Source: Bryobacteraceae bacterium (GTDB taxonomy: Bacteria > Acidobacteriota > Terriglobia > Bryobacterales > Bryobacteraceae). From it: 47,288 nt of DNA. A program made the translations under genes and the position numbers. Under the pieces are notes generated by a model. That model worked only from the letters and a program-made list of their open reading frames with translations. It was not told the DNA's origin and ran no database searches. This document shows positions 1-47,288 of this stretch, piece after piece. The DNA is taken from positions 1 through 47,288 of the forward strand of contig JANWVO010000029.1 in assembly GCA_025056865.1 (NCBI GenBank), in the 5' to 3' direction. Within the stretch, counting starts at the first letter, position 1; the number at the start of each line of letters is the position of its first letter.

Positions 1-482
1 CCCGCCCAGAGCGCGTCCTCCCCCGTCGCCCCTTCGTGCCCGTCGTTGGTCGCGGCCACGGCGAAATCGCCGCCCAGCGCCCCGCTCAGGGCAGGGAAGG
101 CCGGCGGGCGGAGCGAGCCGCACAGCCCGGCGCAGCCATGCTGAAGGTAGCGCCCGTTCCACGTCCGCGCCGGCATGCGCAACATGAACCGGATCTGCGG
201 CTGGACGTATCCGGTCACTTCGCAGAATTCCGGCGCCGTTCCGCTGGCCGCCACCATCCTGGCTCCGGTGATCCGCGCCGGAGCTCCGGGGATTTCCTGG
301 AAATCAGGAACGTCCGTCACGCCGGGCAGGCCGCTGTCAGCCAGCCTCGCGCATTCGATCCGCGGCGCAAGGGCGGCCGGAGCCGCCTGCGCCGGCCTTC
401 CAGACCGTCCGTTCCGCTTCGCCGCGCCCGCCGCCAGCAGGGCCGCGGACAGAAGGATCATCCAGCCCGCCGTCCTCGGCAT
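1..482 (-). CDS. Tannase/feruloyl esterase family protein, N-terminal part (gene runs off the window)
   Basis: The minus strand is open from an ATG at 482 to the window edge, giving 160 N-terminal residues. An AAAGGAGG box lies 6 nt before this ATG and decides the start; another ATG at 488 is fused to the box itself. The first 20 or so residues are a hydrophobic signal peptide. The rest contains the stretch FCEVTGYVQPQIRFMLRMP followed by WNGRYLQHGCAGLCGS, which I recognise as the conserved N-terminal block of the tannase/feruloyl esterase family (PF07519), secreted serine hydrolases that cut aromatic esters of plant material. The catalytic serine region lies beyond the window. It follows the esterase ending at 527 by 44 nt on the same strand, so the two are probably co-transcribed. 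The substrate cannot be told from this part. Confidence 0.8.
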   Translation of the reverse strand, partial: MPRTAGWMILLSAALLAAGAAKRNGRSGRPAQAAPAALAPRIECARLADSGLPGVTDVPDFQEIPGAPARITGARMVAASGTAPEFCEVTGYVQPQIRFMLRMPARTWNGRYLQHGCAGLCGSLRPPAFPALSGALGGDFAVAATNDGHEGATGEDALWA

Positions 483-526
483 CAGCATCCTCCTTTCGCG
501 AAATGCAGGCGGGAATTCAGCCGTAT

Positions 527-1732
527 TTATTTGAAAATCAGCTCGGCAAAATCGGCAAAATTCCTCCGCCACAGCGGCCAGACATGGCCTGCATCCGGAA
601 TCTCCGCGTATTTCGCCTGCACGCCGATCGAATCCAGGTACGCCTTGAACTCCCGGTTCACCCGGATCAGCGCGTCGGCAGTCCCGCAGGAGATCCACAG
701 GAGCCGGATCCGCCGGTTGGATTCCCGGTCCAGCTTGGGGAAAACGCGGGGCAGTTCGCCCGCCATCAGCCGCAGCCGCTCCGGGTTCGGAGGACCCGGC
801 TGCGCCGTGCGCGCCTCCGGCGGCCGCGTCTGCCACCACAGGTTGAAGGCTCCGCTAAAAGAGCCGATCCAGGCGAACCGGTCCAGGTGATTCAACCCGG
901 CCAGCAACGCCTCCGCCCCGCCCATGGACAGGCCCGCAATGGCGCGCTCCTCGCGCCGCCGGCCCGCGTTGTACAGCCGCTCCACCTGCGGCATCACCTC
1001 CTCGAGCAGGATGCGGACATACGACGGCAGCATCTCCTCGCGGTCCACGTCCGCAGGCCCGCCCGCCGTGCCGTAGCCGAGCGGGTTCACCATGATCATC
1101 GGCTCGGCCCGGGCCTGATGGATCAGCGTGTCCAGCGTCGCGTTCGCCGCGCCGACCTCGATCCACGCCCGGGCATCGTCGCCCAGCCCGTGCAGCAGGT
1201 ACACCACCGGATACGGCCGCTTCCGCCGCGCGTCGTAGCCAGGCGGCGTGTAGACGTAGAAGTCGCGCTCATCGCCGGCAATCTTCGAGTGGAAGACATG
1301 GCGCGTCACCGCCCCGCGCGGAGCGCCCGGCACGGGGTTCCACGGAATGCCGCCCGGCACCAGCACCAGGCTGCGGCGCATGCTGCGCCAGGCGGGCCGC
1401 ATGCGCGGGTTGGCCGGATCCGGAATGCTCAGCCCGTCGACGACGAACGCGTATTCGTGCAGGTCCGGCGGCAGCGGGTCCGTCGTCGCCGACCACACCC
1501 CCTCGGCGTCTTTCTGCATGGGAATCGGTTTCGGCGTGATCCCGGCCAGCAGCACCTGCCTCGCTTCCGGCGCCCGGAGCCGGAACACGACCCGCCGGTC
1601 CGGCAGCACCTCTGGCGAAACCACTGGCGGACTCCAGAACCCTGCCCCGCGCCGCGGCGTCTCCGCGGCAGGCGGCTGCGCCGCCGCTGCCATGCACAAC
1701 GCCCATGCAAGCCACGCCGCTCCTGCTCTCAT
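527..1732 (-). CDS. Secreted CE1-like esterase with N-terminal Ig-like/CBM48-type domain
   Basis: A 401-residue alpha/beta hydrolase of the putative esterase family (PF00756), which includes feruloyl and acetyl-xylan esterases and enterochelin esterase. The start at 1732 follows a GGAG box by 7 nt and gives a signal peptide; a longer ORF upstream has no such support. Residues about 40-125 look like the beta-sandwich module common in these enzymes. The catalytic domain follows, with the nucleophile elbow GLSMGG (serine about 269), an aspartate in CGTAD (about 353) and a histidine in PDAGH (about 383). The next gene downstream is a tannase-family enzyme, which suggests a small operon acting outside the cytoplasm on plant polymer esters. 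The exact substrate is inference. Confidence 0.82.
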   Translation of the reverse strand: MRAGAAWLAWALCMAAAAQPPAAETPRRGAGFWSPPVVSPEVLPDRRVVFRLRAPEARQVLLAGITPKPIPMQKDAEGVWSATTDPLPPDLHEYAFVVDGLSIPDPANPRMRPAWRSMRRSLVLVPGGIPWNPVPGAPRGAVTRHVFHSKIAGDERDFYVYTPPGYDARRKRPYPVVYLLHGLGDDARAWIEVGAANATLDTLIHQARAEPMIMVNPLGYGTAGGPADVDREEMLPSYVRILLEEVMPQVERLYNAGRRREERAIAGLSMGGAEALLAGLNHLDRFAWIGSFSGAFNLWWQTRPPEARTAQPGPPNPERLRLMAGELPRVFPKLDRESNRRIRLLWISCGTADALIRVNREFKAYLDSIGVQAKYAEIPDAGHVWPLWRRNFADFAELIFK

Positions 1733-2078
1733 CGCACCGCTCCTTCGGGCACCGCCGGGAAGGCCGTCGCCGCCGCGGCCGTGCGGCGGGATCATGCCCT
1801 CTCCAGACTACACGGCCCCGGCTCGCTCAGGATTTCCAGATCCGGCTCATGGATTGCCTGATCCTGTCTGGAAGGAAGGCGCAAGGCTCGCGGGATGCAA
1901 GACGGGCGAGAAGCCTTCCGGTGCGGCGGCCGTGCCGGGTCCGGCGGGCATTCGTGAAGGGACACCGCACAAGGGCAGGCCCGGAAAGCGCGGCGGCGGA
2001 ACCAGCGGCTTGCGCACTGCTGCCGCGCGTCCCGCGCAGGAGGCCCCGCCTCCCGCGCGTCGCTTTTCCTGACCGCCC
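1733..2078. other. Intergenic region without a supported gene
   Basis: About 346 nt between the esterase start and the end of the cyclophilin gene. The open frames here are compositionally driven and carry no domain I recognise. A GGAAGGC/GCCTTCC pair near 1874-1922 could form a weak long-loop hairpin. It should hold the esterase promoter on the minus strand, but I see no convincing -35/-10 pair. Confidence 0.4.
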
Positions 2079-2807
2079 TTACTTCTTCGGCGCGGCGGGC
2101 TTCGGCGCGTCCGGCTTCGGCGCCGCCGCCTTCTTCGCCGCAGGCTTCGCCGGCGGAGTCAGCACGATCCCGCCCTCCGGCACCGGACCCACGCGCTCGA
2201 TCGTCACCTTCGTCATCACCACCGGCGTCGTCGGCTTGTCGCGCGCGTCGCGCGGCACCCGGGCGATCTTGCCCACCAGCTCCTGCCCTTCCACCACCTG
2301 GCCGAAGATCGTGTGCTTGCCGTTCAGGTGGGGCGTGGGCACTTCGGTGATGAAGAACTGGCAGGAGCCCGTGTTCGGCCCGGCATTGGCCATCGCCAGC
2401 CGTCCGGGGATGTCGAACTTCAGCGACGGGTGGAATTCGTCCTTGATCACGTCGGTTCCGCCCATGCCGTTGCCGAGCGGGTCGCCTCCCTGGATCATGA
2501 ACCCGGGGATCACGCGGTGGAACGTCAGCCCGTTGTAAAGCGGCCGCCGCACGCGCGCTCCCGTCTTCGGATCCGTCCACGCCTTGCGGCCCAGCGCGAG
2601 ATCGACGAAGTTGCGCACCGTCACGGGCGATTCCAGCTCGTACAGCTTCAGCACAATCGCCCCCATCGGCTGCCCGCCGTGGGAAACATGGATGGTCGCA
2701 TACAGCCCGTTCTCGCGGGCGGGCTGCGGCTGCTGTGCGGACGGCTCCTGTGCCGCCAGCCCGAGCGGCAGCAGGGCGGTTGCAATGATCAGGCCGATAC
2801 GCTTCAT
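2079..2807 (-). CDS. Secreted cyclophilin-type peptidyl-prolyl cis-trans isomerase
   Basis: A 242-residue protein with a signal peptide (hydrophobic residues about 4-18, cleavage near AAQ) followed by a full cyclophilin domain. Family motifs are visible: the active-site strand FHRVIPGFMIQGGD with the catalytic arginine, the QFFIT segment, and HTIFGQVVEG. These enzymes speed cis-trans isomerisation of X-Pro bonds; with a signal peptide it should act in the periplasm or at the cell surface. The last 30 residues are a Lys/Pro/Ala-rich low-complexity tail, which could bind the envelope or nucleic acid, or be disordered filler. It is divergent from the KDPG aldolase gene, with 47 nt between the two starts. 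Confidence 0.9.
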   Translation of the reverse strand: MKRIGLIIATALLPLGLAAQEPSAQQPQPARENGLYATIHVSHGGQPMGAIVLKLYELESPVTVRNFVDLALGRKAWTDPKTGARVRRPLYNGLTFHRVIPGFMIQGGDPLGNGMGGTDVIKDEFHPSLKFDIPGRLAMANAGPNTGSCQFFITEVPTPHLNGKHTIFGQVVEGQELVGKIARVPRDARDKPTTPVVMTKVTIERVGPVPEGGIVLTPPAKPAAKKAAAPKPDAPKPAAPKK

Positions 2808-2854
2808 GACTCGAGCATAGCGCGGGCCGTGCGGCCCGGTGATAGGATCGAATC

Positions 2855-3517
2855 ATGAAAAAAGAGACCATTCTCTCCTCGATCATCGACATCGGCATCG
2901 TTCCCGTGGTCCGCGCCCCCTCGGCGGAAGGCGCTTACCGCGCCATCGAGGCCATCTACAACGGCGGCATCCGCGCCGCCGAGGTGACGATGACGGTGCC
3001 CGGCGCGGTCCGCGTGCTCGAAAAGCTCGCCGATCAGTTCGGGGACAAGATGGTGCTCGGCGCCGGCACGGTGCTCGACCCGGAGACCTGCCGCATCTGC
3101 ATGCTCGCCGGGGCGCAGTTCTTCGTCACGCCCGCGCTGAACCTGAAGACGATCGAAATGGCGCACCGCTATTCGAAGCCCATCATGCCCGGCGCTCTCA
3201 CACCCACGGAAGTCCTCACCGCGTGGGAGGCCGGCGCAGATATCGTGAAGGTCTTCCCCTGCGACAATGTCGGCGGGGCCAGGTACATCAAGGCGCTCAA
3301 AGGCCCGTTCCCGCACATCGAGCTGATCCCCACCGGCGGCGTCAGCCTCGCCACCGCGGGCGACTTCCTCAAAGCCGGCGCCTGCGCCGTCGCCGTCGGC
3401 GGCGAGCTCGTCGACGCCAAAACCATCAAGGAAGGCCGGTTCGAAGTCTTCGAAGAACGCGCCCGCCAATTCCTCGAAGTCATCCGCAAGGCGCGCGAGG
3501 AAATGAAGGCCGCCTGA
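2855..3517 (+). CDS. eda: KDPG / 2-keto-4-hydroxyglutarate aldolase
   Basis: A 220-residue class I aldolase, the family's normal length. The family cleaves 2-keto-3-deoxy-6-phosphogluconate to pyruvate and glyceraldehyde-3-phosphate (Entner-Doudoroff pathway). The active-site glutamate is seen at residue 43 (AAEVTMTVPGA) and the Schiff-base lysine at 132 (ADIVKVFPCDNVGG), with the phosphate-binding IPTGGV segment after it. No edd-like dehydratase is in the window, so the main substrate could be KDPG, KDPGal or 4-hydroxy-2-oxoglutarate. The gene stands alone, divergent from the cyclophilin and 30 nt before the Trm112-like gene, so it may lead the plus-strand run. Confidence 0.9.
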   Translation: MKKETILSSIIDIGIVPVVRAPSAEGAYRAIEAIYNGGIRAAEVTMTVPGAVRVLEKLADQFGDKMVLGAGTVLDPETCRICMLAGAQFFVTPALNLKTIEMAHRYSKPIMPGALTPTEVLTAWEAGADIVKVFPCDNVGGARYIKALKGPFPHIELIPTGGVSLATAGDFLKAGACAVAVGGELVDAKTIKEGRFEVFEERARQFLEVIRKAREEMKAA

Positions 3518-3547
3518 GCCTGCTCTGCTACAATTTGGGGAGATTCC

Positions 3548-3721
3548 ATGGCGATCAGTCAGGATCTTCTCGACATTCTGGCCTGCCCGGTGTGCAAGGA
3601 ACCCGTCCAGCTCACCGAGGACCAGCAGGGGCTGAAGTGCCCCAGGTGCCGCCGCGTTTACCCCATCCGGGATGATATCCCGGTGATGCTGGTCAGCGAG
3701 GCGACCATCGAAGAAGAATAG
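3548..3721 (+). CDS. Trm112 family small zinc-binding-type protein
   Basis: A 57-residue protein with two CxxC knuckles, ACPVCK at 12-17 and KCPRCR at 30-35, and the ending RVYPIRDDIPVML that marks the Trm112/YcaR family (PF03966). Eukaryotic Trm112 activates methyltransferases; the bacterial members are mostly uncharacterised. In E. coli the homologue ycaR sits with msbA, lpxK and kdsB. Here the gene lies just before a GT9 glycosyltransferase and an MsbA-like exporter, so the link to lipopolysaccharide genes is kept. The start is the only ATG that fits before the first knuckle. It is separated from the next gene by 9 nt. Confidence 0.88.
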   Translation: MAISQDLLDILACPVCKEPVQLTEDQQGLKCPRCRRVYPIRDDIPVMLVSEATIEEE

Positions 3722-3730
3722 CCGCACCCA

Positions 3731-4645
3731 ATGGCGCCTGCGCTCGACAGTCTGCCAGCCGGAGCGCGGGTGTTGGTCATCCGCCTGCGCTCCCTCGGCG
3801 ACTGCGTCCTCACCACGCCCGCGCTGCGGCTGCTCAACGCCTTCCGCCCCGACCTGGAAATCGCCGTGGCCGTCGAGCCGCGCTTTTCGGCCGTGTTCGC
3901 TTCCCATCCGGCCGTGGCTGCCGTGCTGGAGCCGTCCCTGGCCGCCGCGCGGCGCTGGCGTCCGCGCCTGGCCCTGAATTTCCACGGCGGCACGCGCAGC
4001 CTCTGGCTCACGCTCGCCTCCGGCGCGCCGCTCCGCGCCGGCTTCGGCCACTTCCGCCACCAGTGGGCCTACAACATCCGCATCCCGCGCGCGCAGGAAA
4101 TCCTCGCCGAGGAGCGCACCGTCCACACGGCCGAACATCTGGCCTCGGCCATGTTTTATCTCGGCGTGCCGCGCTCGCCCATCCCGCGCGCCGAACTCTT
4201 TGCGCCGCCCCCTGCGCCGCGCCCGCCCTATGCCGTGCTGCATCCGTTCGCCTCGGCGCCGGAGAAGGCCTGGCCGCCGGAACGCTTCGCCGCGCTCGGC
4301 CGTCATCTCCGGGACTCCCACGGCCTCGGCGTCATCGTCATTGGCGGCGCCGCCGACGATTTCCGCCCCTTCGCGGAGTTCGAATCCCTGCGCGGGGCGC
4401 CGCTGGCCGAAGTGATGCAGCTCGTCCGCGGCGCGTCGCTCTTCGCCGGCAATGACAGCGGCCCCGCGCACATCGCCGCCGCCTTCGGCGTCCCATCGCT
4501 GGTTCTCTTCGGCCCCTCCGATCCCCGCATCTGGGGGCCGTGGCAGGCGCCTGCCGAAGTGCTGCGCGCGCCGGAGGGCATCGCACGCATCCCGCTCGAA
4601 GACGCCCTCGAAGCGGCGGAAAGGCTGAGGGCCCGCGCATGGTGA
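3731..4645 (+). CDS. Glycosyltransferase family 9 (heptosyltransferase-like)
   Basis: A 304-residue GT-B fold enzyme. The N-terminal VLVIRLRSLGDCVLTTPAL segment and the C-terminal GNDSGPAHIAAAFGVP motif with FGPSDP are hallmarks of GT9 (PF01075), the ADP-heptose:LPS heptosyltransferases. It should add a sugar to lipid A or core oligosaccharide on the inner face of the cytoplasmic membrane. The coding sequence overlaps the start of the MsbA-like gene by 7 nt, and a Trm112-like gene lies 9 nt upstream, so these form an envelope-lipid operon. The sugar transferred cannot be read from the sequence; which of WaaC, WaaF or WaaQ it corresponds to is not decided. Confidence 0.85.
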   Translation: MAPALDSLPAGARVLVIRLRSLGDCVLTTPALRLLNAFRPDLEIAVAVEPRFSAVFASHPAVAAVLEPSLAAARRWRPRLALNFHGGTRSLWLTLASGAPLRAGFGHFRHQWAYNIRIPRAQEILAEERTVHTAEHLASAMFYLGVPRSPIPRAELFAPPPAPRPPYAVLHPFASAPEKAWPPERFAALGRHLRDSHGLGVIVIGGAADDFRPFAEFESLRGAPLAEVMQLVRGASLFAGNDSGPAHIAAAFGVPSLVLFGPSDPRIWGPWQAPAEVLRAPEGIARIPLEDALEAAERLRARAW

Positions 4646-6459
4646 GGGAGACCTGGCGCCTGCTGGCTTACGCGCGCCGCTACACGCCCGTGCTCGCGGT
4701 GGCCGTCTTCCTCATGATGGTGTCCGGCGCCGGACGCGCCATGCTGCCGGTGCTGCTGAAGCCCGTCTTCGACCGCGTGCTCGAGCCGTCTTCTCCGGAG
4801 GCGCGCGTCGCGCTGCCCATCCCGAAGTGGGCCGGCTTCGAGCTTTACCTCGACCAGCTCATCCCGTTCCCCATCCACAACGTCTGGACGCTCGTCGCCG
4901 TCGCCATCCTGCTCGTCTTCCTCGTCAAGGGCGTCGCCGACTACTTCGGCAACTTCCTCATCAGCTACGCCGGCCTTGGCGCCGTCACCGACCTCCGCCA
5001 GAAGACCTTCGACAAGGTCATCCGCGAAGAGCACGCTTTCTTCGGCTCCCATTCCACCGGCCGGCTGATGTCGTCCATCCTCAGCGACATCGAGAAAATC
5101 CAGCTTGCCGTCTCGCAGATGCTGGCAGACTGGTTCCGGCAGATCTTTGCCGCCGCCGGCATGATCTACGTGCTCGTGCAGAACGACTGGAAGCTCGCCC
5201 TCGTCTCGCTCACCGTCCTGCCCTTCGTGCTGCTGCCGACGGCGCGCCTCGGCAGCCGCATCCGCCGCAGCACGCGCCGCGCCCAGGACGAAGCCGCCGC
5301 CATGAGCGAGATCCTCCAGGAAGGCTTCAGCGGGCATGCCGTCGTGAAGTCCTTCACCGCCGAAAGGCTCGAAAGCGAAAAGTTCCGCCGCGCCGCGCAG
5401 CGCTTCCGCCAGGCGAGCCTGCGCTACATCGCCCTCCAGGCGCTGCCTTCGCCGATCATCGAGTTCTTCGGCGCCCTCACCATCGTCGGCCTGCTCACTT
5501 ACGCCCGCGAACAGATCAAGGCGGGCCAGATGACCACCGGCGACTTCATGTCGTTCGTCACCGCCCTGCTTCTGCTCTACGAGCCGGTCAAGCGCCTGGC
5601 CGGCATCCACAGCATCTTCCAGCAGGCCGCCGGAGCCAGCCAGCGCGTCTTCGAATACCTCGACCGCAGGCCCCTGGTCAGCGAAAAGCCGGATGCGCGC
5701 GAGCTGAAGGAGTTCCGCGAGTCGATCGTCTACGACCGCGTCAGTTTCCACTACCCCGACGCGCCCAATGGCGCTGCGCTCTCCGATGTCTCGCTGGAAG
5801 TGAAGAAGGGCGAAGTCGTCGCGCTCGTCGGCCCCAGCGGCGCCGGCAAGACCACCCTTGCCTCGCTGCTCGTCCGTTTCTACGACCCCACCTCCGGCCG
5901 CGTCCTCATCGACGGGACCGACATCCGCGAATTCACGCTCCGCTCGCTGCGCCGCCAGATCGCGATGGTCGGCCAGGAAACGTTCCTGTTCAACGACACG
6001 GTCGAGGCCAACATCCGCTACGGGCGGCCCGAGGCCACCCGCGAGGAAATCATCGAGGCGGCGCGCGCCGCCCTCGCCGACGACTTCATCCGAGACCTGC
6101 CGCAGGGCTACGACACCGTTGTCGGCGAGCGCGGGGCCAAGCTCAGCGGCGGCCAGCGCCAGCGCATCGCCATCGCGCGGGCTCTGCTCAAGAATGCGCC
6201 GATCCTCGTGCTCGACGAGGCCACTTCGCAGCTCGACACCGAAAGCGAGCTGCTGGTGCAGCGGGCGCTGGCCAACCTGATGGAGAACCGCACCGTGATT
6301 GTCATCGCGCACCGCCTCTCCACCATCCGGCGCGCTGACCGCATCGTCGTGCTCAGCCAGGGCCGCGTCAGCGAGATCGGCACGCACGACGAGCTCGTCG
6401 CCCAGGGCGGCATCTACCAGCGGCTGCATGAACTTCAGTCCGTCGACTGGGAGCACTGA
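4639..6459 (+). CDS. msbA: MsbA-like lipid A exporting ABC transporter (fused membrane and ATPase domains)
   Basis: A 606-residue type IV half-transporter, close to the family's 580-600. Residues 1-330 hold about six membrane segments of the ABC-membrane domain. The ATPase domain follows with Walker [10 protein letters not shown] (about 397-405), signature LSGGQRQR (about 501), Walker [10 protein letters not shown] (about 521) and the switch histidine in IVIAHRLST (about 555). It is expected to flip lipid A-core across the inner membrane as a homodimer. I start it at the ATG at 4639, overlapping the GT9 stop, because residues before it in the open frame are junk from another frame. The GT9 neighbour supports an LPS role; a general multidrug exporter is the alternative. 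Confidence 0.88.
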
Positions 6460-6461
6460 CC

Positions 6462-7358
6462 ATGAGCCTGAAGAGCATGACCGGTTACGCCCGCGCGCGC
6501 CGCGCCAGCGCGCTCGGCGAGGTGGTGGCCACGGCGCGCAGCGTCAACCACCGCGGCCTCGACCTGCACATCCACGTCCCGCAGGAGCTCGAGCCCTTCG
6601 AGCCGGCGCTGCGCTCGGCCGCGAAGCGCCACGTCCGGCGCGGCCATCTCAGCCTGCGCGTCAGCTTTACCCCGGCGCACGCCGCCGCCGGAGCCGCGCT
6701 CAACCGCGCTCTCTTCGAGGCCTATCTGAAGGCAGTCGAGGAGGCGCGCCGGGACTACGGAGTGGAAGGCGCTCCCGACATCAACGCCGCCCTCCGCATC
6801 CCCGGCATGCTCGTCCAGCAGGGCGGCGACGGCGAATTGCCCGAAGGGCTCGAGCCGCTGGTCCTCGAAACCGCCGAAGCCGCCCTCCAGGCGCTCGATG
6901 AGTTCCGCGCCCGCGAAGGGGCTGAGCTCGGCCGCCTCCTGCGCGAACTCAACGCCGCCATCCGCCGCGATGTCGAGGCCATCCAGGCCTGCCGCGCCCC
7001 CGCGCTCGAGTACTATCAGGCAAGGCTCGCGCAGCGGTTGCGCGACCTCGTCGAGGGGATGGAGCTCGACCCCCAGCGGCTTGCCCAGGAGGCGGCCATC
7101 CTTGCCGACCGCAGCGACATCGCCGAAGAAGTCGGCCGCCTCCGCGTCCACGTCGACGAGCTCGACCGGCTGCTCGACGCCGGCGGCGAGGCCGGCAAGA
7201 AGCTCGATTTCCTCATGCAGGAGATGAGCCGGGAAACCAACACCATCCTCTCCAAGACCGCCTCCAGCGGCGAATTCGGCCTCCAGGTCACGTCGCTTGC
7301 GCTGGAAATCAAGGCCAACATTGAACGCATCAGGGAACAGGCGCTGAATCTCGAATGA
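6462..7358 (+). CDS. YicC/YloC family endoribonuclease
   Basis: A 298-residue protein starting MSLKSMTGYARAR, the family's N-terminal signature, and ending with the conserved DUF1732 C-terminal block (MQEMSRETNTILSK, then GEFGLQVTSLALEIKANIE). The E. coli member YicC is an endoribonuclease that acts on RNA including the small RNA RyhB. Length matches the usual 285-300. It begins 2 nt after the msbA stop, and its TGA overlaps the gmk start as ATGA, so translation is likely coupled. The order yicC-gmk-rpoZ-coaBC is conserved in many bacteria, which supports the call. Confidence 0.93.
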   Translation: MSLKSMTGYARARRASALGEVVATARSVNHRGLDLHIHVPQELEPFEPALRSAAKRHVRRGHLSLRVSFTPAHAAAGAALNRALFEAYLKAVEEARRDYGVEGAPDINAALRIPGMLVQQGGDGELPEGLEPLVLETAEAALQALDEFRAREGAELGRLLRELNAAIRRDVEAIQACRAPALEYYQARLAQRLRDLVEGMELDPQRLAQEAAILADRSDIAEEVGRLRVHVDELDRLLDAGGEAGKKLDFLMQEMSRETNTILSKTASSGEFGLQVTSLALEIKANIERIREQALNLE

Positions 7359-7969
7359 GCCAGGTATTCATCATCTCCGCGCCCTCCGGCTCCGGCAAGT
7401 CCACGCTCGTGCACAGGCTGCTCGAGCAGGAGCCAGGGCTCATCTTCTCCGTCAGCTACACCACCCGCGCCCCGCGCGGTCAGGAGCAGGAAGGCCGCGA
7501 ATACCACTTCGTCAGCCGCGAGGAGTTCGAGCGCATGATCGCCGCCGGCGAGTTCATCGAGTGGGCTCGCGTCTTCGAGGACTACTACGGCACCCACCGC
7601 CGCTACGTCGACCAGGGCGCGGCCGAAGGCCGCGACGTCGTGCTCGACATCGACGTCCAGGGTGCGCGACAATTAAAGGAAAAGATCCCCGCGGCCGTCA
7701 GCGTCTTCATCCTCGCCCCGTCCCGCGAAGAACTGGAGAAACGGCTGCGTGCGCGGGGCGACACCAGCGACGCCGTCATCCGGCGGCGGCTGGCCGAAGC
7801 GGCCCGGGAGATCGGGAACTTCGAGCAGTACGACTTCGTGCTGATCAACGACGACTTGCAGGCCGCTGCCGAGCGCCTGCTGTGGATCGTCCGGACCTCG
7901 CGGCTCCGCGCTTCCAACCCGGAAGTGAAATCGCGGGTCCGGCAGATCCTCGAGACTTTCGGGCAGTAG
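7355..7969 (+). CDS. gmk: Guanylate kinase
   Basis: A 204-residue nucleoside monophosphate kinase, the normal size for bacterial Gmk. The P-loop APSGSGKST is at residues 9-17. The GMP-binding region contains SYTTRAPRGQEQEGREYHFVS, and the lid region follows ERLLARGD-like residues near 130 (EKRLRARGDTSD). It makes GDP from GMP and ATP in the cytoplasm, feeding GTP and ppGpp pools. Its start overlaps the yicC stop by 4 nt, and rpoZ follows 26 nt later; pairing of gmk and rpoZ is common in bacteria. Confidence 0.96.
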   Translation: MSQVFIISAPSGSGKSTLVHRLLEQEPGLIFSVSYTTRAPRGQEQEGREYHFVSREEFERMIAAGEFIEWARVFEDYYGTHRRYVDQGAAEGRDVVLDIDVQGARQLKEKIPAAVSVFILAPSREELEKRLRARGDTSDAVIRRRLAEAAREIGNFEQYDFVLINDDLQAAAERLLWIVRTSRLRASNPEVKSRVRQILETFGQ

Positions 7970-7995
7970 ACTCAGAAGGAGAGGCAAGCAGCAAG

Positions 7996-8235
7996 ATGGC
8001 GGACAACACCCGTCGGCCCTTTTACGTGATCCCGGATGACCCGGAGCAGAGCGTCTACCGTTTCATCATCGTGGCGGCCAAGCGCGCCCGGCAGTTGCAG
8101 AGCAACCAGCGCCCGCTGCTGCCCGGCGCCACCAAAAAGCCCACGGTGATGGCGATGGAGGAGGTCCGCAGAGGGCTCATCCAGTACTGGGACCCCGCAG
8201 CGCAGCAGCAGCAGAAGGACTCCGAGCAGCTCTGA
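7996..8235 (+). CDS. rpoZ: RNA polymerase omega subunit
   Basis: A 79-residue protein with the omega core: SVYRFIIVAAKRARQL followed by the KPTVMAMEEVRRGLI segment, matching the conserved helices that wrap the beta-prime C terminus. Omega helps RNA polymerase assembly and forms part of a ppGpp site in some bacteria. The start is the ATG at 7996, preceded by an AGAAGGAG-type ribosome site about 12 nt upstream. The C terminus is a glutamine-rich tail of about ten residues. Its position between gmk and coaBC is the usual one. Confidence 0.93.
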   Translation: MADNTRRPFYVIPDDPEQSVYRFIIVAAKRARQLQSNQRPLLPGATKKPTVMAMEEVRRGLIQYWDPAAQQQQKDSEQL

Positions 8236-8253
8236 TCCGGCGGGAGGCCCTGC

Positions 8254-9486
8254 ATGGCTGGCTGGCGCGCAGTCGTTGGCGTGGGCGGAGGCATCGCCGC
8301 TTACAAGGCGGCCGAGCTCGTGCGCGCCCTCTCGCAGCGGGGCATCCAGTCCACCGTGGTGATGACCGCCGCCGCGCAGGAGTTCATCCGTCCGCTCACC
8401 TTCGCCGCTCTCAGCGGGCGCAAGGTCATCACCACGCTGTTCGGCTCGACGCCCGATGAAGTGCTCGCTTCCAGCGTTGAGCACATCGCCGTCGCCCGCG
8501 AGCACGACATCCTCATCGTCGCGCCCGCCACCGCGGATCTGCTCGGCAAGTTCGCCAACGGCCTGGCCGATGATTTCCTCTCCACGCTCTATCTCGCCTT
8601 CGACCGCCAGGTCCTGCTCGCTCCCAGCATGAACACGGCCATGTGGCTGCACCCGGCCACGCAGGCCAACGCCGCCGCGCTGCGCGCCCGCGGCAACGTC
8701 GTCATGGAGCCGGAAGCAGGCGAACTCGCCTGCGGCGAGACGGGCCCCGGGCGCCTGCCCGAGCCCGGGCGCATCGCCGAAGAAGCCCATTACCTGTTGG
8801 CCCGCCGCCACGACCTCGACGGCGAAACCGTGCTTGTCACCGCCGGTCCCACCCGCGAACCCATCGACCCGGTCCGCTTCCTCTCCAACCGCTCCAGCGG
8901 CAAGATGGGTTACGCGCTGGCCGAGGCCGCCGCATGGCGCGGCGCGCGCGTCATTCTCGTCAGCGGCCCGGTCGAGCTGGAACCCCCGTTGCACGTCGAA
9001 CTCGTCCGCGTCGAAACCGCCCGCGAGATGCGCGACGCCGTCCTTTCGCGCCTGCCGGAATGCTCCATTGTCATCAAGAGCGCGGCCGTCGCCGACTACC
9101 ACGTCGCCAACGTCCCCACGCAGAAGCTGAAGAAAACCGCCACCCGGCTCTCGCTCGAGCTCGACCCCACGCCCGACATCCTCGCCGAATGTGGTGCCGA
9201 AATCGAGCGCGCACAGCGCGGCCAGCTCCTCATCGGCTTCGCCGCAGAAACCGAAAACGTCGTCGCTGAGGCCCGGCGCAAGCTGAAGGCCAAGCGCTGC
9301 CACATGGTCGTGGCCAACAACGTCGCCGCCGAAGGGCTCGGCTTTGAAAGCGACGAGAACGAGGTCACGCTGGTCACACAGGCCGGCGACGTGATCGAAG
9401 TACCCCGCGCGTCCAAGCGGGAAATCGCCGACCGGATTCTCGACGAGGCGCTCAGGCTCCGCCTCGCCCTCTACAGCCGGAGTTGA
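8254..9486 (+). CDS. coaBC: Bifunctional phosphopantothenoylcysteine decarboxylase / phosphopantothenate-cysteine ligase
   Basis: A 410-residue fusion of the two middle steps of coenzyme A synthesis, at the family's usual length. The N-terminal flavoprotein half (CoaC) shows the active-site histidine in SVEHIAVA, the substrate clamp PSMNTAMW and the essential cysteine in ACGETGPGRL. The C-terminal half (CoaB) starts near residue 192 with TAGPTREPIDPVRFLSN and SSGKMGYALAEAA, binding CTP. Together they convert 4'-phosphopantothenate to 4'-phosphopantetheine via the cysteine adduct. A GGGAGG box 6 nt before the ATG supports the start. It lies 18 nt after rpoZ. Confidence 0.96.
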   Translation: MAGWRAVVGVGGGIAAYKAAELVRALSQRGIQSTVVMTAAAQEFIRPLTFAALSGRKVITTLFGSTPDEVLASSVEHIAVAREHDILIVAPATADLLGKFANGLADDFLSTLYLAFDRQVLLAPSMNTAMWLHPATQANAAALRARGNVVMEPEAGELACGETGPGRLPEPGRIAEEAHYLLARRHDLDGETVLVTAGPTREPIDPVRFLSNRSSGKMGYALAEAAAWRGARVILVSGPVELEPPLHVELVRVETAREMRDAVLSRLPECSIVIKSAAVADYHVANVPTQKLKKTATRLSLELDPTPDILAECGAEIERAQRGQLLIGFAAETENVVAEARRKLKAKRCHMVVANNVAAEGLGFESDENEVTLVTQAGDVIEVPRASKREIADRILDEALRLRLALYSRS

Positions 9487-9493
9487 CCTCGGC

Positions 9494-10417
9494 ATGGACC
9501 GCCAGGAGCTGCGCCGCTGGCTCGAGTTTTACCGCGATCTCGGCGTCGATACGCTCTATCTGCCGCAAGGCGCGCCGGCAATGTGGCAAAACGAACCGGA
9601 GCCGCCTTCATCCCGCTCACAGGAAAGGACTTCCGCTCCGTCCGCGCCGCCGCCGCAGATTGTGCAAAACGAACCGAAACCGTCGCCCCCCCAGCCGCTG
9701 CCTGCCGCTGCTGATGCGCCCGCCGCGGCCCGTCGGACAATGCAGAACGAACCGAAGCCCGCCGCCCGCCCCGCCGCCGCGCCGCAGCTCGTGCCGCTGT
9801 TCGATGCCGGTCCCGAAGGCGACTCGCTCGAACGCATCCAGGCCGACATCGGCGACTGCCGCCGCTGCCGGCTCTGCGAGGGCCGCACGAACATCGTCTT
9901 CGGCAGCGGCAACCCGCAGGCAAGGCTCGTCTTCGTCGGTGAGGGGCCAGGCGAGGAGGAAGACCTTCAGGGGCTGCCCTTCGTGGGCCGCGCCGGGCAA
10001 CTGCTGACGCAGATGATCAACAACACCGCGGCCAAAGAAGGCATGTGGGTGCGGCGCGAGCACGTCTACATCTGCAACGTGGTCAAGTGCCGCCCGCCGA
10101 AAAACCGCGCGCCGGAGCCGGACGAGATGGAAATCTGCGGCCAGTTCCTCTACCGCCAGCTCAGCGTCATCCGCCCGCGCGCCATCTGCGCGCTCGGCGC
10201 CACGGCGGCCAGGGCGCTGCTCGGAGCCAAAGAAGGCATCACGAAGCTCCGCGGCCGCTGGCACATGTGGCGCGACATCCCGGTGATGCCCACCTACCAT
10301 CCTTCCTACCTGCTGCGCCCCTACAACCAGAACGCCAAGCGCGAGGCGTGGGAAGACCTCAAGAAGGTGCTGCACTATGTCTACGACGAGCCGCCGCGGC
10401 CTCTTTCTGACTTTTGA
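9494..10417 (+). CDS. Family 4 (4Fe-4S) uracil-DNA glycosylase with a repeat-bearing N-terminal linker
   Basis: A 307-residue protein; the catalytic domain begins near residue 112. Four cysteines fit the cluster ligands of family 4 enzymes: C122 and C125 (DCRRCRLC), C199 (VVKCRPP) and C215. Motif 1 is GEGPGEEED (149-157) followed by LPFVGRAGQLL, and the C-terminal HPSYLLR motif is present. It should remove uracil from DNA. Residues 1-25 are a short helical piece often found in front of this domain. Residues 30-95 are a Pro/Ala linker with three QNEP copies (see the repeat entry). The gene overlaps tmk by 41 nt. The linker is longer than in the plain enzyme. Confidence 0.92.
   Translation: MDRQELRRWLEFYRDLGVDTLYLPQGAPAMWQNEPEPPSSRSQERTSAPSAPPPQIVQNEPKPSPPQPLPAAADAPAAARRTMQNEPKPAARPAAAPQLVPLFDAGPEGDSLERIQADIGDCRRCRLCEGRTNIVFGSGNPQARLVFVGEGPGEEEDLQGLPFVGRAGQLLTQMINNTAAKEGMWVRREHVYICNVVKCRPPKNRAPEPDEMEICGQFLYRQLSVIRPRAICALGATAARALLGAKEGITKLRGRWHMWRDIPVMPTYHPSYLLRPYNQNAKREAWEDLKKVLHYVYDEPPRPLSDF
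9581..9760 (+). repeat. Three dispersed copies of a short CAAAACGAACCG-type repeat inside the UDG linker
   Basis: Copies start near 9586, 9662 and 9741 and read CAAAACGAACCG, CAAAACGAACCG and CAGAACGAACCG. Each encodes QNEP followed by E/K-P. The copies are 76-79 nt apart with unrelated Pro/Ala-rich sequence between them. The same words in another frame give KTNR. They could be a mobile-like miniature repeat family that settled in a tolerant linker, or simply protein-level repeats. Confidence 0.6.
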
Positions 10418-11036
10418 GGGCCTGGACGGCTGCGGCAAGACGACGCAGATGCGCCGGCTGGCCGAACGGCTGCGCGCTGCGGGCGAAGACGTCGTCGAGC
10501 TCGCCGAGCCCGGCACCACCGGAATCGGCAGGAAAATCCGCGCCATTCTGCTCGATCCGGCGCATGCAAACATGTCGCCAGTGGCGGAAATGCTGCTGTA
10601 TTTCGCCGCGCGCGCGCAGACGGTGGACGAAATTCTCCGCCCGGCGCTCGAGGCCGGGCGCACCGTCCTGAGCGACCGCTGGACGGATTCCACCCGCGCC
10701 TACCAGGGCTACGGGCGCGGCCTTGCGCTGGACTGGATCGACCAGCTCGACCGCATCGCCTGCCGCGGGATTGAGCCGGACCTGACCCTCCTCGTCGATA
10801 TCGACGTTGACACCGGCCTCGCGCGCGCCCGGCGGCGCAATGCCGAAAACGGCGGCGGCGACGGAACGCGCATGGACGAACAGGCCCGCGCCTTTTACGA
10901 GCGCGTGGCCGCAGGCTACGTCAGCCTGGCCGCGGCCCATCCGCGCATCGTCCGCGTCGACGGCTCGGGCGGCCCGGAGGAAGTGGAGCAGCGCGTCTGG
11001 CGCGCCCTCGAGCAGTTCCGGAGGAGCCGTGTTTGA
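10377..11036 (+). CDS. tmk: Thymidylate kinase
   Basis: A 219-residue dTMP kinase with P-loop GLDGCGKTT (15-23), the DR(W)xxS motif in SDRWTDSTRAYQGYGRG, and a lid region around the GTRMDEQ segment. It phosphorylates dTMP to dTDP for DNA synthesis. The start lies inside the UDG gene by 41 nt, and its end overlaps the GTG start of holB by 8 nt, so udg-tmk-holB are probably translated together. The tmk-holB pairing is common in bacteria and fits a replication role. Confidence 0.94.
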   Translation: MSTTSRRGLFLTFEGLDGCGKTTQMRRLAERLRAAGEDVVELAEPGTTGIGRKIRAILLDPAHANMSPVAEMLLYFAARAQTVDEILRPALEAGRTVLSDRWTDSTRAYQGYGRGLALDWIDQLDRIACRGIEPDLTLLVDIDVDTGLARARRRNAENGGGDGTRMDEQARAFYERVAAGYVSLAAAHPRIVRVDGSGGPEEVEQRVWRALEQFRRSRV

Positions 11037-12102
11037 GAACTTCTTCGGCAACCGTTTCGTGGCGGAGTCGCTCGCCCGGATGATCGACGCCGGCCGCATC
11101 CCGCAGACCCTCCTGCTGGCCGGCCCCGAGGGCGTGGGCAAGGCGACGCTGGCCCGCCGCTTCGCCGCCCGTCTGCTGGCGCAATGCGCCCCCGGGGCGG
11201 CGGAAGAAATCCGGAGAAAGATCGAGCAGGACGACCTCAGCCTGCCAGAAAACCGCAAAATTCTCGAAGAACGGGAAAAATGGCCGAGCGAAAAACGCGC
11301 CGAAGAGCCGCTGTTTTTCTCCAGCCACCCGGATTTTGTCACCTTCTGCCCGGAAGGCCCGCTGCGGCAGATCTCCATCCAGCAGATGCGCCTGGCGCGC
11401 ACGCGCGCCCAGCTCCGCCCGCTGAAAGGGCAGTGGCGGGTCTTCCTCATCGACCGCATGGACCGCGCCGGCGCGCAGGCGGCCGACGCGCTGCTCAAAA
11501 CGCTCGAGGAGCCGCCGCCGCATCTGGTGCTGATCCTCACGGCGGAGAACCCCTACGAGCTGCCGCCCACCATCCGCTCGCGCTCAGTGGCCTTCTGGAT
11601 GACGCCGCTCAGCGACGCCGAAATGGAAGAGGCGGCGCGGGCTCTCGGCTGGAAGGATGCGGCGCGCCGCATCGCGCTCGCGGGAGGCTGTCCGGGCGTG
11701 GCCGCGTCGATGGACCTGGCCGAATATGAGAAGCGCCGCGCGGTGGCGCTGGCGATGCTGGAGTCGGCAGCCGGAACAGCCAGTTTCGCCGATTGGGTGA
11801 AGAAGAGCCAGGGGCTGCTGGCCAGCCGCACGGAGAAGCTGGCCCATTGCCTGAAGCCGCTTTACGCGCTGCTGGAAGACATCCTTGTGTTGCAGGCTGG
11901 CGGCGGCCGTCTGCGCAATGAAGACGTGCGCCCGGCGCTCGAAAAGCTGGCCGCGCGCGTCAGCTTCGAATGGGTGCGCGAAGCGGTGGCTCTGGCCGAC
12001 GCCTGGGACGGGCTCGAGCGGCGCAACGTGCAGAAGGCCGCCGTGGCGGATCAGTTCGTCGTCAGGCTGGCCGAAGCCTCCAGGGCCGCCCGCTGGAGCT
12101 GA
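11029..12102 (+). CDS. holB: DNA polymerase III delta-prime subunit
   Basis: A 357-residue clamp-loader subunit. I start it at the GTG at 11029, which has GGAGGAG about 4 nt before it and overlaps the tmk end; the longer open frame upstream is a shadow of tmk. Features include ENFFGNRFVAESLARMIDAGRIPQ in two overlapping stretches, P-loop GPEGVGKATL, and the sensor segment ADALLKTLEEPP, all typical of HolB/DnaX-like AAA+ folds. The zinc-binding cysteines found in E. coli delta-prime are not present. The last 52 nt overlap the tail of cheW on the other strand. Confidence 0.9.
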   Translation: MFENFFGNRFVAESLARMIDAGRIPQTLLLAGPEGVGKATLARRFAARLLAQCAPGAAEEIRRKIEQDDLSLPENRKILEEREKWPSEKRAEEPLFFSSHPDFVTFCPEGPLRQISIQQMRLARTRAQLRPLKGQWRVFLIDRMDRAGAQAADALLKTLEEPPPHLVLILTAENPYELPPTIRSRSVAFWMTPLSDAEMEEAARALGWKDAARRIALAGGCPGVAASMDLAEYEKRRAVALAMLESAAGTASFADWVKKSQGLLASRTEKLAHCLKPLYALLEDILVLQAGGGRLRNEDVRPALEKLAARVSFEWVREAVALADAWDGLERRNVQKAAVADQFVVRLAEASRAARWS

Positions 12103-12500
12103 TCAAGGTCGAGCACTTCCCGCCACGACTCTCCCAGCCGGATCCGGCCAGGAGGGCGGTAGAAGGCGGCAGGCACTTCCTCGATCCGCGAGATCGAATC
12201 CACCGCGAGTGCGAAGGCGGCATCGGCCGGCGGCGCCTCGTGACGAGCGCCGTCGCGGATCAGCAGCAGGCAGGAGCGGGCCGCAGCCCGCCGCGGCTCC
12301 AGCCCCAGCAGCCCGTGCGGCTCCACCACCGGCACGGAGCGCCCGTCCAGGCGCACATACGACTGCGCCACGGCGTTGTCCGGCGCCGGCTCCAGATCGG
12401 CCGTGCGCAGCAGCATCATGCCGCACACCCTCGCCGCCGGCACGCCATAGTCGCGCCCGGCCAGGCGCACAATCACGAATCGAAGAGGCGGAGCGGGCAT
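12051..12500 (-). CDS. cheW: CheW-like chemotaxis coupling protein
   Basis: A 149-residue single CheW domain protein: FVIVRLAGRDYGVPAARV at the start, VPVVEPHGLLGL in the middle and the closing IEEVPAAFY region fit the SH3-like fold that links receptors to CheA. The ATG at 12500 is chosen; a TTG at 12515 would add five residues and overlap the cheX stop. It is the third gene of a cheY-cheX-cheW operon. The sequence is divergent from textbook CheW, so it could also be an adaptor for another signalling array or part of a surface-motility pathway. The end overlaps holB tail to tail by 52 nt. Confidence 0.78.
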   Translation of the reverse strand: MPAPPLRFVIVRLAGRDYGVPAARVCGMMLLRTADLEPAPDNAVAQSYVRLDGRSVPVVEPHGLLGLEPRRAAARSCLLLIRDGARHEAPPADAAFALAVDSISRIEEVPAAFYRPPGRIRLGESWREVLDLDQLQRAALEASASLTTN

Positions 12501-12507
12501 GGCCGTG

Positions 12508-13041
12508 TCACTCAATCGACAGCACCGCCGTCACCTGCTCGCGCGCCGGGCGCCCCAGCGTCGCTCCGTCGCGGCTCGGCGCCAGGCACAGGTGCACTTC
12601 GATCACCTCCCCGTCCAGATGGAACGGAACCACCGTCCACTTGCTCCGCGCCACGCTCCGCGTGGTGAAGTTGCGCCCGTAGACCACCGTGGGAATCGAC
12701 AACCCCATCGGCCCGAGCTCCTCTTCCAGCGCCGTCTTCACGTTGCCGAGCACCATGTTGGTGATCTCGCCCACCGCGTCCAGCACCTCTTCGTTGATCG
12801 CCTCGTAAGGCTGCATCAGCAGTTGCGAGGCCAGCCGCATCGCCATCGGCGCCGTGCAGGAAAACGTGCCCGACCCGGCCCAGCGGCCCGCCAGCCCGAT
12901 CAGCGCGATCACGCCTTCCGACGGGCCCGGCGCCGAATCGTGCACATACGGCTCGCCGTCGGCCAGCTCCAGCCCCAGCATCGTCGTGAACACGTCGCGG
13001 GTGGAGTGGCGAATCAATGAGACAAGCTTTTCGTGCGTCAC
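12508..13041 (-). CDS. cheX: CheX-like CheY-P phosphatase
   Basis: A 177-residue protein of the CheC/CheX/FliY fold. The catalytic ExxN signature is E92-I-T-N95 in DAVGEITNMVLGNVK, and the family's second half (AREQVTAVLSIE at the end) is present. CheX dephosphorylates CheY-P, ending the signal. The start is GTG at 13041 with GGAGGGAGG about 7 nt upstream. It lies 27 nt after cheY and just before cheW, so a phosphatase and its substrate are made together. No flagellar or receptor genes are in the window. Confidence 0.85.
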   Translation of the reverse strand: MTHEKLVSLIRHSTRDVFTTMLGLELADGEPYVHDSAPGPSEGVIALIGLAGRWAGSGTFSCTAPMAMRLASQLLMQPYEAINEEVLDAVGEITNMVLGNVKTALEEELGPMGLSIPTVVYGRNFTTRSVARSKWTVVPFHLDGEVIEVHLCLAPSRDGATLGRPAREQVTAVLSIE

Positions 13042-13068
13042 CTCGCTTCCTCCCTCCGGCGCGGGCCG

Positions 13069-13440
13069 TTAGAACAGCCCCGCCAGCTTCTCCTTGATCT
13101 GCTCGGCAGTGAAGGGCTTGCGCACATAGCCCGACGCGCCCAGGTTCACCGCCTCCATCACCCGCGAGCTCGATCCCTCCGTGGTGACCATGATCACCGG
13201 CACGTCGCGCGTCGCCTCCTGCGCCTTCAGCGCGCCGAGCAGCGCCAGCCCGTCCATGTTCGGCATGTTGATGTCGGACAGGATCAGCCCCACCTTGTGC
13301 GTCTTCAGCTTCTCGAGCGCCTCCACGCCGTCGCCCGCCTCGATCACCTTCCCCAGCGGCACGTCGGCCTGAAGCAGCACCCGGTGCAGGATCTTGCGGA
13401 TGGCGGCCGAGTCGTCGACGATCATCACGTCCACAGGCAT
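13069..13440 (-). CDS. cheY: Single-domain response regulator, CheY-like
   Basis: A 123-residue receiver domain with no output domain. The acid pair D9/D10, phosphoacceptor D56 (LSDINMPNMDG), switch Thr at 86-87 (MVTTEG) and the invariant lysine 108 (YVRKPF) are all present. It should be phosphorylated by a CheA-type kinase outside the window and reset by the adjacent CheX. A GGGAGGTGA box stands about 10 nt before the ATG. It is the first gene of the three-gene operon and is divergent from the SDR gene with 95 nt between. Confidence 0.92.
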   Translation of the reverse strand: MPVDVMIVDDSAAIRKILHRVLLQADVPLGKVIEAGDGVEALEKLKTHKVGLILSDINMPNMDGLALLGALKAQEATRDVPVIMVTTEGSSSRVMEAVNLGASGYVRKPFTAEQIKEKLAGLF

Positions 13441-13535
13441 CAGCAGGTCACCTCCCTGTTCCTGCTGGCCCTTATCGGACGCACGCGCGGGATCGTGAGA
13501 AAAACAGACGCCGCGGTTCGGCTAGGCTGGACAAC

Positions 13536-14318
13536 ATGAGCGTGGAGAAATGGTTCCGCCTCGACGGGCGGCGCGCGCTGGTGGCCGGAGCCAGCCGCGG
13601 CATCGGGCTCGCCATCGCCGAAGCGCTGGCGCGCGCCGGCGCCGACACCGTGCTCGCCTCCCGCAATCGGAAAGCTCTCGAAGAGGCCGCCGCGCGGCTC
13701 CGCGCCGGGGGCTGCCGCGCCGAAGCGCTCCAGCTCGACATCGCCTCCCGCGAGTCCCGGCTGCGCGCCGCTGAAGCCGCCGGCGCGGTCGACATCCTGT
13801 TCAACGTCGCCGGCATGAACATCCGCAAGCCGATGACCGGCTATACGCCAGAGGAGTACGCGCGCATCGTCGAGACCAACCTCACCGGCCTGTTCGAGCT
13901 GACGCAGGCCGTCGGCCGCGGCATGATCGCGCGCGGCCGCGGCAAGGTGGTCTTCATCGGCAGCCTCACTTCGGTGCTCGGGCTGCCCTACGCCTCCGTC
14001 TATGGCACGACGAAAGCGGCCCTGGCCGGGCTGACGCGGATGCTCGCGGCCGAATGGGGCCGCCACGGCATCCAGGTCAACTGCATCGCGCCGGGCTTCA
14101 TCCTCACCGACCTGAACCGCCAGATGTGGCAGGCCCCCGAGATGCGCGAATGGCTCAAGGGCACGCAGCCGATCCCGCGGCTGGGCGCGCCCGAGGACAT
14201 CGCTCCGCTGGCCGTCTTCCTGGCCGGCAGCGGCTCGGACTACATCACCGGGCAGGTGATCGCCGTCGACGGCGGCTTCTCCACCACCAGCGTCTGGCCG
14301 TTCGAGCCCGCACCGTGA
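13536..14318 (+). CDS. Short-chain dehydrogenase/reductase (gluconate 5-dehydrogenase-like)
   Basis: A 260-residue classical SDR. The cofactor motif is GASRGIG (about 19-25), NVAG follows at about 91, and the catalytic S-Y-K is seen in IGSLTSVLGLPYASVYGTTKAA. The C-terminal ITGQVIAVDGGF block is standard. The general pattern, with a VEKWFRLDGRRALV opening, is like gluconate 5-dehydrogenase or 3-oxoacyl reductases. It reduces or oxidises a secondary alcohol with NAD(P)H; substrate unknown. No pathway neighbours help. The arginines just after GAS favour NADPH, but this is weak evidence. Confidence 0.85.
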   Translation: MSVEKWFRLDGRRALVAGASRGIGLAIAEALARAGADTVLASRNRKALEEAAARLRAGGCRAEALQLDIASRESRLRAAEAAGAVDILFNVAGMNIRKPMTGYTPEEYARIVETNLTGLFELTQAVGRGMIARGRGKVVFIGSLTSVLGLPYASVYGTTKAALAGLTRMLAAEWGRHGIQVNCIAPGFILTDLNRQMWQAPEMREWLKGTQPIPRLGAPEDIAPLAVFLAGSGSDYITGQVIAVDGGFSTTSVWPFEPAP

Positions 14319-14410
14319 GGCCAGGATTCAGAGCGGAAGGTCCTGTTCTCTGGCGCCGTTCGCCTCTCTTGTATCTGGAACGGACAAGGGGTAAAGAGAG
14401 GGGGTGGGTC

Positions 14411-15060
14411 GTGGCCCTGGTTCGCACACGGACGGGGCTGGCTGCTCTGTGGATCCTGCAAGCCCTGTGGGCGGCACGGCTTCCTTGCAAGCTGTACACG
14501 CAGGCCGGCGGGCTGCCCCATCACTACTCCACCGGACGGCTCCGTGACTCGCGGGGACTGGTCTGGATCGGAACCGAGGAAGGTCTGGCGCGGCTCCGCC
14601 GCGGCCAGTGGGAGCACTTCGGGCCGGCAGCGGGCGCGCCAGCCGGATTCGTGCATGCGTCGCAGTTCGACCGCCGGGGACGGCTGTGGGTGGCCAGCGC
14701 CGACGGGCTGCGCCGCATCGACGACCCGGAGCGGAGAGGCCCGGATTCCGCCGTTACGGGGAGGCGCATGGCCTGCCCGGGCGGAACATCACGGCGCCTG
14801 CCGAAGACCGTCCGGGCCGGATCTGCCCGGGCATGCACAGCCGGGCGACCCGTCTGGATCCGGATGCGCTGGAGGAGCGCAGCCTGCGAGTGGCAGGTGT
14901 TGGGAACAGCGGAAGGGGATGTCCGCGGGCATCGGAATCGGGGCGTCCTTGCGCAGGCTGGGCTGGAGTCCGGCGCATCGCGAACCGGGTGCGCCCCGTG
15001 GCCGATGGGAAAGCGCGGGCGCCGGGACGCCGCCGGATGACAGGAGTTGCCATGCCGGAA
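14411..15060 (+). pseudogene. Decayed two-component-regulator propeller protein (N-terminal remnant, frameshifted)
   Basis: Starting from a GTG at 14411 the frame gives a signal-peptide-like stretch (LAALWILQALWAA) and then GGLPHHYSTGRLRDSRGLVWIGT and GRLWVASADGLRRIDDPE, typical propeller repeats of large periplasmic sensor proteins (PF07494) common in Acidobacteriota. Near 14730-14745 the similarity jumps to another frame, where YGEAHGLPGRNITAPAEDRPGRI and RLDPD continue the next repeats. After about 14950 only vague traces remain. No Y_Y_Y domain or kinase is left. Intact members exceed 900 residues, so this is a truncated, frameshifted fossil. The end position is approximate. Confidence 0.75.
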
Positions 15061-15127
15061 GCTTGAGGATGCCGCCACCGGCTGCGACGGGCGCGGATGG
15101 CGAGGCCGCAGAGTTCTCCGGCCAGCT

Positions 15128-15817
15128 TCAGCCGGGGCAGGGCAGCGCAGCGATGGCCTGCATGACGTCGGCTTCAGGATCGACCGGCGGGCCGAAGCGC
15201 ACCACGAGCCGGCCGGCTTCTTCTCCGATGCGCGCCGGCACCACCGGCCGCGCGATCCGCTTGAGCAGCCGGTCCACGCCCGGCAGCGCCGGGCCAATCC
15301 GGCCTGCCACGCCGGCCACTCCCTCCGGGAAGATGCCGATGGGGCAGCCAATGGCTGGCAGCTCGCGCAGCAGCCGCCGCAGCGAGCGCGCGGTGAAGGC
15401 CGGATCGGCCCCGTGAAAGCTCACCGGATAAGCCCACAGCGCATGCGCGACGCGCGGCAGCAGCAGATCGCCGGGCGAGCGGAACGACAGCGGCCCCAGG
15501 CGCCACCGCGGCCAGTTGGCCGTCACCAGCCAGCGCACGGGCGGCTCCAGCGGCCCGTAGCGCTGCACGACGGCCTGCGTGAGGACGCTGGCCGGATGCA
15601 GGATCCACAGGCCCTTGCGCTGATAATGGTTGGCCGCGAGCACGAAGCGCGGATCGGCAGGCAGATGTTCCAGACCTTCGATCCGCGGTGGCGGATTCAT
15701 GCGGGCGACCACGCGTGCGGTGAAGTCCGCCAGATCGCGGCGCGTGCCGCGGCGGATGTGGCCGGAGAGTCCAAAGACCAGATCCCACGGAACGGGATAG
15801 GAGACAGGCTCAGACAC
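15128..15817 (-). CDS. PlsC-like 1-acyltransferase, last gene of the carotenoid operon
   Basis: A 229-residue protein starting at a GTG that overlaps the glycosyltransferase stop by 8 nt, with GGAAGGG about 6-8 nt before it. The fold is read from NHYQRKG (motif I region), the IGIFPEGVAG block (motif III) and VPARIGEE near the end, typical of the PlsC/LPLAT family. Motif I is unusual: the expected aspartate of HX4D is glycine here, although the histidine is kept. In carotenoid operons acyltransferases such as CrtO of staphyloxanthin synthesis add a fatty acid to a carotenoid sugar, and that is the likely role. A phospholipid or degenerate acyltransferase is the alternative. Confidence 0.72.
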   Translation of the reverse strand: MSEPVSYPVPWDLVFGLSGHIRRGTRRDLADFTARVVARMNPPPRIEGLEHLPADPRFVLAANHYQRKGLWILHPASVLTQAVVQRYGPLEPPVRWLVTANWPRWRLGPLSFRSPGDLLLPRVAHALWAYPVSFHGADPAFTARSLRRLLRELPAIGCPIGIFPEGVAGVAGRIGPALPGVDRLLKRIARPVVPARIGEEAGRLVVRFGPPVDPEADVMQAIAALPCPG

Positions 15818-16883
15818 GGCGGCCCTTCCATTCGACGCCCCGCCCTGTAAGCGAGGCGAGCATGGCGCTGACGACGATGCCCTGGAAGAGGTAAATGGCC
15901 AGCGGCGCCCACAGGGCGCGGCGCCAGCTCCCATACCAGGGCTTCCAGCCGGCGGCAGCCGCCGCCGGCGGTAGCAGCGCGGCCAGCGGCTGGCCAGCGG
16001 CCAAGGCCCAGGCCGAAACGGGAAGCCACGACGTCATCACGATGGTGGCGGCGACGATGCGCAGCCCGCCGCGCGGGTTGTGGAACAGCACGCGGAAGGA
16101 ATTCTTCTGGAAGCCGCGCCACAGCGAGCGGAACGAATCATACATCCTCACATGTGCCAGCCCGCCCGTGCGGGCGACGGCGAGGCGGACGCCGCGTTGC
16201 TTGAACACGGCGGCAAGGGCGACGTCCTCCGTCACGGAGGAGGCGACGGCGGCATGGCCGCCCGCGCGCAGGTAGGCCTCGCGCCGCACGAGCAGGCACT
16301 GGCCGTTGGCGAGCGCGTCCGGCGCCGCCGGATCCTGGATGCGGGCCGCGTCCACGCCAGTGAAGTAGAGCCCGAGACCGTATTCGACCAGCGCCGCCTC
16401 GAACCAGCGCAGGCAGTGCTGGCGCGGGAAGACGGTGACGGCGTCCAGCCCGCGCTGCTCGGCGAAGCGGACGGCGGCGGCTGCGAAGCCGGGCTCGTAC
16501 CAGGTGTCGGCATCAACAAAAAGGAGCCATTCTGTTTCGGCCCGCTGCGCGCCCGTCCAGCAGGCGTGCGGCTTGCCGAGCCAGCCCGGGGGCAGCGGCG
16601 GGGCGGGCAGGACCTCGGCTCCGGCGGCGCGGGCGGCCTCGGCCGTGCGGTCTTCGGAGTGGTCGTCGACGACCAGCACGCGCGCCTGCCCCGCAAGCGA
16701 GCCGGCGCAGCGGGCGATCACCCGCTCCTCGTTGCGTGCCGGGATGAGGACCGTGACGCGTCCGCGGACGTCTTCTTCAGGCAGCGCCGGACCGAGCCCA
16801 GGCAGGGCGAGGAACTGCGCCCGCGAGTGCCGCGCCAGGGCGAGGATCAGGACGGCCAGGACACAGGCGGCCAGCAGAGGCAT
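15810..16883 (-). CDS. Membrane GT2 glycosyltransferase (CruC/CrtQ-like) of the carotenoid operon
   Basis: A 357-residue inverting glycosyltransferase. The start is the ATG at 16883, overlapping the previous stop as TGATG; the upstream open frame is a shadow. One membrane segment is at residues 1-20. The catalytic domain carries VTVLIPARNEE, VVDDHSEDRT, the DxD-type FVDADTW and TEDVALA, with a SLWRGFQKN segment in place of the QxxRW box. Three or so hydrophobic segments close the protein. This architecture matches glycosyltransferases that sugar-coat carotenoids (CrtQ, CruC). Its location between a carotenoid synthase set and an acyltransferase supports that role; hopanoid or general lipid glycosylation is the alternative. 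Confidence 0.78.
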   Translation of the reverse strand: MPLLAACVLAVLILALARHSRAQFLALPGLGPALPEEDVRGRVTVLIPARNEERVIARCAGSLAGQARVLVVDDHSEDRTAEAARAAGAEVLPAPPLPPGWLGKPHACWTGAQRAETEWLLFVDADTWYEPGFAAAAVRFAEQRGLDAVTVFPRQHCLRWFEAALVEYGLGLYFTGVDAARIQDPAAPDALANGQCLLVRREAYLRAGGHAAVASSVTEDVALAAVFKQRGVRLAVARTGGLAHVRMYDSFRSLWRGFQKNSFRVLFHNPRGGLRIVAATIVMTSWLPVSAWALAAGQPLAALLPPAAAAAGWKPWYGSWRRALWAPLAIYLFQGIVVSAMLASLTGRGVEWKGRRV

Positions 16884-18220
16884 CACGAGATTCTCTTGAT
16901 GGTGGGGCCGGCCACGCCGTCGGGAAAGAGCGGCTTTTCTTTTTCGGCCTGCCAGCGCCCCTCGCCGTCCTGCGCGCGCGCTTCGACGAATTCGGCCCGC
17001 GGAGCCTCGAGCACCGCCTTCCAACGCGTCCAGGTGTAGCGGGCCATGGGCGTCTCCAGTTGCGCCTCCACCCACGGGCCGCCGTCGGCGCGGACCTCGA
17101 CGCGGCGCACGCCGCGGATGCCGGCGAAAGCGACGCCGCCGAGGCGGAGCCGGCTGCCCTCCCGCCGCACGCGGTCGATGAAGCAGCCGGTGTGCACCAC
17201 CGGCTCCTTCGTGTAGCCCATCTTCGGCCACGTGCCAAAGTAGGGCCGGGTCACCAGGCGGATCTCGCGCAGCCATTTGACGCTCTTGAAGCCGTAGTAT
17301 TTCGGCGCCACCAGCCGCAGCGGGAAGCCGTGCGTGCGGTTCAGCGTCATGCCGTTCATGCCGAGGGCGAGCATCACGTCGTCAGAGAACGCATGGCCTG
17401 TTGCCAGCGAGTCGTCGTGGCCGTCGATGCCGAGGAATGCGACTTCGACCACACCGGAGGGGACGCGCGCGGGATCGATGAGCTGGCGCAGCGAAATGCC
17501 GCTCCACTCGGCCGTGCCCATGAGATTCGACCGCAGCGTGTTGGACACGCAGCGCATGGTGGTGATGCGCTCGAAGCGGGGCAGGGAAAACAGCTCCGCA
17601 TAGGAAATGGTGCGCAGCGGCCGTCCTTCCAGGGTGATCTCGAGTTTCCACTCGCGCGGGTCGACGACGGGATCCACCGTGTTCTTGCTCATCCCGTAGA
17701 AGGCCTCGACCGGCGTGAGGAAGGGCCGCACGAGCCCCTCGCCGAAGGTGTCCGCCGGAGGATGGAAGCGGTAGAGCGGCTGCGGTTCGATGGCGCGCGC
17801 GGCGTAGGCGCGGTTGCGCAGGAAGCTTTCGCCTGCGACCAGCGCCGTGCCGGAGGCCATGAGCAGCGGCGTGAGGAGCTCGCGGCGGCTCGGCGCGGCG
17901 CCCCGGGCGGGCGCGTCCGGCGGAGGGGATGCCGCGGCCGGCGCTTCCTGCCTGCGCTGGCGGGCGAGCTCCCAGCCGAAGAAGGCCAGCCACGCTGCCG
18001 CGCCGATGGCGGCCAGCCCGCCCGTGGCGGCCAGCGGCTTGGCCCACTCGCCCAGACGCGTCAGCAGCAGCACGGCCCAGTCGTTCGGCGTGCGCGCCAT
18101 GATCCATTCGGCGATGCGGTCGGTGGCCAGCGGCCAGCCGAGCCAGAGGAAGAGGGCATAATTCAGCGCGCAGAAAACAAGCGCGGCAAGGCTGGAACGG
18201 CGGAGACTGCGTTGGAACAT
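16883..18220 (-). CDS. Sulfite oxidase-family molybdopterin oxidoreductase with two membrane segments and an internal Tat-like motif
   Basis: A 445-residue protein. Residues 10-30 and about 62-84 are membrane segments. A twin-arginine-like SRRELL at 111-116 with a hydrophobic stretch follows, and the molybdopterin domain (PF00174) runs from about 160. The molybdenum-ligating cysteine is C224 (TTMRCVSNT), and HGFPLRLVAPKYYGFKSVKW is the usual anion/cofactor block. The C-terminal part resembles the Mo-co dimerisation domain. Such enzymes oxidise sulfite or reduce sulfoxides or related compounds on the outer side of the inner membrane. It overlaps crtB by 58 nt and the glycosyltransferase by 1 nt, so it is truly inside the carotenoid operon. 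Its substrate is unknown. Confidence 0.82.
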   Translation of the reverse strand: MFQRSLRRSSLAALVFCALNYALFLWLGWPLATDRIAEWIMARTPNDWAVLLLTRLGEWAKPLAATGGLAAIGAAAWLAFFGWELARQRRQEAPAAASPPPDAPARGAAPSRRELLTPLLMASGTALVAGESFLRNRAYAARAIEPQPLYRFHPPADTFGEGLVRPFLTPVEAFYGMSKNTVDPVVDPREWKLEITLEGRPLRTISYAELFSLPRFERITTMRCVSNTLRSNLMGTAEWSGISLRQLIDPARVPSGVVEVAFLGIDGHDDSLATGHAFSDDVMLALGMNGMTLNRTHGFPLRLVAPKYYGFKSVKWLREIRLVTRPYFGTWPKMGYTKEPVVHTGCFIDRVRREGSRLRLGGVAFAGIRGVRRVEVRADGGPWVEAQLETPMARYTWTRWKAVLEAPRAEFVEARAQDGEGRWQAEKEKPLFPDGVAGPTIKRIS

Positions 18221-19023
18221 GCTGCTTGGAAGGCGATCCAGTATTTGGCGCGGCGCGGGACCACCGCGCGGCGGGCGAACACGTCGTAGCCGGAGGACTC
18301 GATGCGGCCGAGGATGCCGGCGTACATGCGCGAGGCGAGGTCGACGGCGAAGCGGCCCCGCGGGTGGAGAAAGGGGAGGCCGGCGCGGCCGGATTCATAA
18401 AAGCGCCGGGCGCGGGCGATCTGGAACTGCATCAGGGCGCGGAAGCGGTCATCGCGGCGTCCGGCGTCGAGGTCGGCGCGGCAGAGGCCGAAGCGGCGCA
18501 GTTCTTCGAGCGGCAGATAGAGGCGGCCGCGGCGCAGGTCTTCGCCGACGTCGCGCAGGATGTTGGTCAACTGCATGGCGATGCCCAGATCGATGGCTTC
18601 GCGGCGCGGGTCGCCTTCAAAGCCGATGACGTGCATCATCATCAGCCCGACCGTGGAGGCGACGCGATAGCAGTAGAGCCGCAGTTGCCCGAAGTTTTCG
18701 TACTCCTGCCGGACAAGATCCATTTCGACGCCATCGATCAGCTCGAAAGCGTAGCGCGGCGGGATCCGGAACCGGCGCACGGTTTCGGCGAAGCCGTCCA
18801 GCACTTCGTCGCCCGCCGCCCGGCCTGCGAGCGCGTCCTCGAGGCCGCGCCGCCACTGGCCGAGATCCGGCGGCGATTCGGCCTCGTCCACCATGTCGTC
18901 GGTGGTGCGGCAGAACCAGTACACGCGCCAGGCGGCTTCGGCCACCTCGCGCGGAAAGAAGCGCGTGGCGAAGTAGAACGACTTCGAGCCGCGCGCCGTG
19001 GCTAGGCGGGCACGTTCGCGCAT
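18163..19023 (-). CDS. crtB: Phytoene/squalene synthase family protein (carotenoid type)
   Basis: A 286-residue head-to-head prenyl synthase. The two aspartate-rich sites are DDMVDE (about 41-46) and NILRDVGEDLRRGRLYLP (about 153-170), as in CrtB. It condenses two molecules of GGPP to phytoene, or of FPP to a C30 product. It lies between the desaturase and the molybdoenzyme and overlaps both, by 22 and 58 nt. The start is the ATG at 19023, directly following a GAAGCTGGT stretch with a weak ribosome site. Context with CrtI and a prenyl synthase favours carotenoids over hopanoids. Confidence 0.9.
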   Translation of the reverse strand: MRERARLATARGSKSFYFATRFFPREVAEAAWRVYWFCRTTDDMVDEAESPPDLGQWRRGLEDALAGRAAGDEVLDGFAETVRRFRIPPRYAFELIDGVEMDLVRQEYENFGQLRLYCYRVASTVGLMMMHVIGFEGDPRREAIDLGIAMQLTNILRDVGEDLRRGRLYLPLEELRRFGLCRADLDAGRRDDRFRALMQFQIARARRFYESGRAGLPFLHPRGRFAVDLASRMYAGILGRIESSGYDVFARRAVVPRRAKYWIAFQAACSNAVSAVPALPRLFSAR

Positions 19024-20534
19024 ACCAGCTTCTCGACGATCTTGGCAGAGCTGAGCACGCCAGGCACGCCGGCGCCAGGGTGCGTGCCCGCGCCGGCGAA
19101 ATACAGGTTCGGGATGTCCTCGCTCTGGTTGTGCGGGCGGAACCAGGCCGATTGGGTGAAGACGGGTTCGAAGCTGAAGCCCGCGCCGGCGTAGGAGTTG
19201 AGAGTGGTTTCGAAGTCGAGCGGCGTCAGCGTGCGCAGCGTGGCAAGATTGTCCAGCAGCCCCGGGATGTAGCGGCGGTCGAGGAACTCGAGGACGCGGC
19301 GCGTGAAGAGCGGGTTCTCGCGGCGCCAGTCGATGCCGGAAAGCTGGTTGGGCACGGGGACGAGGGCGTAGAAGCAGTCGCAGCCCGGCGGAGCCATCGA
19401 GGGGTCGGTGGCGGTCGGCCGGTGCAGGTAAAGCGAGAACTCGTCGCTCAAACGTTTCCGGTTAAAAATGTCGTCCAGCAGCTCGCGGTAGTGCGGGCTG
19501 AGGATGATGGTGTGGTGGCGCAGCTCCGGGTACTGCCGGCGCGTGCCGAAGTAGACGACCCAGAGGCCCATCGAGTAGCGCATGCGCTCCAGCCGCCGGT
19601 CGGTGTACTTGCGGCGGTGCTCCGGGGCGATCAGCCGGCGGTAGGTGTTGGCGACATCGGCGTTGGAGACGACGGCGTCGCAGGGGAATACGCGGCCGTC
19701 GGCAGCCACGACCGAGCGCGCCATGCCGCCGCGGATCTCGATCCGCGCCGCGGGCGTCGAAAGGTGGATGCGCCCGCCGAGCTCCCCGAACAGCCGCACG
19801 AACGCGTCCACCAGCGCGCCGGTTCCGCCCATGACGTAATGCACGCCCCACTGCCGCTCGAGGTAATGGATGAGCGCATAGATGGACGTGGTCTGGAAGG
19901 GATTGCCGCCCACCAGCAGCGGATGGAAGCTGAAGACCCGGCGCAGCAGCGGGTCTTTCACATACTGGGCGACGAACTGATAGACCGTCTTGTAGGACTG
20001 GAGGCGGATGAGGTCGGGCGCGATCCGCACCATGTCGGTGAACCGCAGGAAAGGCCTGTCGGCGAGCTCGACGAAGCCTTTCTGGAAGATGGCCCGGGCG
20101 CGGCGGATCATCTCGCGGTAGCCCTCGAGGTCGCCGGGCGAAAACTCCGCCACGCGGCGCTCGGTCTCGGCCTCGTCGCCGTTGTACTCGAACGAGCGCC
20201 CATCATGGAACTCGATGCGGTAGAAGGGGTCGACCGGCACGATGCGGCAGTAGTCCTCCGTGCGCCGGCCGGCAGCGGCGAAGATTTCGTCGATCAGGAA
20301 GGGCGCGGTGATGACGGTCGGGCCGCCGTCGAAGGTGAAGCCGTCCTGGCGGTAGACGTAGGCGCGGCCGCCAGGCTGGTCCCGCGCCTCAAGAAGATCC
20401 ACCTGATAGCCGCGGGCCTGAAGCCGGATGGCGGCGGCAAGCCCGCCGAAGCCGCTGCCAATCACAACGATGTTCCGGCCGCGGCCGCTGGTTGCGGAGA
20501 CAGGGGTGGCGGAAGCGTTAGCGGCAACGGGCAC
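19002..20534 (-). CDS. crtI: Phytoene desaturase (CrtI type)
   Basis: A 510-residue FAD-dependent desaturase. The dinucleotide site VIGSGFGGLAAAIRL is at about 24-38 and the CrtI signature GGPTVITAPFLIDE follows near 75. The C-terminal FAD-binding block FAGAGTHPGAGVPGVLSSAK closes the protein. It introduces double bonds into phytoene or a C30 analogue at the membrane. The start is GTG at 20534, with GGAGGTG about 5 nt before it, inside the end of the prenyl synthase (17 nt overlap). How many desaturation steps it does cannot be predicted; 4,4'-diapophytoene desaturase (CrtN) is a close relative and cannot be excluded. Confidence 0.93.
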   Translation of the reverse strand: MPVAANASATPVSATSGRGRNIVVIGSGFGGLAAAIRLQARGYQVDLLEARDQPGGRAYVYRQDGFTFDGGPTVITAPFLIDEIFAAAGRRTEDYCRIVPVDPFYRIEFHDGRSFEYNGDEAETERRVAEFSPGDLEGYREMIRRARAIFQKGFVELADRPFLRFTDMVRIAPDLIRLQSYKTVYQFVAQYVKDPLLRRVFSFHPLLVGGNPFQTTSIYALIHYLERQWGVHYVMGGTGALVDAFVRLFGELGGRIHLSTPAARIEIRGGMARSVVAADGRVFPCDAVVSNADVANTYRRLIAPEHRRKYTDRRLERMRYSMGLWVVYFGTRRQYPELRHHTIILSPHYRELLDDIFNRKRLSDEFSLYLHRPTATDPSMAPPGCDCFYALVPVPNQLSGIDWRRENPLFTRRVLEFLDRRYIPGLLDNLATLRTLTPLDFETTLNSYAGAGFSFEPVFTQSAWFRPHNQSEDIPNLYFAGAGTHPGAGVPGVLSSAKIVEKLVCANVPA

Positions 20535-21348
20535 GGAGCACCTCCACCATCTCGAGCAGCTCTGTGGCGTCGGGCCGCAGCGGGGCCAGCGCCTGCTCGG
20601 CGCGCCGCAGCCGGGCGTCTACCGCCGCAAAGTCGCTGATTTCGCCATCGAGGTAGTCGTCGACAAGCTGGAAGGCGCGCCCGAACTCGCGGGCGAACTG
20701 CCGCAGGGCGCGCGCCTGCGGACTGGAAGGATCGGCGAGGAGCAGCCCGGCCTGCGCGGCCAGTTCGAACAGCGGCACGGTCTTCAGTTCGTTCATGCAG
20801 TCGCGCAGCCTGGCGCGCTCGCAGGGGGCCGTGCGGAGGTCGAGGTCCTGTCCCTCGCAGAGGCCGCAGACGTCCAGCGTCCGCAACAGATGCCCCTGGA
20901 AGCGGACCAGCGCCGGCAGCGCCTCCGGCGGGCAGGGCTGCTCCAGGATGGAGCGCGCCGCCAGCGCCACCAGCCCGAAGGCCGCCAGCAGGGCGGTGGC
21001 CTCGCCGAAGGCGACATGAGCCGCTGGACGGTTGCGGCGTTCCGCCGAGTTGTCCATGCAGGGCAGGTCATCGACCACCAGCGAGGCACAATGGAGAATC
21101 TCGACGGCGGCGGCGGCGCGCAGCGTGAGAGCGTTCTCGTGGCCGCACAGGCGGGCGATGCGGATGGCCAGCACCGGCCGGAACCGCTGCCCCTGGCCCA
21201 GCACCGCGTAGCTCATGGCCTGGCGGAAGGGCGTGGCGGAGGGGGCTGCCAGGAGCAGCTCGAGGTGACGTTCAATGGCTTCCCGGTCTGCCGCAAAGCG
21301 GGCTTCCGCGGAGCGTTGGGGAAGAGGTTGGGCCAGCGCGGGTAACAT
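20518..21348 (-). CDS. crtE: Polyprenyl diphosphate synthase (FPP/GGPP type) of the carotenoid operon
   Basis: A trans-isoprenyl diphosphate synthase of 276 residues when started at the ATG at 21348. The open frame continues upstream to an ATG at 21399 and a GTG at 21414, and no start has a clear ribosome site. The first aspartate-rich motif is DDLPCMD (about 93-99), and the second is DDYLD (about 233). The GQGQRFRP substrate segment is present. It should supply GGPP (or FPP) to CrtB. It is the first gene of the operon, and the promoter must lie between it and the divergent cytochrome gene at 21636. Product length is not certain from sequence. Confidence 0.87.
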   Translation of the reverse strand: MLPALAQPLPQRSAEARFAADREAIERHLELLLAAPSATPFRQAMSYAVLGQGQRFRPVLAIRIARLCGHENALTLRAAAAVEILHCASLVVDDLPCMDNSAERRNRPAAHVAFGEATALLAAFGLVALAARSILEQPCPPEALPALVRFQGHLLRTLDVCGLCEGQDLDLRTAPCERARLRDCMNELKTVPLFELAAQAGLLLADPSSPQARALRQFAREFGRAFQLVDDYLDGEISDFAAVDARLRRAEQALAPLRPDATELLEMVEVLRARCR

Positions 21349-21474
21349 CGACAGACTAGATGCCCCGCCGGACGCCGCGCTGCAAAATCGGCGCGCCATT
21401 GTGGGAAACTTCACGCAGGGGTGCTGAACATCACCCAGATGGGTCCGGAATTCCGGGCGGGGCGGCTTCTGGGG

Positions 21475-21502
21475 TTGACTTATAAGTCATTGATATTAAA
21501 CT
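21475..21502 (+). promoter_or_regulatory. Putative sigma-70 promoter with a 14-nt palindrome over its -35 box, upstream of the cytochrome operon
   Basis: TTGACT at 21475-21480 and TAAACT at 21497-21502 are spaced by 16 nt. A perfect palindrome, TGACTTATAAGTCA, covers 21476-21489, so it overlaps the -35 and spacer and could be an operator. A second TTGACT lies at 21505-21510, with TAGGTT 17 nt later. The region is AT-richer than its surroundings. It precedes the decaheme gene start by about 135 nt, leaving a leader with short inverted repeats such as GAGCC/GGCTC near 21560-21577. Confidence 0.55.
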
Positions 21503-21635
21503 GCTTGACTCTGGTGCCCGAATGCGGTAGGTTTGGCTTGGTTCCTGCAAAGGACCATTCGAGCCTTGTGTCGGCTCACAGGTTTGCGTTCTCGTTAGGA
21601 TGCAGTTCATGTTGGCTCGCAGAAGGGAGTGCACT

Positions 21636-23771
21636 ATGCGTTCACTGAGACGCTCTGGCGGTTGGATGAAATGGACGCTGGCCGCACTGCTGTTGATATG
21701 TTCAACAGTGTTGGTCAGTTCAACACAGTCCCCGTTCACGCAGCGCGATAAGGCTTTCTACGCCGATGAGGCAACCATCAACTTTGTCCGGCCCGGCCTC
21801 GTTTTCAAGATTCTTGGTCATGAGATTGCCGCTGACGGCACGGTGAAGGTCCGGTTCCGGATCACGGACCCGCGGGGCGTCCCGCTGGAGCGGGAGGGCA
21901 TCAACACGCCCGGTCCGGTGTCGACCAGCTTCGTCCTGGCCTATCTTCCCAACGATGGCAAGTTCTGGAGGACTTATACGACGCGGTTGAAGACCAGCAC
22001 GTGGCCGCCCACGGCGGGCAGGCAGGCGCGGCAGTCGGCTGCGGACACGGGCGGCTCCTACCAGAAGGTTGCCGACGGCGAGTATATTTACACGTTCGGC
22101 ACGAAGCTGCCAGCCAATTATGAGAGGACGGCGACTCATGCCATCTCGATGTACGGCAACCGGAACCTCAGCGAGTTCGAGCTGGGGATCAACTACGCCA
22201 CCGAAAACTATTACTTTGTGCCCGACGGTTCGGCGGTGAGGCGGACCCGGCAGGTGATCGTGACCGAGTCCTGCAACAAGTGCCATGAGGATCTGTCCTT
22301 CCACGGCGGCTCGCGCAAGGGCATGGACAACTGCATCCTCTGCCACTCGCCGTCCTACACGCTCGGGACCACCGTCGTGCAGAATACCAACCCCGAGACG
22401 GGCAACACGATCGACATGACGGTGATGATCCACAAGATCCACATGGGCGCCGAGCTGCCCAGCGTACGGGCGGGCAAGCCGTACCAGATCGTGGGCTTCG
22501 GCAACGCGGTGGCGGATTACTCGAAGGTCGGCATGCCTTCGGGGGCGAACAACTGCCAGTGGTGCCACACGGAACGCAATGACAAGGCGGCCCAGAAGGA
22601 TGCGTGGCTGACCAACCCGACGCGCGATGCCTGCGGAAGCTGCCATGACAACGTCAACTTCGCCACCGGCGAGAACCATCTGGGCATCATCCAGCTCAAC
22701 GACAACCAGTGCAGGAACTGCCACATCCCGCAGGGCGAGCTGGACTTCGACGCGTCGATCAAGGGCGCGCACGTGTTCCCGCAGATGTCGTCGCTGCTGC
22801 GCGGCGCCGTGGTCAACATCGAGCGGATCGAGAACATGGCTCCGGGCCAGCGGCCGCGGATCACCTTCTCGCTGAAGGACCGCTCCGGCAAGCCGATGGC
22901 GATCACCGAGCTGCTGCCGGGCGCCGGCAATGCGCGGCTGGCCTTCACGCTGGCCGGCCCGACCACCGACTACGGCACCGGCGTCGGCACGGCGACCACC
23001 CGCGGCTATGTGAACGAGGTCGTCACCGCCACGGCGGTCACCGGCACCACCGGCATGTACACCTACACGATGACGACGGCGCTGCCGGCTGATGCCAAGG
23101 GCACCTGGACGATCGCCGTCGAGGGCCGCTCGCACGAGAAGCTGCTCGAAGGCACGCTGAAGGAGACGCTGGTGCAGGCAACGATCCCGAACCAGGTGAA
23201 GTACGTTTCCGTGGACGGCAGCCGGGTCGTGCCGCGGCGCGTCGTCACGACGACGGCCACCTGCAACGTCTGCCACTCGCGCCTCTGGTTCCTGCACGGG
23301 CAGAACCGCGACGAGATCGACAACTGCGTCATCTGCCACAACCCGTCGATGACGGATGCGGCGCGCCGTCCGGCGGCGCTGATGCCGGCCGAGTCGATCA
23401 ACTTCGCGACCATGATCCACCGGATCCACACCGGCGAGGAGCAGGGCCGCGACTACACGATCTACGGCTTCGGCAACGTTCCGCACAACTACAACCACAT
23501 CCTGCTGCCGCCGCCGGCCACGGGCGCGAGCTGCAACCTGTGCCACGTGAACAACAGCCAGCAGGTGCCTTCGAAAGGCGTGCTCCCGGTCACCGATCCG
23601 CGCGGCTGGCTGAACCCGGTCCAGCCCACCGCCGCCGCCTGCCTTGGCTGCCACGCCAGCCGCGAGGCGGCCTCGCATGCGCTGGCCCACACGACCACGC
23701 TCGGCGAGAGCTGCACGGTGTGCCACGGACCGAACGCCACCTATAGTGTGAACAAGGTCCACGCCCGCTGA
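21636..23771 (+). CDS. OmcA/MtrC-like outer-surface decaheme c-type cytochrome
   Basis: A 711-residue protein started at the ATG at 21636, which has GGGAG 7 nt before it. A basic-hydrophobic signal sequence (residues 10-32) contains LLLIC, which is not a standard lipobox. Ten CxxCH motifs are present in two groups of five: residues about 211-360 (CNKCH, CILCH, CQWCH, CGSCH, CRNCH) and about 542-695 (CNVCH, CVICH, CNLCH, CLGCH, CTVCH). The beta-rich segments between and before them match the domain plan of OmcA/MtrC. In Shewanella such proteins pass electrons from the outer membrane to metals or electrodes. It leads an operon with decaheme and barrel partners. Confidence 0.93.
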   Translation: MRSLRRSGGWMKWTLAALLLICSTVLVSSTQSPFTQRDKAFYADEATINFVRPGLVFKILGHEIAADGTVKVRFRITDPRGVPLEREGINTPGPVSTSFVLAYLPNDGKFWRTYTTRLKTSTWPPTAGRQARQSAADTGGSYQKVADGEYIYTFGTKLPANYERTATHAISMYGNRNLSEFELGINYATENYYFVPDGSAVRRTRQVIVTESCNKCHEDLSFHGGSRKGMDNCILCHSPSYTLGTTVVQNTNPETGNTIDMTVMIHKIHMGAELPSVRAGKPYQIVGFGNAVADYSKVGMPSGANNCQWCHTERNDKAAQKDAWLTNPTRDACGSCHDNVNFATGENHLGIIQLNDNQCRNCHIPQGELDFDASIKGAHVFPQMSSLLRGAVVNIERIENMAPGQRPRITFSLKDRSGKPMAITELLPGAGNARLAFTLAGPTTDYGTGVGTATTRGYVNEVVTATAVTGTTGMYTYTMTTALPADAKGTWTIAVEGRSHEKLLEGTLKETLVQATIPNQVKYVSVDGSRVVPRRVVTTTATCNVCHSRLWFLHGQNRDEIDNCVICHNPSMTDAARRPAALMPAESINFATMIHRIHTGEEQGRDYTIYGFGNVPHNYNHILLPPPATGASCNLCHVNNSQQVPSKGVLPVTDPRGWLNPVQPTAAACLGCHASREAASHALAHTTTLGESCTVCHGPNATYSVNKVHAR

Positions 23772-23789
23772 CGGGGCGGCGCCGCATTG

Positions 23790-23819
23790 CGGGGCGGGCC
23801 TCGCTGAAGGCCCGCCCCG
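23790..23819 (+). terminator. Strong hairpin between the two decaheme genes
   Basis: CGGGGCGGGCC (23790-23800) and its exact complement (23809-23819) form an 11-bp stem with an 8-nt loop. It lies 18 nt after the first decaheme gene and is not followed by a U-run, so it may act as an RNA stabiliser, a processing site or a weak attenuator rather than a true terminator. It could make the upstream surface cytochrome more abundant than the conduit genes. Confidence 0.6.
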
Positions 23820-23840
23820 ATTCCACACAGGGGAGTTCGC

Positions 23841-24803
23841 ATGAAAATCCGCTATCTGCCGCTGATCGCCGCCTTCGCCTGGGCGGCCTGGCCCGCGGCC
23901 GCGCCCGGGGCGCAGCCGCCAGCCGGCCAGCAACCAGCCCCGGCGAAGGCCGCTGCCCAGCAGAAGAAAGAATACGTGGGCTCGGACACCTGCGCAGGCT
24001 GCCACGACGAGATCCACACGAACTTCAAAAAGAACGCCCACATCATCCTGGAAACGGCGAAAGGCCGCGGATGGGAAGGCAAGGCGTGCGAATCCTGCCA
24101 CGGGCCAGGCTCGGTCCACGCGGAGTCGACCTCGGCGGACGATATCCTGACGCCGAAAAAAATGACGCCGGCGGCGATCGACCAGATGTGCCTCGGCTGC
24201 CACAAGAACCAGCAGACGCAGGTGGGCCGCATCCAGAGCGGACATGCCCGCAACAGCGTGGCCTGCACCTCCTGCCATAGCGTCCACAAGACCGGCGAGG
24301 AGGCCAGCGCGCGCCAGTTCCGCCGTCCGGCAGGCGTCAACCGCAACTGCCAGGGCTGCCACATGGATGTGTGGGCCAGCTTCCAGAAACCCCACCGCCA
24401 CCCGCTGCCGGAAGGGGCGATGTCCTGCACCGGCTGCCACAATCCCCACGCGAGCTTCCTCAACCGCAACATGCGCCTGGCCAGCGGCCAGCAGCCCGGC
24501 TGCTTCCAGTGCCATTCGGACAAGCGCGGACCGTTCGTCTTCGAGCACGCCCCCGTGCGCAACGAGCCCTGCACCATCTGCCACGAGCCGCACGGTTCGG
24601 CGAATCCGCGCATGATGATTCGGCACGAAGTGGCCAACCTGTGCCTCGAGTGCCACTCCAACGTGCAGTCGCCGCCGCGGGCCACCACCGCGGGCGGCGT
24701 GGCCATCGCCACCCACGACCTGCGGCTGCCGCGCTGGCGCAACTGCACGGCATGCCACCAGAAAGTGCACGGATCGAACGTGAATGGAGCCCTGCTGCGA
24801 TGA
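23841..24803 (+). CDS. MtrA/DmsE-family periplasmic decaheme c-type cytochrome
   Basis: A 320-residue protein with a cleavable signal peptide (residues 1-27). Ten CxxCH motifs run from about residue 50 (CAGCH) to about 301 (CTACH), with spacing like that of MtrA and DmsE. In Shewanella MtrA fits inside the MtrB barrel and forms a heme wire through the outer membrane. The gene follows the decaheme surface protein and overlaps the barrel gene by 4 nt (ATGA), so their levels are coupled. This three-gene order, C-A-B, matches the mtrCAB arrangement. The family call comes from heme count and context. Confidence 0.92.
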   Translation: MKIRYLPLIAAFAWAAWPAAAPGAQPPAGQQPAPAKAAAQQKKEYVGSDTCAGCHDEIHTNFKKNAHIILETAKGRGWEGKACESCHGPGSVHAESTSADDILTPKKMTPAAIDQMCLGCHKNQQTQVGRIQSGHARNSVACTSCHSVHKTGEEASARQFRRPAGVNRNCQGCHMDVWASFQKPHRHPLPEGAMSCTGCHNPHASFLNRNMRLASGQQPGCFQCHSDKRGPFVFEHAPVRNEPCTICHEPHGSANPRMMIRHEVANLCLECHSNVQSPPRATTAGGVAIATHDLRLPRWRNCTACHQKVHGSNVNGALLR

Positions 24804-26950
24804 GATTCCTGCTGGCGATCGCCCTTCCGCTCGCGCTTCTGGCGGAGGGCGCGCCCATACAGAAGGAAGCGCACCGGCGCACGGCCGCCATCACGGCGAA
24901 GAAGAAGCTCCGCAAGGTCCGCGCGGCGAAGCCCCTCGCTTCGGCCCCGGCGCCTGCGGCCGCGGAGAAGACCGCTCCCGCCGAGCCGAAGCCCGCGGAC
25001 GTCACCGAGGCCCAGCCTCAGCAGGCCCCCGCAGGCAGCGGCGGCCGGAAGTGGGAGGTGAACCCGGAACCCACCGGCACCGAGAGCGTCTTCGGCGGCC
25101 ACATCGACATCGGCGCCCGCTGGATCACCCGCTCGGGCGACTTCAACACCTACCGCAGCCTCGTCAACCTCAGCCAGGGCACGCGCCTGACGAACGCGGA
25201 GCTGCGGCTGGAGCCCACAGACTCGAAGCTGCTCGACAGCGGGCTGCTGACGATGACCGCCTGGGGCGGCGACCCGTACAACACCGCCCGGCTCGACATG
25301 GTGAAGCGCGGCCTGTACCGGCTGAACAGCACCTACTCCAACATCGCCATGTTCAATGCGCTGCCCTCGTTCGCCAACATCGGCAGGCCGGGTTCCCCGC
25401 TGTTCTTCAACCAGCGGACGATGGACACGCGCATCCGCAACTATGACAACGAGCTGACGCTCTTCCCCGGCAGGCGGGTCATGCCCTATATCGGCTTCAG
25501 CCGCAACACCAGCTACGGCACTGGCATCACGCCGCTGGTGCTGGAGCTGAATGAATACCCGCTGCGCAATGTCATCGCCTGGAGCCTCTACGAGGTCCGC
25601 GGCGGCATCCGCGTGGAGCTCAACCGCTTCCACGCCACCCTGGAGCAGGGCGGGCGCCGCTTCAGCGACGACCAGTTCGTCTACTCGACCGAAACGCTGC
25701 GCGGCAACCGCTCCACGCCCTACCTGGGCCAGATCCTGTCGCTCGCCCAGGGCAGCCAGCTCTATCGCATCCGCGGCGAAGCCGAGCATACCCGGGCTCT
25801 GGTCACCGCCTCGCCCTTCTCCTGGCTGGATCTTTCGGGCAGCTTCATCCGCAGCCGCCCGAAGACCTACTCGGAGCTGAACCAGCTCCAGCGCGGCAAT
25901 GTCGTCGATCCCAACAATCCTCTGCTGCTGCTGACGGGCACCACCGACTACTTCTTCGGCAACGCTACCATGCCGCACGTGTCCGGCAGTGCCGCGGCGG
26001 AGGCGCGGCTGGGTTCGAGGATCCGCATCCGCGAAAGCTGGGAGACGGACCGCTTCCACACCACCGGCCTCAACACGTTGCGCTCCATCCAGTTCTTCAC
26101 GCCGACAACCTCCGCCACGCTGACGCTGACCGGCAGCGAGCGGCTCGAGGTGTCGCGACACCGCCAGCAGATCGAGGCCATCTGGGACGTCGGCAGGCAG
26201 CTCACCATCCGCGGCGGGCACCGCTACGAGTGGGGCCGCTCGCTGATGAAGGCCAGCAGCTACTCGGCCGGAGCTCCCTACGACCGGCTGGAGATGGAAC
26301 GCCAGGGCGGCGTGTTCGGCTTCGTGCTGCGGCCCGTGCAGCGGGTGACGCTGACCGGCGATCTCGAATTCATCGACGGCATCAAGACCTACTACCGCAC
26401 CGGCCTGTACGACCATACGCGCCTGCGCTTCCAGACCCGGTTCCAGTTGCCCAAGAGCCTCTTCTTCAACGCCAACTACAACCGGCTCACCAACGAGAAC
26501 CCGAATCCGGACGTGCGCTTCTGGTACGAGGCCGATGCGATCTCGGGCAGCCTTCAGTGGCTGCCGGGCGGCGGCAGGAACTTCGCCGTCATCGCCGAAT
26601 ACCAGCGCTCGAAGGTCTGGAGCGACATCGACTTCCTCTATCCGCTGGGCCTGTTCCCGGTGGCCAGCAACTACCGCGATTACGCCCACACCGGCACGAT
26701 GCTGATCGACATGCGGCTGCCCCTGGCCCGCAACTACAGCGGGCGCCTCACGGCCGGCGGCTCCTTCGTGACGACCTCCGGCGTGCGGCCCACCGACTAC
26801 TATCAGCCGCAGGGCCGGCTGGTGCTTCCGGTCACGCAGAAGATGGAGTTCTTCTCCGAATACCGTTACTTCGGCCTCAGCCAGACCATCTACGTCTTTG
26901 AAGGATTCCGGACGCACATGTACATGGGCGGCGTCCGGCTGCTGATGTAG
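24800..26950 (+). CDS. MtrB/PioB-like outer-membrane beta-barrel of the electron conduit
   Basis: A 716-residue protein with signal peptide (MRFLLAIALPLALLAEG), then a Lys/Ala/Pro-rich stretch to about residue 90 and a long series of alternating beta-strand-like segments to the C terminus. It is near the size of MtrB (about 700). The start is the ATG at 24800, overlapping the decaheme stop as ATGA; the long open frame upstream is a shadow. I see no CxxC pair in the N-terminal part, unlike Shewanella MtrB, and no cysteines at all in the parts checked. It should sheath the decaheme partner in the outer membrane. The family call depends on context and strand pattern. Confidence 0.82.
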   Translation: MRFLLAIALPLALLAEGAPIQKEAHRRTAAITAKKKLRKVRAAKPLASAPAPAAAEKTAPAEPKPADVTEAQPQQAPAGSGGRKWEVNPEPTGTESVFGGHIDIGARWITRSGDFNTYRSLVNLSQGTRLTNAELRLEPTDSKLLDSGLLTMTAWGGDPYNTARLDMVKRGLYRLNSTYSNIAMFNALPSFANIGRPGSPLFFNQRTMDTRIRNYDNELTLFPGRRVMPYIGFSRNTSYGTGITPLVLELNEYPLRNVIAWSLYEVRGGIRVELNRFHATLEQGGRRFSDDQFVYSTETLRGNRSTPYLGQILSLAQGSQLYRIRGEAEHTRALVTASPFSWLDLSGSFIRSRPKTYSELNQLQRGNVVDPNNPLLLLTGTTDYFFGNATMPHVSGSAAAEARLGSRIRIRESWETDRFHTTGLNTLRSIQFFTPTTSATLTLTGSERLEVSRHRQQIEAIWDVGRQLTIRGGHRYEWGRSLMKASSYSAGAPYDRLEMERQGGVFGFVLRPVQRVTLTGDLEFIDGIKTYYRTGLYDHTRLRFQTRFQLPKSLFFNANYNRLTNENPNPDVRFWYEADAISGSLQWLPGGGRNFAVIAEYQRSKVWSDIDFLYPLGLFPVASNYRDYAHTGTMLIDMRLPLARNYSGRLTAGGSFVTTSGVRPTDYYQPQGRLVLPVTQKMEFFSEYRYFGLSQTIYVFEGFRTHMYMGGVRLLM

Positions 26951-26985
26951 CCACCAAACACACCTCCTCCTCCCCTCCTCCATCC

Positions 26986-27016
26986 GGGGCAGGCTGCGGC
27001 CTGCCCCTTGTTTTTT
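26986..27016 (+). terminator. Rho-independent terminator after the conduit operon
   Basis: GGGGCAGGC (26986-26994), loop TGCG, then GCCTGCCCC (26999-27007) is followed by TTGTTTTTT. The perfect 9-bp GC-rich stem plus U-tract is a textbook terminator. It separates the three-gene conduit from the tetraheme cytochrome gene, which therefore needs its own promoter. Confidence 0.9.
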
Positions 27017-27057
27017 CCTGACCTTCGCGTACATTGGAAAGGATGAAGGAGGTTCTC

Positions 27058-28131
27058 ATGTTCCGGTTGTTCCCGATCCTGTTCTCCGGTGTCACCGTGC
27101 TCGCCCAGACCGTTCCGCTGGGAGATTCGGCGCGCGGCGCCAAAGTGTTCCAGGAACAGAAATGCGTCGTCTGCCACAGCGTCAACGGGCAGGGCGGCAA
27201 GTCCGCGCCCGACCTCGGACAGACCGTGGGCCGGGGCTATACGCCTGCGACGCTGGCCGCCCTGATGTGGAACCATGCGCCGAAGATGTGGGAGTCGATC
27301 GAGCGCGCCAGCCTGAAGCCGCCGAAGCTGTCCACCCAGCAGGCGGCGGACCTGTACGCGTACTTCTACTCCGCGCGGTTCTTCGAGAAGAAGGGAGACG
27401 CGGCCCGGGGCAGGAAGCTCTTCGCCGAGAAAGGCTGCGCCCAGTGCCATCACGGAGCAGGCGGAGGCGCGCCGGATGTGAGCCAGTGGCCGGCCATCAC
27501 CGACCCCATCGAACTGGCCCGCCAGATGTGGAACCATTCGCCGCAGATGAAGGGCGCCATCGAAGCGAAGAAAACAGCGCTGCCGAAGCTGACCGCCGAT
27601 GAGATGAACGACATCACCGTCTACCTCCAGAGCCTCCCCACGGCGTCGAAGGCGGCCCCGAAGTATGTGCCGGCCTCGGCCGCCACGGGAGAGGAGCTGT
27701 TCAGGGTGAAGGGCTGCGCCGGCTGCCACGCCGGGGCGAAGGGACTGGGCAGGACCGGACCGAAGAGCAACGCCGAGCTGGCCGCCGCGCTGTGGAACCA
27801 TCCGGGCAAGGCGCCGAAGAACAGCGAGCTGCGGCCGGAGGAGATGACGCGCCTGGTCGGCTACGTCTGGTCGTTGCAGTTCGCCAATGAGGGTGGCGAC
27901 GCGGCCGCGGGAGAGAAGGCGTTCGCCTCCAAGGGCTGCAAGAGCTGCCACGCGTCCGGCATGCCGAAGCTCGCGCACGGCGAAGGCGACAACAGCTTCG
28001 GCATGGTGGCCGTGCTGTGGAGCCACGGTCCGCAGATGCTCAGCCAGATGCGCGCGAAAGGCGCGCAGTGGCCGTCTTTCGGCGGAAGCGACATCGCAGA
28101 CCTGCTCGCCTACATGAAGGCGAAAAAGTAG
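27058..28131 (+). CDS. Tetraheme c-type cytochrome made of four tandem monoheme domains
   Basis: A 357-residue secreted protein. The start is the ATG at 27058, with AAGGAGG 5 nt before it. After a signal peptide (to about residue 17) four cytochrome-c modules follow, with CVVCH, CAQCH, CAGCH and CKSCH. Each module has a second shared element around a tryptophan-asparagine/serine-histidine triplet (ALMWNH, RQMWNH, AALWNH, AVLWSH), about 45-50 residues after the heme. This reads as two duplications of one ancestral module. The histidine in the W-N/S-H motif might be functional, but the distal ligand is more likely a methionine or this histidine. Its place after the conduit operon suggests a periplasmic electron carrier to it. 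Confidence 0.85.
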   Translation: MFRLFPILFSGVTVLAQTVPLGDSARGAKVFQEQKCVVCHSVNGQGGKSAPDLGQTVGRGYTPATLAALMWNHAPKMWESIERASLKPPKLSTQQAADLYAYFYSARFFEKKGDAARGRKLFAEKGCAQCHHGAGGGAPDVSQWPAITDPIELARQMWNHSPQMKGAIEAKKTALPKLTADEMNDITVYLQSLPTASKAAPKYVPASAATGEELFRVKGCAGCHAGAKGLGRTGPKSNAELAAALWNHPGKAPKNSELRPEEMTRLVGYVWSLQFANEGGDAAAGEKAFASKGCKSCHASGMPKLAHGEGDNSFGMVAVLWSHGPQMLSQMRAKGAQWPSFGGSDIADLLAYMKAKK

Positions 28132-28160
28132 CCTCGGCCGCGCCGCCGCCATTCCAGGCC

Positions 28161-28197
28161 GCCGGGAAGGCTGCGGACGGAAGCCCGCCTTCCCGGC
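28161..28197. terminator. Long GC hairpin between convergent genes
   Basis: GCCGGGAAGG (28161-28170) and its exact complement (28188-28197) form a 10-bp stem with a 17-nt loop. It lies 30 nt after the tetraheme gene and before the end of the convergent PFK gene, so it could act on either strand. No U-run follows on the plus strand. Confidence 0.5.
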
Positions 28198-28316
28198 GCT
28201 GCGTGCGTGCGGCGCAGCTCCTTCCGTGGGAAAGGGCATTGCGCCGGGCCGCCGGAGCAGCGGGCTGTGGATGACCGATGGGCGGGCCGGCCGCAGTGCC
28301 GGAAGCGGGCCTTTGC

Positions 28317-29624
28317 CTAGATCCAGGCCGCCGGCTGGCCGGTCACGGCAAGCACGGACTTCCAGAGTTCTCCATCGAGGCTCACCCGCTTGCGTCCGGC
28401 AGTGATCATGTGCGAAGGCACGTGCACCATGCGGTTGTGCACCAGGCCGATGATGAGCCCGCTGCGGCCGGTCATGGCCGCATGCACGGCATTGCGGGCC
28501 AGCCCGTCGCACAGGATCGCGTCTTCGGTATCGGCCGGCAGGCCGCGGATCAGATAGCTCGGGTCGATGTAGCGCACGTTCACGGGGATCGATTTCGCCC
28601 GGAAATGCGCGGTGATGCGGTCGCGCAGGAAAACGCCGATATCGGCGTGCTTCACGTTGCCGGAGGCGTCCTTTTCCACCGATTCGCGCGGAATCAGGTG
28701 CTGGCCGGCGCCCTCAGCCACCACGATCACGGCGTGCGCTTTCCTTCGCAGCCGCTCTTCGAGCACCGCCAGCAGGCCGCGGCTGCCCTCCAGCTCGAAG
28801 GGCTGTTCGGGAATCAGGCAGTAGTTCACTTCCCCGCTGGCGAGCGTCGCCCCGGCGGCGATGAAGCCGGAGTCGCGCCCCATGAGTTTCACCAGCCCGA
28901 TCCCGTTCAGCACCGCCCGCGCTTCGGTGTGCGCCACGTCGATCACCTGCCGCGCCGCATTCACCGCCGTGCCGAAGCCGAACGTGCGGCTCACATGGAG
29001 AATGTCGTTGTCGATCGTCTTGGGGATGCCCACTACCGCCAGCGGGTAGCCCGCCGCGCAGGCAGCCTCATGGATGCGGTAGGCGCCGCGCTGCGTGCCG
29101 TCGCCGCCAATCGGGAACAGGATATTCACGCCCAGCGCGCGCAGATGCCGGACCATCACCTCCGGGTCTTCCGGCCCGCGCGACGTGCCGAGAATCGTGC
29201 CGCCCTGTTCGTGGATGTCGCTCACCAGCTCCGGCGTCAGTTCCAGCGGCACGTGGCCGTTGGCCGGGTTCAGCCCGTGGTAGCCGTAGCGGAAGCCGAG
29301 GATGCGCTCCACGCCGTAATGGCAGCGCAGGCTCATCACCAGGCTGCGGATGACGTTGTTCAGCCCGGGGCAGAGGCCGCCGCAGGTGACGATGCCGGCG
29401 GTGACCCGCGCCGGGTCGAAGAAGATTTTCTCGCGCGGCCCGGCCTTCTCGAACAGAACATTGCCGGGGCGCTCGGCCGCCAGATCCTGCGTGATGTGCA
29501 GGGGAATGTAATGCGTGTCGGCGACAAACGGGTTCGGATGCTCCGGATCGGCGTCGCGGCCCGGCATCGGCGACGGGATCTCGGCCGGGCCCAGCCGTTC
29601 AATGTAGGCAACGGGAGTCTTCAT
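28317..29624 (-). CDS. pfkA: 6-phosphofructokinase (ATP-type by Gly at the key site)
   Basis: A 435-residue phosphofructokinase, longer than the 320-residue E. coli enzyme by an N-terminal extension of about 75 residues. The motifs are GGLCPGLNNVIR, PIGGDGTQRGA and IPKTIDNDI. The residue after GGD is Gly, which in the family goes with ATP rather than pyrophosphate; the later Lys in PKTIDND is usual for the longer clades. It makes fructose-1,6-bisphosphate in glycolysis. GGAGGGATC just before the ATG supports the start. It is the last gene after lhgO on the minus strand. Confidence 0.88.
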   Translation of the reverse strand: MKTPVAYIERLGPAEIPSPMPGRDADPEHPNPFVADTHYIPLHITQDLAAERPGNVLFEKAGPREKIFFDPARVTAGIVTCGGLCPGLNNVIRSLVMSLRCHYGVERILGFRYGYHGLNPANGHVPLELTPELVSDIHEQGGTILGTSRGPEDPEVMVRHLRALGVNILFPIGGDGTQRGAYRIHEAACAAGYPLAVVGIPKTIDNDILHVSRTFGFGTAVNAARQVIDVAHTEARAVLNGIGLVKLMGRDSGFIAAGATLASGEVNYCLIPEQPFELEGSRGLLAVLEERLRRKAHAVIVVAEGAGQHLIPRESVEKDASGNVKHADIGVFLRDRITAHFRAKSIPVNVRYIDPSYLIRGLPADTEDAILCDGLARNAVHAAMTGRSGLIIGLVHNRMVHVPSHMITAGRKRVSLDGELWKSVLAVTGQPAAWI

Positions 29625-29651
29625 GATCCCTCCTGCTGGCCGGGCTGCGCC

Positions 29652-30851
29652 TCACAGCACGCGCGACAGCCTTTCGGCCACTTCTTCACCAATTGCAAGG
29701 CACGCCGTGGCCGCGGGCGAGGGCGCGTTCAGCACATGCACCGCCCGCGGCAGCTCGAGGAAGGCGAAATCCTCCACCAGCCGCCCGTCGGGCGTCATTG
29801 CCTGCGCGCGGATGCCCGCGCCCGCCGGCTCCAGGTCTTCCGGCTGCACCTCCGGCACCAGCGTTTGCAGGGAGCGGCAGAACAGCTCTTTCGAAAACGC
29901 GCGCCGCAGCTCGGCCCAGCACATGCCCGCGTGCCGCGCCACGAAGCGCCACAGCCCGGGGAAGGTGAGCGCGTCCCAGGCGTCCCGCAGATCGAAGGCG
30001 GTGCGCGAATACCCCTCCCGCGCCAGCGACAGCACCGCGTTCGGCCCCGCCTCCACGCCGCCCGCGATCATCCGCGTGAAGTGCACGCCGAGGAACGGGA
30101 AGCGCGGGTCCGCCACCGGGTAGATCAGGTTCCGCACCAGATGCTCCCGCTCTTTCCTCAGCCGGTAGTAATCGCCGCGGAAGGGCACGATGCGCACGTC
30201 CGTGCTTCCCCCGGCCATCCGGGCCACGCGGTCCGCCTGAAGCCCGGCGCAGGCGACGACGCAGTCGGAAACAAATTCGCCCTGGGTTGTTCCGGCGATC
30301 CATTCCCCGCCGCGCCGCTCCAGCCGCTCCACGCGCGCCCGCAGCACCACGCGCCCGCCGAGCTCCGCGATGCGCCGCGCCAGCGTTTCGCAGATGGCGG
30401 GGTAGTCGGCGATGCCTTCCTCGGGCACGCGCAGCGCCGCCACGCCCGCCGCGTGCGGCTCGAATTCCCGGATCCGTTCCGGCGGCAGGATCTCCAGCCC
30501 GCGCAGCCCGTTGGCGGTTCCGCGCTCCAGCAGGTCCCGCAGCCGCGGGAGCTGCTCCTCCCGCGAGGCCACCACCAGCTTGCCGCAGACGTCATGCCGG
30601 ATGCCATGCTCCTGGCAGAACGCGATCAGTTGCCGGATGCCCCGCACCGCCAGCCGCGCCTTGAACGAGCCGGGCCGGTAGGCGAGGCCGCAGTGCATCA
30701 CGCCGGAATTGTTGCCGGTCTGATGCGCGGCCACTTGCGCTTCCTTTTCGAGCAGCGTCAGCCGCGCATCCGGCCAGCGCTCCAGAATGCGGAACGCGGA
30801 AGCCAGTCCCACGGCTCCGCCGCCGATCACCGTGATGCGCAGGCCCGCCAC
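29652..30851 (-). CDS. lhgO: L-2-hydroxyglutarate oxidase/dehydrogenase
   Basis: A 399-residue FAD protein of the DAO family. The dinucleotide motif is VIGGGAVGLASAFRIL, followed by the family's HQTGNNSGVMHCGLAYRPGS block, as in LhgO (YgaF). It oxidises L-2-hydroxyglutarate to 2-oxoglutarate. The start is a GTG 3 nt after the purK stop. It lies with purK, purE and icd upstream and pfkA downstream. The nearby isocitrate dehydrogenase makes 2-oxoglutarate and might yield 2-hydroxyglutarate as a side product, so this would be a metabolite repair step; that link is inference. Confidence 0.88.
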   Translation of the reverse strand: MAGLRITVIGGGAVGLASAFRILERWPDARLTLLEKEAQVAAHQTGNNSGVMHCGLAYRPGSFKARLAVRGIRQLIAFCQEHGIRHDVCGKLVVASREEQLPRLRDLLERGTANGLRGLEILPPERIREFEPHAAGVAALRVPEEGIADYPAICETLARRIAELGGRVVLRARVERLERRGGEWIAGTTQGEFVSDCVVACAGLQADRVARMAGGSTDVRIVPFRGDYYRLRKEREHLVRNLIYPVADPRFPFLGVHFTRMIAGGVEAGPNAVLSLAREGYSRTAFDLRDAWDALTFPGLWRFVARHAGMCWAELRRAFSKELFCRSLQTLVPEVQPEDLEPAGAGIRAQAMTPDGRLVEDFAFLELPRAVHVLNAPSPAATACLAIGEEVAERLSRVL

Positions 30852-30854
30852 GGC

Positions 30855-32003
30855 TCAGCCGCTCCTGCGCGGCCGCAGCGCCTCACGCGCCTCGAGCACG
30901 CGCCTCCGGGCTTCCTCCACGCCCGCGCAGAGCGCCGTCAGATGGCCCATCTTGCGGCCCGGGCGCGCTTCGCTCTTGCCATAAAGGTGGATCTTTACTT
31001 CCGGAAACTCCGCCGCGCGGTGCCACTGCGGCTCGCCCTCCGCCCACAGATCGCCCAGCAGGTTTGCCATCGCCGCCGGCCGCATCTGCTCGGTGGAGCC
31101 CAGCGGCAGCCCGCACACGGCCCGGAGCTGCTGCTCGAACTGCGACGTGACGCAGGCGTCGAACGTGTAGTGGCCGGAGTTGTGCGGCCGCGGCGCCAGC
31201 TCATTGACCAGCAGCCGGCCGCCGCGTTCCAGAAACATCTCGACGCACAGCACCCCCACCACGTCGAGCGTCTCGAGGATCCCGCGCGCGATCTCCACCG
31301 CCTGCTGCGCCACGCGCGGCTCCACCGGCGCCGGAGCCAGCGTGACGTCCAGGATGTGCCGCGAGTGCGTGTTCAGGCAGAGCGGGAAGTGCGCGAAGCG
31401 GCCCTGCTGGTCGCGCGCCGCCACCACGGAAAGCTCGCACTCGAAGTCGACGAACCGCTCGAGCACCGCCTCCGCGCCGCCGATGCCCTGCCAGGCGGCG
31501 GGCAGCTCCTCCATCGAGCGCACCATCCGCTGCCCCTTGCCGTCGTAGCCGAATCCGGCCGTCTTGAGCACCGCCGGCAGGCCGATTTCGCGCGCGGCCG
31601 CCTCCAGCTCCCCGAACGAGCGCACATGGCGGAAGTCCGCGCAGGGGAAGCCATTCTTCGAAAGAAATGTTTTTTCGCGCACGCGGTGCTGCGCCGTGTG
31701 CAGCACCTCGGCCCGCGGATGCACGGGCACGAGCGCCGCGCAGGCCTCGATCGACTGCGAGGGGACGTTTTCGAACTCGAAGGTCACCGCGTCCACGCGC
31801 GAGGCGAAGGCGCGCACCGCGTCGAGGTCGTCGTAGGCGGCGCGCACCTCCACGTCGGCCACCTGCCCGGTGGGCGTGTCTTCATCGGGCGAAAGCGTGT
31901 GCACGCGGTAGCCCATGCGCCGCGCGGCGATGGCGAACATGCGGCCCAGTTGGCCGCTGCCCAGCACTCCGATGGTGGAACCCGGCGGCAGAATGCGGCT
32001 CAT
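30855..32003 (-). CDS. purK: 5-(carboxyamino)imidazole ribonucleotide synthase
   Basis: A 382-residue ATP-grasp enzyme, the family's usual length. The N-terminal [22 protein letters not shown] is the family signature, with ATP-grasp motifs such as [14 protein letters not shown] and [15 protein letters not shown]. It makes N5-CAIR from AIR, bicarbonate and ATP in purine synthesis. It overlaps the purE stop as ATGA and works with PurE, the next enzyme. Coupled translation is likely. Confidence 0.95.
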
Positions 32004-32512
32004 GGCTGCGGAGCAAGGTCAGGCAGCGTGGCCGCCATCACGGCGGCGGTCTGCTCGGCGCGGTATTTTTCGAGCTTCGACGCCAGCGCCGGATCGGACA
32101 GCGCGAGGATCGCCACCGCCGTCAGCGCCGCGTTCACCGCGCCGGAGCGCCCGATGGCGAACGTGGAAACCGGCACGCCGGCGGGCATCTGCACGATGGA
32201 AAGCAGCGAGTCCAGCCCGTCGAGCGACGAGCCCTTCACCGGAACGCCGAGCACCGGCAGCGTCGTGTGCGCCGCCATCATGCCGGGCAGATGCGCCGCT
32301 CCGCCCGCGCCCGCGATGATCACCTTCAGCCCGCGCGCCTTCGCCGTGCGCCCGTATTCGGCCATCAGCTCCGGCGTGCGGTGCGCGCTGGTGACCCGCT
32401 TCTCATACGGCACGCCGAACTGCTCGAGGACCGCGCAGGCGTGCTGCATCGTCTCCCAGTCCGAACGGCTGCCCATGACCACGCCCACCAGGGGCTGTGC
32501 TGCTGCGCTCAT
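32000..32512 (-). CDS. purE: N5-carboxyaminoimidazole ribonucleotide mutase
   Basis: A 170-residue class I PurE. The substrate motif GSRSDWETM and the catalytic histidine in TSAHRTPE are present, with [12 protein letters not shown]. It converts N5-CAIR to CAIR. Context with purK supports class I. The ATG at 32512 has GGAG directly touching it, which is too close to be an ideal ribosome site. No better start exists, since the core begins about residue 8. Confidence 0.95.
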
Positions 32513-32550
32513 CTCCTACAGCATAGCCCCTGGCGAAGCGCAGAGAGCGC

Positions 32551-34005
32551 TCACTGGCCCTGTCCGAGCGAATAGCCGGGCTTGCCGTCGTAGGTATAGA
32601 GATGCTCGGTCTTCACCACCTCGATGCCCGCGCCGACGCAGCGCTCGAGCAGCGAGAGGATCTGCCGCGGCGTGACTGCCGCGCCCGCCTTCGGCTGGAA
32701 GCGGCACCGCCACGTGTCGCACAGCAGCGTGGCCGGCAGCGGATCCGGGAAGACCTTCGTGCCGCGGTTGCTGATCATCACCAGCTCCAGCCCGTCGCCC
32801 GCCACCGCCTGCATCATCGCGCCCACGCGGTTCGGGTCCTCCGGCGGGTGATGGATGAACACATCGACGCCCGCCAGCTCGCGCTTCGCCGCCGGCGGCG
32901 GCGGCTCGTCCTTCTGCACGTTCTGGGGCGCCGCCGCATAAGAGACCGCCTTCAGTTGCTGCGGCTTCTGCCCGAGCCGTTCGACGACGGCCTGCGCAAA
33001 CTCGCGCGTGCCCACCTGCTGCTTCGTGTAAGGATTCTTTCCTTCCTTGGCCACGTCGTAGGTGTGGATGCCGTCTTCGATCGTCTTCAGCCACGCGTTG
33101 TGCACCCGCTCGGCGACCTCCGGCTGCCCGATGTGCACAAGCATCATCACCGCGCCCATCAGCAGGCCGCTCGGGTTGGCCAGGTTCTGCCCCGCGCGGC
33201 GGGGCGCCGAACCGTGGATCGCCTCGAACATCGCATACTCCCTGCCGATGTTGGCCGATCCGGCCAGGCCCACCGAGCCGGCGATCTGCGCCGCCACGTC
33301 CGACAGGATGTCGCCATACAGGTTCGGCATGACGATGACGTCGAACGCGCCGGGCGTGTCGGCCAGCTTGGCCGCGCCGATGTCCACGATCCAGTGCTCC
33401 TTTTCGATCTGCGGATATTCGGCGCCGATCTCGTCAAAGACGCGGTGGAACAGCCCGTCGGTGAGCTTCATGATGTTGTCCTTGGTGAAGCAGGTCACCT
33501 TCTTCCGGTTGTTCCGAACCGCGTATTCAAACGCATAACGCACAATGCGCCGGCAGCCGCCGTAGGTGATCACCTTGAGGCACTGCACCTGGTCCGGCGT
33601 GTGGAAGTATTCGATGCCGGCATAGAGGTCTTCCTCGTTCTCGCGCACGATCACGACGTCCATGCCCGGGTGTTTGGTCGGGATGAACGGGTCGTAGGCC
33701 ACGCAGGGACGCACGTTCGCGTACAGCCCCAGCAGCTTCCGCGTCGTCACGTTCAGGCTCTTGAAGCCGCCGCCCTGCGGCGTGGTGATCGGGGCCTTCA
33801 GAAACACTTTCGTCCGCAGCAGGCTTTCGATCGCTTCCTTCTCGATGCCTGCCGTGTTGCCGCGCAGATAAACCTTCTCGCCGATTTCGATCTCTTCGAT
33901 CGCCAGACGCGCGCCCGCCTCTTTCAGAATGAACAGCGTGGCGTCCATGATCTCCGGACCGATGCCGTCGCCACGGGCTACGGTAATGGGAACCACCTGG
34001 GACAA
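32551..34005 (-). CDS. icd: NADP-type isocitrate dehydrogenase of the Thermus form, with extra C-terminal domain
   Basis: A 484-residue decarboxylating dehydrogenase. The TTG at 34005 is chosen as start because AAGGAG stands 6 nt before it; the open frame runs further to 34068 without support. The core shows GDGIGPEIM, GFKSLNVTTRKLLGLYANVRP in two stretches, RENEEDLYAG and GDILSDVAAQ. The C-terminal 110 residues carry VDVFI, MISNRGTKV, WRCRF and DGKPG, which match the extra domain of the Thermus enzyme. It oxidises isocitrate to 2-oxoglutarate in the TCA cycle. Cofactor choice is not certain from what I can see. Confidence 0.93.
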   Translation of the reverse strand: MSQVVPITVARGDGIGPEIMDATLFILKEAGARLAIEEIEIGEKVYLRGNTAGIEKEAIESLLRTKVFLKAPITTPQGGGFKSLNVTTRKLLGLYANVRPCVAYDPFIPTKHPGMDVVIVRENEEDLYAGIEYFHTPDQVQCLKVITYGGCRRIVRYAFEYAVRNNRKKVTCFTKDNIMKLTDGLFHRVFDEIGAEYPQIEKEHWIVDIGAAKLADTPGAFDVIVMPNLYGDILSDVAAQIAGSVGLAGSANIGREYAMFEAIHGSAPRRAGQNLANPSGLLMGAVMMLVHIGQPEVAERVHNAWLKTIEDGIHTYDVAKEGKNPYTKQQVGTREFAQAVVERLGQKPQQLKAVSYAAAPQNVQKDEPPPPAAKRELAGVDVFIHHPPEDPNRVGAMMQAVAGDGLELVMISNRGTKVFPDPLPATLLCDTWRCRFQPKAGAAVTPRQILSLLERCVGAGIEVVKTEHLYTYDGKPGYSLGQGQ

Positions 34006-34011
34006 GTGCAA

Positions 34012-34017
34012 CTCCTT
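34012..34017 (-). promoter_or_regulatory. Ribosome binding site that decides the TTG start of icd
   Basis: AAGGAG on the minus strand lies 6 nt before a TTG at 34005. An earlier TTG (34011) touches the site and is too close. This makes the shorter protein the better choice. Confidence 0.7.
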
Positions 34018-34083
34018 TCTTGCTGCGTCTTCCTGATATGTTGCCACACCGCAAATTGGCCCCGCCAAGCGCAGCCGGCCCGC

Positions 34084-34893
34084 TCAGCGCGTGACCAGCG
34101 TGCTGCTGGAGGAGGGGGCCGCGCCCCGCGCCGGCAGGACCGCCCGGGGCAACATCTGTTGCACGGCCGCGGCGAGTTCCGGCGAGGGCTCCACAACCAC
34201 GGCGGCGCGGCCGGGCCGTTCCAGCTCCAGACGGAAGATGCCCAGCCAGCGGGCCTCTCCGGGCGGGATGTCATAGAAGCGCAGGAACCGCGACAGCGGG
34301 CTTTTCGGCTCTGGCGACGGTTCGAGCGCAAAGCCGGCCAGACCCATGCGCCCGGGCGGCACGCGGACCACGTAGATGGCCGCGTCAGGGGCTTCCGGCA
34401 GGGTGAAGCGGGCGCCGTGCCGGTGCCAGGTGCGGACCTCGAGGGCCGGCGGCGCGCCGGCCTCGGCCCGGTAATCGAGGATGCCTTCCAGCGCGGTGGA
34501 AACCGCGCCGGCGGCATCGCGCACGGAGAAGCCGAAGACGGCGAAGGCGGGCCGGCGCTCCGGCGGATAGGGCGAGGCTTCCAGCGGGACCGCCTCGGCC
34601 GGGCCCTCGCAATGACGCACCACCCCGATGGCGTCGTAGGCCGTGGCTTCGATCTGCTGCCGGCCCAGCAGCACGTCGCGCGCGGTGACGCGGTACTCGG
34701 CGGCCGTTCCGTCGCCGCAGCGGACGCGCACGAGGATCCGCACCGTTTCATAGTCGGTCCCGCTGCGGTTTTCCACCGCCGCCGACAGGGCGGGAATGAA
34801 CTCGCCGCGGCCCTCGCTCCATCGCCACGCCCTGACTCCGGAAAAGGACAGGCCCGGTTGCAGGAGAAGCGCGACCAGCGCGGGAAAAATCAT
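34084..34893 (-). CDS. Secreted protein of unknown function
   Basis: A 269-residue protein with a signal peptide-like start (MIFPALVALLLQPGLSFSG). The rest alternates beta-like segments, for example VRILVRVRCGDG and WLGIFRLELERPG, and may be two Ig-like domains. It ends in a serine-rich tail (SSSSTLVTR). I do not recognise a family. It overlaps the start of the gene region of the acyl-CoA synthetase by 4 nt (ATGA at the end of that gene), so both are in one operon and made at the same time. It lies about 79 nt before icd. Its role cannot be stated. Confidence 0.65.
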   Translation of the reverse strand: MIFPALVALLLQPGLSFSGVRAWRWSEGRGEFIPALSAAVENRSGTDYETVRILVRVRCGDGTAAEYRVTARDVLLGRQQIEATAYDAIGVVRHCEGPAEAVPLEASPYPPERRPAFAVFGFSVRDAAGAVSTALEGILDYRAEAGAPPALEVRTWHRHGARFTLPEAPDAAIYVVRVPPGRMGLAGFALEPSPEPKSPLSRFLRFYDIPPGEARWLGIFRLELERPGRAAVVVEPSPELAAAVQQMLPRAVLPARGAAPSSSSTLVTR

Positions 34894-36704
34894 TCGAATT
34901 CTTCCCGTCCCATGTACAATTCGCTGATAATATCCTTCAGATTTGCGATCACTTTTCCGCGGCGCAGCTTCATCGTTGGCGTCATTTCGCCGCTTTCGAT
35001 CGAGAATTCGCGGTCGAGGATGCGGAACTTGCGGATCTGCTCGAACGGCGCGAGCTGCCGGTTGACGCGCGCAACGATCCGCTTCATCTCCTCTTCCACC
35101 TTCGGCGACTGCGACGCTTCGGCCAGCCCCGTTCCCGGCGGAACCAGCCCCATCGCGGCCGCCGCCTCCGGGTGGATGGTGAACAGCGCCGTCACGTAGG
35201 GCATCCGGTCGCCGAGCAGCATCACCTGATTGACCAGCGGCTCCACCTTGAACAGCGCCTCCACCTTCGCCGGGAAGATCTTCTTCCCGTTCGAAGAGAC
35301 GATCACCTCCTTCTTCCGGCCGGTGATCCAGACGTAGCCGTCGCTGTCGATCTCGGCCAGGTCTCCGGTGTAGAGCCAGCCGTCGCGCAGCACGGCGGCG
35401 GTCGCCTGCGGGTCGTTGTAATAGCCGGAGAAGACCATCTCTCCGCGCAGCAGCAGCTCGCCTTCCTCGCTGAGCCGCACCTCCACGCCGGGCAGCGGCT
35501 TTCCGATGGAGCCGGGCCGCGGATTGCCCAGCGGATTGAGGATCACCACCCCGCCTTCGGTCAGTCCATAGCCCTCGATCAGCGGCAGGCCGATGGCGGA
35601 GAAGAACTCGGCCAGCTCACGGCCGAGCGGCGCGGCGCCGCTCGCGGCCACCTTCAGCCGCCCTCCCAGCCGCTCCCGGATCTTCGAAAACACCGCGCGG
35701 TCGAAAAACTTCAGCGACGCCTTCACCCAGGCCGAGGGCTCCCGGCCCTGCGCCCGCGCCCGCGCCGCCTCCGAGCCCACGCCCAGGCCCAGGTAGAACA
35801 GCTTCCGCACGGCTGCCGGCTTCTTGCGGATTTCCGTGGTAATGCTCGAATAAATCCGCTCCCATACGCGCGGCGGCGCGACAAAAAAGGTCGGCTTCAC
35901 GCTGCGCATTTCCGCCGGCATTTTCGAAAGGCCCTCGCTGAAATACACCTGCACGCCCATGCGCACCATCAGCAGCTCCACCACCAGCCGCTGCGTGATG
36001 TGGGCCGAGGGCAGGAACGCCAGCGTGGAGTCGCCTTCTCCCAGCGGAAGCACCGGCGGCCCGCATTCGCAGTTGGCGAGGATCGCGTTATGGCTCACCA
36101 GCCCCATCTTCGGCTCGCCGGTCGCGCCAGAGGTGAGGTAAAGGATGGCCGGATCGGAGGGGGAGATCTCTTCCTGGATCCGCTCCACCAGCTCCGGATC
36201 GGCCTCGAGCGCCCGCGCGCCCGACTCGAGGAATTCGCTGAAGGAAACGGCGGAAGAGTCCTCTCCGGCGAGCAGCACGGCCGGGACATCCAGCCCGGCC
36301 AGGCCCGCTTCCTGCAAGGCCCGCAGCGCGCGCGGCTGATCGACGAAGACCAGGCGCGGCCGGCAGGCCGCCAGCGTCTTCACCTGCTCGGCGGGCGGCA
36401 GCGACGTGTAGAGGGCGGCCGATACGGCCCCCGCCGACATCACCCCCAGGTCGGCCAGATAGAACTCGGCACGGGTTTCGGAGGCCAGCCCGACGATGTC
36501 TCCCTTGCGGACCCCCGCCGCCCGCAGCGCGGCCGCCACCTGCCGGGCCGTCTCCAGATACTGGCGCCAGCTCCACGTGCGGTAGGCTCCCCTGCCGGCG
36601 GGCTGATGCAGCGCCGGACGGCCGTCCCAGGTTTCCGCCGCGATGCGCAGCATGCGGTAGACGGTCCTCTGTTCCTTCGGTACAGGTGGCGCAGTCCTAG
36701 CCAT
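34890..36704 (-). CDS. AMP-forming long-chain acyl-CoA synthetase
   Basis: A 604-residue ANL-superfamily enzyme of the FACS type. The P-loop-like YLTSGATGEPKMG is at about 190, the adenylate motif EGYGLTEGG at about 369, the GWLYTGDLAEID block at about 417, and the hinge/lysine region ITGRKKEVIVSSNGKKI near 436. The family activates fatty acids to acyl-CoA. It is 604 long, like bacterial FadD15-type proteins. Its end overlaps the unknown secreted protein gene. The 5' end is divergent from the IMPase gene, with 92 nt between. A ribosome site GAGAGGG stands about 9 nt before the ATG. Confidence 0.92.
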   Translation of the reverse strand: MARTAPPVPKEQRTVYRMLRIAAETWDGRPALHQPAGRGAYRTWSWRQYLETARQVAAALRAAGVRKGDIVGLASETRAEFYLADLGVMSAGAVSAALYTSLPPAEQVKTLAACRPRLVFVDQPRALRALQEAGLAGLDVPAVLLAGEDSSAVSFSEFLESGARALEADPELVERIQEEISPSDPAILYLTSGATGEPKMGLVSHNAILANCECGPPVLPLGEGDSTLAFLPSAHITQRLVVELLMVRMGVQVYFSEGLSKMPAEMRSVKPTFFVAPPRVWERIYSSITTEIRKKPAAVRKLFYLGLGVGSEAARARAQGREPSAWVKASLKFFDRAVFSKIRERLGGRLKVAASGAAPLGRELAEFFSAIGLPLIEGYGLTEGGVVILNPLGNPRPGSIGKPLPGVEVRLSEEGELLLRGEMVFSGYYNDPQATAAVLRDGWLYTGDLAEIDSDGYVWITGRKKEVIVSSNGKKIFPAKVEALFKVEPLVNQVMLLGDRMPYVTALFTIHPEAAAAMGLVPPGTGLAEASQSPKVEEEMKRIVARVNRQLAPFEQIRKFRILDREFSIESGEMTPTMKLRRGKVIANLKDIISELYMGREEFE

Positions 36705-36796
36705 CGATTCGCTGCCCTCTCGTTGTCCTGGATCCGCGCGCCGCCGGGGCGCGGCTTCCTTCAGGTTACTGGATCAGCGCCCTGTAAGATAAGGGC

Positions 36797-37579
36797 ATGG
36801 CCTGGGAGCGCGAACTGGAAACCGCCCTCGAACTCGTCCGGGCCGCCGCCTCCACGGCCCTCGGCTATTGGCGGCAGGGGGTCCCGGCGTCGGACAAGAC
36901 CGACGGCTCTCCGGTCACGGCCGCCGACCAGGAGTGCGAAAGGCTCATCGCCGGCCGCCTCGCCGAACTCTTCCCCGCCGACGGCATTCTGGGCGAGGAA
37001 GGCTCCACTCGCCCCGCCGGCAGCGGCCGCCGCTGGATCATCGATCCCATCGACGGCACGCGCGACTTCCTCCGCGGCAGCTTCCTCTGGTGCCACCTGC
37101 TCGCGCTCGAGGCCGATGGCGAGGTGGTGCTCGGCGTGGCGCACTTTCCCGCCCAGGGACGGCTCTACCATGCCGTGCGCGGGCAGGGCGCCTGGTGCGT
37201 CGAAGGCCGCACGGAAACCCAGCTCCGCTGCTCGGACATCGCCGAACCCGGGCGTGCGGTGGTCTGCTTCGGCCTGCTCGACCAGGCGCACCGCTACGGC
37301 TGGGGCGAGCGCCTGCTGCCTTTCCTGTCCCGCTTCTGGGCCGTGCGCGCCCTCGGCGGGGCCACCGACGCCATGCTGGTCGCTTCCGGCCGCGCCGACG
37401 CCTACCTCGAGCCCGGCCTCAAGCCATGGGACGTGGCGGCGCTGTCCATCATCGCCCGCGAGGCCGGCTGCGTCTTCCACGATTTCGAGGGCCGCGGCAC
37501 CATCTACGGCGGCAGCGCCGCCATCTACGCGCCCGGCCTTGCGCCCGCCGTCCGCGCCTTCCTGGGCCTTCCCGTCTGA
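36797..37579 (+). CDS. Inositol monophosphatase-family phosphatase (histidinol-phosphatase-like)
   Basis: A 260-residue Mg2+-dependent phosphatase. Metal-binding residues are E67/E68 (GILGEEG), D83 and D86 (WIIDPIDGTRDF), with the closing KPWDVAAL motif. The family includes inositol monophosphatase, histidinol-phosphatase HisN and others; WIIDPIDGTRDFLRG with an N-terminal SPVTAADQ is also seen in HisN. No his genes are nearby, so the substrate is open. It is divergent from the acyl-CoA synthetase. A TAAGAT about 8 nt before the ATG could be a -10, in which case the message would be nearly leaderless. Confidence 0.85.
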   Translation: MAWERELETALELVRAAASTALGYWRQGVPASDKTDGSPVTAADQECERLIAGRLAELFPADGILGEEGSTRPAGSGRRWIIDPIDGTRDFLRGSFLWCHLLALEADGEVVLGVAHFPAQGRLYHAVRGQGAWCVEGRTETQLRCSDIAEPGRAVVCFGLLDQAHRYGWGERLLPFLSRFWAVRALGGATDAMLVASGRADAYLEPGLKPWDVAALSIIAREAGCVFHDFEGRGTIYGGSAAIYAPGLAPAVRAFLGLPV

Positions 37580-37599
37580 AACAATCCTTGAATCTTCTG

Positions 37600-37627
37600 T
37601 TGCGATTCGCCCATCTTCATGTATAGT
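37600..37627 (+). promoter_or_regulatory. Sigma-70 type promoter upstream of the Rrf2-family regulator
   Basis: TTGCGA (37600-37605) and TATAGT (37622-37627) are spaced by 16 nt, 47 nt before the ATG of the regulator. This AT-richer patch stands out. Rrf2/IscR proteins often regulate themselves by binding here; a clear symmetric operator is not seen. Confidence 0.65.
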
Positions 37628-37674
37628 GTGTAAAGGACAATCGTGTATTATCATCTTGCGCTCCCGAGGGATCC

Positions 37675-38145
37675 ATGATTTATTCGCGCTCCGCTGAATA
37701 CGCCATCCGGGCCTTCGTGCAACTGGCGACCGTGCCCGAGGGCAAGTACGCCATGGTGAAGCAGATCGCCGAGCAGGCCGACATCCCGGCCCATTTCCTG
37801 GCGAAGATCCTCCAGCAGCTCGCCCGCAAGGGCTTCCTCCGCTCCAGCAAGGGGCCGACGGGCGGCTTCGCGCTCCGCGTCCCGCCCGCGGAGCTGAACC
37901 TGCTGGCCATCGTCGAGGCAGTCGACGGCCTCGCCGACTTCGAACGCTGCCCCGCCGGCATGGCCGTCTGCAACGACGAGGCTCCCTGCGGCATGCATGA
38001 CAGCTGGAAGGCGCTGCGGAATCGTATCATGGAATATCTGGAGCGCACGACCATCCTGGATCTTGCCAAAGGGTTCGAGCAGAAGCGCCGGAACCTCGAG
38101 CGGATGCAGAAGAAGGCGGCGAAGCGCTCCGCGAAGAAAGCCTGA
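37675..38145 (+). CDS. Rrf2-family transcription regulator, IscR-like with cluster cysteines
   Basis: A 156-residue winged-helix regulator. [18 protein letters not shown] opens as usual for the family, and the recognition part [21 protein letters not shown] follows. Three cysteines C92, C99 and C105 plus H108 ([19 protein letters not shown]) match the ligand set of the IscR 2Fe-2S cluster (C92, C98, C104, H107), with one more residue in the first gap. It therefore may sense iron-sulfur status, redox or nitric oxide. A promoter lies 47 nt before. No isc or suf genes are in the window; ClpP follows 55 nt later on the same strand. A lysine-rich tail closes the protein. Confidence 0.87.
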
Positions 38146-38200
38146 GGGGGCGGGCTCTCCAGACCGCCCGCCGGGGCGGATCGAAAAGGAAGGAGGCAGA

Positions 38201-38827
38201 ATGCCGGACCGCACAAGAATTGCGCCCGCGCCGGTCGACATGCTGGTGCCGATGGTGGTGGAGCAGACCTCGCGGGGCGAGCGCGCCTACGACATCTACT
38301 CGCGCCTGCTCCGCGAAAACATCATCTTCCTCGGCACGCCCATCGACGACCAGGTGGCCAACCTCGTCATCGCGCAGATGCTGTTCCTCGCCGCCGAGGA
38401 CCCCGAAAAGGACATCCAGCTCTACATCAACTCCCCCGGCGGCTCCATCACCGCCGGCCTCGCCATCCTCGACACGATGAACCTTGTCGAGCCCGACATC
38501 GTCACCTACTGCGTCGGCCAGGCTGCCTCGATGGCCGCCGTGCTGCTGGCCTGCGGCACCAAGGGCAAGCGCTACGCGCTGCCGCACTCGCGCATTCTCA
38601 TCCACCAGCCCTCGATGAGCGGCCTGGCCGGACAGGCCACCGACATCGACATCTACGCCAAGGAGATCCTCCGGATGCGCGAGATCCTCAACAGGATCCT
38701 CGCCGACGCCACCGGCCAGCCGGTGGAGAAGATCGCCCGCGATGTCGACCGCGACTACATCATGGAAGCCGAGCAGGCGCTCGAATACGGCATGGTCGAC
38801 AAGATCATCGCGAGGCGCGAGAAGTAA
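38201..38827 (+). CDS. clpP: ATP-dependent Clp protease proteolytic subunit
   Basis: A 208-residue serine protease with catalytic triad S110 (GQAASMAA), H135 (LIHQPS) and D185 (DVDRD), the normal ClpP plan. GGAGG about 5 nt before the ATG supports the start. It forms the tetradecameric chamber that degrades proteins fed by ClpX or ClpA. No tig or clpX gene follows; the usual clpP-clpX pairing is broken by the convergent ParA islet, or clpP is a second copy. The end overlaps the ParA gene by 23 nt tail to tail. Confidence 0.95.
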
Positions 38828-39833
38828 AGAGCCAGCCCAGTCCGGTCTTCTCCAGGATCCGGCCAGCCAGGCGCTGGAATTCGCGCCGCGCCTCCTGCAC
38901 GAGTTGCGCGTGGGAGCCGATGGCCCCGTCCGCGGCCCGAAGGTGAAAAATCGGCTTCCGCGCCTCCTGCGCCATCGGGACCAGGCTGCGAAAATGCTTC
39001 AACATATAAAGGCACTCGGGATCCGAGTGTGGTTCCCCGGGAGGAGCCAGAGTGTCGTTCAGAATGGAACGATGGTATTCCTCCGGAATGCGCCGCATCC
39101 ATTTTTCGAAGGATTTCACCGGGCGGTCCAGACGCACGGAGTGCATCAGAATCACGTATCCGGCCGGCCGCACCTCGCCTTGAGGAAGGGGAAAGTCCAG
39201 CCTGGCCGGCTTCTGCTCCATCCTCCTGGCCCATTGCTTCCTCCACTCGGCCAGCGTCGGACCCAGGTTCCTTAACCCCTGAAGCGAGAACAGATCCGGA
39301 GCCAGCGGAATGACCACGGAATCGCTCGACACCAGACAGGCGCGGTTGATGGCCCCCAGGTTCGGTCCAAGATCCATCAGCACCAGCTCTGCCTGGCAAC
39401 GCTCGGCGGCGCGCTGCAATGCCCGGTAGATGGAAGAGGTGACGCGGAAGGCCCGCTCATCGCCATCCACGCAACGCGGCCAGGCTTCGGAAAGATGCGC
39501 TTCGAAAGACGAAAGAAGCAGGTCTCCGGGGACGATCCAGACTTTCGACCCGGACTCCTCTACTTCCTCGACGTGCACCTCCCCGACGTCGCTGGTTCCA
39601 CGCACCAGCGGCTCCAGGCAGCCCGAAATGCTCAGCCTCGCGCCCTCTTCCGGCCACAACTGCTCCAGCCGTTCTTCCTCCACGAAGGCCGAAGTAAGAT
39701 TGGCCTGCGGATCCAGATCGGCCGCCAACACCTTCAGCCCCAGATCGGCATACATCCAGGCCGTATGGTATACGAGCGTGGTTTTCCCGACGCCCCCCTT
39801 GTTGTTGAAAAAGGCGATGACGGGTATGCTCAA
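38805..39833 (-). CDS. ParA/Soj-type P-loop ATPase linked to the AlbA_2-HATPase gene
   Basis: A 342-residue ParA-superfamily ATPase. The deviant Walker A is [11 protein letters not shown] (10-20), the A' motif is [11 protein letters not shown] (about 38-48), and the Walker B region is [18 protein letters not shown]. The C-terminal half is longer than plain ParA and has no partner-binding feature I recognise. No parB follows. Its start overlaps the end of the AlbA_2 gene by 4 nt, so both are coupled. Visibly lower GC and looser codon use than the flanks suggest transfer. Chromosome partitioning is unlikely; a role in a two-gene, perhaps defensive or element-related module is an inference. Confidence 0.85.
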
Positions 39834-41026
39834 GCCCGCCTCCTCAATACCGCCAGCACATTGCGGTCGGTGACTTCAAACTCGATCCCGGGATTTCCAT
39901 TTTTCTCCATGGCTTTCCTGGCCAGCGCAATGCCCACGCCGAACTTCTGTACGTAACCCAGATTCCTGAGAGCTTCGGCGATGTGGGGGTTCCGGTAATC
40001 GGTTACCCCCGGCTGGCCGAAATTCTGCCGGTTCACCTGTCCAAACGGTCCGCCAGGATTGTGAATTTCGACCCGGTTTTCGAACCAGTAAATGCGGACC
40101 GGAGCATGGCTGCCCTCGTAATCCCGGTGCATGATTGCGTTTCTGGCGATCTGCTGGAGGGCAGGCAGCGGATAATCAGGGCGCCGGATCTCCAGCGGTC
40201 CTCCGCTCAGGTCCGTCCGCACCTGGATATTTGCCTCCAGCACTTCGTCCAGCCGCCGAAGGACATCCGGCAGCGTCCCTTCGAGCTCCTTCTGGTCCCG
40301 GATCGGCGCGGCCAGATCATCCCCGTCCAACCGGAGAAATTGCACGTAGGCTCCGGGGACCCACCTGCGGGGATCCTTGCCGCAAACCAGGAGCCCTGTG
40401 GGCGTGGCATGGGTTTGGGGGGGCGGGGAGAGGAACCGCAACGCGGCGAGCTGCTGCTCCACGCTTCGCTGATTCTGTTCAAGGAGCTCCGGACTCACGG
40501 CCGCCGGCAGGTACTCCCGCTGAAAAAAGAGCAGGTCCAGGTCCTCCAGCCCGGCGGAAGGCAGCGGACGGACGTCCCACGGCAGATCCCGGGCGCGGCG
40601 GCGCTCCGTCAGGATCCGTTCCTCCTGTGCGTCCGCGATGGCGCGGCGCGGACCGACCCGGATGCACACGCGTCCCTTGTAGCGGACCGGCGGAGCATCC
40701 GACGGCTCCACGATCACAATGGCCAGCTCGCATCCCTCCAGCACCCGCTTCTGGACTGTCAGGCGCGGAATCGGCACGATGTTCCCGCTCGAGCGGATGT
40801 CGGCCAGCTTCCTCAGCAGCTCATCCGTGACCACAAGCCCTGCACAGGAACCGTCATCCCGGAGACCCACAAAGATGACTCCGGGTTTTCCGTGGCCGGG
40901 CATGTCGTTGGCGAAGGCGCAGACCGCTTCTGCGATCTTCTCCGTCTCGGCCGCAGACGCCTTCCGCTCGACGCGGTCCGACTCGAGGTCGTTTTTCAGC
41001 GCGAGCAGCTCTTCCTCCGTCAGCAT
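39830..41026 (-). CDS. Schlafen AlbA_2 domain + HATPase_c_4 protein (divergent AAA-4/ATP-dependent regulator type)
   Basis: A 398-residue protein. Residues 10-130 show the AlbA_2 pattern: ESDRVERKAS, then AVCAFANDMPG and IFVGLRDDGSCAG, and VRYKGRVCIRVGPR. Residues about 285-395 match the HATPase_c_4 domain with ARNAIMHRDYEGS, FENRVEIHNPGG and RNPHIAEALRNLGYVQKFGVGI. Such proteins are known as transcriptional regulators or RNA/DNA-binding enzymes, and are common in defence islands and mobile regions. It starts 116 nt after fhs. A TAGCAT about 15 nt before the ATG could be a -10. Its coupling to a ParA-like ATPase is unusual. Confidence 0.85.
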   Translation of the reverse strand: MLTEEELLALKNDLESDRVERKASAAETEKIAEAVCAFANDMPGHGKPGVIFVGLRDDGSCAGLVVTDELLRKLADIRSSGNIVPIPRLTVQKRVLEGCELAIVIVEPSDAPPVRYKGRVCIRVGPRRAIADAQEERILTERRRARDLPWDVRPLPSAGLEDLDLLFFQREYLPAAVSPELLEQNQRSVEQQLAALRFLSPPPQTHATPTGLLVCGKDPRRWVPGAYVQFLRLDGDDLAAPIRDQKELEGTLPDVLRRLDEVLEANIQVRTDLSGGPLEIRRPDYPLPALQQIARNAIMHRDYEGSHAPVRIYWFENRVEIHNPGGPFGQVNRQNFGQPGVTDYRNPHIAEALRNLGYVQKFGVGIALARKAMEKNGNPGIEFEVTDRNVLAVLRRRA

Positions 41027-41141
41027 GGCTGTGCAACCCTCATGCTAGCACCAGCAGGGCCGTCCGCCCGCAGCACAAGGCATCCGCAAACGCGCCATTG
41101 GCGGGCGCGGCGCGGCAGCGACGCCCCGGCGCTGCCCGCTT

Positions 41142-42761
41142 CTACCGCAGCCCGACGATGTTGCCTTCCGCGTCGACGTCCATCCGCACCGCCTGCGGCT
41201 CCTTCCCCAGGCCGGGCATGCGCATCATGTTGCCGGCGATCACCACCACGAAGCCCGCCCCGGCGGCGAGGTCGGCGTCCGTCACCGTCAGCGTCCAGCC
41301 CGAAGGCGCCCCGAGAATTTTCGGATTATCGGTGAAAGACGACTGCGTTTTCGCCATGCACACCGGCAAATGGCCGAAGCCGGCCGCCATATAACGGTCC
41401 AGTTTTTTCTTGGCTTTGCTCTCGATATAGACAGCCGCGGCGCCGTAAATCTCCCGCGCGACGGTCTCGATTTTCGTCCGCAGGCTCACCTCGGGCTTGT
41501 ACAGCGGCTCCGGCGCGGCCGTCTTGGTCTCCAGCGTGTGCAGCACCGCTTCGGCCAGCTCCATCGCGCCTTCGCCTCCGCGCGCATAGGCCTCCACCAC
41601 CGCCGCCGGCACGTCGCGTTCGCTGGCGAACAGGCGGATTTCCCGCAATAAATCGTCCGTATCGTCCGGGAATCTGTTGATGGCGATGACCACCGGCACG
41701 TGGAATTTCTGCAAATTGTCGAGGTGCCGTTCGAGGTTGGCCAGCCCGCGGCGCAGCGCGTCGGCGGTGAAGGGGCCCTTCTCGCTGCCGTTGCCCTGCG
41801 CGCACAGCGCCCGCGCGCTCGCGATCAGCACCGCCGCGTCCGGCCGCAGCCCGCTGGAAGGCATCACAATGTTGAAGTATTTCTCCGCTCCCAGGTCCGC
41901 CCCGAAGCCGGTTTCGTTCACCACATAGTCGGCCAGCCCGAGCGCCATCCGCTGCGAGATCACGCTCGAAGTGCCGTGGGCGATGTTGGCGAACGGGCCC
42001 GCGTGCACCAGCGCGGGCGCGCCCTCGGTGGTCTGCACGAGGTTGGGCATGATGGCCTCGTTCAGCAGCACCATCATCGCGCCGGTGGCGCCCAGGTCCG
42101 CCGCGCGCACCGGCTCGCCCTTCAGGTTCAGCCCGATCACGATGCGGCCCAGCCGGGCGCGCAGGTCCTCGCGGTCGCGCGCCAGCGCCAGGATGGCCAT
42201 CACCTCGCTGGCCGCCGTGATCACAAAGCCGGTCTCCCGCGGCACCCCGTTGGCCTTGCCGCCCAGGCCCACGATCACGTGCCGCAGCGCGCGGTCGTTC
42301 ATGTCCAGCGCCCGCGGCCAGGTGATCTCGTCCACATCGATGCCCAGCGCGTTGCCATGATGCAGGTGGGCGTCGATCATCGCCGCCAGCAGGTTGTGCG
42401 CGCTCGTCACCGCGTGGAAGTCGCCGTTGAAGTGCAGGTTGATCATCTCGCTCGGGATCACCTGCGAAAGGCCCCCGCCGGTGGCGCCGCCCTTGATGCC
42501 GAACACCGGCCCGAGCGACGGCTCGCGCAGCGTCACCGCCGCGAGCTTCCCCATTCTCGTCAGCGCCTGCGTCAGCCCGATCGACGTGACCGTCTTGCCC
42601 TCGCCGTGGCTGGTGGGCGTGATGGCGGTCACCAGAATCAGCTTGCCCCGCCGCGGGCGGTCGAGCAGCTCCAGCCGCAGCTTGGCCGTGTATTTCCCGT
42701 AATATTCCATGGCATCTTCGGGGATGCCCAGCTTGTCTGCGACAGCGCGGATCAGCAACAT
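41142..42761 (-). CDS. fhs: Formate-tetrahydrofolate ligase
   Basis: A 539-residue enzyme. The start is the ATG at 42761, with GGAGG 7 nt before it; the open frame extends seven codons. The ATP site TPTSHGEGKTVTSIGL is at about 46-61, and LREPSLGPVFGIKGGATGGG is a family block. It makes 10-formyl-THF from formate, THF and ATP for one-carbon metabolism, including purine synthesis. Upstream lies an OFA-family transporter on the same strand, separated by 210 nt. It is near the family's usual length (about 555). Confidence 0.96.
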   Translation of the reverse strand: MLLIRAVADKLGIPEDAMEYYGKYTAKLRLELLDRPRRGKLILVTAITPTSHGEGKTVTSIGLTQALTRMGKLAAVTLREPSLGPVFGIKGGATGGGLSQVIPSEMINLHFNGDFHAVTSAHNLLAAMIDAHLHHGNALGIDVDEITWPRALDMNDRALRHVIVGLGGKANGVPRETGFVITAASEVMAILALARDREDLRARLGRIVIGLNLKGEPVRAADLGATGAMMVLLNEAIMPNLVQTTEGAPALVHAGPFANIAHGTSSVISQRMALGLADYVVNETGFGADLGAEKYFNIVMPSSGLRPDAAVLIASARALCAQGNGSEKGPFTADALRRGLANLERHLDNLQKFHVPVVIAINRFPDDTDDLLREIRLFASERDVPAAVVEAYARGGEGAMELAEAVLHTLETKTAAPEPLYKPEVSLRTKIETVAREIYGAAAVYIESKAKKKLDRYMAAGFGHLPVCMAKTQSSFTDNPKILGAPSGWTLTVTDADLAAGAGFVVVIAGNMMRMPGLGKEPQAVRMDVDAEGNIVGLR

Positions 42762-42971
42762 GGCCTGTCCTCCGCCCGCCATGCTACCGCAGCCGGCGCG
42801 TCCTCGGGAACTGCGTGCTTCGTCTGGCCGCCGCCGCGCCCCGGTGCCAGAAAAGCCGGCACGCCGGCTGCCGCGCCTTCGGCAGATCCGGACTTGCGGG
42901 CGGGCGTCCCCGCAGTCCGCAGAAACGGCGGCTGCCCTGTGCCTTCGCCGCGGGGAGTGCAGGGCCGCGGG

Positions 42972-44129
42972 CTAGCTCCGCGCAGCGTCTGCCGGCCTTC
43001 CCCGCCACACCGCCACAGCGCCCAGCGTCAGGATGGCGGCGGCCGCCCCGATCGCCTTTCCGAAGCTTCCCGTGACATCGTAAATCCAGCCGCCAAAGGC
43101 CGGAGCCGTCAGTCCGGAAAGCCCGTAGGCGAGAAAAATGTAAGGGTAGACCGCGCCGAGCCGCTCGTGGCCGAAGACGGCTGCCGTCTGCGCGGCATTC
43201 AGCACGAAGCAGGAACCGAAACAGAACCCGCACAGGCCGGAAAGCAGCAGAAACGCCGCCTCCATGCGGGCCGCCGCCAGCCCGGCCGCCGCAACCAGAT
43301 GGGCCAGCAGCGACAGCGGCAGCGCCACCCGGCCCATGCGGTCAAAGATCCAGCCCCAACTGATCCGCCCCGCCGCATTGCCGAACGCGAAAATCTGCAC
43401 GGCCAGCACGGCGGCCTGCGGCGGCAGCCCGGCCGCCAGCCCCATCGGCTTCAGGTTGCCTGCCACCAGCAGGCCTGCAAACGTTCCGGCGAACATGGCC
43501 GCCGTGAGCGACTGAAATTCCCGGTGGCGGAGCAGATGCCGGACGGGGATCGGCGCGGTTGCAGCCTGCCCGCCGGAGGGAGGCATCTGGAGCGCCAGCG
43601 CGCCCGCCAGCGCCGCCGCGCCCCACGCCAGCCCCATCCAGCGGAAGAGATCCAGCACGGGGACGCCCCGGTGCAGCAGGCTGCCCGCCACGCCGGAAAC
43701 GATCATCGCGCCGCCGCCGAAGCCCGCCACGGCAATGCCGGTCACCAGCCCCTGATGCCGGGGGAACCACCGGATGCAGGCCGAAAGCGGACACACATAG
43801 GCAAGCCCGGTGCCGGCGCCTGACAGCAGCCCGGCGCCTGCGAGGATCACGGGAAACTGCCCGCCCGATGCGCCTGCCGTCCAGTAGCCCGCGCCAAACA
43901 GGACCGCGCCCGCCGAAGCCAGCCGCCGCGGCCCGAACCTTTCCAGCATCCGGCCCGCAAGCACCATGAACGCCGTCAGCGCGCCAATCGCGAGGCCGAA
44001 CACCATTCCCGCCTGCGCTCCGGACAACCCGTGATCGCGTACCAGATTGGGGACGAACGTGCTCCACGCGTAAACGGAACCGAGGCACGTCTGAAGCAGC
44101 ACCGAGCCGGCCAGCACGATCCAGCGCAT
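42972..44129 (-). CDS. MFS transporter, OFA (oxalate/formate antiporter-like) family
   Basis: A 385-residue membrane protein with about twelve hydrophobic segments. The opening MRWIVLAGSVLLQTCLGSVYAWSTF, written here in parts, has the SVYAWSTF motif of OFA members, followed by GLAYVCPLSACIRWFP and KPMGLAAG. The start at 44129 follows GGAGGCTGTTG. The longer open frame upstream is a shadow. It may exchange oxalate, formate or other small carboxylates. Its place before fhs hints at formate, but that is an inference; a related monocarboxylate carrier is possible. Confidence 0.83.
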   Translation of the reverse strand: MRWIVLAGSVLLQTCLGSVYAWSTFVPNLVRDHGLSGAQAGMVFGLAIGALTAFMVLAGRMLERFGPRRLASAGAVLFGAGYWTAGASGGQFPVILAGAGLLSGAGTGLAYVCPLSACIRWFPRHQGLVTGIAVAGFGGGAMIVSGVAGSLLHRGVPVLDLFRWMGLAWGAAALAGALALQMPPSGGQAATAPIPVRHLLRHREFQSLTAAMFAGTFAGLLVAGNLKPMGLAAGLPPQAAVLAVQIFAFGNAAGRISWGWIFDRMGRVALPLSLLAHLVAAAGLAAARMEAAFLLLSGLCGFCFGSCFVLNAAQTAAVFGHERLGAVYPYIFLAYGLSGLTAPAFGGWIYDVTGSFGKAIGAAAAILTLGAVAVWRGRPADAARS

Positions 44130-44868
44130 CAACAGCCTCCACCGCGCCGCAGAGCCGGACCGGAGAAACACGGCCCGGGGACGGAGGCCGCAACCTGCGC
44201 CCTGCCGCACGCCCCGGCGCCGGCCCATTTCCGGCCATGCGGTGAGAAACTCCTGATTGTAGCAGCCCGGCCTGCCCGCAGGCCGCCCGGGCCCCCGCCC
44301 CCCCCGGCCCGGCGGCGGAACAAACAGGCGCGGGTTCCGGTGGCGGCAGCGGGCGCGGCGGCCTCCGTGTCCCTGCCGCGCCGTTCCGTCGGCCTTGCCC
44401 CCCGCTGCTGGACAGGGGCGGCGTTGCGGGGGCGCCGGGGAAAACGTCGCGCCCCGCCCGGCTCCGCCGCCAGCCACGGACGGCCGTCTGTGGTTCCGCA
44501 GGGCTGGGCCAGGGACGGCCCGGCCGCTGTTTGCACGCTTCCGGGGAAGGGCAGGGGCCGCCGCGCGGCAGAGCCGTCCGCTTCCGGACGGGGGTGGAAG
44601 CGCGGCTGCCGGACACCCGGCGGCCCGCCGGCTCTGGAGGAGCGCGCCCGGCATCCTCGGGCCTCCTGCGGAACACCGCCCCGCCAAGGCGCCTGCCATC
44701 GCGGCGAGGCCGGCGCGGCAGGGCGGATCCCGGGCCAACGGCCGCCATCTCCAGCCGGCCAACAGCCGCCGCGGGCGCGGGCGCGCTTCCCCGCGCCCCG
44801 CCAACGCCCGGCCCGCTGCGGGCGGCCGCAGGTCGGCTTCCGCCCGGCAGGCCGGAAATCTTTCCGCA
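44130..44868. other. GC-very-rich intergenic stretch without a supported gene
   Basis: About 740 nt with several long open frames on both strands, all low-complexity Arg/Pro/Ala/Gly proteins with no domain, as expected in such base composition. A run of C residues lies near 44290-44310. It must contain the promoter of the OFA transporter and the upstream part of cas6 control. I see no RNA gene. Confidence 0.45.
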
Positions 44869-44880
44869 ATCGGATCCGAT
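44869..44880. promoter_or_regulatory. 12-nt perfect palindrome just before cas6
   Basis: ATCGGATCCGAT is its own reverse complement and ends 25 nt before the cas6 ATG. The AT-richer GATAAGCTAAACG next to it could hold a -10. It could be an operator for cas6 or a chance site. No ribosome site is seen before the ATG. Confidence 0.4.
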
Positions 44881-44905
44881 AAGCTAAACGTTTTGCTCGC
44901 GGCTT

Positions 44906-45892
44906 ATGCTGAGGAATCCTCCTGCACTCGTCTTTCCGCTTGCTCCGGCGGGCCAGGGCGCGGCCGGACTCTTCCCGTTCGCTCCGCTCCGGCTGGAATT
45001 CGTCGCGCTCGAGCCGTTCCGCGCGCCGGCCTACAAGGGAGGCCTGTTCCGCAGCGGCCTGGGCCTGTTCCTGCGCGGAATGGCGTGCGCCACCGGCGCG
45101 GCCGCCTGCACCGGCTGCCCGCACCTGGAGCGATGCCTGTACGCGGAGCTGTTCGAGAATCCCGTCCTGCCGGGCCGCCACGCGGTGCTGCGCCGCTACA
45201 CGCATGCTCCGCATCCGTTCGTGCTGCTGCCGCCGCTCGACCGGCGCACGTTCCTTCCGGCGGGGACGCGGTTCGAGGCCGGCCTGACGCTGCTGCCGCC
45301 TGCCATGCCGCATGCGGCCGACCTGCTGGAAGCGCTGCACCGGATGGGGCAGTCGGGCAGCTATGGCGGGCGGTTCGAGCTGCGGCGCGTGGTCTCCGCC
45401 CTCACCGGGCAGGAGCTCGGACGGCTCGGCTCCGGACAGGGCCTGCTGGAGCCGCCCGTATGGAGGCCCGCGGCTGCGCCCCCCGCAGCCGGCAGGGTGC
45501 GGCTTGAGTTCCTCACGCCCGTCCGCCTGCGCACGCGCGGCCGGTACAACCCTCGCCCCGGCTTCCTGGCCATCCTCCATGCCCTGCTGCGGCGGCTGCA
45601 CCTGCTTTCAGCGGTCCACGGCGGCGGCAGCGCGGATGCCGCCTGGATGCAGCCCCTTCTGGCCGCCGGCGACCGCATCGTCACCCGCCGCGCCGAATGG
45701 GAGCTGTTCCGCTGGTCGCGCCCGAGCGCCCGCCAGCAGGGCGACATCCCCATGGACGGCCTTCTGGGCGCGCTGGAGGCCGAAGGCGAACTCGCCCCGC
45801 TGCTGCCCTATCTGGAGGCCGGCGAATGGCTGCACGTCGGCTCGGGGACCAGCCTTGGCATGGGCAAGTACCGGTTGACCGTGCTCGGCTGA
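44906..45892 (+). CDS. cas6: CRISPR pre-crRNA processing endoribonuclease Cas6 (RAMP, PF10040-like)
   Basis: A 328-residue RAMP protein. Residues 38-58 carry APAYKGGLFRSGLGLFLRG, typical of the N-terminal part. C61, C68, C71 and C77 (in CATGAAACTGCPHLERC) form a likely zinc site, as in several Cas6 proteins of type III or I systems. The C-terminal glycine-rich loop GSGTSLGMGKYRL is the RAMP signature. It cuts the repeat RNA to make crRNA with an 8-nt 5' tag. The CRISPR array lies about 580 nt downstream on the other strand. No effector genes follow, so this gene is separated from its interference complex. Confidence 0.87.
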   Translation: MLRNPPALVFPLAPAGQGAAGLFPFAPLRLEFVALEPFRAPAYKGGLFRSGLGLFLRGMACATGAAACTGCPHLERCLYAELFENPVLPGRHAVLRRYTHAPHPFVLLPPLDRRTFLPAGTRFEAGLTLLPPAMPHAADLLEALHRMGQSGSYGGRFELRRVVSALTGQELGRLGSGQGLLEPPVWRPAAAPPAAGRVRLEFLTPVRLRTRGRYNPRPGFLAILHALLRRLHLLSAVHGGGSADAAWMQPLLAAGDRIVTRRAEWELFRWSRPSARQQGDIPMDGLLGALEAEGELAPLLPYLEAGEWLHVGSGTSLGMGKYRLTVLG

Positions 45893-46323
45893 AGAGACCG
45901 CGGGCCAGTCTTCCCGCAGCTTCCACAAGGGCCGTGTGGCCGGCCCGGCAGCGAGGCGCGCCTCTCCGGCCGGGGAAGCTGGCCGGACGCAGGCGGCGCC
46001 CGGCGCGGCCGCTTCGGCCTGCCTCCGCCATTTCCGCGGCTCGCCCGGGGCCACGAGGTTCCTCTTGCCCCGGCGATGGTTGGGGCGGGCACTCTGCACG
46101 CCCGGCGCAGCAATGGCCTGCTGAAGCCCCCGCCGGAACCCGGGGCGCCCTCCTCGCAAGCACCGTCCCAGAAGCCTGGCAAGGGCGCGGCAGGGATGCG
46201 CAGCCGCAGCCCCCGCCCCCGTCCGCGCACCGGGGCGGGCCAGTGTTTGGGCCGCCGATGCTCCCGCGGCCAGAGCCGGAGGTCTCGCGGATGCCGGGCT
46301 GCGGGCAGGGGGGGACCCGGCGG
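45893..46323. other. Gap between cas6 and the trailer end of the array
   Basis: About 430 nt, GC-rich, with open frames of no recognisable family. No terminator with a U-run is seen on either strand. The array transcript, read right to left, would end somewhere here. One CACC...CAGTGT trace near 46228-46246 is off the array period and not counted. Confidence 0.4.
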
Positions 46324-46435
46324 GCGCGGATCGTTCTTGCCCGGGCACAGGATGCCGCTTTGAAGCAACCCCGGCCGGCAGGGTCGCGCTGTCGGCCCTT
46401 CTCCCCGGCTTTTTCACCGGAGGAGAGTGTCAGAA
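46324..46435 (-). repeat. Decayed CRISPR repeats beyond the distal end of the array
   Basis: 46399-46435 aligns to the array repeat with 26 of 37 matches by hand, with a 27-nt 3' part (plus-strand sense) 21 of 27 identical. It is 77 nt before the first accepted repeat. A weaker trace sits 75 nt further left (46324-46360), sharing ATCG-TTCTT and the same A-to-C and A-to-G changes as the first accepted repeat. The array's period is 75 nt. The first trace is fairly secure, the second is tentative. Confidence 0.55.
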
Positions 46436-46475
46436 AGGCGGCCTGCCGGTCCGTCCCGGCGCCGCAGACTCTCGA

Positions 46476-46886
46476 GTCAGAATCGCTTCTTCCCCGGCGA
46501 ACCGTGTCAGAGAGGGTCGATCTCCAGACCCTGTCGCATATGGGCGAAGAGTCTCAATCGCTTCTTCGCCAGCCAACAGTGTCAGAGGCCACAAAGAGGA
46601 TTCGGCGCCTGCTGGCGCCCCACGAGTCTCAATCGCTTCTTCACCAGCGAACAGTGTCAGAGTATGCGGAAGGAAAAGCCGCAGGCCGAGGGCCTGCACG
46701 GTCTCAATCGCTTCTTCACCAGCGAACAGTGTCAGAGCTCCTCCCGCCCCGGCTTCCAGGTCGGCGGCTGACCCGGTCTCAATCGCTTCTTCACCAGCGA
46801 ACAGTGTCGGAGCAGATGCCGGCAGACACAGATGCAGTCCTCTACGACTGTCTCAATCGCTTCTTCACCAGCGAACAGTGTCGGAG
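46476..46886 (-). CRISPR. CRISPR array: six 37-nt repeats, five spacers of 37-38 nt
   Basis: Repeats are at 46476-46512, 46551-46587, 46626-46662, 46701-46737, 46776-46812 and 46850-46886. Spacers are 38, 38, 38, 38 and 37 nt. Seen on the minus strand each ordinary repeat starts CTCTGACACTG and ends GCGATTGAGAC, so the last eight bases, ATTGAGAC, fit the usual Cas6-made crRNA tag. The two right-hand repeats carry one shared change (CTCCGACACTG); the two left-hand repeats have five and two changes. This polarity puts the leader at the right and the old end at the left. cas6 is left of it on the other strand, cas2 right of it. Confidence 0.95.
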
Positions 46887-46912
46887 AGCTGCTTCGCTAA
46901 CTGACTCACCCC

Positions 46913-46941
46913 AGTATACATAACGGCCCACCTTCCGTAAA
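46913..46941 (-). promoter_or_regulatory. Leader promoter driving the CRISPR array leftwards
   Basis: On the minus strand TTTACG (46941-46936) and TATACT (46918-46913) are spaced by 17 nt. Transcription would begin near 46906, about 20 nt before the first repeat at 46886. The position and orientation agree with the repeat handle and decay direction. Confidence 0.72.
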
Positions 46942-46968
46942 GTCCACTGCGGCTGCCCCCACCAGCCG

Positions 46969-46985
46969 CTGCAACGCCGTTGCAG
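46969..46985. promoter_or_regulatory. 17-nt perfect palindrome in the CRISPR leader
   Basis: CTGCAACG-C-CGTTGCAG has an 8-bp arm on each side of one central base. It lies 28 nt upstream of the -35 of the array promoter. It could bind a regulator of the array or take part in leader recognition during spacer uptake. Confidence 0.5.
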
Positions 46986-47105
46986 AAGCCGGCCCGCATC
47001 CCGGAAACCCCCAAGGCACAGCCGCTTGCCGGCCTTGCGTAACCTCCCCTCATGAAACCGCTTTCTGCCTCTTCCGGACATCCCCCTCGCCCGCCCCTCC
47101 GGCCT

Positions 47106-47288
47106 TCACACCACAACGGCCACCCGCTCCTCGTAGCGTTCCCCAGACCCGAGCACCTGCACCCGCTCCGCACAGCCGCGGCACACCGCATAGATCCGGC
47201 ACGAATCCTCCTGCCCGTCCAGCTCCTTCTTCACCCGCGCCACCATCTCGCGCAACCCCGCCTCGTCCAGCCCGCATTCGAACACGCT
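47106..47288 (-). CDS. cas2: CRISPR-associated Cas2, C-terminal 60 residues (gene enters from beyond the window)
   Basis: The minus strand from the edge to a TGA at 47106 reads SVFECGLDEAGLREMVARV, then EDSCRIYAVCRGCAERVQVLG, ending ERVAVVV. The SVFEC strand and the EDSxRIY-xC-xxC block are the C-terminal signature of Cas2, the adaptation protein that with Cas1 inserts new spacers. The N-terminal part and cas1 should lie to the right. Its stop is 220 nt before the first repeat, with the leader between, a common arrangement. Confidence 0.9.
   Translation of the reverse strand, partial: SVFECGLDEAGLREMVARVKKELDGQEDSCRIYAVCRGCAERVQVLGSGERYEERVAVVV

Follow-up and report, generated by a model that had tools for sequence, protein, structure and literature searches.

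A ParA-Type ATPase Gene Coupled to a Schlafen-Like GHKL Gene: A Widespread, Horizontally Transferred Pair and Probable Immune Module

Introduction

Why would a ParA-type ATPase gene stand without a ParB gene and share its first nucleotides with the end of a gene for a Schlafen-like protein? The question is raised by two genes in a 47,288-nucleotide stretch of DNA (the window, meaning that whole length) from the Bryobacteraceae bacterium assembly GCA_025056865.1. A preliminary description of the window had proposed that the pair, here called A (AlbA_2/HATPase_c_4) and B (ParA/Soj-type), is a self-contained transferred module, possibly for defence, and had known of no described system made of it. 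The second part of that statement holds for the pair and not for one of its halves. In the accessible text of PMC12839542, a Schlafen-family RNase fused to a minimal histidine kinase and a wHTH serves BREX and BREX-related systems as an accessory effector, and the whole word ParA is absent from the main text as accessed. A limited search, covering few subscription papers or bioRxiv and with a ParA term that also matched other words, returned no paper on a ParA-Schlafen pair among the matches listed, nor one on a ParA-coupled version lacking the wHTH or on a ParA clade with swapped effectors. Judging from genomic context and conserved residues, we conclude that the pair is probably an undescribed immune module.

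The gene pair in the window

The features on which the argument draws are as follows.

39830..41026, minus strand: gene A, AlbA_2 plus GHKL/HATPase_c_4 (Pfam), 398 aa, ATG start
38805..39833, minus strand: gene B, ParA/Soj-type ATPase, AAA_31 (Pfam), 342 aa, TTG start
39830..39833, minus strand: 4-nt overlap of A stop and B start, TTGA
39839-39845: GAGGAGG, ribosome-binding-like run just 5′ of the overlap and B start
38805..38827: 23-nt tail-to-tail overlap of the B and clpP 3′ ends
40961..40984, minus strand: ExxxxExK of A (E15, E20, K22), the motif that is catalytic in Schlafen RNases (alignment and the accessible text of PMC12215978)
40853..40858, minus strand: tandem aspartates D57-D58 of A, 37-38 residues past E20
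40139..40153, minus strand: GHKL N-box of A, Q292 to N296 (alignment; Gln where 3lmm has Glu)
39780..39800, minus strand: deviant Walker A of B, KGGVGKT

Both reading frames lie at 38805-41026, as first described, on the minus strand, and Pfam agrees with the proposed domain identities and with a seat between clpP and fhs, the flanking genes encoding a Clp protease and a formate-tetrahydrofolate ligase. Gene A is upstream of B and begins 115 nt past the stop codon of fhs, with which it shares its strand. The overlap has the four nucleotides originally ascribed to it; its sequence, given then as ATGA, is TTGA because B starts with TTG. The lower GC content suspected by eye was recovered by calculation, at 63.2% for the pair against 68.5% for the window, a value equally low in 1.8% of sliding 2.2-kb windows, and third-position GC is 0.77 in A and 0.75 in B against 0.86-0.94 in five neighbour genes. 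Pfam found no BREX or BREX-related gene among the five window neighbours, and no non-coding RNA reached Rfam gathering scores in 38700-41300.

Comparison with four congeners places the pair at a synteny breakpoint. Conservation reaches as far as clpP in each of them (one alignment, to L103, ran 47 nt past clpP), and the stretch beyond it (window 38828 onward, L103-L106) differs in every congener. The fhs gene is whole in three of the four, with no similarity beside it, its neighbour having been read in one. A clean empty site was not obtained among these four congeners.

Protein A: a Schlafen-like domain joined to a GHKL domain

Pfam assigns residues 15-127 of A to SLFN_AlbA_2 (3.9e-14) and residues 308-392 to HATPase_c_4 (2.5e-16); as the latter ends at residue 392 of 398, there is no room for a C-terminal wHTH. 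The AlphaFold2 model (mean pLDDT 91.4, pTM 0.71) retrieved 3lmm as its top Foldseek match, followed mainly by GHKL kinases, with human SLFN11 (7zep_A) a weak match at rank 30 (E 1.6e-3). In the alignment of close relatives (A3), E15, E20, and K22 are invariant in 78/78 rows, and residue 57 is Asp in 66 of the 78. The spacing of E15, E20, K22, D57, and D58 matches that of E206, E211, K213, D248, and D249 in SLFN14, where, in the accessible text of PMC12215978, mutation of the motif ends cleavage and the aspartates are of lesser weight. Protein A thus has the ExxxxExK motif and its distance to the aspartates in common with vertebrate SLFN11 and SLFN14, as far as the accessible source describes them, and differs from both in being a single AlbA_2 plus GHKL domain within 398 aa and a putative RNase. 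Its order of AlbA_2/Schlafen and GHKL parts is that of the Schlafen-histidine kinase-wHTH effector in the accessible text of PMC12839542, and, at 12 of 111 loci of the pair, A has in common with it a seat beside BREX genes or Type-1 BREX-related ones (Hma-type, DUF1156/DUF499); A differs from that effector in lacking the wHTH and in being coupled to a ParA gene.

The second domain of A departs from the GHKL pattern at one position. In GHKL enzymes the catalytic Glu lies four residues ahead of the N-box Asn. The N-box Asn (N296) and the glycine boxes (G325, G326, G363, G365) are kept in 78/78 rows, and all 78 rows of the window's clade have Gln (Q292) in place of this Glu, whereas 3lmm has Glu. 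The Gln would probably leave a GHKL domain that binds ATP and hydrolyzes it poorly. A first alignment drawn from the family (A1) has Glu at the N-box position in 13/24 rows, Thr for K22 in 12/24 A proteins, and E15 absent in two others. The Thr-22 family clade keeps the GHKL Glu, and one protein (L099) has both Lys and Glu. Members of this clade at L080-L091, with Thr for K22 and Glu at the N-box, are the reverse of the window's clade. The Thr-22 clade is also paired with B, and because SLFN14 K213A and K213R each abolish cleavage in the accessible text of PMC12215978, it may not be an RNase.

Protein B: a ParA-type ATPase without ParB

Protein B matches Pfam AAA_31 (7.8e-28) and has the marks of the ParA ATPase superfamily, a deviant Walker A of the form KGGxGKT together with the Walker A′ Asp residues. 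Across 72 aligned rows K12, D39, and D41 are each kept in 72/72 and K17 in 71/72. The model (mean pLDDT 94.1, pTM 0.92) has a Soj/ParA-like fold, and the best solved relative is PDB 3pg5, matched at profile positions 3-324 (E 1.1e-44) and so over almost the whole length of B. With ParA/Soj/MinD-type ATPases B shares AAA_31, KGGVGKT, and the fold; it differs from them in having A rather than ParB as its adjoining gene, in an extra C-terminal region like that of 3pg5, and in its placement in a clade to which eight other ParAs do not belong (see below). By sequence and fold, the solved structures closest to B and A are 3pg5 (DIP2308) and 3lmm (DIP2311), respectively, from two uncharacterized Corynebacterium diphtheriae proteins of which the latter is longer than A (583 aa vs 398 aa). 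Locus tags three apart suggest that these two proteins are partners as well.

Neither protein is matched as a whole by the models of known systems that were searched. NCBIfam gave nothing over its cut-offs for A or B. The PADLOC hits were partial for both proteins, the best of the pAgo/Aga models matching residues 136-389 of A (8.8e-16) and PDC-M28B matching residues 3-54 of B (8.2e-8).

Spread, coupling, and transfer of the pair

A scan of GTDB genomes with the A alignment returned at least 590 stretches and at least 576 relatives of A, of which the best 80 were kept. It had been recognized at the outset that rare adjacency would count against a functional pair; among these best 80 of at least 576, B lies directly downstream of A in 77, and 71 of those 77 have a possible start giving the 4-nt overlap. 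Most relatives of B start with ATG. At the three remaining loci (L133, L144, L153) no B is nearby, ExxxxExK is intact in each A, and the best B matches elsewhere in their genomes (completeness not given) were none, 3.6e-7, and 4.0e-5, the level of a generic ParA. Two further genomes, G186 and G111, hold A without B, and K22 is Thr there.

Within the family the picture is similar. At E 0.001, A matches occurred in 89 and B matches in 188 of 200 family genomes, mostly distant or generic; around the close hits, B adjoins A at 28/31 loci (the exceptions being L089, L090, and L091), and the overlap is 4 nt at all 24 loci with both ends readable, the window included. In the genome of L090 a different contig ends in a piece of B. 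Stops, frameshifts, or deletions mark decay at 7 or more of the 31 loci, at least (L074, L092, L094-L098). A search of the phylum matched 9/297 genomes, among them the window's own, and yielded five more A-B pairs or fragments. An additional AlbA_2-like gene was seen near the pair at two loci, upstream of A in L184 (by eye) and at L202:40-891.

The pair is a widespread, horizontally transferred module, as the preliminary description had supposed in preference to a fixed vertical feature. In the genus A is present in 1/5 genomes, the ParA matches of the other four being merely of the generic kind (E about 1e-5), and homologues at 50-65% identity are found in many phyla. A tree of 71 pairs spans 13 phylum-level groups, with three rows, the window among them, unplaced and three rows from methanogens. 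Phylum labels change 31 times on it, against a minimum of 12 and a shuffled mean of 46.7, a pattern consistent with repeated transfer and, in places such as the cyanobacteria, with vertical descent. Draft bins and paralogy keep this from being proof. Nine cyanobacterial loci (L111, L112, L114, L118, L121, L122, L124, L125, L126) have a UvrA-like gene (by eye) upstream on the same strand, and with this common neighbour the pair looks resident and vertically kept there. Co-inheritance of A and B is strong but not strict: distances in the two trees are correlated at r 0.65, where 2000 permutations reached 0.19 at most, and the trees have 19/68 splits in common. Among splits with support of 95 or more, 12/19 of the A tree are found in the B tree and 11/22 of the B tree in the A tree, and with seven of the 19 well-supported A splits absent from the B tree, partners may sometimes be swapped.

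An origin of the pair on plasmids or phages was considered and set aside, as nothing close to A came up among phages or in the plasmid matches listed, and nothing close to B in the plasmid matches listed. In 72,556 plasmid records, A matches reached at most 31% identity among those listed (30 of 86) and B matches 25.7-34.7% among those listed (20 of 341); short B pieces at 60-80% identity occur in 23 further records. At plasmid hits H5, H10-H15, and H23-H29, distant A relatives stand against a gene annotated as a TrlF family AAA-like ATPase. Of the IMG/VR pattern matches, 7/43 were relatives of A and 2/48 relatives of B, and the pair was present on two contigs. On one, a 37-kb viral contig, it lies at the end (L209:4854-7153), directly past a D12-class adenine methyltransferase gene in a phage-cargo-like position. 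The other (L217) has the pair inside a BREX operon, in the order PglX, A, B, PglZ, BrxL, with 4 nt between B and pglZ.

Defence genes beside the pair

Whether the pair keeps company with defence genes, a question posed with its first description, was assessed in 115 sequences, namely 112 A/B rows and three with B-like genes only; L074 and L147 are one contig present twice, so the rows hold 111 distinct loci. A bias toward defence genes is present. BREX, Hma, DISARM-like, or related genes stand at 14/111 loci, as found with BLAST seeds drawn from recognized neighbours at these same loci, those of L161 and L171 finding only themselves. The other 97 have no BREX/Hma/DISARM-type seed match within the retrieved stretch, many stretches being short, and as only part of the neighbours was scanned, defence links may be undercounted. 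Several A-B loci among the matches listed stand beside housekeeping genes (by eye).

BREX and Hma-type genes together account for 12/111 loci. Hma-type genes occur at nine (L109, L117, L123, L144, L146, L164, L170, L175, L184), as the Hma helicase alone in L123 and L164 and in L144 as HmaB alone, 8 kb off and found by BLAST seed only; the pair can lie inside an Hma operon, as in L175 with the order HmaA-A-B-HmaB-HmaC. Of the three BREX loci (L077, L116, L133), L077 reads BrxC, PglX, a 397-aa gene, A, B, PglZ, BrxL, and the 4-nt overlap of B with pglZ makes the pair part of the BREX operon there. A DrmA-like gene is present at L161, and an HKD-Snf2 gene with a type IIG gene at L171. PADLOC matched 24/26 scanned neighbour proteins, the 331-aa protein of L116 and the 397-aa protein of L077 having no hit. 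HmaB was found at 6/80 loci (1.06 Mb; best 80 of at least 576 relatives) against about 0.05 expected, an expectation that is rough because methods and taxa differ and genomes were assumed to average 6.3 Mb; it derives from DUF1156 over cut-off at 58 places in 42/200 family genomes. For PglZ the background was 22/200 genomes over cut-off and was left unused, since the search missed the genome of L077.

Other partners of B-type ParAs

Further evidence on B comes from its relatives that stand beside something other than A. Seventeen such B-type ParA loci were opened, from 11 of the 341 plasmid records (chosen non-randomly from the rows listed) and six genome loci, three from the family search (L100-L102) and three from the phylum search (L200, L201, L207). 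A SIR2 gene is directly downstream of the ParA at 7/17 (L190, L191, L193, L194, L197, L198, L207), a RelA/SpoT-domain gene is downstream at 4/17 (L100, L102, L200, L201), and neither was found at 6/17 (L101, with a shortened ParA, and L189, L192, L195, L196, L199). Pfam identified SIR2_2 in L190, L191, and L194 and RelA_SpoT in L100 and L102, the remaining loci having been assigned by tblastn. The four RelA/SpoT loci are three-gene units of a small gene (about 186-213 aa), the B-type ParA, and the RelA/SpoT-domain gene. ParA and partner overlap by 4 nt in L190, L191, L194, L102, and L200 and by 8 nt in L193. Among PADLOC models, ThsA is the nearest to the SIR2 proteins of L190, L191, and L194, at 4e-16 or better; the RelA/SpoT gene of L102 has no counterpart there. 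Effectors of the kind known from Thoeris (ThsA/SIR2) and from small alarmone synthetases thus directly follow B-type ParAs elsewhere; the window's candidate effector differs from them in being Schlafen-like and in standing before the ParA gene, not after it.

In a tree of 37 ParAs, those coupled to AlbA_2, SIR2, and RelA/SpoT genes form, together with the partnerless L189, a clade of 29 against eight others (support 100/99), with a program warning of long branches where the clade joins and with lower support (69/47) for the SIR2 group. The AlbA_2-coupled B proteins in it are a chosen 17. The tree leaves out L192, L195, L196, and L199, four partnerless loci, as well as L206, L208, L218, and L219, all eight of which gave no fitting ORF, and is also without L101, L202-L205, L209, L216, and L217. 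We regard the combination of a B-type ParA with SIR2 as likely to be a sister module.

What the pair may do

The reading that we hold to be rather probable, well short of secure, is a horizontally transferred two-gene infection-response module, probably acting by abortive infection, in which a ParA-type switch (B) controls a toxic RNase (A). Protein A would be a Schlafen-type metal-dependent RNase gated by its nucleotide-binding GHKL domain, and B, probably dimerizing on ATP, would serve as sensor or switch. Phage infection, met by the pair alone or beside BREX or Hma, would change the state of B and free A, which would then cut tRNA or rRNA and stop translation. An infection-triggered effector is indicated by the varied toxic enzymes found beside one ATPase clade, by the overlap coupling, and by the seats in defence operons.

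A gene duo that overlaps, has one toxin-like member, and decays at 7 or more of 31 family loci could also be a toxin-antitoxin or addiction module, with A a toxic RNase, B its direct inhibitor, and defence secondary or absent. We think this unlikely, if deserving of attention, given that B is almost the size of A and keeps its ATPase motifs, and given the A genes with intact motifs that stand without B at L133, L144, and L153 in genomes with no close B. Two of these three are BREX or Hma loci, and together they mildly favour B as an activator over B as an antitoxin; in G186 and G111 A stands without B as well, but with Thr at K22.

The Soj/ParA fold of B, with its deviant Walker A and Walker A′ residues kept, and the distant relatives of A whose annotations read RNA-binding, ATP-binding, or helix-turn-helix protein suggest two further roles, both of which we judge improbable. 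As a transcriptional or stress-regulation pair, which is what annotations of AlbA_2-HATPase proteins would imply, A could sense nucleotide level through its GHKL domain, yet A is too short to hold the C-terminal part that 3lmm-type relatives carry, and the pair has a patchy distribution, is disrupted in several genomes, and at times lies within restriction operons. Slightly harder still to credit is a DNA-partition or localization pair, in which B would position a nucleoprotein complex and A would replace ParB as adaptor: A carries a nuclease motif, no close pair was found on plasmids among the matches listed from the 72,556 records, and B falls in a clade apart from the eight ParAs, its fellow members preceding SIR2 and RelA/SpoT-domain genes.

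Beyond the two-gene infection-response module itself, B may stand for a new class of defence switch, a ParA clade whose genes overlap or closely abut those of toxic enzymes that can replace one another (Schlafen-like RNase, SIR2, RelA/SpoT-type synthetase), the ParA acting as a general infection sensor that triggers the adjoining effector, alone or as a fail-safe of BREX or Hma; for this wider proposal we see the chances as evenly divided. If the infection-response reading is true, a ParA-type ATPase would join the known infection switches by way of a small pair present in many bacterial phyla and some archaea, and a group of ParAs without ParB would be explained. One ATPase clade should then control unrelated effectors, and the antiviral Schlafen RNases of animals would be linked to a compact two-gene module of prokaryotes.
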